Assembly: GCA_018662825.1 (NCBI GenBank)
Contig: JABJFI010000019.1
Coordinates: 1-45,176 of the forward strand
Length of the DNA stretch: 45,176 bases
Direction: 5' to 3'
Origin: Methanobacteriota archaeon
GTDB taxonomy: Archaea; Thermoplasmatota; Poseidoniia; Poseidoniales; Poseidoniaceae
Every line of letters begins with the position of its first letter. Within the stretch, counting starts at the first letter, position 1. The notes below the pieces were generated by a model. It worked only from the letters and a program-made list of their open reading frames with translations. It made no database searches and was not told the DNA's origin. The translations under genes were made by a program, and so were the position numbers. This document shows positions 1-45,176 of the stretch, in pieces.

Positions 1-158
1 TAGATGAGTGACAAAATAAATAGAACCGAGATTCCCAAAGCCAAGGCACGTTGGACAAAAATTAAATTTTCCTCAACCGGCATGGCCAAAATATCTAGCT
101 CAGGCACTGGTGAAGAATCCTGAATTGGTTGTTGAAGACTAAAGTCCTCTTCTTCCAC
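1..158 (-). CDS. Partial membrane protein, C-terminus cut by window edge
   Basis: An open frame on the minus strand runs off the window start. I place the start at the GTG at 158 because GGAGTGAT (169-162), a near-perfect match to the archaeal Shine-Dalgarno sequence, lies three bases before it; a TTG at 179 is the alternative. The 52 visible residues begin acidic (MEEEDFSLQQPIQD) and end in a hydrophobic stretch (FVQRALALGISVLFILSLI) that is probably a membrane helix. It follows the cysteine desulfurase stop closely, so the two are probably cotranscribed. Function not recognised. Confidence 0.55.
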   Translation of the reverse strand, partial: MEEEDFSLQQPIQDSSPVPELDILAMPVEENLIFVQRALALGISVLFILSLI

Positions 159-175
159 ATCATCACTCCAAATTT

Positions 176-1399
176 TCAACTAAATGCATGCACTGCCTCG
201 GAAAAAGTTTCAGCAAAGAGTCGTGCTTCTTCTTCAGTATTGTACAGATATGCAGAGGCACGCAGTGAGCCATTATTATGGCCACGATTATGGAACCAAG
301 AGTGTACACAGTGCTGTCCGCTACGGACCATGACGCCAGCGGCTTCATCCAAAAGTAGTGCAATATCATGAACGGGAATATCTCCCATCAAAATCGAACA
401 AATCCCTCCACGTTTTCTAGCATCCAAAGGCCCAATAATTTCAATCCCTGGCAAATCTTTGATGCCATCAGTCATGATTGTATTCAATCTTATTTCGTGT
501 TCTTGGACAGCATTCATGTCAATCTTAGAGAGATATTCAATGGCAGCACCCGTTGCCATCATTCCTGAAAAATTACCTAATCCCCCTTCAAACCGTGCAG
601 GGGGTTTTGCCCAATCTATTGAGTCGTAAGTTGAAGATTGAACAGTTTGGCCACCCGATTGTATGGTGCGTAAACCATCGAGTAAATCATAGCGTCCCCA
701 AAGGCCACCCATGCCGGATGGGCCACACATTTTGTGTATTGAAAATGCCAAGAAATCAATATCAAGTTCTTTGACATTGACGTCCATATGGGGGGTGGAT
801 TGAGCACCATCTACACAAATTAGTGCCCCATAATCGTGGGCGATTTTACCGACTTCTTTGATAGGTATATGAACGCCATCAAGGTTTCCAACATGACTCA
901 TCGAAACTAGTTTCAATTTTGAACCAGCATTTGCGCATGCCAATTCAAATGCTTCTAAATCGAATGAATTATCTGGATTAGAAGCAACAACGCGGTGGTC
1001 AATTTGTTGTTCTTGTTCAAGTTGAAGCCAAGGGACCAAGTTAGAATTGTGCTCGCGGTCGGTCGTTAGTACAATATCTCCTTTTTCCCATGGCAAACCA
1101 TGTGCTACCTGATTTAACGAATGAGTTGCGTTACGAGTAAAGACAATTTCTTTTTGGGTTTCAGCCCCGAGAAAGTTTTGCAGTTTCGAACGTGCTTGTC
1201 CAGTTGCTTGAGATATTTTAGAACCATAGCGATGAACTGACCTGCCGCCACATCCTGGTGTTTTTGAATAATAGTCATGAATTGTTGAAATAACAGAATC
1301 TGGTTTCAACGTTACACACGCATTGTCAAGATATGCTGGTGCATCCTCCTCCCTCAATGTCGGAAAGTCTTTTCGTAATTTTGTTAAATCCATCACCAT
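176..1399 (-). CDS. Cysteine desulfurase, SufS/CsdA-like class V aminotransferase
   Basis: A PLP enzyme predicted to take sulfur from L-cysteine for Fe-S clusters or thiolated cofactors, leaving alanine. The 407 residues match the usual SufS length. Visible landmarks are H117 in REHNSN, D197 in CVDGAQ, the PLP lysine K223 in SIHKMCGP, and the persulfide cysteine C364 in RSGQHCVH, which is the short-loop RxGxHC pattern of group II (SufS/CsdA) enzymes. The 5' end overlaps the stop of the upstream zinc-ribbon membrane protein by a few bases, implying translational coupling. No SufB/C/D or SufE gene is visible here, so the sulfur acceptor is unknown. Family certain; exact partner unknown. Confidence 0.93.
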   Translation of the reverse strand: MVMDLTKLRKDFPTLREEDAPAYLDNACVTLKPDSVISTIHDYYSKTPGCGGRSVHRYGSKISQATGQARSKLQNFLGAETQKEIVFTRNATHSLNQVAHGLPWEKGDIVLTTDREHNSNLVPWLQLEQEQQIDHRVVASNPDNSFDLEAFELACANAGSKLKLVSMSHVGNLDGVHIPIKEVGKIAHDYGALICVDGAQSTPHMDVNVKELDIDFLAFSIHKMCGPSGMGGLWGRYDLLDGLRTIQSGGQTVQSSTYDSIDWAKPPARFEGGLGNFSGMMATGAAIEYLSKIDMNAVQEHEIRLNTIMTDGIKDLPGIEIIGPLDARKRGGICSILMGDIPVHDIALLLDEAAGVMVRSGQHCVHSWFHNRGHNNGSLRASAYLYNTEEEARLFAETFSEAVHAFS

Positions 1400-2538
1400 G
1401 CCTCCTCATCAGAAAGAAAATCAAGAGCAGGTGCATTCACTCCACAGTGTGGGCAGATATATCGGTTTGGAGCATTAGTTGAACAGATTTCACATGTTGA
1501 ACCAATGAGGTTCTTACCAGAACACCCTTCTTCGAGACATGGAACTGTAATTACACCATCTTCGTTGCGAACAATATTCACTACCCCCTCGCATTCTGGG
1601 CATTGTGACTCATTCCCATTGCCAGTAGATTGTAGTCCATCTAACTCTAGTTTCGCATTGATAGCTGCGCGTGTTTTGACTTCAGCACCTGTACCTAACA
1701 TCCGTTGTGGATACCAAATTAGGGCCATGAATAGAGGGATAGAGATAATGCCTGAAAGAAGATGTGTGGTGAATGCACCGATTCGCTCTGCCCCCCTTTC
1801 TGCAACAAAATGAGCCCCTGACCATGCGGAAAGAGTAATCAGAACAAACCATAGTGTGAGAATAAAACCCCAGCCGCGTAGTGAATGCTCCGCCATTTCA
1901 ATTTCCATCAACCTAACATCTTCATGGACATGGTATTCTTCAACATGGTAATCTCGTGTTTCAGCGACAGCTCGACCGAAATAATAGGTGAAGAACATGA
2001 CAACTAGCGTTGCTAATGTACCCTCCATCATTCCTCCAAGGGTTGCACCAACCGGGAAATCAGCCTGTTGTTTGTGGAAGAGTATTTGCGCAATAACAGA
2101 AACATTCCAAAAAAACAGTAAAGAGAGTGCATGGATTCGCATGATGGGGAACAACCGCCAAATTTGCATCGCAAACCATCCCCAAAAAACCAGTGAAAGG
2201 AGCATTTGGAAGTAGGCGAGCCCATGTATTGAATTTAAGCCATCAAGGCCAATTTTTCTTGCATCTCCACCACTCAAAATTTCCGGTGAAACCGAGCCCA
2301 ATAAAAATGCTATAACCCCTACGCCGAGCGTAATCCAATATTCAGTGGGCCATTCTCGTAATGCTAATTTTGATTGGAAACGTAATTCAACTTGGAGAGT
2401 ATCTAGAGGCTTGGCAATGGCATGAATTTCTGAAAATTCAAAGAAGGGTTCCATCTCCCGCAATCTGAAAGGAAGAACTTGATGGTCTTTATCAGCCATT
2501 ACATCGACTTGTAATGGTGCTGAGTCCCCTTCGCTCAT
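1393..2538 (-). CDS. Polytopic membrane protein with C-terminal zinc ribbons
   Basis: Start taken at ATG 2538 (381 aa); a TTG at 2607 would add 23 residues, but an AT-rich TATA-like element (AATAATAT, about 2577-2585) suits the shorter form. The N-terminal ~75 residues are soluble. They are followed by about five or six hydrophobic segments (for example WITLGVGVIAFLLGSV, LATLVVMFFTYYFG, WGFILTLWFVLITLSAW). The cytosolic tail holds two metal-ribbon candidates: CPECEGVV paired with CLEEGC, then CEIC paired with CPHC. Eight cysteines in four pairs suggest two zinc sites. It overlaps the cysteine desulfurase gene and is read with it. No known family recognised. Confidence 0.72.
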   Translation of the reverse strand: MSEGDSAPLQVDVMADKDHQVLPFRLREMEPFFEFSEIHAIAKPLDTLQVELRFQSKLALREWPTEYWITLGVGVIAFLLGSVSPEILSGGDARKIGLDGLNSIHGLAYFQMLLSLVFWGWFAMQIWRLFPIMRIHALSLLFFWNVSVIAQILFHKQQADFPVGATLGGMMEGTLATLVVMFFTYYFGRAVAETRDYHVEEYHVHEDVRLMEIEMAEHSLRGWGFILTLWFVLITLSAWSGAHFVAERGAERIGAFTTHLLSGIISIPLFMALIWYPQRMLGTGAEVKTRAAINAKLELDGLQSTGNGNESQCPECEGVVNIVRNEDGVITVPCLEEGCSGKNLIGSTCEICSTNAPNRYICPHCGVNAPALDFLSDEEAW

Positions 2539-2576
2539 ACCATACCGTAGCGGCTCTACCTTTGAGTTCTTTCGCC

Positions 2577-2585
2577 ATATTATTC
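2577..2585 (-). promoter_or_regulatory. Putative TATA box for the zinc-ribbon membrane protein gene
   Basis: The minus strand reads AATAATAT here, about 40 bases before the ATG at 2538. Archaeal TATA boxes sit 25-30 bases before the transcription start, so the leader would be about 15 nt. Assigned by eye only. Confidence 0.3.
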
Positions 2586-2649
2586 TCGTTAATGTGAGAA
2601 CATGCAAGGGGTGAGCGTTAAACGGTGATGCTAAGTCGGCGGGTTACAA

Positions 2650-2732
2650 GCCGAGATCGCATAGCCTGGTATTGCGCGCGACTGGAAATCGCGTGTCCTT
2701 GTGGCACGAGAGTTCAAATCTCTCTCTCGGCG
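2650..2732 (+). tRNA. tRNA-Ser (anticodon GGA)
   Basis: An 83-nt class II tRNA. The acceptor stem GCCGAGA pairs with TCTCGGC, followed by a G discriminator. The D stem is GCA/TGC and the anticodon stem CGCGA/TCGCG with loop CTGGAAA, giving anticodon GGA (reads UCC and UCU). A long variable arm follows, then the T stem GAGAG/CTCTC with loop TTCAAAT. No intron and no encoded CCA. A weak TATA-like GCGTTAAAC lies about 31 bases upstream. Confidence 0.95.
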
Positions 2733-2809
2733 CCTCAATTTGGCACAACCGAAGGTCAAATGTCATTGATAATCGATACATTTTGCAGTTTTTCACATAT
2801 CGTTGAAAG

Positions 2810-2881
2810 AGCCACCGGCGAGAATTGAACTCGCGACCTCCTCATTACCAATGAGGTGCTATACCGCTAAGCCACGGTGGC
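2810..2881 (-). tRNA. tRNA-Thr (anticodon GGT)
   Basis: A 72-nt tRNA on the minus strand. The acceptor stem GCCACCG pairs with CGGTGGC; the anticodon stem is CCTCA/TGAGG with loop TTGGTAA (anticodon GGT, reads ACC and ACU); the T stem is GCGAG/CTCGC with loop TTCAATT. The discriminator is U, as is common for archaeal threonine tRNAs. No intron and no encoded CCA. It converges with tRNA-Ser, 77 bases away. Confidence 0.95.
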
Positions 2882-2905
2882 AGTAAAGATGGCGACCAGC
2901 ATTTG

Positions 2906-2913
2906 TATTATAA
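2906..2913 (-). promoter_or_regulatory. TATA box of the tRNA-Thr gene
   Basis: The minus strand reads TTATAATA about 25-32 bases before the mature 5' end of tRNA-Thr, the standard distance for an archaeal TBP site when the tRNA is transcribed with almost no leader. Confidence 0.5.
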
Positions 2914-2976
2914 CCGCTTCGCGTGACACTTGAAGTCGCAAAAAGGGCCTTTGTAGGATAACGACACCCTCAAAGG

Positions 2977-2984
2977 CTATAAGG
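2977..2984 (+). promoter_or_regulatory. Putative TATA box of the small coiled-coil gene
   Basis: CTATAAGG lies about 30 bases before the base of a perfect hairpin at 3008-3023. If it is used, the transcript would begin almost exactly with that hairpin. An alternative AT-rich element, GATTTTAAC, lies about 10 bases downstream. Confidence 0.35.
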
Positions 2985-3007
2985 CGATTTTAACAAATAA
3001 TGTTTTG

Positions 3008-3023
3008 GAGAAGGCAACTTCTC
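3008..3023 (+). promoter_or_regulatory. Leader hairpin with GCAA tetraloop
   Basis: GAGAAG, GCAA and CTTCTC form a perfect six-base-pair stem closed by a GNRA tetraloop, 13 bases before the ATG at 3037. It would lie in the 5' leader of the small coiled-coil gene. A role in message stability or translation is inference. Confidence 0.4.
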
Positions 3024-3036
3024 TGGATGGGATAAT

Positions 3037-3222
3037 ATGGGGCGAGAGCACGAAAATAAAACGGAGATGCGTCGGCAAGTTCGCGAACTTCAGAGCCAAG
3101 TAGATGAATTAAAAGACCTCGTTAACACGCTATTGAGTGTTATCTGCGAGGAACCTGATGGTGTACATAGTGGTGCTGCACCTACAATTCCAGGTCAACC
3201 GGCGAACAATTATTGCATGTAA
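3037..3222 (+). CDS. Small coiled-coil protein
   Basis: A 61-residue protein. Residues 1-35 are strongly charged with heptad spacing (TEMRRQVRELQSQVDELKDL), typical of a short coiled coil that would dimerise. The tail is Gly/Pro-rich and ends in NNYCM. It has its own TATA-like element and a leader hairpin, and it converges with rtcB, the two genes abutting. It is too short for a domain assignment, but composition and its own upstream signals support a real gene. Function not recognised. Confidence 0.6.
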   Translation: MGREHENKTEMRRQVRELQSQVDELKDLVNTLLSVICEEPDGVHSGAAPTIPGQPANNYCM

Positions 3223-4698
3223 TTATCCCTTAATTACTGCTAGTGGATTCAATCGCACGACTGGTCGCGCCAATCCAGCATTGTCAGTTAATTGAATCAC
3301 ATCATCGACGTCTTTGTATGCATTTGGTGCTTCTTCTGACAATACGTTTGGTGTCGAAGCATGGACTCGAATTCCTCGGTTTTCAAGTTCTAATTTCAAC
3401 GCCTTCCCATCGATGGTTTGCTTTGCCTTACTTCGAGAAAGGGCTCTACCTGCGCCATGGCAAGATGAACCAAAGGCAATATTTTGCCCTATTTTTGGGC
3501 CCGCCATCACCCATGAACCTGTACCCATATCACCCGGGATAAGGACCGGTTGGCCCTTTTTATGATTCGAATTTTGCATCTCGGGACTGTCACCACTAAA
3601 TGCTCGTGTTGCTCCTTTCCTGTGTACGCAACATGTGCATCCTTTTCCATCAATTCGATGTACTTCGACTTTAGCAATATTATGTGCAACATCGTATAAT
3701 GTCGAGGCTTCCCCATCAACACCCAGTTCCAATTTGAGTACTTCTCTCAAGCGATGTGCAAGGGCGCTCCGATTGGCAAAAGCAAAATTCGCAGCTGCAT
3801 TCATTGCATCAAAGTAGGCTCGACCTTCATTTGAATGAAAGGGTGCTGAGGCTAATTGTCTGTCAGCAATTTCATACCCCCATTCTTCATCAACCCAAAT
3901 ATCACCCTGCTGTTTGTATCGTCGTTCAAGACTTCTTACATGGTCGCTGCATACCTGATGTCCCAAACCACGTGAACCTGAATGAATCATTGCGACAAGT
4001 TGGCCATCATACAATCCCCATTGTTCAGCAGTAGCATGATCGACAGTCTTTCCGACAGTTTGTAATTCCAAAAAGTGATTTCCACTCCCAAGTGTCCCTA
4101 ATGCTCGAAGACCGCGTTCCTTTGCGCGTAGAGATATCTCTGCATTCTCGGTGTTCAATTTCCCATTTGATTCAAGATGCTTCAAATCTTCATCATAACC
4201 GAATCCCAATTCGACTGCAGCAGATGCACCACCGTGGATTAAATTGTCAAGGTCAGACATTGAAATTCCGAGTCCACCTTTGCCAGATGCACCTGCAGGT
4301 ATCCGGCCTGCTAATCGCCCGGCGAGTTTTTTGAGATTAGGAATATCTTTCTCTGTTGCATCAAGGGCCAGCATTCGAACACCACAATTGATGTCAAAAC
4401 CAACACCTCCTGGCGAGATTGCTCCACCCAAGTCACCATTTTCGGTATCCGTAGCAACGACTCCACCGATAGGCAGACCGTATCCAAAATGCCAGTCAGC
4501 CATCCCCCACGCTTCACCAACGATTCCAGGAAGACTCGCCGCATTGATGAGTTGTTCAGGGCCTCGATCGTCAGCATGTTTTTTGAGATGGTTTTCATCA
4601 GTGACTAACCGTGCATCTACTTTCATTCTACCATGGGCTTTGATTCGCATCGTACCATCTCCTTCATCGGAGAGATATCTACGCCAATCATCGGCCAT
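3223..4698 (-). CDS. rtcB: RtcB, tRNA-splicing RNA ligase
   Basis: Joins 2',3'-cyclic-phosphate and 5'-OH RNA ends, using GTP and Mn2+; in archaea it seals tRNA exon halves. The 491 residues contain all the hallmark sites: SPGGVGFDINCGVRML with metal ligands D102 and C105, GSGNHFLE with H208, HSGSRGLGH near 239-247, the CCVHRKGATRAF motif, and GSSCHGAGR with H414 in the position of the guanylylated histidine. The gene has no intein, unlike several archaeal RtcB genes. It is divergent from alaS, with the two 5' regions almost touching. Its activator archease is encoded about 40 kb away in the same window. Confidence 0.97.
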   Translation of the reverse strand: MADDWRRYLSDEGDGTMRIKAHGRMKVDARLVTDENHLKKHADDRGPEQLINAASLPGIVGEAWGMADWHFGYGLPIGGVVATDTENGDLGGAISPGGVGFDINCGVRMLALDATEKDIPNLKKLAGRLAGRIPAGASGKGGLGISMSDLDNLIHGGASAAVELGFGYDEDLKHLESNGKLNTENAEISLRAKERGLRALGTLGSGNHFLELQTVGKTVDHATAEQWGLYDGQLVAMIHSGSRGLGHQVCSDHVRSLERRYKQQGDIWVDEEWGYEIADRQLASAPFHSNEGRAYFDAMNAAANFAFANRSALAHRLREVLKLELGVDGEASTLYDVAHNIAKVEVHRIDGKGCTCCVHRKGATRAFSGDSPEMQNSNHKKGQPVLIPGDMGTGSWVMAGPKIGQNIAFGSSCHGAGRALSRSKAKQTIDGKALKLELENRGIRVHASTPNVLSEEAPNAYKDVDDVIQLTDNAGLARPVVRLNPLAVIKG

Positions 4699-4801
4699 AG
4701 ATGATGGTCGAGTTATTCACCTTTGAGCATTGTTCTCGGTTTCGGCAAAAAAATACCCATAGGTTTCAAGGTGTATCGCTCGGTCGGCGAGTTGTTACCT
4801 T

Positions 4802-4808
4802 GGGGAGG
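4802..4808 (+). promoter_or_regulatory. Ribosome binding site fixing the alaS start
   Basis: GGGGAGG lies nine bases before the ATG at 4818. This supports that start over ATGs at 4701 and 4809. Confidence 0.6.
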
Positions 4809-4817
4809 ATGAGTCAT

Positions 4818-7667
4818 ATGGGATTACCACCGATTAATTTGGCCGTATTCCAGAACGAGGGATATGTTCGAAAGCAATGTCGGATTACAGAACTTTGGTT
4901 TTGGACTACTGACCCATCTCGTGATACATGCGGAGATACCACAGAAGATGAGTATACATTCATTGGTGCGCCACTTATCGAAGGTTACCCAATGAGGGGA
5001 AAAGCACTCAAAGATGCAATGCGTGAGTCATTCCTTAGCTTCTTCGAAAATGTTGAGCATACACGTGTCGACCCATACCCAGTTTTGGCAAGATGGCGAG
5101 ATGATATTCATTTGACTATTGCATCCATTGCCGATTTTCAACCTCATGTTACCTCGGGGGATGTAGAGCCTCCAGCAAATCCATTGACAATATCCCAGCC
5201 TTGTATTCGCTTGACTGATGTTGATGCGGTTGGCCGCTCTGGTCGTCATTTGACTACCTTTGAAATGATGGCCCACCATGTATTCAATCGTCCTGGAGAA
5301 GGAAAAATGTACTACTGGATGGAGGAATGCGTCCAATATTGCCATGACTTAATGACCAATACATTCAACATTTCATCGCATGAAATAACCTATGTCGAAA
5401 ATCCATGGTGCGGTGGCGGTAACGCAGGAGCCGCTGTTGAAGTTATCGTAGGAGGCCTTGAATTGGCGACATTGGTGTTTATGAATCTTGAAGAACATCC
5501 TGAAGGTGATATCGAACTCAAAGGTGATAACTACCGTGAAATGCCTCTGCAAATTATCGATACTGGCTATGGGTTGGAACGCTTTTGCTGGGCTGCGGCT
5601 GGGACGCCAACTATCTATGAAGCGATTTATCCAGAAACCGTTTCATGGCTCAAAGAAATGGTGGGTTTTGCTTCAATAACATCGCAATGGCCCAACCTTG
5701 ACCTCGATGCTTTACTCGGTGAAATGAGTCGTTTAAATGGCATCATGAATATCGAGCCAGGTGTTGATGCAGATGAACTTCGAGCGACTTTCTTGAGGCG
5801 TTTGAAGGAGCGTGGAATCGATGTTACACCTGAACAATTTTCAGCAGTAACAGAGCCTCTCTCGAAAATTTATGCGATTCCAGACCATCTTCATGCATTG
5901 TGTAATATGCTCGGTGATGGATTGGTTCCATCGAATGCTAAAGCCGGATATCTCGCACGCATGCTTGCACGTCGAACCCTGCGACTACGAGATGATTTGG
6001 GACTAACCATTTCACTCTCTGAACTTGCACAGCATCATATTTCTGTGAATCTTGGCGGACAGGCGATGAAACAAACTCATGATGGTTTACTAGGGATACT
6101 TCAACTTGAAGAAGAACGCTATGGTGAAATGATTCGTAAAGGTGCCAATGTCATTACAACCCAATTCAAAGACCTACCACAGGATACCGAATCTATTCCA
6201 GATGAAGTACTCTTTCATCTCAATGATTCACACGGTTTAGCACCTGATATGGTGGTCACACTGGCCAAAAATGCGGGCTGGAATGATGTTCAGATTCGAA
6301 CTGGTTTCGCTGCAGAAATGGCTGAGCGCCATGCACGAATTGCTAAGCAAGCGGCACAATCTGTTGCAGAGACACCCTTGGTCGAAGTAATTCCACAATT
6401 ACCAGCCACTGTAGCATTGTACTATGAAGATGTTCAACAAAGAGAGTTTGATGCAAGTGTACTTGCCTGCCTGCCTCTTGTTGGTGATGAAATTCCTACA
6501 GGTGCAACACATGGAATCATCCTTGACAAATCTTGTTTTTATCCAGAAGGTGGTGGACAAGAAGGTGATTATGGTCAATTATCAACAGATTCAAATCACC
6601 ACCGAGTTCTAGACACTCGTAAAGTCGGTGCACATATTTTGCATTTAGTTGACGGGGTTTTTGAAACTGGGGACTTAGTTCGCGGAAGCATCGACTGGAA
6701 TCGACGTAAGCAGTTGATGGATCATCATACTGCGGTACACATTGTTGGCGGTGCTGCTCGTAGAATCCTTGGACCGCATATCTATCAGGCAGGGGCGAAT
6801 AAATCTGTAGAGTCTGGTCGCCTTGACATCACACATTTCAGCAGATTAAATCGAGATGATTTAGATGCTATTGAATCGTTAGCAAATGAAGTCTTAGGCC
6901 AAGTTCAACGCACTGAAAAAACAGAATTAAACCGTAAAGACGCCGACAAGAAATATGGTTTTGATTTATATCAAGGTGGAGCACCTAAAGGTAATTCAAT
7001 ACGTATCCTTCGGATTGCAGACCACGATATTCAGGCATGCGGTGGAACTCATCACGATGAACCCGGCCAAATTGGCTCGATCCGAATCATTCGTTCTGCC
7101 GCTGTCCAAGATGGTGTAGAAAGGCTACATATTGTTGCAGGCCAAGCAGCATTGAATTATGCTCGTAATCAAGATGCTTTGTTGCGTCAAACCAGTGAGA
7201 TATTTGGAATACCTTCTCACGAATTACCCAATGCTTCTGAAAGATTCTATTCTGAATGGAAAGACCAGAGAAAGAAAATAGAACAACTTGAGGCAGAAAT
7301 CGTTCGCTTGCGAACTGCCGGCGGAGGTTCAGATTCTACTGAAATTGACGGCGTTCGAATTGTAATCATGGAAGTCACTGGTGATTTGAAGAAAATGACT
7401 AAAATGCTCAAGGAACTAACACTTGATTCATCAAAACCAACCTTAGCTGTTCTTGGTTCTCGAGAAGGCGGTGGGAAATTAATGATTGCCGTCACAGAAA
7501 ATACCACTGCAAGTGAACGCTATGATGCGGTAACCTTGCTTCGTGAAATCGCGCCTCACATCAAAGGTGGCGGTGGTGGTCGCCCAACTCTCGCACAAGG
7601 TGGTGGCACACATCCAGAAGGTCTTGATGATGCACTTGATGCTGCACGAAAGACCGTTGGTGCTTAA
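4818..7667 (+). CDS. alaS: Alanyl-tRNA synthetase, archaeal type
   Basis: Charges tRNA-Ala and removes mischarged Ser/Gly. I start at ATG 4818 (949 aa) for the Shine-Dalgarno spacing and because archaeal AlaRS begins just before the EGYVRKQC segment; the frame is open back to 4701. The class II catalytic core covers roughly the first 400 residues, including the archaeal-style QPCIRLTDVD and the AHHVFN region. The editing domain has HHTAVH and, later, ACGGTHHD zinc ligands (HxxxH and CxxxH). The C-terminal DHHA1 module ends in the glycine-rich GGGGGRPTLAQGGG. A coiled-coil-like stretch (WKDQRKKIEQLEAEIVRLR) precedes DHHA1. Converges with the Nudix gene. Confidence 0.97.
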   Translation: MGLPPINLAVFQNEGYVRKQCRITELWFWTTDPSRDTCGDTTEDEYTFIGAPLIEGYPMRGKALKDAMRESFLSFFENVEHTRVDPYPVLARWRDDIHLTIASIADFQPHVTSGDVEPPANPLTISQPCIRLTDVDAVGRSGRHLTTFEMMAHHVFNRPGEGKMYYWMEECVQYCHDLMTNTFNISSHEITYVENPWCGGGNAGAAVEVIVGGLELATLVFMNLEEHPEGDIELKGDNYREMPLQIIDTGYGLERFCWAAAGTPTIYEAIYPETVSWLKEMVGFASITSQWPNLDLDALLGEMSRLNGIMNIEPGVDADELRATFLRRLKERGIDVTPEQFSAVTEPLSKIYAIPDHLHALCNMLGDGLVPSNAKAGYLARMLARRTLRLRDDLGLTISLSELAQHHISVNLGGQAMKQTHDGLLGILQLEEERYGEMIRKGANVITTQFKDLPQDTESIPDEVLFHLNDSHGLAPDMVVTLAKNAGWNDVQIRTGFAAEMAERHARIAKQAAQSVAETPLVEVIPQLPATVALYYEDVQQREFDASVLACLPLVGDEIPTGATHGIILDKSCFYPEGGGQEGDYGQLSTDSNHHRVLDTRKVGAHILHLVDGVFETGDLVRGSIDWNRRKQLMDHHTAVHIVGGAARRILGPHIYQAGANKSVESGRLDITHFSRLNRDDLDAIESLANEVLGQVQRTEKTELNRKDADKKYGFDLYQGGAPKGNSIRILRIADHDIQACGGTHHDEPGQIGSIRIIRSAAVQDGVERLHIVAGQAALNYARNQDALLRQTSEIFGIPSHELPNASERFYSEWKDQRKKIEQLEAEIVRLRTAGGGSDSTEIDGVRIVIMEVTGDLKKMTKMLKELTLDSSKPTLAVLGSREGGGKLMIAVTENTTASERYDAVTLLREIAPHIKGGGGGRPTLAQGGGTHPEGLDDALDAARKTVGA

Positions 7668-7729
7668 CCTTAGTAATTCTAAAACCTCACCAAGATTTAG
7701 ATTCCCCTATTATGGGTAAAAGTTGCCGT

Positions 7730-8446
7730 TCAAAGTGTTCGTAAGGCCTCTTTGTCAAAATATGAAACAGCTACTGCTCTCGCATTCTCTGGTGAAAACC
7801 ATTTGACTTCAGATATTTCCTCGGTTTGCAAATTCAAGTTTGAAATATCACCATTCCATTGTGAGCGATACGTGAATGAAACAAATGATATACCTTCATC
7901 AGTGAATATTTTTTGTGTGATTAGTGGCTCATTTTGTTCCAATACGATGGTCAAACCAATCTCCTCTAGTGTTTCTCTAACACAGCCAATACTTGGATGT
8001 TCATCATGGTCCATGTAACCACCTGGTAATGTCCAAAATCCTCGGAAGTGACCTCGCTCGACCTTTCCAAGCAATACCTCTCCAGCATCATTACAAATCA
8101 TTACCTTTGATACAAGTCGGTGTATCGAGCGATAAATCGCTTCTCTTGCCACTGGATGAACAGAATTATCAGCAATCATCTCATCTTTCCAAGCCCAGTT
8201 TTTCGGCCAATCAATATTAGGATAGCCTTTGATAACACGATATACGAGCGTGCCAAATACAATACGAGTCTCTCGAATGAAATTCCACTCAATACCCATT
8301 TGTTCTATTTCTTCGGAAGTTGGAAGCCTAAGTTGTGATGATTCTTCCTGTCTGCCTTGAATTGGAATTTGTGGCCCTATTCCGTTTTCATCCACTAGTA
8401 ACACCTTGCCATCATGCTCAAGGTGAACAACTTCGGCGGGATGCAT
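7730..8446 (-). CDS. Nudix hydrolase with an N-terminal extra domain
   Basis: Hydrolyses a nucleoside-diphosphate-linked substrate; the substrate cannot be told. The 238 residues have two parts. Residues 1 to about 105 are an unrecognised domain (GKVLLVDENGIGPQIPIQGR, then WNFIRETRIVFG). The remainder is a Nudix fold with the box GYMDHDE, HPSIGCV and RETLEEIGL, fitting GX5EX7REUXEEXGU except for Thr at the first hydrophobic position. The LLGKVERGHFRGFWTLPGG lead-in is typical of the fold. Divergent from the MBL gene with about 80 bases between. Confidence 0.85.
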   Translation of the reverse strand: MHPAEVVHLEHDGKVLLVDENGIGPQIPIQGRQEESSQLRLPTSEEIEQMGIEWNFIRETRIVFGTLVYRVIKGYPNIDWPKNWAWKDEMIADNSVHPVAREAIYRSIHRLVSKVMICNDAGEVLLGKVERGHFRGFWTLPGGYMDHDEHPSIGCVRETLEEIGLTIVLEQNEPLITQKIFTDEGISFVSFTYRSQWNGDISNLNLQTEEISEVKWFSPENARAVAVSYFDKEALRTL

Positions 8447-8528
8447 GAGCCTCGGTTCTCCCCATGTTTCATCAATGCTCGTATTATCAATCCTCGACTA
8501 ATATGGAGGGGGTATTATTCAAGTACAT

Positions 8529-9257
8529 GTGCCTAATCCCTTGACCATGAACTTTGAGCAGCTCAATACATCGGGATGGGCAAAAACCTATCTTGTAGTA
8601 GACGCTGATTCCCAAAAGGCTGCTCTTATTGACCCAGTCTATGATTTCGTGGATATTTATCTTGAGGCATTAAATAAACGAGGCTTAGAACTTGAATATG
8701 CCATTGCAACACATACTCATGCTGACCACATCACAGCATGCTATTCCCTGCGTGAACAAACTGGATGTGAGTATGCGATGTGGAAGGATACTGCTAGTTT
8801 GAAAGTCTCACATTATCTCGATGATGGTGAAATTCTAATGCTTGGATCAACTCCACTCAAAATACACTATGCGCCAGGCCATACCAGCGATCATGTACTC
8901 CTCGAATCCCCCACCTGCTTGTTTACTGGTGATTTCCTATTTACTGGCCAAGGGGGGGTAGGCCGAGATGATTTGCCAAGTGGTCGTGTGAAATCTCACT
9001 GGGAATCACTAAAAATATTGGATTCACTTGATGGAGAACTTGATGTTTGTACAGGCCACGACGCGCCGGATACAGCAATGCAAAATCTTGAATGGAACCG
9101 CAATAACAATCCAGTTCTCGGCATGACTTCCTTCGACGAATTTGAGGCATGGCAAAGCAAAATCACCGCAAGTTTGGGCTCGGTTTCCAAAATAAAAACA
9201 GCACTTCCGGCTAATCTTTTTGCGGAAATTCCTGAATCAATTCCTTGGATGGAATAG
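8529..9257 (+). CDS. MBL-fold hydrolase, ETHE1-like persulfide dioxygenase
   Basis: Predicted non-heme iron enzyme that oxidises glutathione-type or other low-molecular persulfides to sulfite, detoxifying sulfide. The metal motif THTHADH is clear, followed by APGHTSDH and the ETHE1-specific TGDFLFTGQGGVGRDD; a further ligand is in CTGHD. The tail NRNNNPVL resembles the conserved asparagine-rich signature of the family. Length (242 aa) fits. The GTG at 8529 gives the full domain; ATG 8547 is an alternative. GGAGGGGGT at 8505-8513 is a possible ribosome site. Exact thiol substrate is unknown. Confidence 0.87.
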   Translation: MPNPLTMNFEQLNTSGWAKTYLVVDADSQKAALIDPVYDFVDIYLEALNKRGLELEYAIATHTHADHITACYSLREQTGCEYAMWKDTASLKVSHYLDDGEILMLGSTPLKIHYAPGHTSDHVLLESPTCLFTGDFLFTGQGGVGRDDLPSGRVKSHWESLKILDSLDGELDVCTGHDAPDTAMQNLEWNRNNNPVLGMTSFDEFEAWQSKITASLGSVSKIKTALPANLFAEIPESIPWME

Positions 9258-9270
9258 AAAATACTACTCT

Positions 9271-10452
9271 TTAAAGCGGGTTGTCAGGGATTTTCCCTCG
9301 ATTTTCACTCGATGGAAGTTCTTGAAGGTCTGCAAAACTGAGTTGCTCAATCGGTGAGTCATTTATATTGTTAAGACGCTCTTTCATTACCATTCTAACA
9401 TGGAATTCGATACGCCCCTTGCTTCGAGTTAAGTCGTATGAGAGAGGATTGAGCAATTCTATGACTTGAGCTCCAAATTCATCTCGAACAAAAGACCCCC
9501 TCCATATTGAGTAGCCCCATCGGAAAGCGATTCCAACTACAGCAGCACCATACAATAGTGTGAGGACAGTAAGGGCAAATAATACTGCATTACCATCCCT
9601 CGCTTCATCGAGTAAATTCCGTGCAATCAAAAATAATAATCCAATTCCAACCACTGGTTTTAGAATACTTTCAAGCCATTGGTCAACCGGAACCAACCGA
9701 CCCTTTGAAGGGTCGACAAAAACCAAATCAGATTCAAATGCGGCATTGAGTACACCTAAGGCTCCGAGCAAGACAATGTACAGACCTGTAGAAAACATTA
9801 TTTCGATGCCCCAAGAATCAAATTCAAAGGTCCAGTGAACCATTAGCCATGCAAAAAGACCCAAGAAAGCGCCTTGCGGGACATGGTTGAAGTGAATGAC
9901 ATGTTGAGAGAACTCATTCATTTTTGCCTTATCTTCAGACAATCCTCGATGAGGTTTAGGAATATGAATAATCTGCCAATGCATAATTTGTTCAATAGCC
10001 TTCAGGCCACGAACAAGAATCTCTTTACGAATAAAAACATATTCAATTACCAACAAAACTGGAAAACCAATCAATATTACCGGCAGTGCCATAATCACTG
10101 CCAATGGGAAGATGATAATTGCAGGTAGTAGCAGAAAGTGTGATACTGTCAAGGGGTGGAAAAGATCTGCTTCGATGAGTCGTTGATGACTAGGGCGAAT
10201 GTGTAGGCTTCTCGCAACATCATCCAAAGTGGCGCGAAATGGAGCAACTTGACGACCAGCATCAATTATCTGCAAGACCGTATTTCGATACTGAGATGCT
10301 TCATGTCCAACTCCAATAAACAATCTCCACCCCAAGCGCATAGGCAAGGCAAGTATCAACGGTATTGACAGCAAACTTGCAGCCCATATCAATGTACTCG
10401 AATCAACTGTGGTCACGTGTATCAACTTGCCCACACCGGGGGAGTGTTTCAA
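9271..10452 (-). CDS. Polytopic membrane protein of unknown function
   Basis: About 393 residues with six or more hydrophobic helices: one near the N-terminus (LIWAASLLSIPLILAL), a pair around 115-150 (FLLLPAIIIFPLAVIMALPVI), then LGLFAWLMVHW, STGLYIVLLGALGVL, and two late helices near 285-325. The C-terminal ~65 residues are soluble and end near a run of Ser/Pro. The start is uncertain because only TTG (10452) and in-frame GTGs (10434, 10416) are available. It is divergent from serA. No family recognised. Confidence 0.68.
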   Translation of the reverse strand: MKHSPGVGKLIHVTTVDSSTLIWAASLLSIPLILALPMRLGWRLFIGVGHEASQYRNTVLQIIDAGRQVAPFRATLDDVARSLHIRPSHQRLIEADLFHPLTVSHFLLLPAIIIFPLAVIMALPVILIGFPVLLVIEYVFIRKEILVRGLKAIEQIMHWQIIHIPKPHRGLSEDKAKMNEFSQHVIHFNHVPQGAFLGLFAWLMVHWTFEFDSWGIEIMFSTGLYIVLLGALGVLNAAFESDLVFVDPSKGRLVPVDQWLESILKPVVGIGLLFLIARNLLDEARDGNAVLFALTVLTLLYGAAVVGIAFRWGYSIWRGSFVRDEFGAQVIELLNPLSYDLTRSKGRIEFHVRMVMKERLNNINDSPIEQLSFADLQELPSSENRGKIPDNPL

Positions 10453-10514
10453 ACATCGGGTTGTTAACCACTATTTGGCTAAGGTTGATGGCCTTGATGA
10501 GGACACCACTGTTC

Positions 10515-11501
10515 ATGGCGAGAATTGCTGTTACTGACGGTATGGCCCAAGATGCAGTAGCATTGTTGGAACAAGCAGGGCATGAAGTTGTTCTTGACTT
10601 CATAGAACCAGATGCATTATTGGCTGGAGCACTTTCGGATTTTGATGCAATTATTGTGCGCAGTGCAACAAAACTCTCACGTGAGATTATCGAACAATCC
10701 GGTGACAGGTTGAAAGTAATTGGGCGTGCAGGTGTTGGTGTTGACAATATTGACCTTGTTGCAGCAGCCGATGCAGGAATTCCTGTAGTAAATGCACCTA
10801 GAGCATCGACTCAGTCAGTCATCGAATTAACCATTGGTCATTTACTCGCTTGCCTTCGCCATATACCGCGTGCTGACCGTGGAATGCGCCAAGATAAATG
10901 GGAAAAAAAGGCAATGAAAGGTACTGAACTGTTCGGTAAAAATCTCGGCTTGATAGGTTTTGGTCGTATCGCACAGGGAGTTGGTTCCATTGCCCAATTA
11001 TTTGGAATGGAGATTCATACATACGACCCTTATCTGCCTTCAAAAGTGGCAAAAGACCAAAACACAACATTGCATAAAAAAGTTGACACCTTGTTTCAAA
11101 CATGTACTCACATTTCGATTCACTGCAATTACAATGATGAAACCCACCATTTAGTGAATGCAGAACGAATTGCTCTCATGCCTGGGAAATCTTTCGATGG
11201 CATTGCATGCGGTAATCATATTGTCAATTGTGCTAGGGGTGGCATCATTGATGAGAAGGCACTATTGGCTGCTCTCGAATCAGGAGAACTTTCTTCTGCT
11301 GCCTTAGATGTTTTTGAGCAAGAACCCGTACCTGCGGGAAACAAACTCGTTCAACATCCTCATTTTCATGGTACACCACATATTGGGGCAGCAACTCTTG
11401 AGGCACAAGCCCGGGTGGGTCGTGACATTGCACTTGCCGTCATGACAGTACTTGATGGTGGACAAGCCGAAACAACAGTCAATTCACATTTACTAAAGTA
11501 A
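10515..11501 (+). CDS. serA: D-3-phosphoglycerate dehydrogenase (short form)
   Basis: Oxidises 3-phosphoglycerate to 3-phosphohydroxypyruvate, the first step of serine synthesis. The ATG at 10515 gives 328 residues, the length of the minimal type without ASB or ACT regulatory domains, so it should lack the usual serine feedback site. Visible are VGRAGVGVDNID in the substrate region (IGRAGVGVDNID here), the NAD-binding GLIGFGRIAQG, NCARGGIIDE with the catalytic Arg, the LDVFEQEP region and the catalytic His in HIGAAT. Other 2-hydroxyacid dehydrogenases share this fold, so substrate is likely, not certain. SHMT at 23777 would use the serine downstream. Confidence 0.87.
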   Translation: MARIAVTDGMAQDAVALLEQAGHEVVLDFIEPDALLAGALSDFDAIIVRSATKLSREIIEQSGDRLKVIGRAGVGVDNIDLVAAADAGIPVVNAPRASTQSVIELTIGHLLACLRHIPRADRGMRQDKWEKKAMKGTELFGKNLGLIGFGRIAQGVGSIAQLFGMEIHTYDPYLPSKVAKDQNTTLHKKVDTLFQTCTHISIHCNYNDETHHLVNAERIALMPGKSFDGIACGNHIVNCARGGIIDEKALLAALESGELSSAALDVFEQEPVPAGNKLVQHPHFHGTPHIGAATLEAQARVGRDIALAVMTVLDGGQAETTVNSHLLK

Positions 11502-11568
11502 CACTTTCACCTTTTTCTCCGTGTGGGTCACATGAAACATAGATGACCAGACGCGAAGAAATGAGGTT

Positions 11569-12891
11569 ATGCGTAATTTATCACGCCCCTCCCGCAAAAA
11601 TAGCCACTTTTTTTCACAACCACTTGAAGACGTCCCTAAAGAGTTCAAACCATTTGAAAAATTGGTGTATCTAACCCCTACACTGGAGATTCATGTGAGT
11701 GAAGAATACATCAACTTCAAACACCGTGGGCAATATTTTGAAGATATGTCGGGGGGTAATGCGCTCACACAAAGTGCATCTTCGAAGAAAGAGCGCATTT
11801 TAGTTCATTGTGACCTTGATGCTTTTTTTGCAGCCGTTGAAATTCTTCATCATGACCTAGACCCAGATAAGCCTCTCATCATTGGTTCAGATCCACAAGG
11901 CGGTAGAGGACGTGGTATTGTTTCGACATGTAATTATGCAGCAAGAGCATTTGGAATACGCTCTGCCATGCCTGTGAGTGAAGCATGGCGTCGATGCCCA
12001 GGGCATCCGTTCGGACCTGGCCATTACATACGGGGTAGCCGTGGTCTTTACAGCCGTGCTTCACGACAAGTAATGAAAATACTCAAAGAGCCTGCGGAAT
12101 TTTTTGAAAAGGCAAGTATTGATGAAGCATATTTGGATGTCACTGAACATGTTGGAGGCGATTGGGATGCTGCATATGCGCTATGTCGCACCCTCCAAGA
12201 TTCGATAGAGAGAAGTGTAGGCCTTACCGCATCATTCGGAATCGCACCAACCAGAATCCTCGCAAAAATGTCGAGTGAAGTCAACAAGCCAAAAGGAATT
12301 TTCCGAATCTTGCCCGACGAGATTGGTGACTTTTTTGAAGGCCGTTCCTTAAGGGATGTTCCAGGAATTGGCCCCAAAAGGGCGACTCAACTCGCTGAAT
12401 GGGGTTTTGTTACGGTCGATGAGGCCTATGTCCTCGGAGAACTAGCCTTAGGACGGATGGCAGGTGAACGATTTGCAGCATGGCTAATACGGGTTGTCGA
12501 TGGAACCACAAGTTCCGAAGTAAGTCAGCTACGTAGTCGCAAATCCATCGGTAAAGAGCATACATTTTCAACCGACCAAACTGACCATGAAGCAGTTCTT
12601 GATGTACTACGTTCACTTACCCAACGAGTGCTGAGTCGGTCGAGAGATATGGGGATTTCAGGAAGATTAGCAGAAGTGAAAATTCGCTATACTGATTTCG
12701 AAACGCATACACATGGGCGTTCAATACCAGTCGCTATGGATGAGCCGGATGTTTTTCTTCGATTGGCTGAGTATCTCTTCGCTACTAATGTTCAAGACCA
12801 TAGGGGATTACGCCTCATCGGTTTTCGACTTGGACAACTGGATATGCCACCAACTAGGCAAGCAATGCTTCTTCTCAGTGAAGAAGAGTAA
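11569..12891 (+). CDS. dinB: Y-family translesion DNA polymerase (DinB/Pol IV)
   Basis: Copies past damaged template bases. Catalytic acids are in HCDLDAFFAAVE (palm) and SIDEAYLDVT; the fingers region carries STCNYAARAFGIRSAMP, and the HhH thumb DVPGIGPKRA is clear. The little finger ends around LRLIGFRLGQL. The 440-residue product has about 75 residues before the first catalytic motif, longer than the usual ~5-10. A GAGGTT precedes the ATG at 11569; an internal ATG at 11746 would give a near-standard protein. There is no obvious C-terminal clamp-binding peptide. The 3' end abuts the ValRS stop. Confidence 0.94.
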   Translation: MRNLSRPSRKNSHFFSQPLEDVPKEFKPFEKLVYLTPTLEIHVSEEYINFKHRGQYFEDMSGGNALTQSASSKKERILVHCDLDAFFAAVEILHHDLDPDKPLIIGSDPQGGRGRGIVSTCNYAARAFGIRSAMPVSEAWRRCPGHPFGPGHYIRGSRGLYSRASRQVMKILKEPAEFFEKASIDEAYLDVTEHVGGDWDAAYALCRTLQDSIERSVGLTASFGIAPTRILAKMSSEVNKPKGIFRILPDEIGDFFEGRSLRDVPGIGPKRATQLAEWGFVTVDEAYVLGELALGRMAGERFAAWLIRVVDGTTSSEVSQLRSRKSIGKEHTFSTDQTDHEAVLDVLRSLTQRVLSRSRDMGISGRLAEVKIRYTDFETHTHGRSIPVAMDEPDVFLRLAEYLFATNVQDHRGLRLIGFRLGQLDMPPTRQAMLLLSEEE

Positions 12892-15384
12892 TCATTCCAA
12901 ATGGTGCATTCTGGTAAGAATTGCCGTGAAGTCATGTAGTTCTTCAGGAATTTCAATGCCAGATACTGGCTGGTTCAGAGAAATTCCTTGTTCCTTCTTC
13001 GAATTCCAAGTATCTCCATTGAATGACTGAATTTCAGGAGAAAGATTTCGCAATCTATCGCCTTCAACAGTACCCACTTCGACCGATGAATCCGCAGGAG
13101 CAGGGAAGGAATCTACTTCAACTGCAGACCTTCCATAAATGCTCTGAGAGATGTGGTGGGTAAAGAATGGGCATACTGGTGTGAATGCTGACATAAAGTC
13201 ACGCACAATTCGGTGAAGAGTCCATGAAGCGGCCATATCATCATCATAAAGGCGTGATTTTACCATTTCTAAATAATGGCTTGGAAGCACTCCAGTTCCA
13301 AAAGTCTTGAGTGCTTGTGTAGCGGTATAGATGTCGAGGTTCTGCCAAGCGGACTGAACCGTATCCATCGTTGCATTGAATTCTGCTAAGATCCATTTAT
13401 CTTCAATAGCCAAATTTTCTGGGACCGTTTCAAGATCTTCGGGAATTTGAAATTGAGAAGCAAATCTCGCCACATTGAACAATTTAGTTAGTACTCCGAA
13501 ATATTTCTTTTCAATTTCCTCGGGGTTGATGTGGAAGTCATCACCGACTTGGGCATCACAGGCTTTCCAAAGTCGAAAACACTCACTGCCAATCTTGTTT
13601 GCACGAAGGCTAACTGTCTTTTCAGGACCTTTTACCTTCCAAGAACCAGTTCGACCACCAGCCCCACATTCCAGTACCGAATCAGCATCGATACCATTCC
13701 CAAGAGATTTGCTCATTTTTCGGCCCCATGGGTCCATCCCTAACCCATCAATCCAAACATGCTTGAAGCCTGGTTTGTCGAGTAATAGGTTTGATTTGAG
13801 AAGCGTATAATACAACCAAGTTCGAACAATTTCCTTACCTTGCGGTCTAAGTGCGGTTGGGAAGGCTTTCTCGAAAACTTCTGGTTGGTTTAGGTAGCCA
13901 CTGACAAAGAGATTGGAATTTGATGAATCCATCCAAGTATCGAATACCTTCTCCTCGCCAACAAGTGTTCCAAGTTCTGATTTCATCGATTCAAATGAAC
14001 CAAGTTCTTCTCTAGTTTCTCTTGACAAAACCTGGCTCCCCTTTGGTGGAGATTGGCACCAAGGCTGAACATATGTCCCGGTAGGGGGGACGATAATTTT
14101 AGTCCCATCCTCACTGTACCAAATTGGAATTTCAGTGTGGTACCAACGACGTCGAGAGATTGGCCAATCGATACTGATGTTGTCCATCCAATCTAGTAAG
14201 AATTGCTTGTTCCGAGGGGGGTGGAATTCAATTTCCTCGATATGCTCACGCATTCGGTCTTGGGCATGAGTTTGTTGCACATACCATTCTTTTAGTAAAA
14301 TAATTTCAACAGGGTTTTTCCCCCGCTCCGAAACTGGGATTTCCTGCTCACGTTCTACAACGCTAACCAATTTTCCGTGTTCTTCAAGATGTTCAATAGC
14401 CGCATTTCGTGCCTCATAAACCTTCATCCCCGCAAAAGGTCCAGCCAATTCTGTGAGTTTCCCATCCAAATTGATGGCTTGGAATGGAGTGAGGCCAAGT
14501 TCCCGGAATACTGCAACGTCATTTTGATCTCCAAATGAACAAACCATCAAAACTCCAGAACCAAAATCAGATTTCACCGAAGCATGTGTTTTGATTTCCA
14601 CAGAAGTACTACGCCCTTCAACAGGTAGCGGCAGTTGAATTGTTTTGCCAACTAAATGCGTATATCGTGAATCATCTGGATGGACTACGACCACTCCGCA
14701 TGCACAAATTAACTCAGGTCTTGTCGTCGAAATGACAATTTCACTGCCGTCATCACATGTCCATCTAACATCGACTAGTCGAGTTTTTCGTGAAAGTCGT
14801 TCCACTTCAGCGTCTGCAATGGTAGTTCCTTCAACCGGGTCGTAGATATTTGGCCGCAAATCCTCTATGATTGCACCCTTTTTGAATAGTTCAATGAAAA
14901 TTGACTGTGTTACAGTGCGATAGGCAGGTGAATCGGTAAGGTATTCACGTTCATAATCACACGAAAGACCAACTCTGCGGGCAGTTTTCCGCATGGCTTG
15001 AGTAAATGCTTCAATGGTTTCTTCACAGAGTTTCAAAAATTCTGCGCGGTCATACGTTTTCATCTTCCGTTTGGTATTCTTCTCAACAGTGAATTCAATA
15101 TTGATACCGTTCCTATCAACCCCCCATGGGAAATACACTTCCTTGCCAAGAAGGCGTTGCGAACGAGCGATGACATCGATCATTGAATATTGAGCAACAG
15201 CGCCAATATGCCAAGTTCCTGAGGGATATGGTGGCGGAGTGTCGATTACGAATATTTCTTTGCCGCTATCGGGGTTAAAGGCGTATCTTTTGGAATAAGA
15301 TACAGAATCTTCCGAGTGGGCTTCTTGGATGCGCTTTTCAAGGTCGATTGACCATCGTTTATCGTTTAGTACAGGGGCTGGCAT
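12892..15384 (-). CDS. valS: Valyl-tRNA synthetase, archaeal type
   Basis: Charges tRNA-Val. The ATG at 15384 (830 aa) follows a good ribosome site AGGTGAGG; the frame is open to 15546 but that stretch is low-quality sequence. Signatures are PPPYPSGTWHIGA (class I HIGH), STTRPELICACG and FGSGVLMVCSFGDQ from the CP1 editing domain, DWPISRRRWYHTEIPIWY, DTWMDSSNSNLF, LRPQGKEIVRTW and KMSKSLGN. These match ValRS rather than IleRS or LeuRS. Between KMSKS and ECFRLWKA is a segment of about 40 residues (ECGAGGRTGSWKVKGPEKT) where relatives have about ten. Confidence 0.95.
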   Translation of the reverse strand: MPAPVLNDKRWSIDLEKRIQEAHSEDSVSYSKRYAFNPDSGKEIFVIDTPPPYPSGTWHIGAVAQYSMIDVIARSQRLLGKEVYFPWGVDRNGINIEFTVEKNTKRKMKTYDRAEFLKLCEETIEAFTQAMRKTARRVGLSCDYEREYLTDSPAYRTVTQSIFIELFKKGAIIEDLRPNIYDPVEGTTIADAEVERLSRKTRLVDVRWTCDDGSEIVISTTRPELICACGVVVVHPDDSRYTHLVGKTIQLPLPVEGRSTSVEIKTHASVKSDFGSGVLMVCSFGDQNDVAVFRELGLTPFQAINLDGKLTELAGPFAGMKVYEARNAAIEHLEEHGKLVSVVEREQEIPVSERGKNPVEIILLKEWYVQQTHAQDRMREHIEEIEFHPPRNKQFLLDWMDNISIDWPISRRRWYHTEIPIWYSEDGTKIIVPPTGTYVQPWCQSPPKGSQVLSRETREELGSFESMKSELGTLVGEEKVFDTWMDSSNSNLFVSGYLNQPEVFEKAFPTALRPQGKEIVRTWLYYTLLKSNLLLDKPGFKHVWIDGLGMDPWGRKMSKSLGNGIDADSVLECGAGGRTGSWKVKGPEKTVSLRANKIGSECFRLWKACDAQVGDDFHINPEEIEKKYFGVLTKLFNVARFASQFQIPEDLETVPENLAIEDKWILAEFNATMDTVQSAWQNLDIYTATQALKTFGTGVLPSHYLEMVKSRLYDDDMAASWTLHRIVRDFMSAFTPVCPFFTHHISQSIYGRSAVEVDSFPAPADSSVEVGTVEGDRLRNLSPEIQSFNGDTWNSKKEQGISLNQPVSGIEIPEELHDFTAILTRMHHLE

Positions 15385-15552
15385 GTGCCTCACCTGGCCC
15401 CACACACATGAACGGTGCGGGTCCAAACAGCGCTGTGACGCTTCACCTTTGAAACCAACGGACAAACAATGATGGTAGGTAACATGCCAACAGCCTACTT
15501 CTTTGCCCAAACTATCGGTAAACATTTGAAGCCCCTTCACCCACAAGCAATT

Positions 15553-15559
15553 GGGGGAG
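15553..15559 (+). promoter_or_regulatory. Ribosome binding site fixing a GTG start
   Basis: GGGGGAG lies six bases before the GTG at 15566 and indicates that codon, not the TTG at 15551, as the start of the RND/MMPL exporter. Confidence 0.55.
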
Positions 15560-15565
15560 TTATTA

Positions 15566-18500
15566 GTGGCCGATGAGCATCAAAATGAAAACACTCCTAA
15601 AGCAGTATCAACAGGTTCTGATTCTTCAGTGAAAGAATCTATCAGTTCACGTTTATCAGGTCTACGTCGTTCAAGTGCTTCTCGGTTACAGACTAGTGCC
15701 ATAGATATGTCAGATCGTGTTCAGGATTTCGATTCTAAAAGAGCAATTGATGCGGTTCTAGATGCTCCAGTTCGATTTAAACGAGAATGGCAAAAAACAG
15801 GAGCTATTGGCGCAATTACTAGATTTCCTTTAGCCACCGTCGTACTATTTTTGCTAATGACCGCATTTTTCGTGAGCCATTCTGGTTTTTTTGATTTGTA
15901 TTTCACTCAATTTGATGATGACCCCAATGAGACTGATTTGAACGTCAATGGAGACCTTGAAGTCTATTTGCCGGCTGGAAGTGAAGTTGGCGAATTACTC
16001 GATTTGGTTGAAAGAGATTGGTCAACGAATGTCATGGTTATTTACATTACTTTGGAAGGTGGTAATTTTGTTCAGGATAACATTACAGATGTGAGAATTC
16101 TTCAAGAGATTAGTTATGTTGAAAATCTAATTAATCCCTGTATATCTTCATTTTCCTGTGAAAACCCAAATAATGCTTCTGACAGATTGGAAGATGATGT
16201 AATTTATCTTCTTTCAATTTCTACTGTACTCAAGGAAGTGAACTCGAGTGCCCCACGTATTCGTGAAGCATTCATAACTGAACTTGGGCAACTTGGTTGT
16301 AGCGTAATCCAAGATGATTGTCCGACAGCCGTAGCAGCAAGCGAACTCAATGATTTCCTAGCACTTACCGATGAACAATTTGGCGGTGGTTATGAAATCC
16401 CTTCTGAAAACACAACCAATCTCATCGTAAACGAGATGTATGATGATAATGGAAATCCAACGCCGGGTCTAAACAAATTAGCGAGAGATATTTCTTGTGG
16501 CAGTGCAGATTGTACATTTGAAGGGGAACAAAATGTCCCTGATGGGACACTTGACCGTGCGATAATGGCTATTTCAGTAAGGACTTCAGATAATGTCACT
16601 GCAAAGCAAATCATCCGAGATACCAACATAATTTTGGATGGAATGAAAAATTTTGAACGACCATGCGTCTACCAACCGAACGGACAACCAGATACTTCGG
16701 AGGGATTGTGTGTTTGGGGTGCTGAGGAAGAACTATCCGAAGAACAACGAGGAAGAAATGTGAGAGCTTTTGGTCTCAACATGACTCTAACAGGGCCGGT
16801 CCCCATTACCAATGCAGTTACCGAGAGAACATTTGACATGTTTTGGAATATTTTTCCACTCGCAATTGTCCTTGTTGCACTTGGCCTTTTTATCTTCCAC
16901 TGTGATGTTTTACAAACTGGTATCACGGGTATACGTCCTCTTCAAGGCCTAAAAGTGGTGATTATCGCTGGACTTCCTACTTTATGTGCAGTATTTTGGA
17001 CGTTGGGGATAATTGGATGGATAAACTATGAAGTCACTATGACTGTTATAATTGTCGGGCCAATCTTACTTGCTCTTGGTGTATCATATGGTTTGCACAT
17101 TACCAATCGTTATGCTGAAGAGGGTGGGACGAAAAAGGAAAAAATCCGTGGCGCCCTCTCATCTACTGGTAAAGCAGTATTTTTGTCAGCAGTTACGACA
17201 GTTATCGGTTTTATATCTCTAGTTTTCACTCCAATGACTCCGATTCAAACAGTTGGAATAGCCCTGTCGGGAGGAATTGTTGTCGTTTATATTCTCACGA
17301 TGTTCATGGTACCAAACTTAACACTATTACTCGATTTGCGAAAACCCAAACATCCACCGCTCAAATTGTTTGTACATATTGTCGATGTTCCAATGAAATA
17401 CAATCGAGCAGTTATCGGTTTTTTTGTAATGCTAATTATTATTTCTGCAACCTATGGTCAGGCGAATGTCAAAGAAAACATCGATATGTTGGAAATGGCA
17501 CCATGGGACGAGCCATCAGTCCAAGCGATGAAAACCTATAGTGGAGATTTTAATTCTGGTCAATTAGGAATGATTTTGGTACAGGCCAATCTCACAGGCG
17601 ACACCTCCATTGAAGTCTCCCAGCAAGACCCTGCTGAAAATCTGAGGCAAATCGATACCCTAGAGGGACTATTGAATGCTGTACCTGACACATCAGCAGT
17701 TTCGATTGTGTTTTTAATGAAATCTTCTGGTATCGCACCAACAATTGAATGCTCAGGTTGTAGTGATTTTGTCCAAAATATGCCATTATTGCCCCAAGAT
17801 ATCAAGGATACTGCCACAGTCTTACTTGACAGTTCGGTATCAGGAGGGGCATCGTTCTGGGATCTATTGACCTCTCCCGATGCTTACGGTCTTCCCGCAT
17901 CTCGCCAAAGCGAAGTTTTTCTTTTGAATGTATTTTATTCTTCAATTACTGATGAAACACGTGGCATCTTTATCAGCGAAAATTTCGATCGAAGTTTGAT
18001 ATTAGTTGATATGCCTTATCTCCCTGTTGCAGACACTATCGCGAGTGTTGATGCAATAGACCAGTTGACTGGGACATTTAGTGGAACTGAACCTGGAGAT
18101 TATGCAACAAAATTAACCGGAGTTGCACCAACAACAATCGAAGTTAACGAACTAATTGTCGGGTCACAATGGACTTCACTTGGATTTGCTGTTATTCTTA
18201 CACTTATCACCCTCGCCATTGTGTTTAAAGACATAAAATATTCATTGCTAACAACCTCGCCGGTTATTGCAACTGTTGCGCTTCAATGGTTGGTAATGTG
18301 GAGGATGGATGTCGACCTTTCTCTTGTTACGGTTATGATTGGTTCGATTTTAGTTGGTGTTGGAGTTGACTTTTCGATTCACATATCCAACCGTATACGC
18401 GAATTGGGCGGAGGACTTGAAGCAATTAGAATCGCTTCGATTGGAACTGGAATGTCGCTGTTCGAAGCCGCAGTTGTAACCAGTTTAGGAATGTATACTG

Positions 18501-18745
18501 CATATCAAATTCCAATTGTAGCAATTGCACCATTTATCACAGTAATTTTGATTTTACTTTGGGTGGCGGCTGCCAGTGCACTTATTCTCTTACCTGCAAT
18601 TTTCGTTACTCTTGAGAAGGCTGGAATGGGGGCGGTTGGTGGCCGTTCTGCGATGGTCAAACGATTAGGCCTCGGAAAGAAAAAGGCCATCGATGTAGAT
18701 GTTCTTGATGCTGCATTGGCCGATGATGTCATTGATGCTTGGTGA
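15566..18745 (+). CDS. RND superfamily (MMPL-type) exporter
   Basis: A 1059-residue membrane pump with the internal duplication of the RND fold. A soluble N-terminal stretch of about 85 residues leads to TM1 (LATVVLFLLMTAFFV) and a large outside loop (about 110-415). Five helices follow, including ALGVSYGLHIT. The second half repeats this pattern: one helix near 620, an outside loop, then five helices with GVGVDFSIHIS. Both motifs are the conserved TM4 signature of MMPL/HAE proteins. It probably exports lipids or other hydrophobic compounds driven by the ion gradient; the substrate is unknown. No membrane-fusion or outer-membrane partner is present, as expected for an archaeon. Confidence 0.87.
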   Translation: MADEHQNENTPKAVSTGSDSSVKESISSRLSGLRRSSASRLQTSAIDMSDRVQDFDSKRAIDAVLDAPVRFKREWQKTGAIGAITRFPLATVVLFLLMTAFFVSHSGFFDLYFTQFDDDPNETDLNVNGDLEVYLPAGSEVGELLDLVERDWSTNVMVIYITLEGGNFVQDNITDVRILQEISYVENLINPCISSFSCENPNNASDRLEDDVIYLLSISTVLKEVNSSAPRIREAFITELGQLGCSVIQDDCPTAVAASELNDFLALTDEQFGGGYEIPSENTTNLIVNEMYDDNGNPTPGLNKLARDISCGSADCTFEGEQNVPDGTLDRAIMAISVRTSDNVTAKQIIRDTNIILDGMKNFERPCVYQPNGQPDTSEGLCVWGAEEELSEEQRGRNVRAFGLNMTLTGPVPITNAVTERTFDMFWNIFPLAIVLVALGLFIFHCDVLQTGITGIRPLQGLKVVIIAGLPTLCAVFWTLGIIGWINYEVTMTVIIVGPILLALGVSYGLHITNRYAEEGGTKKEKIRGALSSTGKAVFLSAVTTVIGFISLVFTPMTPIQTVGIALSGGIVVVYILTMFMVPNLTLLLDLRKPKHPPLKLFVHIVDVPMKYNRAVIGFFVMLIIISATYGQANVKENIDMLEMAPWDEPSVQAMKTYSGDFNSGQLGMILVQANLTGDTSIEVSQQDPAENLRQIDTLEGLLNAVPDTSAVSIVFLMKSSGIAPTIECSGCSDFVQNMPLLPQDIKDTATVLLDSSVSGGASFWDLLTSPDAYGLPASRQSEVFLLNVFYSSITDETRGIFISENFDRSLILVDMPYLPVADTIASVDAIDQLTGTFSGTEPGDYATKLTGVAPTTIEVNELIVGSQWTSLGFAVILTLITLAIVFKDIKYSLLTTSPVIATVALQWLVMWRMDVDLSLVTVMIGSILVGVGVDFSIHISNRIRELGGGLEAIRIASIGTGMSLFEAAVVTSLGMYTAYQIPIVAIAPFITVILILLWVAAASALILLPAIFVTLEKAGMGAVGGRSAMVKRLGLGKKKAIDVDVLDAALADDVIDAW

Positions 18746-18782
18746 GCAACAATACAAAGAAGCCCCTACTCATGGGTCGTTC

Positions 18783-19262
18783 ATGGTAAACTATTGGCTC
18801 ATGAAATCAGAACCTCACGTCTATCCCTTTGAACAACTTGTCATTGATGGTTCTACACATTGGGATGGCGTGCGAAATTATCAGGCACGTAACATGATGC
18901 GTGATGATATGAAAATGGGAGACCTTGTATTGTTCTATCATTCAAATTTCAAGCCACCACATGTCGCAGGTGTGGCGCGAATTTGCAAAGAAGGATACCC
19001 TGACCACACCGCTCAAGACACGAATTCTAAATATTTCGACCCTAAAGCAACACCAGAGAATCCAAGATGGATGATGGTTGATATTGAAGCAATCAAGGCC
19101 TTCAAAAATATTGTTCCTCTTGAAGATGTAAAAAACAATCCCGCTTGCGAAAACATGCTGCTTGTTAGAAAGGGCCAACGTCTATCAGTACAGCCCGTTG
19201 AAGAATCGAATTTCGATGTCATTTTGGCAATGGGTGGCATCTTGCGACATCAAATTGAGTAA
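18783..19262 (+). CDS. EVE domain protein
   Basis: 159 residues that consist of one EVE domain (PUA-like fold), similar to the thymocyte nuclear protein 1 family. The start MVNYWLMKSEPHVYPF is diagnostic, with the later WDGVRNYQARNMMRDDMKMG and the GVARICKEGYPDHTA region. EVE domains read modified bases in DNA or RNA; the target in archaea is unknown. It follows the RND pump by 37 bases and may share its transcript. Confidence 0.93.
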   Translation: MVNYWLMKSEPHVYPFEQLVIDGSTHWDGVRNYQARNMMRDDMKMGDLVLFYHSNFKPPHVAGVARICKEGYPDHTAQDTNSKYFDPKATPENPRWMMVDIEAIKAFKNIVPLEDVKNNPACENMLLVRKGQRLSVQPVEESNFDVILAMGGILRHQIE

Positions 19263-19306
19263 TGTCAAACTTCAAATGCGTTTTTAGATAGCGAAGAGTG
19301 GTTGCC

Positions 19307-20527
19307 ATGTCCGATGAACAGATTCCAGTTGCTGCTCGGGCATCAAATATCGAGTATGCGATACGAGATGTTGTGGTTCCAGCAAATGCTTTGGAGGCAC
19401 AAGGTCACACTATTTTGAAACTGAATATAGGCGACCCGATAGCGTATCCTGGTCTGCCGACTCCCGAACATATGATCGAAGCATATGTCAAAGCCCTTCG
19501 CGATGGCAAAAATGGATATTCACCCTCTTATGGTTTACCTGAATTGCGCAGTGCAATTGCCAAGGATGAGCAAAGAAAAGGTTGGGATGCAAAAGAATCG
19601 GATATTTATGTCTGCCATGGGGTTACTGAAGCCTTGCAAATTCTATTTGCATCTGTTCTTTCAGATGGTGATAAAGTCCTTGCACCTGGCCCACATTACC
19701 CACCTTACATGGCTTATCCACAAATGTATGGTGCGGAAACCATTGAGTACAAACTCAGACCTAATGATGGATGGAAAATCGATTTGGAAGACATCGAATC
19801 AAAAATGGATGCATCAGTTCGTCTCCTAGTTCTGATTAATCCCAATAATCCCTGTGGTAGTGTGGCTGGAAAACAGGAAATTGAACAAGTTCTTTCGATA
19901 GCTAAAAAATGGCCTAACTGCATGATTATTGCTGATGAAATATATGATGGCCTTGATTTTACTGGTATGCATAAAAGTGTGGCAAGCCTCTCGAAAGATG
20001 TCCCAGTATTCACATTCAATGGTGTTTCTAAGGTCTATTACGCCCCAGGGTGGAGAATTGGATATATGGCAATTCATGACCCAACAAATCGTTTGTTACA
20101 TGTCCGAGACGGGATTGAACGAATGCTACGGTCGCGATTATGTGCTTCTACACCAGCGCAACTCGGCTATCTAGCTGGTTTAGAATCAGACCGTTCATGG
20201 ATGCAAAATTATTCCGAAAAAGTGGTTCGTCAACGTGATATTTGCGTTCAAAGAATATCTGAAATAGAGGGATTGGAGGTTCAATCCTCTGGTGGTGCAT
20301 TCTACATGTTTGTCCGTCTAACTGATGAAAAATGGGCAGAAGACGACAAAAAATTTGTCCTTAAACTCTTGCATGAAGAGCATGTTCTAGTAGTTCATGG
20401 CAGTGGATTTTCACCAACTCTCGGCAAGGGCCATTTCCGTTTAGTTTATCTTCCGGATGTGGAAGTTCTCAACGATGCCTTTGACCGTATAGAGGCATTT
20501 TTGATTCGACATCGCATAAATTCATGA
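19307..20527 (+). CDS. Class I aminotransferase, alanine/aspartate type
   Basis: A PLP-dependent transaminase, 406 residues from ATG 19307. Landmarks are LNIGDPIAYPG near the N-terminus, GKNGYSPSYGLPELR, NPNNPCGS, DEIYDGLDF, the PLP lysine in NGVSKVYYAPGWRIGY, and the late arginine in GHFRLVYL. The opening most resembles archaeal alanine aminotransferases, so alanine:2-oxoglutarate exchange is my preferred role, with aspartate or aromatic substrates possible. A TATA-like TTTTTAGAT about 25 bases before the ATG suggests a leaderless message. Confidence 0.9.
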   Translation: MSDEQIPVAARASNIEYAIRDVVVPANALEAQGHTILKLNIGDPIAYPGLPTPEHMIEAYVKALRDGKNGYSPSYGLPELRSAIAKDEQRKGWDAKESDIYVCHGVTEALQILFASVLSDGDKVLAPGPHYPPYMAYPQMYGAETIEYKLRPNDGWKIDLEDIESKMDASVRLLVLINPNNPCGSVAGKQEIEQVLSIAKKWPNCMIIADEIYDGLDFTGMHKSVASLSKDVPVFTFNGVSKVYYAPGWRIGYMAIHDPTNRLLHVRDGIERMLRSRLCASTPAQLGYLAGLESDRSWMQNYSEKVVRQRDICVQRISEIEGLEVQSSGGAFYMFVRLTDEKWAEDDKKFVLKLLHEEHVLVVHGSGFSPTLGKGHFRLVYLPDVEVLNDAFDRIEAFLIRHRINS

Positions 20528-20573
20528 ATACTGTCGGCGATGCTTTGATGGCATAGTGTACTATCGAGTAAAC

Positions 20574-23500
20574 ATGGGCAAGAGCGGCGTGAGACTCCGT
20601 GTGTTGATTTTGTCAACCGTTTTTGCATATTTTTTCATACAACCAGCCTCTGCAAACCAAATTGCCGAAGTAAGTGAATTCAAATTGGAGTACTTTTTGC
20701 CAATGCTAATCGCTTTTGCTATTGCCATACCTGCATGGAGATGGTTTATTCCGAATCAGTTGGTGAATCTCCAAGTTGCCTTTGAAATCGATGATGATTT
20801 GTATGAAGTTCATAAAATCACAGGTAGTTTCGCAGATGCGCGTAATCTTCTGAAACAAGGTTCTGTCGGTTATGGTATTGGCCTATACATGATGGGAATG
20901 ACAGGGATTTTGATTCTAATAATTGAATTGTTGATTGACCCTGGGATATTTTTCAAACCGGATTTAGTTGTTGCAAGTATTATGATTGTTATTCCAGTAT
21001 TGATATCTCCTTGGGAATCACTAAACACACAATTACTTGGAATGAGTAGTAATAAATTAAAGGCTAGGAAATTAACAAGTTTTTTGAGAAGAATCATCAC
21101 TCTCTCATTGCTAATTGGTGCTACAATTGCCACACTATTGTATGGTATTCAAAGTAGCCCAGACAACACCTTGTCACCTATCTGGCTTGCTGCAGGAATG
21201 CTCACATTCATGTCTCCAACTATTTTGGCATACGGAAGGATCATGGGTGCTTCTTGGAACATGCTTATCATCAACAAATGGCGTACTGCAAATGGTAGGC
21301 CGAATCCGATTGATCCTTACAAGCCAAAATTCTTCAATAGATTATTTTCACTCGTTCTTGTGCTATTTTTAATCACAATGCCGATAACAGCATTGAATGG
21401 AATTGTGACAGTGTTTTACGTTTTATTTAACAAACCAAGTAATGCTACAGAGGTTCTAAATTTTGGTGGAATAATAGGTCACTCTATCTATGAAAGGATT
21501 GATTTGATTTCCGAATTACTCTTCCATTGGCAATTTATTAAAGCACTACCTCAATTTTTATCCTTGTATTTATCACTGAATATTGCAATCGTAGGGTTGG
21601 CGTTTATTTTTGAATTAACTCGAAACTTGATATTAGGTGGGCAATCCTTTGGTGGACTCTTTGGCGTTACTTTAGATTCACCACGTGAAATTCGTACCGA
21701 AGTGAAAGCGCAAGCACGTCAACTAACGTTTGCATTCGCCGGATTTTCAGGATACACAGTACTTCTCTTAGTACTCGTATGTTACAAGGAGTTTGGAGAT
21801 TTAATGCCCTTCACTGATATGCTTGAAAGCAAGGGATTTGATGAGGGAAATCGGTTATTGACTACATGGATGTTTATTGCCTTCGGCCAAGCTATCTTTT
21901 TGTTCACATGGCTACTTTCGATTATGCGATACTCACCCCTGCTGAAATTGCGTTTCGATTTGAATCCAGACGAGCGTCGTGAAGGTGCTGTAAAATTTGC
22001 TGGCGGAGACTGGATGAGAGAACTTGTTGATGATGCTGCAATACGGGAAGACCTAGATGGATTGATACAATTCCAACGCCGCTCTATCGAGGGAGATTCT
22101 GCTCTTGTCCGGCATGAAAAAGCACGCGCACATATGTGGGAACTTGCTCTTCGTGGTTTGTGGCCAAAAGCGATAGAGGAGGCTCGTAAAGTTCTTGCAC
22201 AGGCTGGAGGAGATGACGATGTTGCTCGAATGGTTGTGGCAGTAGGTCATATGGCTTCTCGCCGTTTAGATGCCGCACGTGAAGCACTCCATGGATTGCA
22301 GCAACCTGAAGGTTATGATGAACCAGAACTATTGGCTTTCGTTTGCGAGTGGCTTGATCCATGGCAAGGTACGGTCACCGAAGATGATTTTTGGGATTGG
22401 GAGAACAATTCTTGTATCGACCATCTGCAAACGCTTATGCGAATGTTACGTGGATGGCAACCTTCTCCAAATGATGATTCAATACACAATGACCGATTAA
22501 CTCGAGTTGCTCAACTTTCAATGATTTCACTCATGCGTGCGCAACGAAAACACGACGAGGCACTCGAACTTTCTTTGAAACTCATTCGTGATGAACCTAC
22601 AGGTGTCCGGCCTCGTATTGCGGCATCACTTTGTCTCATTGACAAAGGTGATTGGCACAGTGCTCGTTCAATTTTGACCGAATTAAAGGAAAGTGACCCT
22701 CAGGACCCGCGTGTTTTAGCGTTAAGCAGTATTTTGGGTCAAGTGGTTGATGAGGAAGAGATGGAAGTCGCTCTTGCTGTTGGAGAAGGTAGGAAATTGA
22801 AGAAATGGATAAACTCTGCACCAGTCAATGCAATTGCTGGCTTGATGGTTCGCGGCGGTATGGATGAAGCCATCAATGCGAATGTTCTCATTGCATCTCA
22901 TGAAGCAACTCGAAGAGGTATGCCGCCAATCTATAGGCCCAGTGCATTGAAAACAATATTCCATCTTCTTGTTTTGATGCCAACATGGATTGTTCTAGGA
23001 ATCTATATTTCTCATGAAATTGGGCAAGTTCAGGGTCTTATAGTCGTAATTACTTTGTTTATGATTCAGTTTGGAGCAAAGAGATTTTCACGCCAACAGC
23101 GTCGTGTAGTACGTCATCGTGACCAAAAAGCACTGATCGCATATTCTAAGCGAATGAAGAGGTTCAAGGTTCAACCGGAAAGGGGAAACATCCCTGTGGG
23201 AACACATCTTTTACTTTCAGGAATGCTCGTGACGGTTAACGGTGTTGTACTCGATGTTGGATTGCCTGGATGGATGACTGTCCGATTGCCTCGCGATTCA
23301 GAAAAATCGGTTAAGGCTCGGTTGAGAAGGCAGGCCAAATCTATGTCGAAATCCCGCCCGCCTCGTTTGCAACCTCTAGGCGAAGGTTGGTGGTTGAAGC
23401 GGCCAAAGGAGGAGGGTGCAGATACGCCTGTACTTGAGAGATTGATAGGTACAGTTGCATATAAGGGGCGGCAGCAATATGTCCAAAAGAAATCCGGAAA

Positions 23501-23732
23501 ATCATCTCCACGTCCCAGTAGTTCGACTCCATCGTCTCGTCCAGTATCTGATATCAATTTGGGGCGTAGGGGAATTCCAACAAACACTCGAGTTTCTGAG
23601 CGTTCTCAGAGATTACAATCAACTGTTTCAAACCGAAATGTTGGAAGCAAAATACCAGGGCGTAATGTTCGACCCTCAAATCTACGAAAGAGTAGCAATA
23701 ATGAAGATGACGATTTCAGTTCTTTTAAGTGA
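20574..23732 (+). CDS. Large membrane protein with a helical-repeat cytosolic region
   Basis: 1052 residues from ATG 20574. It opens with a helix (VLILSTVFAYFFIQPASA) that could be a signal or anchor. About nine or ten membrane helices are spread to about residue 475. Residues ~480-800 are soluble and helix-rich with TPR-like spacing (HMWELALRGLWPKAIEEARKVL, then MASRRLDAAREAL, then LMRAQRKHDEALELSLKL). Two more helices (FHLLVLMPTWIVLGIYI and GLIVVITLFMIQFG) follow. The last ~190 residues are very basic and become Ser/Arg-rich, ending in an acidic NNEDDDFSSFK. No family recognised. The repeat region suggests a scaffold for a membrane complex, which is inference. Confidence 0.78.
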   Translation: MGKSGVRLRVLILSTVFAYFFIQPASANQIAEVSEFKLEYFLPMLIAFAIAIPAWRWFIPNQLVNLQVAFEIDDDLYEVHKITGSFADARNLLKQGSVGYGIGLYMMGMTGILILIIELLIDPGIFFKPDLVVASIMIVIPVLISPWESLNTQLLGMSSNKLKARKLTSFLRRIITLSLLIGATIATLLYGIQSSPDNTLSPIWLAAGMLTFMSPTILAYGRIMGASWNMLIINKWRTANGRPNPIDPYKPKFFNRLFSLVLVLFLITMPITALNGIVTVFYVLFNKPSNATEVLNFGGIIGHSIYERIDLISELLFHWQFIKALPQFLSLYLSLNIAIVGLAFIFELTRNLILGGQSFGGLFGVTLDSPREIRTEVKAQARQLTFAFAGFSGYTVLLLVLVCYKEFGDLMPFTDMLESKGFDEGNRLLTTWMFIAFGQAIFLFTWLLSIMRYSPLLKLRFDLNPDERREGAVKFAGGDWMRELVDDAAIREDLDGLIQFQRRSIEGDSALVRHEKARAHMWELALRGLWPKAIEEARKVLAQAGGDDDVARMVVAVGHMASRRLDAAREALHGLQQPEGYDEPELLAFVCEWLDPWQGTVTEDDFWDWENNSCIDHLQTLMRMLRGWQPSPNDDSIHNDRLTRVAQLSMISLMRAQRKHDEALELSLKLIRDEPTGVRPRIAASLCLIDKGDWHSARSILTELKESDPQDPRVLALSSILGQVVDEEEMEVALAVGEGRKLKKWINSAPVNAIAGLMVRGGMDEAINANVLIASHEATRRGMPPIYRPSALKTIFHLLVLMPTWIVLGIYISHEIGQVQGLIVVITLFMIQFGAKRFSRQQRRVVRHRDQKALIAYSKRMKRFKVQPERGNIPVGTHLLLSGMLVTVNGVVLDVGLPGWMTVRLPRDSEKSVKARLRRQAKSMSKSRPPRLQPLGEGWWLKRPKEEGADTPVLERLIGTVAYKGRQQYVQKKSGKSSPRPSSSTPSSRPVSDINLGRRGIPTNTRVSERSQRLQSTVSNRNVGSKIPGRNVRPSNLRKSSNNEDDDFSSFK

Positions 23733-23776
23733 CCATGAATTGGCTACAATGACTTCAAAGACCGACTTCACAAACG

Positions 23777-25096
23777 ATGTTTATGCAGCGTGTTCGAGGA
23801 ACTTGGTCCCCCAGTCAATCCACTCTTTCAAAAGCACAATCTGTGCTTGATGCTACAGCCGCAAGTGGCGATTTATATCGCAATGGATTGGGTATGATTG
23901 CTTCTGAAAATATTGTATCTCCAATGGTTCAGAAAATTGTTGCAAGTGACCTTCATGGAAGATATGCTGAAGGCCTTCCTGGTAAACGATACTATCAGGG
24001 ATGTGATGATTTTGATACAATTGAAAGTCTTGGAATACAGTTGGCTCAAAAGGTGTTCAAGGCTCCATTTGCCAATATTCAATCGACATCAGGAACAGTT
24101 TCTAATATTGGCGCCTTGAAGGCACTTGCAAAACCAGGGGATAAAATTACAGCAGTTTCTACAGCAGATGGAGGTCATATTTCTCATGCTCGAATGGGAG
24201 CAGTTGGACTCCGTGACCTCGATTTATCGACTTACCCTTGGGATGTAGAGCGCATGGAGCCCGATGTTGAGGGGGCATGTTCGCTCATCCGAAATACCGA
24301 GCCCAAAGTCGCTCTCGTTGGCCAATCTGTATTTTTGTTTCCAACTCCTTTGCGTGAAATTGCTGATGCCGCCCATGAAGTAGGTGCTTCAGTAATGTAT
24401 GATGGGGCCCACGTACTCGGATTAATTGCAGGTGGTTGTTTTCAAGACCCCCTTCGTGAAGGGGCAGATATTGTGACAGGGTCATCCCACAAAACATTCC
24501 CAGGACCTCAAGGAGGATTTCTCTTGTCGTCAAGTGAAGATACCTCATTCCAACGCAAATTAAACACGGCTATTTTCCCAGGCGTATGTTCGTCTTACCA
24601 CTTACATCATGTTGCTGGTAAAGTGGTTGCTTTGGCCGAATTTGAGGAATATGGAGTTGCGTATGCTCAAGATATTATCAAGAATGCTCAATCCTTTGCC
24701 TCTGCTTTGGCAGCAGAAGGCTTTGATGTTCTTGCAGAATCTAGGGGATATACAGCCTCTCATCAGGTTTTGACTCGACATGGCGAAACTGATTCGGGAG
24801 CTGGGGCAAAGGCTGCACTACTGCTTGAAGAATCAGGAATAATTACCAATATGAATATGCTTCCTGGAGATACTAAGGCATTAACGCCATCAGGATTACG
24901 ACTTGGAGTCCAAGAATTGACTCGTGTTGGAATGGGGACACTTGAAATGCAAGAAGTGGCAAAATTATATGCTCGTGTTTTACTTCATCAGGAAGACCCC
25001 AAAGTAGTCAGGAAAGATGTAGTTCAACTAAAGTCTGATTTCCAAATAATTAGGTATTGTTTTAATGAAGAAAACGCAAATGGTTACCCCTTCTGA
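23777..25096 (+). CDS. glyA: Serine hydroxymethyltransferase
   Basis: Interconverts serine and glycine with a pterin one-carbon carrier. The 439 residues show MIASENIVSP, GKRYYQGCDDFDTIE, FANIQSTSGTVSN, DGAHVLGLIAGG and the PLP lysine in GSSHKTFPGPQGG; the bacterial equivalent is TTTHKTLRGPRGG. The C-terminal SGLRLG and TRVGM are also in place. Start at ATG 23777 (or 23783); the upstream gene ends 45 bases before. The carrier in this lineage could be tetrahydrofolate or a methanopterin-like compound. Threonine aldolase activity is possible as a side reaction. Confidence 0.94.
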   Translation: MFMQRVRGTWSPSQSTLSKAQSVLDATAASGDLYRNGLGMIASENIVSPMVQKIVASDLHGRYAEGLPGKRYYQGCDDFDTIESLGIQLAQKVFKAPFANIQSTSGTVSNIGALKALAKPGDKITAVSTADGGHISHARMGAVGLRDLDLSTYPWDVERMEPDVEGACSLIRNTEPKVALVGQSVFLFPTPLREIADAAHEVGASVMYDGAHVLGLIAGGCFQDPLREGADIVTGSSHKTFPGPQGGFLLSSSEDTSFQRKLNTAIFPGVCSSYHLHHVAGKVVALAEFEEYGVAYAQDIIKNAQSFASALAAEGFDVLAESRGYTASHQVLTRHGETDSGAGAKAALLLEESGIITNMNMLPGDTKALTPSGLRLGVQELTRVGMGTLEMQEVAKLYARVLLHQEDPKVVRKDVVQLKSDFQIIRYCFNEENANGYPF

Positions 25097-25105
25097 GGCG
25101 AAAGA

Positions 25106-26185
25106 ATGGATGATTCAGAGAATTTTGATGCATCATCAGCGAGATTGTATACATCGATTCAAAATGAATTTTCCTGTGCTAATGATGGGTCAATTCGCGA
25201 CTCTGCTGGACAATCTTGGTACATTTGGAGGATGGTGGATTTTCAGCGCTGGTGGCACGCATTTGAAAATATTGCAGAGGTTCCACTTGGACGGAAATTG
25301 ATGAATGCCGCTGCTGACCAAGAAGAATTTCTTTTTGAGCAATCATCATTTTTCAACACGGGGAGGTGGATGAAAAAAACACGCCTAAAATCATCTATTT
25401 CAAAACGCTGGGATGTTATGGGTTGGGGTCGATATGAAATTTCATCGCACTCCATTTACTCTCACCTTCTTGCCCCTTTATGCAGTGGTTTTGCATTGGC
25501 TGCAGTTGAAGGTTTGAACTCTGAGCGAAAAAAGGTCCAATGGCGTCAATTATCTAATGTTCAAATCAAATTGGAATTAGAAAAGGATAGCCGCTCTATT
25601 TCTCAGGCACCTCATCCTCCACAGTTTCCGTGGGATTCAAACGCAAACCCCCCACTATTAATCGAGCCAAATGCTGTCAAAATTGATTTTCAGAAGGTAG
25701 AGCATGGATGGACTCATTCGGGGGAAAGGACATGCTTTTTGCCATCAGGACTCTTTCAAAGACTTTTTGATTATGTAAGAATGCAAGGGCTTGTTCTCCG
25801 TCCAGATATTCTGGCTGCTTGGGAACTTCCAAAAGATGCTGATTTTTCTACATGGGTCCCCCTAATACTCTCCTCACTCGCAGTCGATGAAGTCATATCT
25901 CAAAGCGAGCGACCAATTTACATTCAAGATATTGATAGTTGGAAGCAATTGACGGATGTTTATCTTAGGCCATTTGGTTTTGGTACATTTCATAATATAA
26001 TTTCACTCGATGAGCAAGGAGGCGTTGAGTTTGAAATTCCGTCATCTCCCAATCTCCCTTTCACGGTAGGATTTCTTTCATCTTTTTGGCAACGGGGTTT
26101 TGGGAGAAAACCAATGGTTAAATTAGAGAAAAAGAATCAACATTGGCATCTTCAAATCACCTCATTTCTCTCATATTCAGCCTGA
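25106..26185 (+). CDS. Protein of unknown function
   Basis: 359 residues, soluble, rich in tryptophan and aromatic residues (SWYIWRMVDFQRWWHAFENI near 37-56). There is no membrane helix, no signal peptide and no recognised metal or nucleotide motif. A purine-rich GAGGCGAAAGA precedes the ATG. It begins ten bases after glyA ends, so they are probably one operon. Codon use matches the neighbours, which supports a real gene. Function not recognised. Confidence 0.65.
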   Translation: MDDSENFDASSARLYTSIQNEFSCANDGSIRDSAGQSWYIWRMVDFQRWWHAFENIAEVPLGRKLMNAAADQEEFLFEQSSFFNTGRWMKKTRLKSSISKRWDVMGWGRYEISSHSIYSHLLAPLCSGFALAAVEGLNSERKKVQWRQLSNVQIKLELEKDSRSISQAPHPPQFPWDSNANPPLLIEPNAVKIDFQKVEHGWTHSGERTCFLPSGLFQRLFDYVRMQGLVLRPDILAAWELPKDADFSTWVPLILSSLAVDEVISQSERPIYIQDIDSWKQLTDVYLRPFGFGTFHNIISLDEQGGVEFEIPSSPNLPFTVGFLSSFWQRGFGRKPMVKLEKKNQHWHLQITSFLSYSA

Positions 26186-26243
26186 TTTTTCCATTGATTA
26201 AGTGTTCTGATTCATATCCATGTGCTAAACATCGATAGTTAAG

Positions 26244-26252
26244 GACTATAAC
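26244..26252 (+). promoter_or_regulatory. Putative TATA box of the calcium-repeat protein gene
   Basis: GACTATAAC lies about 35 bases before the ATG at 26282, giving a predicted start of transcription close to 26275 and a very short leader. Confidence 0.3.
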
Positions 26253-26281
26253 CGAAACACTAAGTCGGAGATTCTGCACAG

Positions 26282-29200
26282 ATGTGCACGGTGTTCAAAA
26301 TGTCTCTAAGTCACAATCAAATGGCCTATGCTGCAATCATCTCTACATTGATTTTTGGTTCGCTTTTTGTTGGTTTTTCCGGCTTATTCCAAACAAGTGA
26401 AGGAATTGGTGGATTCGAAAGTGCCGCAGAAGAAGACTTGATTGGCTCAGGAACTGGAGTGTCTGATGCAGTAGACACGGACGGAGACGGATTATCGGAT
26501 ATACTTGAGAATACACAATATGGAACAGACCCTGATCTCCCTGATACTGATTTCGATGGGATGAGCGATGGTTGGGAAGTCGCCCATGGTCTAAACCCAA
26601 ATGATAATGGAGAATCCGATGATCTCCTTCAAGACCCTTCACAAATTGAGGACACTGATGATGCGAGTATAGAAAACGAAACAGATTCATGGCCTGACCC
26701 TGAACAAGGTCCAAACGGCGACCCAGACCATGATGGACTTACAAATAAGGCTGAAGAGGAACTTGGAACTGACCCTCAACGCTCAGACACAGATAACGAT
26801 GGACTTAATGACCGGTGGGAATCCATTTATTCGCATTCAGTCCAAACACCTGGCGGAGATGTGACTCTATTCAATCCACTAAACGGCAATTGGGATTGCT
26901 TACTACTCGACCAAGCAATGGAGGATACTCTGTCAACATTCTATGATTCGGATGAGGCGTTACCATCTTGGGATGAACTTGCCAACCCTGAGGGCTCACA
27001 TTCTTGCGATATGGTACTCGATACCGATGAAGATGGTCTTCCAAATTTCCAAGAAGAACTTTATGGCACAAATCCAACAACTCGGGATTCCGATATGGAT
27101 TTGCTTGACGATATTGTAGAAATTGGAAATCTCACAGCAACCTTACTTACAGGAGTTGGTGAAAATTGTAATGTCCCTCTTCTTGACCCAATTACTCGTG
27201 AATCCCCATTTGCCGGTGTTGACCCCTCGTGGTTCTTGATGGATATGGATGGGGATGGATTCCTCAACGGCCCATCGGATTGGGACACCGACGGCGATGG
27301 AATGCCAGATGGTTTCGAATTTTGTTACTCAAATTCGGCCGACCACCCTTCTAAACAAATCACTCCAACAATTCTTTCGAGCCACACATTGAATCCTTCT
27401 AATGCCTCTGATGGCTATGGAGATTGGGACGAAGACGGATTGAATAATTTTGAAGAATACCAAGTTGCAAATCTGTTTGGTCCAACCAATTTCACTTCAC
27501 CTTGGCGCCTCGACACCGACCTTGATGGAATGCCAGATGGTTGGGAATCTACCAATGGCCTTCATCCACGTGATGGTGCTAACGGAGATGTCGACCCAGA
27601 CCATGATGGCTGGGATGTTGACGGAGATGGTGGAGTCTTTTACAGCACTCTTGAATCAACAACAATTGTCATTGGAATTGATGTTTTGAAAGACCAATGG
27701 GTAGAAGCCAATGCAACAGTTGCTCGTGGGCAGATTACGTTGGCAGGTGGTCAAAAGCAAACCATTGCTATGATTGCACCGGTTTCCGGCTATGTCTATC
27801 AAATCGATGTCAGTATTGGGCAAGCAGTAGAATCGAGATTATTCCAATGGATGGAAATTGTAGAACCGGAAGAACAATTCACAAACCTCATGGAATACAA
27901 CGCTCGAGACCAAGATGGTGATGGAATCGCGGAAGGTCGTTCGACTGACCCACTTAATCCTGATACTGACGGTGATGGCCTATTGGACGGAATTGAAGTC
28001 ATGGGCTGGGAAATATTGGTCGTTAACAACGGTGTAATCAAAACATGGGTCACATCAGATCCAGGTTTGTACGATACCGATGAAGATGGTCTTTCAGACT
28101 ATGATGAATTTGCAAATGTTTGTGCAAGTGGTTCAAATGCATCGAATCCAGATACAGATGGAGATGGGGAACTCGACCAAATAGAGGCATTGACTGGATA
28201 TTCTTGGGAAGGTATTGCATATTTCACGAGCCCATGCATGTTTGATACCGACAATGATGGCCTTGAAGATGGTGAAGAAGTCATTGCTGGTAAAGATAAT
28301 TTCCTAACCCATGCAAATAATTCCGATACTGATAATGACAGCTTAGTCGATGGTAACGAAGTTCTGTTTGTCCCACGCCCATTCCAAGACCCTACTAATC
28401 CACTCCTCAATGATACCGATTCAGATGGTATGCTAGATGGTTGGGAAATGCAGGTCAAATCTGCTGAAGATAATACTAACTCGCATAGTTTGTGGGTTGC
28501 AACATCTTCATGGCAGAGACCTGGTTGTGTATCTTCCCAAAACAACGATTGTAGCATGGAAGCGGGAGGCTATGTTTGGCAGAATAACCTAGGTGGTTTC
28601 GTCAATGAAAAGAAGTTCAGCGTATCGGAAATGAACCTTACCGGATTTGTAGTCCCGTTGAACGATTGGTGTAATTGTAATGGCCGTTGGGCCTTAGACC
28701 CTGCACTTGACTCTCTCAAAGATGATACTTTTGACATAGACAATGATTCTCTTGCAAACGGTGCTGAAGCACCTGATAAGTGGAATACAAACCCTGTTGA
28801 TGATGATACCGACAATGATGGCCTCCCTGATGGATGGGAAGTCTATTACTCAGGGCTCGCTCTCGAAAATGGTCTGGTCGATAATGGGACCATTGATGCC
28901 TACGGTGCTCGTGGTGTGATGGACCCTTCTATGCCGGACAGCGATTTGGATGGAATAATGGATGGGGAAGAAGACCCTGATGATGATGGATTGAATCGTT
29001 CAGGACTGATAAAGAAGTACTGTTCTGGATATAATGATACATCTAACTCTGATTGCAATATTGACCCTGACACTCCTGACGGAAAGAAATTCTACGATAA
29101 CCTCGAGAATTATACAAATCTTGAGGAAAAGCAAAATGGAACTAATCCAATTACCAACGATACAGATGGTGATGGTTGGAATGACGGTCCAGAAGTTTAT

Positions 29201-29401
29201 TATCAAGATCATGACGATGATGGTATGGCAACAGGTTGGGAATATCACTTCCAGTTTGACCCTGATGACCCTGCTGATCGTATGATTGACACTGATGGTG
29301 ATGGACACGTCAATTTCTGTGAATTCAAATGGGATACTAACCCAAGAAACCCTACCAGTTTCCCTGGCCAAGGTGAATTGTGCGACCCATTTGCACAATG
29401 A
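26282..29401 (+). CDS. Giant secreted protein of thrombospondin type 3-like calcium repeats
   Basis: About 1039 residues (ATG 26282; ATG 26300 also possible). A single hydrophobic stretch near residues 14-36 (MAYAAIISTLIFGSLFVGF) exports or anchors it. The rest is built from more than twenty acidic repeats of the form DTDGDGLxDGxE, often followed by GTDP or NPxxxD. Such repeats bind Ca2+ through the Asp side chains and make stiff rods. A repeat-free stretch near 475-535 (WVEANATVARGQITLAGGQK) reads as a beta-rich insert. There is no C-terminal helix, so any anchoring is N-terminal. Asn-x-Ser/Thr sites are frequent. Role as adhesin, coat or stalk is inference. It is followed closely by a PKD-like anchored protein. 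Confidence 0.88.
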   Translation: MCTVFKMSLSHNQMAYAAIISTLIFGSLFVGFSGLFQTSEGIGGFESAAEEDLIGSGTGVSDAVDTDGDGLSDILENTQYGTDPDLPDTDFDGMSDGWEVAHGLNPNDNGESDDLLQDPSQIEDTDDASIENETDSWPDPEQGPNGDPDHDGLTNKAEEELGTDPQRSDTDNDGLNDRWESIYSHSVQTPGGDVTLFNPLNGNWDCLLLDQAMEDTLSTFYDSDEALPSWDELANPEGSHSCDMVLDTDEDGLPNFQEELYGTNPTTRDSDMDLLDDIVEIGNLTATLLTGVGENCNVPLLDPITRESPFAGVDPSWFLMDMDGDGFLNGPSDWDTDGDGMPDGFEFCYSNSADHPSKQITPTILSSHTLNPSNASDGYGDWDEDGLNNFEEYQVANLFGPTNFTSPWRLDTDLDGMPDGWESTNGLHPRDGANGDVDPDHDGWDVDGDGGVFYSTLESTTIVIGIDVLKDQWVEANATVARGQITLAGGQKQTIAMIAPVSGYVYQIDVSIGQAVESRLFQWMEIVEPEEQFTNLMEYNARDQDGDGIAEGRSTDPLNPDTDGDGLLDGIEVMGWEILVVNNGVIKTWVTSDPGLYDTDEDGLSDYDEFANVCASGSNASNPDTDGDGELDQIEALTGYSWEGIAYFTSPCMFDTDNDGLEDGEEVIAGKDNFLTHANNSDTDNDSLVDGNEVLFVPRPFQDPTNPLLNDTDSDGMLDGWEMQVKSAEDNTNSHSLWVATSSWQRPGCVSSQNNDCSMEAGGYVWQNNLGGFVNEKKFSVSEMNLTGFVVPLNDWCNCNGRWALDPALDSLKDDTFDIDNDSLANGAEAPDKWNTNPVDDDTDNDGLPDGWEVYYSGLALENGLVDNGTIDAYGARGVMDPSMPDSDLDGIMDGEEDPDDDGLNRSGLIKKYCSGYNDTSNSDCNIDPDTPDGKKFYDNLENYTNLEEKQNGTNPITNDTDGDGWNDGPEVYYQDHDDDGMATGWEYHFQFDPDDPADRMIDTDGDGHVNFCEFKWDTNPRNPTSFPGQGELCDPFAQ

Positions 29402-29464
29402 TTTGGCTCCTAAATCATGCATATTGTCCGAACATTGATGTTTGGTTGTTGCAGAGATGAATAC

Positions 29465-31000
29465 ATGGGGGAACCAAGAAGATGGGTAATGTTCGCACTC
29501 TTGTGCTTGCTCATTCCACTCTACCAAGCCCCTCTTGTTCAAGCTGTACCAAATCGCAATTCACCTGATTTGACTTTTTTCCAACAGGATGGAATGTCAT
29601 TTAACGAGACGTTGTATTTGAATGGCAGTTCTGATTTCCCCTTGACCGATTCTGAATGGCTTTTAGTTCTTCATAGTTCTAATAACTCACTTGTACAGTT
29701 GGATTCTGGCAAACTAACCAGTGTGACAGCAGTTAGTGAAGATAGGTGGGATTGGGAACTTGAACTGAACATTTCGTCCTATGACTGCACTTGTGAACTA
29801 ATTATCACCGATTTCAAACCCAATCACCCGATTCAAGTTTCAAGAATTGTATATCTTGGTTCTCAAAATCATCATCCTTTTATTCTCCCGTTCCATCCTC
29901 CCTTTTTACTCCTTTCAGATCACGATATTGAACTTGAAATACCTGTGATTTCTCCACAACAAACCAGTTCGGAGGTATTTGTGAACTTGGGAGTATGTTC
30001 TGCTCCTGATGGAATCTGTCTTGGTGAAATGGTAGACTTTTCCAATTTCAATTTGAGTTCCAACACTCAGTCCTTGCAACTTTTATTCGAGCAGGACAAT
30101 CTTGACCTTGATGACGGATATTGGCTTTTCAACATCACCGTAGTCGATTCCCTCTTACGCTCTTCGAATACAGAATATTTTCTCTTGCTCATTGATCAAA
30201 ACATTCCGCAAGTAACTTTGGCATGTGATCTTGATTCTATCGCTGTTTCTGGAGATTTAACTGAAACTAATTCAAGCGTTAATACAGTCAAAGAAAATTC
30301 ACCAATTTCCTTTTCAGCATCAGTAGAGGATGGATATTTGGGTGGCGAGAATGTCCTTACTTGGACATTACTTCTACCGGACGGCTCACGTCGCCCTTTG
30401 ACATCCGATGAGAGAGTATCGGATACACTGATTTCATTGAATCCAGATGTACCAGGTACTTGGGTTGTGGAATTATTAGTTCGAGACACTGTTGGCTGGT
30501 TAGTCCATTCTTCAGTTCAATTTGAAGTTGAGAATCTAGCACCAGTCATCCAATTAGAATTGGACACATTTGTATTAACTGAAGGTTCAATCGTCACACT
30601 AACTTCGGGAGATGTATGGGAACTCAACAGCAGCAAAACCTCTGATACAATCAATGATGATTCAGATTTACTTCACACATGGTATGTGAATGGCAATACT
30701 TTGGTTACTGGAAAATCCACCTTACAATCGTCAGATTTTTCTGAAACAGGTACTTACGATGTTCGTTTGGTTGTACAAGACAATGATGGAGCAAGCAGTG
30801 AAATTTCATTCCAAGTACATATTTCAGATGTAGCCACATCGAATACAATGAGTACACAGGCACTAATGCTCTCAGGTTCAGTGGTAATTATTGCTATTAT
30901 TCTCATTGGATTCTTGGTTAATACATCTAGAAAACATGCAAATCAAACCGTTGTTCCTAAATGGGTTGCCAAAGAATCAGCGAAGGATTCCGAAGATTAG
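29465..31000 (+). CDS. Membrane-anchored surface protein with PKD-like domain
   Basis: 511 residues. A signal helix (VMFALLCLLIPLYQAPLVQA) is followed by about 430 residues of beta-type sequence outside, then a C-terminal helix (LMLSGSVVIIAIILIGFLV) and a short basic tail inside. Residues ~370-465 resemble a PKD/Ig-like domain, with an Ala-Pro-Val start and the closing GTYDVRLVVQDNDGASSE. Many NxS/T sites. The start is ATG 29465 as the upstream codons give no signal-like sequence. It lies 63 bases after the calcium-repeat gene and is likely cotranscribed, which suggests that the two act together at the surface. Confidence 0.78.
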   Translation: MGEPRRWVMFALLCLLIPLYQAPLVQAVPNRNSPDLTFFQQDGMSFNETLYLNGSSDFPLTDSEWLLVLHSSNNSLVQLDSGKLTSVTAVSEDRWDWELELNISSYDCTCELIITDFKPNHPIQVSRIVYLGSQNHHPFILPFHPPFLLLSDHDIELEIPVISPQQTSSEVFVNLGVCSAPDGICLGEMVDFSNFNLSSNTQSLQLLFEQDNLDLDDGYWLFNITVVDSLLRSSNTEYFLLLIDQNIPQVTLACDLDSIAVSGDLTETNSSVNTVKENSPISFSASVEDGYLGGENVLTWTLLLPDGSRRPLTSDERVSDTLISLNPDVPGTWVVELLVRDTVGWLVHSSVQFEVENLAPVIQLELDTFVLTEGSIVTLTSGDVWELNSSKTSDTINDDSDLLHTWYVNGNTLVTGKSTLQSSDFSETGTYDVRLVVQDNDGASSEISFQVHISDVATSNTMSTQALMLSGSVVIIAIILIGFLVNTSRKHANQTVVPKWVAKESAKDSED

Positions 31001-31060
31001 AAATTTGAAATTGTATTGTTCAATGCAATTATTGAATACTGTCGAACTACTCGCATTGAC

Positions 31061-32431
31061 ATGAACGAAGCCGCGCTTAGGAACATTGGCCCGATGCCAG
31101 TGGAAATTTCGCATGACGAATTCAAAGCTAGACAGCAACGCTTGACATCACAGTTGCGACCGGAAGATGTCTTAATTCTGTGTGCTGCAGAAGAATCTAC
31201 GCATTCCAATGATGTACACTACCCTTTTCGAACAATGAGCGATATGTTGTATTTTGTGGGCTGGAGTGAGCCTGAGGCAATCTTTGTTCTTCGTTGCGTT
31301 GATGGTTCTTGGGTATCTACTCTTTTTGTTCAACCCAAAGACACCCTAAAAGAAATCTGGGAAGGTCGAAGGCCAGGTGTTGAAGGGGCATTAGAGAATT
31401 GGCCAATTGATGAGGCACATTCCAAAGACGACTGGACAAATCTATTATCTTCATATATCGAGAAATCGCATCGAATTTTATTGCGAACAGGAGTTCGTGA
31501 GGATGTCGATGAATTCATCCGAGAGGCAATTGACCGACGGGATAGATCACGGCAGCATTTTGGAACAGGGCCAGTTTCTCTTGAAGATCCCAGTTCAAGA
31601 ATTTCTGAACTTCGTTTACGGAAATCTCCCGCTGAAATTGAACAGATGAGATTTGCCTCAGATGTGAGTAGTTATGCCCACGTCGCTGCAATGCGCCATT
31701 CACGTCCTGGTCGAATGGAATACCAATTCCAATCTACGATAGAGGGATTTTTTGTATATGCTGGTACATCTGGCTGGGCCTACCCCTCAATAGTTGGGTG
31801 TGGTGATAATGCAACTGTATTACACTACAAGGAAAATAATGATGTGTGTGAGGATGGTGAAATAATTTTAATCGATGCAGGGGCAGAATTCCGCGGATAT
31901 GCTGCTGATATTACCCGCTCTTGGCCTATTAATGGAAAGTTTAGTGATGCACAAAAAGAAATTTACCAACTCGTATTGGATGCACAGTATGCTGCAATTG
32001 ATTGTTGTCGAGTCGGACAAGAATATACCGCACCACATGAGGCTGCTCGCAAAGTTCTTGCAGAAGGCTTGATTGAATTGGGAATTATTGAACAAACTCT
32101 CGAAGAAGCATTGGACCCGGAAACAGGCGACCTGCGAAAATGGTATATGCATAATACGAGCCATTGGATAGGGCTCGATGTTCATGATGTTGGAATCTAC
32201 AAACCGAATGGTAAGCCACGCCTACTTGAAGAGGGTATGTGCTTGACTGTGGAGCCAGGACTATATTTTGGTGCTTGGCGACCCGATGTTGATTGCCCTA
32301 AGCGGTATGCGAATCTAGGAATTAGGATTGAAGATGATGTACTGGTTACTTCAGGAGAACCAGATGTTCTCACTTCAGCTTGTCCAAAAACTGTCGAAGA
32401 ACTTGAATCCATAACCGGAAATGCATTTTGA
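31061..32431 (+). CDS. pepP: Xaa-Pro aminopeptidase (PepP-type, M24B)
   Basis: A dimetal peptidase that removes N-terminal residues preceding proline. The N-terminal ~170 residues form the AMP_N domain (ISHDEFKARQQRL, then YPFRTMSDMLYFVGWSEPEA). The catalytic pita-bread domain has all five ligands: Asp in ILIDAGAEF and AADITRSWP, His in TSHWIGLDVHDVG, Glu in VEPGLYF and in IRIEDDV. 456 residues fit bacterial PepP. A TTG at 31016 would add 15 residues, but ATG 31061 is preferred. No signal peptide, so it works in the cytosol, probably on imported peptides. Confidence 0.93.
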   Translation: MNEAALRNIGPMPVEISHDEFKARQQRLTSQLRPEDVLILCAAEESTHSNDVHYPFRTMSDMLYFVGWSEPEAIFVLRCVDGSWVSTLFVQPKDTLKEIWEGRRPGVEGALENWPIDEAHSKDDWTNLLSSYIEKSHRILLRTGVREDVDEFIREAIDRRDRSRQHFGTGPVSLEDPSSRISELRLRKSPAEIEQMRFASDVSSYAHVAAMRHSRPGRMEYQFQSTIEGFFVYAGTSGWAYPSIVGCGDNATVLHYKENNDVCEDGEIILIDAGAEFRGYAADITRSWPINGKFSDAQKEIYQLVLDAQYAAIDCCRVGQEYTAPHEAARKVLAEGLIELGIIEQTLEEALDPETGDLRKWYMHNTSHWIGLDVHDVGIYKPNGKPRLLEEGMCLTVEPGLYFGAWRPDVDCPKRYANLGIRIEDDVLVTSGEPDVLTSACPKTVEELESITGNAF

Positions 32432-32440
32432 GATGGTACT

Positions 32441-33625
32441 ATGAACTGGTTTTCTATTTTGGAACGTCAGGCCTTGTGGCGTCCCGAAACCGCTGAACAG
32501 TTTCGTCTATCGGAGCATGACGCTGTAGAATTGTACACGAATGCCCCCATTCACCAACTGATGAATGCTGCGCATCAAAGGCGCAATGCAATGCATGATT
32601 CTACTAAGGTCACCTATCTTATCGATAGGAATATCAATTACACTAATATCTGCACAATTAATTGCCAATTTTGTTCTTTTTATCGACCTCCAGGTCATGA
32701 TGAAATATATACACAAACCACTGAACAGATATCAGAGCGTATGAAGGAATTAGAAGATATTGAAGGTGTTCGAATATTGATGCAGGGCGGTGTAAACCCG
32801 GAGTTACCATTTGAATGGTATGAGGAGTTAATCCGAGAACTTCGAAGGCTACATCCTAGTATTGCTCTTGATTGCTTTAGTCCAATTGAAATTGAAGGTA
32901 TTGCCGAGGTCAGTAAACTTTCAACACTTGAAGTATTACTTCGATTACAAAATGCTGGCATGCATGGCTTGCCAGGTGGGGGTGCTGAAATGTTAGTAGA
33001 TGAAGTTAGAAAGGATGTCTCTCCGAAAAAAGGTGCACCAGATAATTGGCTTCGTGTAATGGAAGAGGCACAATCGCTTGGTTTGACGACTAGTGCCACA
33101 AATGTAATTGGTTTCGGTGAATCCTTGGCACAAAGAGTGCAGCACATGAGCCGCATTAGGGAATTACAAGACCGTTCACTAAAGCAATTCTCTTGCGGTT
33201 TCACATCTTTTATCGCCTGGCCTGTTCAATTGGAAGTCAACAGTTTTGGACGTCGTAATCGTGGTCAAAACAAAATTCAGTTAGGGGCTGGTTCCACAGA
33301 ATATTTGCGCCATGTGGCTGTTTCACGCCTATTTCTTGACAGTATCCCAAACATTCAATCTTCTTGGCCAACAATGGGTATTAAGATTGCTCAGATGGCA
33401 TTATTTGGTGGAGCGAATGATATTGGCTCGACAATGATGGAAGAAAATGTAGTTTCTGCTTCAGGTACCGACAAATTAAGTGCCTCGGAGCAAGAATTAC
33501 AAACTGTTATCCTCCGAGCAGGATTTATTCCTCAAAGACGAGACAGTGATTATGTATTCCTTGATACCCCCTTGAAAGGAAGTTCCCTAGACGAACTTCA
33601 ATCTCCACCACCTATGCAATATTGA
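32441..33625 (+). CDS. mqnC: Cyclic dehypoxanthinyl futalosine synthase (radical SAM)
   Basis: Radical SAM enzyme of the futalosine route to menaquinone; it cyclises dehypoxanthine futalosine. The cluster motif CTINCQFC (C71, C75, C78) is flanked by the MqnC-type DRNINYTNI and FYRPPGH. Further family signatures are MQGGVNPELPFEWYEELI, GLPGGGAEML, ATNVIGFGE, and the C-terminal GANDIGSTMMEENVVSASG. CofH (coenzyme F420) is the nearest alternative, but the YTNIC and SFYRPPG context fits MqnC. 394 residues, normal length. It begins ten bases after pepP. No other mqn gene is in the window. Confidence 0.9.
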   Translation: MNWFSILERQALWRPETAEQFRLSEHDAVELYTNAPIHQLMNAAHQRRNAMHDSTKVTYLIDRNINYTNICTINCQFCSFYRPPGHDEIYTQTTEQISERMKELEDIEGVRILMQGGVNPELPFEWYEELIRELRRLHPSIALDCFSPIEIEGIAEVSKLSTLEVLLRLQNAGMHGLPGGGAEMLVDEVRKDVSPKKGAPDNWLRVMEEAQSLGLTTSATNVIGFGESLAQRVQHMSRIRELQDRSLKQFSCGFTSFIAWPVQLEVNSFGRRNRGQNKIQLGAGSTEYLRHVAVSRLFLDSIPNIQSSWPTMGIKIAQMALFGGANDIGSTMMEENVVSASGTDKLSASEQELQTVILRAGFIPQRRDSDYVFLDTPLKGSSLDELQSPPPMQY

Positions 33626-33637
33626 ACACAGTTCAAT
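33621..33637. terminator. Hairpin between convergent mqnC and lipoprotein genes
   Basis: ATTGAAC, ACA and GTTCAAT make a perfect seven-base-pair stem with a three-base loop, covering the mqnC stop codon and ending nine bases before the stop of the opposite gene. Being symmetric it could end both transcripts. There is no U-run, so this is tentative. Confidence 0.3.
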
Positions 33638-33645
33638 CTAATGAG

Positions 33646-36600
33646 TCATGATGTGGCGTTGTAGTAGACGACCCAAATTTCCGCGTGAATATTTCGCTGA
33701 CCATTACCAACTCCGTCGGATGGAACATATTCCTGTCCATTGTACAATCCACGATATGTGAGATGATTTACTCCCCCGTTCATATCGCTCCAACCAGTAA
33801 TATCGAAAGTCCATTGCTTGACATCTTGGCCAGCACACCATCCTGCACGTCCATATGGCCACGAACCGAATTGATTAGCGACAACTCCATTGCTCACTTC
33901 ATTTTCACATCCCTCGCTAGAGTGAACGATTGGATGCCATTCATAGGTCGTAAATCCATTTAATGAATAATGATGTTGATGGTCACAAAATTCGGCACAG
34001 TTTGCATTATCCTTTCCAAATCCATGGCCAGTAATAGTGGCGACAATTTCGACCTTGTCTGCCCAAGATGGAACTGTGAAATTTAGGTCGCGTGTATACT
34101 TTGATAGATCATTATAGGTGCCATCAAATTGACCACCGGTAAAGGCAAAGTCAGCACTTTGACCACGAAGTCCACTGCCCCAGTTACTTAGAAGGAAAGT
34201 TACCGTTAGGTCTCCCTTATTCGCTCCTCGATATTTGAATGTTCGATTATCATCATTTTCAAGCATAAAAAGATAGGGTGAAATATCGGTTAACCATTTG
34301 CCTTCACGCCCATATGTCGTAATCCATCGCATGTATTCAGTACCACATGCAGATGCATTATCACGGTCACAGATTCGTAAATTTGCTTCATAGTCCCATT
34401 CATGGCAACCTCCATAAGAACCATCGGATTTTTGGTGTCGATTCGTACGATCATCACACGCATGTTCATGATAGACTTCCAATGTATCATAATCAGTTAG
34501 GTTACTTGGAAATACAGCAGTTGTAGTTGTAGTATGACCACCTTGCCATCCACCAATATGGCGATAAAAATCTAGCACAGATATTTCTTCTATGCCTGTG
34601 TCAGAGCGCCGAATCTCGACAGGGAACTCAGCATTCCATTGATGTGGCTCGTGGATGAGGTGTTTGGGGTCATTATTCGATGAGGTCCATGCGTAAAGCG
34701 AACCAGTTTCCCGAGCCATTTGGAATCGGTCGATACCCATATACAGTGGTGAATTAAAGTTCGAAATCATTTGCCCTAATCCTCCGGAAATACTGTTTGC
34801 TCGCTGGTCAATGTAGTGAATCCGCCCATCCCATTCATCTTCTTCACTTGGATTAAGGGCATTCTCAACAGCCGCTTTTCGATTGACTATGTCAGTATGA
34901 TAAGTAGAATCGAATGAGCCAAAAAACAGATGCACATTATCAGGAAGACCACGAATAAATGGGCCAGGACTTTGGCCCCATGTTGCTGAATTTGAATTAC
35001 CACCTGAATCAGTGTACTTGAACAAAAAGAAATAGACATCATATCCAGTCCATTCCTGTTGGAAATAGAATGTTCCATCCAATGTTGGAACCGAGAAATG
35101 TGGTACTATTTGCATGGGGCCAGTTAGTGTGGAACCACTATTCCAACTGATTGGAGTTTGCACAATTGCACAACCCTCTGAATCAATGGTCCACCTTTCG
35201 GGTGAATTAGGACAAATATCGACATTGGCAAACACCCCATCATCATCTAAATCTGCACATCCCATTGCATTGACAACTAGCCCTAGAGGAGTACCAGGGC
35301 ATTGGTCTTCGAAATCATTTACTCCATCAGAGTCAGTATCTCTTTCAATAGCAGCGCATCCAACCTCATCGACTTGTGAGGCATTGTGCGGTGTTCGCGG
35401 GCATTCATCGAGAATATGCCCAGTAGCATTCACATCAAATACTCCATCGTTGTCATCATCATCGTCCTCAAGTTCATCCGAACAACCATCATCATCGTAG
35501 TCAGAAATATCATTTCGCACCCAATTAGTCACTCCCTTCGGACAGGAATCAACTTCATCGAATAATCCATCATTATCATCATCCAAATCCTCGTCTAAAT
35601 CCGAGCATCCATCTCCGTCCCAATCACTGAATGAACTGGAAGCCCAATTCAAAAGCCCCTTTGGACACGAATCTAAATCATCTAATACCCCGTCATTATC
35701 ATCATCTAAATCCTCATCCGCATCATGGCACCCATCGGTATCATAATCGGCATCTGGTGTGCTAATCCATCCAAAGGAGGTGGGACATAGGTCGAAGTCA
35801 TCCACGACTCCATCATTATCGTCGTCGAGATCTTCTTCAAGGTCGTGACATCCATCGTTGTCTTGATCACTTGCAACAGTAGAACCCCATCCATCCGATT
35901 CTCCATGGCCATTTGGGCATCGGTCATTCACATCTAAAATGCCATCACCATCGGAGTCACCACCTGAATTTTCAAGGACAACTTGTGTTGAGAAGGTATC
36001 ACTTTTCGGGTCAAATTCTCCACATTCTACCACGGTTTCAATAGTAATAGATTCAGATATTTCGGAAAAATCAAGCAGAACTTTCCATGTACCATCGTCA
36101 AGAACATTTGCTGATTTACTCTGTCCAAAGCCATAATTCACCGCCAAGGAACAAGTTGAAAGCGAATTATGTGCAACACTTCCCTCAAACCAGATAATTG
36201 AGGGTTCCTCGAGAGGGATAATCACAGGAGCCGAAAGTACTGGAGCATCTTCTATCGGAGGAATGATGGTGATAGTATGAAAAAGAACATTGGGTTGAGG
36301 TTCAACAAATATAGCACCATTGGTGGGAACGAATTTCACTTGTAATGCATAATCTCCGAGTTCCTCCGGAATAAAACTCAACTGAAATCCAAGTGGATTA
36401 GATTCCCATTCATAGGATTCAAACAGTGATATTTTTGGAGTAATTATCGTAGGTTCAGCAGTCCAATCATCTCCTTCACTATCCACAATGATAGAGAAAA
36501 CTACAGAAGTTCCATCGAGCATCTTAGTATCAGGATTAACACCCCATTCGACAGATAGTTGAACTGTTTTTACAAGGTCCTCACTGTCAAGAGTTTCATC

Positions 36601-36684
36601 TTCATTTACTTCAACTCCTCCGAAACAACCCGATAATAGTAAAATGCCGGTGAGGAGGAAAGCAGCCAAAGAACGCCTGTGCAT
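33646..36684 (-). CDS. Lipoprotein with calcium repeats and a PNGase F-like C-terminal domain
   Basis: 1012 residues from ATG 36684, chosen because it opens directly with a lipoprotein signal: basic start, LLTGILLLSGC with lipid-attached C20. Residues ~25-265 are beta-type. Residues ~270-540 are Asp-rich type 3 repeats with cysteines (DGDGCSDLDEDLDDDNDG, DSCPKG). A region with DGTFYFQQEWTGYDVYFF follows. The last ~330 residues align with peptide-N-glycosidase F: GGCHEWDYEAN, ANCAEFCDHQHHYSLN and YGRAGWCAGQ. All three disulfide pairs of PNGase F are present; D764 and E898 match its Asp60 and Glu206, while Glu118 is replaced (Ser833). Predicted to cut N-glycans from glycoproteins at the cell surface. 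Activity is inference. Confidence 0.82.
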   Translation of the reverse strand: MHRRSLAAFLLTGILLLSGCFGGVEVNEDETLDSEDLVKTVQLSVEWGVNPDTKMLDGTSVVFSIIVDSEGDDWTAEPTIITPKISLFESYEWESNPLGFQLSFIPEELGDYALQVKFVPTNGAIFVEPQPNVLFHTITIIPPIEDAPVLSAPVIIPLEEPSIIWFEGSVAHNSLSTCSLAVNYGFGQSKSANVLDDGTWKVLLDFSEISESITIETVVECGEFDPKSDTFSTQVVLENSGGDSDGDGILDVNDRCPNGHGESDGWGSTVASDQDNDGCHDLEEDLDDDNDGVVDDFDLCPTSFGWISTPDADYDTDGCHDADEDLDDDNDGVLDDLDSCPKGLLNWASSSFSDWDGDGCSDLDEDLDDDNDGLFDEVDSCPKGVTNWVRNDISDYDDDGCSDELEDDDDDNDGVFDVNATGHILDECPRTPHNASQVDEVGCAAIERDTDSDGVNDFEDQCPGTPLGLVVNAMGCADLDDDGVFANVDICPNSPERWTIDSEGCAIVQTPISWNSGSTLTGPMQIVPHFSVPTLDGTFYFQQEWTGYDVYFFLFKYTDSGGNSNSATWGQSPGPFIRGLPDNVHLFFGSFDSTYHTDIVNRKAAVENALNPSEEDEWDGRIHYIDQRANSISGGLGQMISNFNSPLYMGIDRFQMARETGSLYAWTSSNNDPKHLIHEPHQWNAEFPVEIRRSDTGIEEISVLDFYRHIGGWQGGHTTTTTAVFPSNLTDYDTLEVYHEHACDDRTNRHQKSDGSYGGCHEWDYEANLRICDRDNASACGTEYMRWITTYGREGKWLTDISPYLFMLENDDNRTFKYRGANKGDLTVTFLLSNWGSGLRGQSADFAFTGGQFDGTYNDLSKYTRDLNFTVPSWADKVEIVATITGHGFGKDNANCAEFCDHQHHYSLNGFTTYEWHPIVHSSEGCENEVSNGVVANQFGSWPYGRAGWCAGQDVKQWTFDITGWSDMNGGVNHLTYRGLYNGQEYVPSDGVGNGQRNIHAEIWVVYYNATS
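35450..35880 (-). repeat. In-frame tandem repeat, about 120-123 bp period
   Basis: Four diverged copies encode the unit LDDDNDGVLDDLDSCPKG...DWDGDGCSDLDED. The marker TCATTATC recurs at about 35570, 35693 and 35813, giving spacings of 123 and 120 bases (41 and 40 codons). Each unit carries two calcium loops and a cysteine pair. Confidence 0.7.
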
Positions 36685-36727
36685 GAATAATAGAGAATGA
36701 AACCAAGACTTGAATGTGTTGCCGAAA

Positions 36728-37789
36728 TCAAACGGAATCAGATTCTGTTCTTCCATCATTTGTAGGAAGTACAACAATGTTTGAACTTTCCCGCGGGTGA
36801 CTAACTGCCAATGGCCGAACCCACAATAATGGCCCACCTTTTGGACGCTGAATACTCACAATAATTTCCCAATGTATTCGGATTAATTCAGTAGAGACGG
36901 TTCCGGGCCAACTTAATTTAGGTGCTTCGAGAAGTATTTCACCATCATTGACATCACTTCGACCACCAAATTCCATGACGCGCATTGGCCTGAGAAAGAG
37001 ACCCCCCTGGACTTCTTGGTGCTCCATTGGGGCTTCTTCCCCGCCCCCGGTTCCATCATCGAGACCTATTTCCCAATGATGTGGCAATTCTGTGGTCAAG
37101 CCAGGTGGTGGCTGCATTGATTGACCTCTTTCCAATGCCCGAAACAATTCTTCTCTGGCAGGTGGAAGCGCCCCCACTCTCCATGTGATTTGAATACCAC
37201 TCCAATCATCGCGTATTACGGGGAAATCTATCCTGATTTTCAATGGTTCTCCGGCAGAAGGTTGTCCAATAATTTCTATTATTGGAGGTTCTGGGGATGA
37301 TTTGAGAAAGTTTCTCTGCTGAATCAAATCGGCTAGATTTGCTCCCACACGTAATGCTAATGGCGAGAAAAGAAGAGGAACTATGACTATGGCCAATAGT
37401 GGATAATCGAGTAATCCAATGCGAATAGTTCCAGTTCCAATACCAGGAATTCCGAAAGAACTCAAAATTGGTTCAACAAATAAATATCCAAGAGCAACTA
37501 AGAGAACAATCACGGTTTTAGAGATATAATTTCTCACTACGGAATGAATTGGATTTGGAGTTAGATACCACCCTCTACGTTGCTTTTTAACGATTAGTGG
37601 AGGTTTTGAATTTTCAAGATGATGACACTCTCTTCTTAATTCTGTATCGTCGATGAGTTCACCATCGAGTAAATATCGCTGCTCAATAAGCCAATTTTCT
37701 TCATCACCAAGTCGGAAACTTGGGGCATGTTCAACCAAGATTTCCATCAATTCTTCCTTGCTCCCATTTCCTACATCAAGTTCCTTCAC
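36728..37789 (-). CDS. Two-helix membrane protein of unknown function
   Basis: 353 residues from GTG 37789. The N-terminal ~85 residues are soluble (GSKEELMEILVEHAPSFRLG; QRRGWYLTPNP). Two membrane helices follow (VIVLLVALGYLFVEPIL and LLAIVIVPLLFSPLALRVG). The remainder is a soluble beta-rich domain with IRIDFPVIRDDWSGIQITWRV and a late RIHWEIIVSIQRP. There is no ribosome site before the GTG and the frame is open further upstream, so the true start may be an ATT at 37873 (see findings). It sits between ggr and the lipoprotein gene with short gaps. No family recognised. Confidence 0.7.
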   Translation of the reverse strand: MKELDVGNGSKEELMEILVEHAPSFRLGDEENWLIEQRYLLDGELIDDTELRRECHHLENSKPPLIVKKQRRGWYLTPNPIHSVVRNYISKTVIVLLVALGYLFVEPILSSFGIPGIGTGTIRIGLLDYPLLAIVIVPLLFSPLALRVGANLADLIQQRNFLKSSPEPPIIEIIGQPSAGEPLKIRIDFPVIRDDWSGIQITWRVGALPPAREELFRALERGQSMQPPPGLTTELPHHWEIGLDDGTGGGEEAPMEHQEVQGGLFLRPMRVMEFGGRSDVNDGEILLEAPKLSWPGTVSTELIRIHWEIIVSIQRPKGGPLLWVRPLAVSHPRESSNIVVLPTNDGRTESDSV

Positions 37790-37884
37790 GGCTATTGGTA
37801 GTTTTGATGGAATGAACCGATAGGATTCAAAAGGCGGAAAACGAATACGCTGTTCAAGTTGTAATTTAGAAATATTATCACAAC

Positions 37885-39129
37885 CTATCGAAAAATGAGT
37901 CTTGTTCCCGCTTTGAGTGCTAACATACGAAAAGCTGGAACTTTCTTGACTAGGGCCATACCGAGAGGTACCGGTTTTTCTATGTCTCCAATTTTGTTGA
38001 TGAGTTCTAGGACATCAGGACGAGCAAAATTTTCAAAATGCCCGTCTAATTCTTTATCGCTGACATCGCTAACAAGTAAATTCCGTAAGGCTCGGGCCTT
38101 GTCTTGATCTTTTTTCATGGAGTTAAAATGTTTAGAAGTAATCTTTTTTAGATTCTTTTCAGAAAGATTATCTTCGGTGATAGCCTTACTCAATGGCTGA
38201 AGAATGCCCTTGATTTGTTTGAACCCTGGGCTAATACCTCCACCAGTAGTTGGTTTGGCCATTCCGGCAGCATCACCAAGTAACATGACCCGGTTTCCAA
38301 CAGATTTCTTCACCATTCCACTTGGAATCGGACCACAAAATCGTGCAATTTCTTTAATTCCTGCGAAACGTTCCCTCCAAAGTGGATGTTGTATCAGGCC
38401 TTCATAACATTGCTCAACACTACGACCCTGTAATCGGTCAGGTGTCGACCAAATACCAATTCTATGACTACCAAATCCGGATGGAATTACCCAGGCAAAA
38501 AACCCTGGTGCGATTTCTAAACCGCTGTACATATCAAGCCAACGTTCAACTCCTTTGTATCCCAATACCTCTACTTGGAAACCGATCATCATTTCCTTTG
38601 GGCGACCCATTTTGAAATAGCGACGAGTCCAACTGTGAGCCCCATCACATCCAATTAGTAATTTGCAGGTCAAATCCACTTCTTTCCCATCAGTATCTAC
38701 TTTCAACGAAACAATATCCTGAGAAATATTTGCTGAAAGTGGTTGTGAGTTGAGCCAAAGCGACGCTCCCGATTCCATTGCTTGTTGAACAATTCCTTGG
38801 TCGAATTTCTTCCTGCAAACGACATAGGTGCGCAATTTTCCATCAGTGCCAACAGGTACAAGAGTTCCATTTGGTCCATGAATACGTGCTCCATCAACTT
38901 CCTCCAGCACTGAATCGTAAATACCGACTTCATCCAATGCCTTTGGAGTCACTAAACCAGCGCATTGGAATGGACGTCCGATTTCACTGTGTTCCTCCAG
39001 CAATAATACTCGATGTCCAAGAGATGACAAATGGGTCGCTGTTCGACCACCTGTTGGGCCGGCGCCAACGATGATAACATCCCAATCGGCCTCCTTCATG
39101 GATGAAGAGAATAGCCGGTCAAACATCAA
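37885..39129 (-). CDS. Geranylgeranyl reductase family flavoprotein
   Basis: FAD enzyme that saturates geranylgeranyl chains, in archaea usually those of membrane lipids. The 414 residues begin the Rossmann dinucleotide motif at DVIIVGAGPTGGRTATHL, continue with EEHSEIGRPFQCAGLV, which carries the conserved cysteine, then CDGAHSWTRR, the AWVIPSGFGSHRIGIW segment and the second FAD motif LLGDAAGMAKPTTGGGI. The late residues lack the Fe-S motif. The substrate could also be a quinone side chain or chlorophyll-type precursor, but in an archaeon lipid is most likely. ATGs 39129, 39126 and 39099 are all possible starts. Downstream of topB. Confidence 0.88.
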   Translation of the reverse strand: MMFDRLFSSSMKEADWDVIIVGAGPTGGRTATHLSSLGHRVLLLEEHSEIGRPFQCAGLVTPKALDEVGIYDSVLEEVDGARIHGPNGTLVPVGTDGKLRTYVVCRKKFDQGIVQQAMESGASLWLNSQPLSANISQDIVSLKVDTDGKEVDLTCKLLIGCDGAHSWTRRYFKMGRPKEMMIGFQVEVLGYKGVERWLDMYSGLEIAPGFFAWVIPSGFGSHRIGIWSTPDRLQGRSVEQCYEGLIQHPLWRERFAGIKEIARFCGPIPSGMVKKSVGNRVMLLGDAAGMAKPTTGGGISPGFKQIKGILQPLSKAITEDNLSEKNLKKITSKHFNSMKKDQDKARALRNLLVSDVSDKELDGHFENFARPDVLELINKIGDIEKPVPLGMALVKKVPAFRMLALKAGTRLIFR

Positions 39130-39162
39130 CCTTCGCTCTCTTGTTGCACGAATAGATGTATT

Positions 39163-41910
39163 CTAACGCTTTGCAAATCTATATCCAATAGATTCATTTT
39201 TCTTGAGGTATAGTGTTGAAGAGAATTCTCGTGCCGTCTTTTTCGATATGAAATCATCAAATGGACCGATTTCTCTTTTTTCAATGAGAAGTTTAGCCTC
39301 TTCTCGAGTAATTTCCCTCTTGGATACTTCTCTCATAATTTGTATGGAACAACCGGTTGACCCCTCTTCAGGTTGGTAATGTGTTTCAGTTTCGATAATA
39401 TTGACTTTGTGCGTAGGGCAAACACCCACGACACCTTCGACGATTGTGAAACGGGTAGCATCAGCCGCCGCCTCTCTTGGTGGGAATTCAAATTTGATAC
39501 GATTATTGTCCCGAACAAGGAATGCCTTGAAGGGCCTACCACGCTTTGATATGAAATCCTCAAGAAGTCCAGATTTTCCATTGGTAAGAATATCTTTTGC
39601 CTCCTCAGGCGTGATATGCCTCTTGCACATTTCCTTTGAAACGCCACGGAACTTACAATCATCATGGTCGCAAGCATACATTGTTTGACCGATACGAATA
39701 GTCCCATGGTCACAAGCTGGGCATGGGCATATTTCTTCATCTGATGCATCGGATGATGATTCACCCCCTCCAATAAATTCGACTTTTCCTTCATCGCTCA
39801 GTTTGACTGATGCGATATAGGGCTCACCAGAACGGTTGAAAAACCCATGTAGGTCATCGATTTGGCGTGATTCCAATAGCCGCTTCGCGGTTGATTGGTC
39901 AAACCAACGCCCAGAAGTATCTTTCCAAAACACAAACGAACATCCCTTGTCTCTTCCTTCATTCTTTTCGCATTGATAAGTAAGTGTTGTTTCAACAATT
40001 GCTCCCTTACATACTAGACACTGGCCAATAGATGGTTCATTGACATACAATTCAGCACGGTCATGATTTTTTATCCTTTCAACCATTACTGTTGTTTGCT
40101 CGATAACTGCATTCATGTAATTTTCTCGAGGCTCCTCACCGCGTTGAACACGAAGAAGTGAAGACTCCATTTCACCAGTCAATTCAGGTGAAGTAATCCA
40201 TTCCACAGGTATCTTCCTTAGAACATCAATTATTCGAATTCCATGAGCAGTAGCGCTTATGCTTCCTGCCCTAGAGCGCTGAATATATCCTCTGTCGATT
40301 AGTTTTTCGATTGTGTCTGCCCGAGTTGCAGGAGTCCCGAGACCCTTATCTTTGATTGCCTCGGCCAATGTTTCATCATCGATTTGCTTACCTGCGTGTT
40401 CCATTAATCTTAGAAGTCCTGCCTCCTTTAGTCGGCCTTTTGGCTTAGATTTTTCTTCAGCAAATTCAAAAGATTCGATTGAACCATCACATGGATTACT
40501 TGGAAGTACATTCCAACCTTCAGGCAATGATTGTTTCTTCGGACGAACTGCTCTCCAACCCTCGTTTTTGATGGTTCGTGATTCTTTGATGAAATTTTCA
40601 CCCTCTATCGTTGCAGTTCGTTTTTGCACATCCCATGTTGCTTCAGGGTGCCAAGAGGCAAGGAAGGTTCGAACAATTAAGTCATAGAGGCGTGAGTGAT
40701 CTCCACTTAAGTTACCATCAGGAATTTTTCCAGTTGGAATAATAGCAAAGTGGTCACTGACTTTTGCATTGTCAAAGTTTCTTCCTGCATTTTTCATACC
40801 GTCATCAACGATACGTTTTGAGTGCACATTGTAGTCGTTTTGGGCACCAAGTTGTCTGATTGTTTTGGCAATTTCTTCATGCATATCTTCTGGAAGGTGG
40901 CGTGAATCTGTACGTGGATAGGTCGTTAATTTGAACGAATCATACAAATCTTGTGCAATTCCAAGAGTTTTCTTTGCCGACCAACTAAAACTGTTATTCG
41001 CTTCACGTTGAAGGCTTGTCAAATCAAAATTGAGCGGTGGTTTTTCCACAGAATCACGTTGTGTTTGTTTCACTGTTGCTGATTTTCCCGAATTGAGCAA
41101 TTCATTCAATCTATCATGTTCTGTCTGTTCGATAATGCGATGGGACTTGTAATCAGGTTGTTCAGGATCATCGACATGGTTTGAACGTTCCCAGCGACCT
41201 TTCCATTCAGCATCCCCCGATTTGAAGACAGCCTCAAGTTGCCAATAAGGCAGTGGGACGTGACCTAACACATTCAATTCATGTTCAACAATCATAGCCA
41301 AAGTAGCAGTTTGAACACGCCCGAGTGAAATAGCAACACGTTCATTCTTTTTACGTGGTAAAAATGAATTTGCAACGCGAGAACCATTCATCCCGATAAT
41401 CCAATCTGCTTCTGAGCGTGAATATGCGGCATCACGGAGCGCTGAGTATTCATCACCATCGAGGCGTCCATCCCATGCTTGTTGAATCGAATCTTTTGTC
41501 ATTGATTGGAGCCACATTCTAGAATTCTTGACCTTGGATTTTGAATGTTGAAGAATCGTTCTAAATATCAATTCACCCTCTCTTGCTGCGTCACAAGCGT
41601 TAACAATTTCAGAGACATCTTTTGATTTGATAAGTTTCGTTATGGCAGCAAGCTGCTTTTTTCCTCGTCCACCTATTGGTTTGTATTCGAATGTTTCAGG
41701 AATGTATGGCAAGCGGTCAATAGTTTTCCGCCAATCCTTGAATGCTTCATCGTAGTCATCCATATACTTCAATTGCAATAAGTGGCCTATGGCCCATGTG
41801 ACAATAATTCCATTGCCTTCCCAATGAGTGTCATTTTTTGATGATGCTCCAAGAACTTGTGCAATATCATTGGCCACACTTGGCTTCTCGGCAACAATAA
41901 TGACACTCAT
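39163..41910 (-). CDS. topB: DNA topoisomerase III (type IA)
   Basis: Relaxes or decatenates DNA by passing single strands. 915 residues. The TOPRIM domain opens MSVIIVAEKPSVANDIAQVLG with acidic DAAREGELIF. The active tyrosine lies in TTYPRTDSRHLPED. QTATLAMIVE and SATAHGIRIIDVL are other core motifs. The C-terminal third holds two zinc ribbons (CLVCKGAI paired with CEKNEGRDKGC; CPACDHGT paired with CDHDDC). Three diverged repeats each contain a GxxxDFISKR or FFNRSG segment (39163-39850), the last near the C-terminus. The DxAREGE form resembles the TopB of Bacillus and Bacteroidetes more than TopA. First gene of a probable four-gene unit. Confidence 0.94.
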   Translation of the reverse strand: MSVIIVAEKPSVANDIAQVLGASSKNDTHWEGNGIIVTWAIGHLLQLKYMDDYDEAFKDWRKTIDRLPYIPETFEYKPIGGRGKKQLAAITKLIKSKDVSEIVNACDAAREGELIFRTILQHSKSKVKNSRMWLQSMTKDSIQQAWDGRLDGDEYSALRDAAYSRSEADWIIGMNGSRVANSFLPRKKNERVAISLGRVQTATLAMIVEHELNVLGHVPLPYWQLEAVFKSGDAEWKGRWERSNHVDDPEQPDYKSHRIIEQTEHDRLNELLNSGKSATVKQTQRDSVEKPPLNFDLTSLQREANNSFSWSAKKTLGIAQDLYDSFKLTTYPRTDSRHLPEDMHEEIAKTIRQLGAQNDYNVHSKRIVDDGMKNAGRNFDNAKVSDHFAIIPTGKIPDGNLSGDHSRLYDLIVRTFLASWHPEATWDVQKRTATIEGENFIKESRTIKNEGWRAVRPKKQSLPEGWNVLPSNPCDGSIESFEFAEEKSKPKGRLKEAGLLRLMEHAGKQIDDETLAEAIKDKGLGTPATRADTIEKLIDRGYIQRSRAGSISATAHGIRIIDVLRKIPVEWITSPELTGEMESSLLRVQRGEEPRENYMNAVIEQTTVMVERIKNHDRAELYVNEPSIGQCLVCKGAIVETTLTYQCEKNEGRDKGCSFVFWKDTSGRWFDQSTAKRLLESRQIDDLHGFFNRSGEPYIASVKLSDEGKVEFIGGGESSSDASDEEICPCPACDHGTIRIGQTMYACDHDDCKFRGVSKEMCKRHITPEEAKDILTNGKSGLLEDFISKRGRPFKAFLVRDNNRIKFEFPPREAAADATRFTIVEGVVGVCPTHKVNIIETETHYQPEEGSTGCSIQIMREVSKREITREEAKLLIEKREIGPFDDFISKKTAREFSSTLYLKKNESIGYRFAKR

Positions 41911-41966
41911 GATTTTACATGCGACCGACGAGGCTACTTGAACTCTCTTATTTCCAAGGTCTGAGA

Positions 41967-41986
41967 ACAGATACTATAGTATCTGT
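41967..41986. promoter_or_regulatory. 20-bp perfect palindrome upstream of topB
   Basis: ACAGATACTATAGTATCTGT reads the same on both strands over 20 bases, and lies 57 bases before the topB ATG. Its centre CTATAG is TATA-like. It may be a regulator operator over the promoter, or a hairpin that ends the upstream transcript. See findings. Confidence 0.55.
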
Positions 41987-42016
41987 AGAAATTATAGCCA
42001 ATATTTTGATGAAAAA

Positions 42017-42505
42017 TCACAGAAAGCCAGAACGTGATTTCCCTTCATTCCACGGCAATTCTGATTGAGGGCCACCACATCCAATACATCCAGGATAACC
42101 CGCCTCATGAAGTTCATTGATTGCATTAAACACCTCTTTCCAGCCATCATGAATTGACATTTTTACCCAACGAACATTCGCTTCTGGTTCGTTCATACCG
42201 ATATATCCAATCAGACTAAGCAAGGGATTATCCCGGCTTCGCTCATAGATGAATACGCCTTCAGTAGTCTGAACTTCAAATGTTGGAAACTGAACTTTCG
42301 ATGGCTGTTTATCACTAATTTCTAACAGAATGTTCTGCATATCATCTTTAAATTCGGGTGGTAATATGAGATGGATATCATCCCTCCTCAATATGAGACG
42401 AGATATTTCTCGAACGACCGGCCAAAGTGGGTCATCCATGCGCATATGTGGTCGTGGAGGGCGGAAGTCTTGAAGGATACCGCTCCGAGGCCATGACATG
42501 GGCAT
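42017..42505 (-). CDS. Small protein of unknown function with CxxC tail
   Basis: 162 residues from ATG 42505, or 142 from ATG 42445, both in frame. Residues ~25-130 look soluble and folded (DPLWPVVREISRLILRRDD, then VRWVKMSIHDGWKEVFNAINELHEAGYPG). The end has GCIGCGGPQ, a possible metal site or redox pair. Its 5' end overlaps the pyrD start on the other strand, so the shorter start may be right. Possibly the upstream gene of the topB unit, but the 106-base gap holding the palindrome argues otherwise. No family recognised. Confidence 0.6.
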   Translation of the reverse strand: MPMSWPRSGILQDFRPPRPHMRMDDPLWPVVREISRLILRRDDIHLILPPEFKDDMQNILLEISDKQPSKVQFPTFEVQTTEGVFIYERSRDNPLLSLIGYIGMNEPEANVRWVKMSIHDGWKEVFNAINELHEAGYPGCIGCGGPQSELPWNEGKSRSGFL

Positions 42506-43619
42506 AGGTTATCGGGTGTTTGTTCGGCCGATGATTCGAGTCCAAGATTCTGAGAAGGCTCATGCTAGGGCATTACTCATGCTTCGTTTCTTATCTTCAA
42601 ACCCAATTTCTAGAAGTATTCTTTCGTTACTATATCGTCCTCGGAAAAAGATTCCAATTCAATGTTTTGGCCAAACCTATCAACACCCATTTGGAAATGC
42701 TGCAGGCCTCGATAAACGGGCCGAAGGGTTACGTGGATGGGAGGCTATTGGATTATCATTTATTGAGATTGGCGGTATCACTGAACATGAGCAAAAGGGT
42801 AATCCAAAGCCTCGTATGTTTAGAGCAACACCCTCACGAGCCTTGATTAATCGAATGGGATTCAATAATCCTGGTTCCCAAAAAGTGGCGCTTAAATTAG
42901 AGCAACACTTCGGCAAATTCGGTTCCCCCTCTGTGCCATTATGGGCAAATTTAGGGAAATCAAAAATTACTCCACTTGAGGATGCACCAAATGATTATGC
43001 TCAAACTATGGAACGCTTATGGAATTATTGTGATGTTTTTGTCATCAATGTTTCTTCGCCAAATACCCCTAATCTCCGTGAATTACAACATGATGAAGCA
43101 CTTGAATCAATCATAAAATCTTGCCAACAGGTAAATCAGAACAAGGCTTCTTCATCGAACCTAAAGGTCAAACCATTGCTAATTAAAATCGCTCCTGACC
43201 TATCTGATGAGCAATTGGCGGCTGTTGTTAATACTGCTCGTAGAGCGGGTTGTGATGGAATTATTGCGACCAATACTACTGTTGAGCGTCCAGATAATTT
43301 TTCTAAATCAGAAGCAAAGATATTTGCTGAAACTGGAGGGCTAAGTGGTGCACCTCTTGCAAAACGTTCGACAGATATGATACACCAAATATATTCAATG
43401 ACTAAGGGGGAATGGCCTATTGTTGGTGTTGGTGGAATTCAAACAGCGGATGATGCGTGGGAAAAAATTGGAGCGGGTGCTAGCCTTCTTCAAGCCTATA
43501 GCGGATTTGTTTTCGAAGGTGCAGGCCTCACCCGCTCAATCATTAATGGTCTTGATAAAAAAATGAAAGAGGAAGGGTACTCTACGCTTCAAGAAGCGAT
43601 TGGGTTTGCCCATCAATGA
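42498..43619 (+). CDS. pyrD: Dihydroorotate dehydrogenase, quinone-dependent (class 2)
   Basis: Oxidises dihydroorotate to orotate in pyrimidine synthesis and passes electrons to membrane quinone. 373 residues. The N-terminus GYRVFVRPMIRVQDSEKAHARAL matches the class 2 membrane-association helix, which fixes the start at ATG 42498. FMN sites are in FGNAAGLDKRAEG and IVGVGGIQTADDAWEKI. The catalytic base is Ser187 in NVSSPNTPNLRELQ; class 1 enzymes use Cys. The class 2 type is typical of bacteria and many Thermoplasmata-related archaea. It implies a respiratory quinone, consistent with mqnC. Confidence 0.96.
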   Translation: MGIGYRVFVRPMIRVQDSEKAHARALLMLRFLSSNPISRSILSLLYRPRKKIPIQCFGQTYQHPFGNAAGLDKRAEGLRGWEAIGLSFIEIGGITEHEQKGNPKPRMFRATPSRALINRMGFNNPGSQKVALKLEQHFGKFGSPSVPLWANLGKSKITPLEDAPNDYAQTMERLWNYCDVFVINVSSPNTPNLRELQHDEALESIIKSCQQVNQNKASSSNLKVKPLLIKIAPDLSDEQLAAVVNTARRAGCDGIIATNTTVERPDNFSKSEAKIFAETGGLSGAPLAKRSTDMIHQIYSMTKGEWPIVGVGGIQTADDAWEKIGAGASLLQAYSGFVFEGAGLTRSIINGLDKKMKEEGYSTLQEAIGFAHQ

Positions 43620-43639
43620 TAATATTTAGGACTGATAGC

Positions 43640-44032
43640 ATGTTTTCTCGACGCACTCGAATCCTCCTTTTAGGTGCTGCAATAACTGTTGGTCTCTTGG
43701 GAGTAATATTGATTGAGGCGCCGGAGCCAACTCGAACCGTTGACGAAGTAATGAGTGAGCCTTCTGAATTCCTCGAACGAGAAATCGCTGTTAGGGGAGA
43801 AATCGTCGGTGGAAGTATTAATTCGACAGTGCATGAATTTCATCTTCATGGTTCATCTCATGACTTACTAATCGATTACATTGACGCTTCTGTCTCGAAC
43901 GGATTAGATGATAATCGCACTGTGTATGCTCAAGGTGTTCTCCGATACATCGATGGTGAATATGTTTTTGAGGCACAGATTATCAAAACATCCTGCCCCT
44001 CGAAATATGAAGAAGAAACCCAATCCGCCTGA
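43640..44032 (+). CDS. ccmE: CcmE-like heme chaperone, CxxxY type
   Basis: 130 residues from ATG 43640, or 138 from ATG 43616, which overlaps the pyrD stop as ATGA. A single N-terminal helix (ILLLGAAITVGLLGVILI) is followed by an OB-fold domain (IAVRGEIVGGSI, YAQGVLRYIDGEYVFEAQII). The end CPSKY (C119, Y123) replaces the usual HxxxY heme site, as in archaeal and Desulfovibrio-type CcmE. It would carry heme for cytochrome c maturation on the outer face of the membrane. No CcmF or other ccm gene is in the window. Other small OB-fold anchored proteins are possible. Confidence 0.8.
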   Translation: MFSRRTRILLLGAAITVGLLGVILIEAPEPTRTVDEVMSEPSEFLEREIAVRGEIVGGSINSTVHEFHLHGSSHDLLIDYIDASVSNGLDDNRTVYAQGVLRYIDGEYVFEAQIIKTSCPSKYEEETQSA

Positions 44033-44059
44033 ATTGCTTGAAAGTAGCCAAGGGTTGCG

Positions 44060-44070
44060 TTCAAATACAG
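44060..44070 (+). promoter_or_regulatory. Putative TATA box of the SRP RNA gene
   Basis: TTCAAATAC lies about 27-31 bases before the first base of SRP helix 1, the expected place for an archaeal TATA box. Confidence 0.45.
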
Positions 44071-44094
44071 TCGGGTACAGGACATGATGGGATA

Positions 44095-44390
44095 GGTGGG
44101 GAGCTAGGCGTACCCTGTACCACAAATCGTCTTCACGGTGGGCTGAACGCCTTTGGGCGGCGAAAGCGGCTTTTTGGTTTCTGCATGCGGACGTTGATGT
44201 CTCGCCCCCACATGACTCGGGTGCTGTGAACTGTTTCCGGAGGGAAACAGGAATTGGATAGCCGGGGGAATAGGTCAGGCCGGGAACGGAGCAGCCCTAC
44301 TCGGAGCCATGGGTGCTGTGGGGTAACGGGATGGAGGAAGTGTGTGGGTTTAGCTAAGAAGAGCGCACGTCCACCATTGGAATTCCCACC
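44095..44390 (+). ncRNA. Signal recognition particle RNA (7S)
   Basis: About 296 nt with the archaeal layout. The 5' GGTGGG pairs with CCCACC at the 3' end (helix 1). The 5' domain carries GAGCTAGGCG and CTGTACC, near the conserved UGUAA turn. Helix 6 is CTGTTTCC/GGAAACAG with the GGAG tetraloop (44231-44250), the GNAR loop bound by SRP19. Helix 8 has GTCAGGC, a CCG/CGG stem with GGAA tetraloop at 44283-44286, then AGCAGCC, the SRP54 site. The RNA targets membrane and secreted proteins, of which this window has many. Ends are estimated to within a few bases. Confidence 0.93.
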
Positions 44391-44403
44391 TTGAGGCTTC
44401 TAC

Positions 44404-44682
44404 ATGGTTCTTCTGAATTTGTATTCCCTTTACCATTTCATACTGTGGTCGACAGCAGGTCGTTTTGTTCTAACCAGTTGGAAAATATTTATTATTCTCA
44501 GCATTGGATGGGAACTCTTAGAACTCATACTACCATTCGAATTTGCTGTTGAGGGTTGGGAAAACAAATGCATGGATATTGTCATCAACACCCTAGGATT
44601 CTCTATTGGCTGTAGAATGCGATACCATGCCAATGTTGGTCAAATATCGAAAACAATATCACAAAACCAGCCAGGTCCTTGA
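44404..44682 (+). CDS. Small membrane protein of unknown function
   Basis: 92 residues with two or three hydrophobic helices (FILWSTAGRFVLTSWKIFIILSI region and DIVINTLGFSIGCRM). WELLELILPFEFAVEGWENK between them is a striking amphipathic motif reminiscent of small periplasm-facing lipid or VanZ-like proteins, but I cannot assign a family. It starts 14 bases after the SRP RNA and may be on the same transcript. The 3' end overlaps archease by 43 bases, tail to tail. Confidence 0.62.
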   Translation: MVLLNLYSLYHFILWSTAGRFVLTSWKIFIILSIGWELLELILPFEFAVEGWENKCMDIVINTLGFSIGCRMRYHANVGQISKTISQNQPGP

Positions 44683-45140
44683 AAATCAGGGACATTTTCC
44701 CAGGGAGAAATTGCCATATCTTTCTCCAATAATTCAGTGAATTGTAATTCATGACTAGTAACCGCTTTAATCTCAACTTCCCTTTCCACCAGTTCAGAAT
44801 TAACCCAGGATACCTGCGCCGAAAGAATCACTTCTCCTTCATTCCAAGCAATGGACACATGACAATCAATTAGCCACTGCTGGTGAATTTCTGCACGATA
44901 AAGGACCTCTTCTAACCACTGAATAAGGAGTAAATCCAATTGTTGCTCATCATTTTCAACCGGTGCTGAAATTTGCCATTGTGAAGAATGCCGCACATGA
45001 GAATTAAGAGATTTTTGAGCCGACTGTGAGAGTAGAATGTTTTGCATACCAAGTGTTGCTTCAGTAAATAATCTACTTGGGTTCGAAGCAAATGCTCGCA
45101 ACCCAATATCTGCAGTAGTTGGCCTTGGCCAAGCACTCAT
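44640..45140 (-). CDS. Archease, activator of the RtcB RNA ligase
   Basis: 166 residues. Archease speeds guanylylation and turnover of RtcB. The N-terminal TTADIGLRAFASNPSRLFTEATLGM matches the family (usual HTADxG; here the His is Thr), LDLLLIQWLEEVLYRAE is the conserved helix, and VEIKAVTSHELQF and the C-terminal GPGWFCDIVFDI close the fold, the last Asp being a metal ligand. Start at ATG 45140. rtcB lies at 3223-4698, so both parts are in the window but on separate transcripts. Confidence 0.9.
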   Translation of the reverse strand: MSAWPRPTTADIGLRAFASNPSRLFTEATLGMQNILLSQSAQKSLNSHVRHSSQWQISAPVENDEQQLDLLLIQWLEEVLYRAEIHQQWLIDCHVSIAWNEGEVILSAQVSWVNSELVEREVEIKAVTSHELQFTELLEKDMAISPWENVPDFQGPGWFCDIVFDI

Positions 45141-45176
45141 GGAAACACCTCAGCGTTTTGAAACCTGAAGGTTCCA

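Follow-up and report, generated by a model that had tools for sequence, protein, structure and literature searches.

Marine Group II archaea, which rank among the most abundant archaea of the surface ocean, have not been cultured and probably feed mainly on protein. Glycoproteins are resistant to proteases, and amidases of the PNGase F/Ngly2 kind cut whole sugar trees off glycoproteins; the Ngly2 group has so far been reported from aquatic animals and bacteria. The locus studied here raises the question of whether such an archaeon displays an enzyme of this kind at its surface, and what the enzyme would serve. The window, namely, the whole stretch of 45,176 nucleotides that was analysed, covers positions 1 to 45,176 of contig JABJFI010000019.1 (GCA_018662825.1, Poseidoniaceae). 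An earlier note, made from the sequence alone, had read one of its genes as a surface lipoprotein on a calcium-type stalk, fused to a PNGase F-like domain, in a host that probably feeds on dissolved protein.

The open reading frame is real. Its ATG opens a lipobox signal (MHRRSLAAFLLTGILLLSGC), and the lipobox cysteine, C20, is invariant among 17 archaeal relatives. Two Ig-like domains, an acidic stalk, a thioredoxin-like domain and the amidase follow in this order from Cys20 (Table 1). The membrane-proximal region (residues 20-242) was modelled by AlphaFold with a pLDDT of 89.9, and its best Foldseek matches were tandem Ig and cadherin domains (E ~1e-7); we read the model as two putative Ig-like beta-sandwiches. 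The stalk carries 15 overlapping DxDxDG/N motifs that start at residues 243-478, and residues 237-510 (274 aa) contain 85 Asp/Glu against 7 Lys/Arg. Pfam TSP_3 scored below threshold there (E=0.0011, 19.1 bits versus a cut-off of 25), and Ca2+ sites are predicted by homology. In full-length archaeal members the N-terminus resembles a lipobox and DxDxDG motifs are numerous (7-12 per archaeal locus reaching the stalk), whereas bacterial members have none or at most two. The lipobox and the repeats thus bear out, as a prediction, the surface lipoprotein on a calcium-type (TSP3) stalk that had been proposed.

Table 1. Coordinates of the PNGase lipoprotein gene, its domains and active-site residues, and its two fixed neighbours in the window
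Feature	Position	Strand	Basis
PNGase lipoprotein gene, 1012 aa + stop	33646..36684	-	
Lipoprotein signal peptide, residues 1-20, up to lipobox Cys (LSG, then C20)	36625..36684	-	sequence
Membrane-proximal all-beta region, residues 20-242	35959..36627	-	AlphaFold, Foldseek
Thrombospondin type-3-like (DxDxDG) acidic stalk, residues 243-491	35212..35958	-	motif scan
Thioredoxin-like domain, residues 520-690	34615..35127	-	Foldseek; Cys scan
PNGase F-superfamily double jelly-roll amidase domain, residues 691-1012	33649..34614	-	Pfam, phmmer, AlphaFold, Foldseek, profile search
Pfam N-glycanase_C (PF09113) match	33754..34116	-	HMM search
W763-D764-Y765; D764 = PNGase F Asp60 = Ngly2 Asp421 (catalytic there)	34390..34398	-	alignment; PMC12753239
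H887 (TGHG) = Ngly2 His546; Trp191 in PNGase F	34024..34026	-	alignment; PMC12753239, PMC12381499
E898 = PNGase F Glu206 = Ngly2 Glu555 (catalytic there)	33991..33993	-	alignment; PMC12753239
R946 (GRAGWC) = PNGase F Arg248	33847..33849	-	alignment
CofH/MqnC-type radical SAM gene, fixed left neighbour across the order	32441..33625	+	
Gene of a 353-aa protein without assigned family, fixed right neighbour across the order	36728..37789	-	

The C-terminal likeness to PNGase F, previously noticed by eye, proved correct and well above chance. Of the two Pfam models, N-glycanase_C (PF09113) matched with E=1.9e-20 (73.6 bits versus a cut-off of 25), whereas N-glycanase_N (PF09112) gave no match in the protein at E up to 10, so the evidence for the N-terminal jelly-roll comes from profile and fold comparisons. 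Because the profile and fold alignments to PNGase F cover this region, the missing PF09112 match was read as limited sensitivity of the HMM. A single-sequence search of the PDB (phmmer) retrieved zebrafish Ngly2 (9lwg) at 9.5e-41 and PNGase F (1pnf) at 4.9e-5; with a profile of 57 relatives, 9lwg was found at 2.1e-99 and 1pnf/1pgs/3pms at 9e-31 to 3e-30 over ~300 residues. Residues 508-1012, as modelled by AlphaFold (mean pLDDT 90.6, pTM 0.89), matched 9lwg in Foldseek at 2.3e-33 and PNGase F structures at ~1e-14 to 1e-15, with a TM-score of 0.71-0.73 by target length to 3pms/1pgs/1pnf; PNGF-II and Bacteroides PNGases were also among the matches. The amidase domain has a predicted double jelly-roll fold in this model, as the earlier note had expected. 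Its proposed kinship with PNGase F holds at superfamily level, but the nearest solved relative is zebrafish Ngly2, an acid PNGase, and not PNGase F. The protein belongs to the Ngly2 type, having WDY, TGHG with His at the position of PNGase F Trp191, and a thioredoxin-like domain in front.

This thioredoxin-like domain had been missed in the first reading. It was recognised in the model of residues 508-1012, for which thioredoxin folds including 3hdc, 3drn, 4nmu and 3gl3 were matched with a probability of ~1. Residues 520-690 contain no cysteine and hence no CXXC/redox motif, and the model points to a redox-dead thioredoxin-like domain ahead of the amidase, as in Ngly2. The PA domain of Ngly2 is absent; in the AlphaFold model the thioredoxin-like fold is joined to the first jelly-roll mainly by a linker helix.

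The active-site motifs lie where the first reading had placed them, namely, CHEWDYE at 760, CAEFC at 896 and GRAGWC at 945. The alignment also upheld its three cysteine pairs (743/760, 896/900 and 926/950, matching PNGase F 51/56, 204/208 and 231/252) and its assignment of D764 and E898 as the equivalents of Asp60 and Glu206. H887, E898, R946, W949 and the six cysteines of the three pairs are invariant in 57/57 archaeal and bacterial relatives. D764 is found in 56/57; the exception (L117) is an alignment artefact, because CGEWDY is present further upstream, outside the aligned segment. Ngly2 is a proven PNGase whose D421A and E555A variants are inactive (PMC12753239), and the superfamily site has been described as an aromatic-Asp-positive/aromatic arrangement on one loop with His and Glu on another, PNGase F having Trp in place of this His (PMC12381499). 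The archaeal protein shows the same arrangement in W763-D764-Y765 and H887/E898. D764 and E898 are predicted to meet in one pocket, from alignment to two solved enzymes.

The sugar-binding side departs from the solved enzymes. The loop holding Ngly2 Trp480 and PNGase F Trp120 is GANKG in the archaea, without an aromatic residue; Trp480 is the aromatic of the second GlcNAc, and Ngly2 W480A retains only feeble activity (PMC12753239). Glu118 and Trp120 of PNGase F, which are supporting and not universal residues, are not kept (the loop is RGANKG), and Glu118 is apparently not kept in Ngly2 either, as judged from a gapped alignment. Column 824 is Gly in 16/19 archaeal rows and Tyr or Trp in 29/38 bacterial rows, and Trp835 occurs in 19/19 archaeal and 0/38 bacterial rows. 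Loop loss and Trp835 suggest that sugar recognition and glycan specificity may have changed in the archaea; the loop result is a prediction because the loop alignment is gapped. Ngly2 acts only at acid pH, for which its authors credit two histidines (PMC12753239). Their counterparts here are His887 and Tyr765, the latter, at the position of the second active-site histidine (H422), being Tyr in 19/19 archaeal rows; this would make a pH optimum nearer seawater plausible.

PF09113 matches were found in 146/293 genomes of the order to which the window belongs and in 139/171 genomes of its family, spanning 10/11 genera. Given that MAGs are incomplete, a gene present in almost every genome would give a figure close to the latter, and the gene is a family-wide trait rather than a one-off. 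Outside the family, matches were restricted to some genera of a second family and, within the same class, a single genus of a further family, and none was found outside the class in a 390-genome sample of the phylum. Apart from Marine Group II (Poseidoniaceae, Thalassarchaeaceae), the named relatives are bacterial; most come from Myxococcota and deltaproteobacterial bins, and Chloroflexota, UBP6 and others also occur. One branch splits archaea from bacteria in the careful tree (97/94; 98% of bootstrap trees), and a quick tree rooted on PNGase F nests the archaea among bacteria. The simplest reading is a single acquisition from bacteria before the class diversified, followed by mainly vertical descent and losses. 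The direction from bacteria to archaea is drawn mainly from nesting and taxon breadth, because the outgroup branch is very long. Direct transfer between archaea and animals is unsupported; Ngly2 falls among Chloroflexota, Deinococcus and Myxococcota, and the archaea stand on their own branch. There was no sign of a link to defence or phage; searches by tblastn retrieved nothing from phages and, from plasmids, only Deinococcus.

Two database records call for separate comment. The sequence labelled Deltaproteobacteria AH-558-G13 (L103, JAOMAZ010000001.1) was rejected as a bacterial member, since it has the gene order and the PNGase of Poseidoniaceae; the label of this single-cell genome is probably wrong. 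The title of a MAG named Klebsiella pneumoniae (L067, CAMAXZ010000009.1), which carries a Myxococcota-like PNGase, is probably wrong as well.

The gene has kept one place in the chromosome. The order in both families is TSP3 protein, PKD protein, aminopeptidase P, CofH, PNGase, 353-aa protein, FAD enzyme and topoisomerase. CofH and the 353-aa gene adjoin in 9/10 genomes without a PNGase match, with alignment ends 16-40 bp apart in eight genomes and 187 bp in one. Because the two genes sit side by side, the absence of the PNGase from these nine genomes is real and no assembly gap. The tenth genome (G025), of the same family as the window, has at the PNGase locus (L154:7893-8783) a 296-aa lipoprotein with the Ig-like region and TSP3 stalk and without the thioredoxin-like or PNGase domain; either the enzyme was lost with the stalk retained, or the gene is truncated.

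Among the neighbours, the 353-aa protein has no Pfam match and two likely membrane segments by eye. A second CofH/MqnC-type paralogue, ~33-35% identical, occurs in most genomes searched. At window positions 26282-30997 a 1039-aa protein whose TSP3_bac repeats are strong (2.5e-24) is encoded beside the PKD-domain protein; the former is well conserved across the order, and the latter evolves fast (20-60% identity) in the same place.

We infer that the protein is probably a surface PNGase of the Ngly2 type that removes N-glycans from outside glycoproteins so that peptidases reach the chain. The lipid anchor, two Ig-like domains and rigid TSP3-type (Ca2+) stalk would hold a catalytic head off the cell, facing seawater, and this head would combine the non-redox thioredoxin-like domain with the double jelly-roll amidase. 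D764 and E898, aided by W763, Y765, H887, R946, would hydrolyse the GlcNAc-Asn amide bond in N-glycosylated proteins or peptides of algae, animals or detritus. The glycan would be released whole, Asn would become Asp, and the many peptidases of the cell would have a bare chain to cut. Family, fold, residues, the anchor and stalk motifs, conservation and locus are established by computation; catalytic activity, the pH at which it is highest, a eukaryotic source of the substrate and the part played in nutrition are predicted. The genome has 12 Peptidase_S8 matches and no match to GH92, GH38, GH20 or Asparaginase_2 (the glycosylasparaginase family), so the peptide looks like the prize, and the evidence favours feeding on protein over feeding on glycan. 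Published accounts describe Marine Group II genomes as peptidase-rich and poor in glycoside hydrolases (PMC6864105, PMC6336850), in agreement with the protein-feeding host that the earlier note had supposed.

Several observations weigh against this reading. The GANKG loop and Trp835 may mean a different glycan specificity, the archaeon's own oligosaccharyltransferase makes a self substrate possible, the gene is an orphan whose fixed neighbours are housekeeping or unknown apart from aminopeptidase P, and the released glycans are without an obvious catabolic route. The enzyme might instead trim or turn over the archaeon's AglB-made N-glycans on S-layer or surface proteins, as a quality-control or remodelling PNGase, given that the genome encodes an STT3/AglB protein and that the archaeon's own glycoproteins are displayed on the surface where the enzyme would act. 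We regard this as unlikely: many relatives are without the gene and have clean empty sites, a pattern expected of an accessory feeding trait more than of a housekeeping gene, and the tested substrates of the superfamily are eukaryotic GlcNAc2-Asn N-glycans (PMC12381499). The STT3/AglB match itself (G000:C42 near 9122-9919, L131) belongs to a 3240-aa open frame, far above the usual AglB length.

Release of N-glycans in order to eat the sugar, as in bacteria with N-glycan loci, would agree with the enzyme class, which is that of the PNGase in the N-glycan gene cluster of Runella zeae (PMC12381499). The missing GH92, GH38 and GH20, the lack of any glycosidase among the scanned window genes and the few glycoside hydrolases in Marine Group II genomes (PMC6864105) make this very unlikely. 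A further reading is a PNGase-derived lectin or adhesin with a double jelly-roll, which would bind N-glycans and leave them uncut. The adhesin-like stalked architecture, the lost aromatic of the second-GlcNAc loop and the relative L154, which keeps the stalk without the enzyme, speak for it, but the catalytic Asp, Glu, His and Arg are conserved on both the archaeal and the bacterial side, and we hold this to be the least probable reading. De-N-glycosylation of outside glycoproteins for protein feeding remains our preferred reading.

The catalytic family is already known; a stalked archaeal form that lacks the PA domain, and its nearly universal presence across the family of the window, appear to be new. 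No paper on an archaeal PNGase of such kind and no assay of any archaeal member was found in the literature searched, which covered few subscription papers, and some members may already bear automatic database labels such as 'peptide-N-glycosidase F-related protein'. Two published Marine Group II surveys counted peptidases and glycoside hydrolases and left PNGases unmentioned (PMC6864105, PMC6336850). We tentatively propose, with slightly less than even confidence, that Marine Group II archaea have a distinct stalked Ngly2-type subfamily whose sugar subsite is altered, which came from bacteria in a single transfer and has stayed at one chromosomal locus. De-N-glycosylation of algal or animal glycoproteins would then be an ecotype-level step in how these abundant surface-ocean archaea use carbon, overlooked because the catalogues of carbohydrate enzymes and of peptidases with which their genomes were surveyed do not include PNGases. 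A conserved predicted surface PNGase gives a concrete, testable step in the use of algal protein by Marine Group II, and its presence or absence separates ecotypes. The finding also adds archaea to the Ngly2 group and supplies candidate PNGases whose sugar site is unusual.

Comparison with known systems places the archaeal protein among several relatives. Elizabethkingia PNGase F (1pnf) shares the double jelly-roll, Asp60/Glu206/Arg248 and three disulfides; however, identity is 18% by fold alignment, Trp191 stands where the archaeal protein has His887, there is no stalk, and the solved chain is without a thioredoxin-like domain. The Deinococcus radiodurans protein WP_010889584, named as a homologue in PMC12753239, corresponds to PNGaseDr of PMC12381499; it is 37% identical over 292 residues, has the WDY and TGHG motifs and lies near Ngly2 and Chloroflexota sequences in the tree. 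Unlike the archaeal protein, PNGaseDr has 654 aa and an alpha-helical spine with modules over the active site, like oyster PNGaseCg (PMC12381499). Six PNGases including PNGaseDr were assayed in that study; PNGaseL acted on all substrates, and the other five were narrower, most often active on RNase B and honeybee phospholipase A2 (PMC12381499). The lipoprotein PNGases of Myxococcota and related bacteria (for example, L052, L057 and L109) have lipoprotein-like N-termini and the same type of PNGase domain after an N-terminal region of similar size, but are mostly ~540-660 aa long, have <=2 DxDxDG motifs and mostly carry Tyr/Trp at column 824 where the archaea have Gly. Zebrafish Ngly2 (9lwg; PMC12753239) is the best match in sequence and fold, with the cysteine pairs, the thioredoxin-like domain without CXXC before the PNGase domain, and the equivalents of D421/E555/H546 all in common. 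Its 133-residue PA domain (residues 186-318; PMC12753239) is absent from the archaeal protein, in which Tyr765 replaces His422, Trp480 is without a counterpart, and a lipid anchor, Ig-like domains and a TSP3 stalk are added; Ngly2 works in the lysosome, whereas the archaeal protein is predicted to act at the cell surface in seawater.
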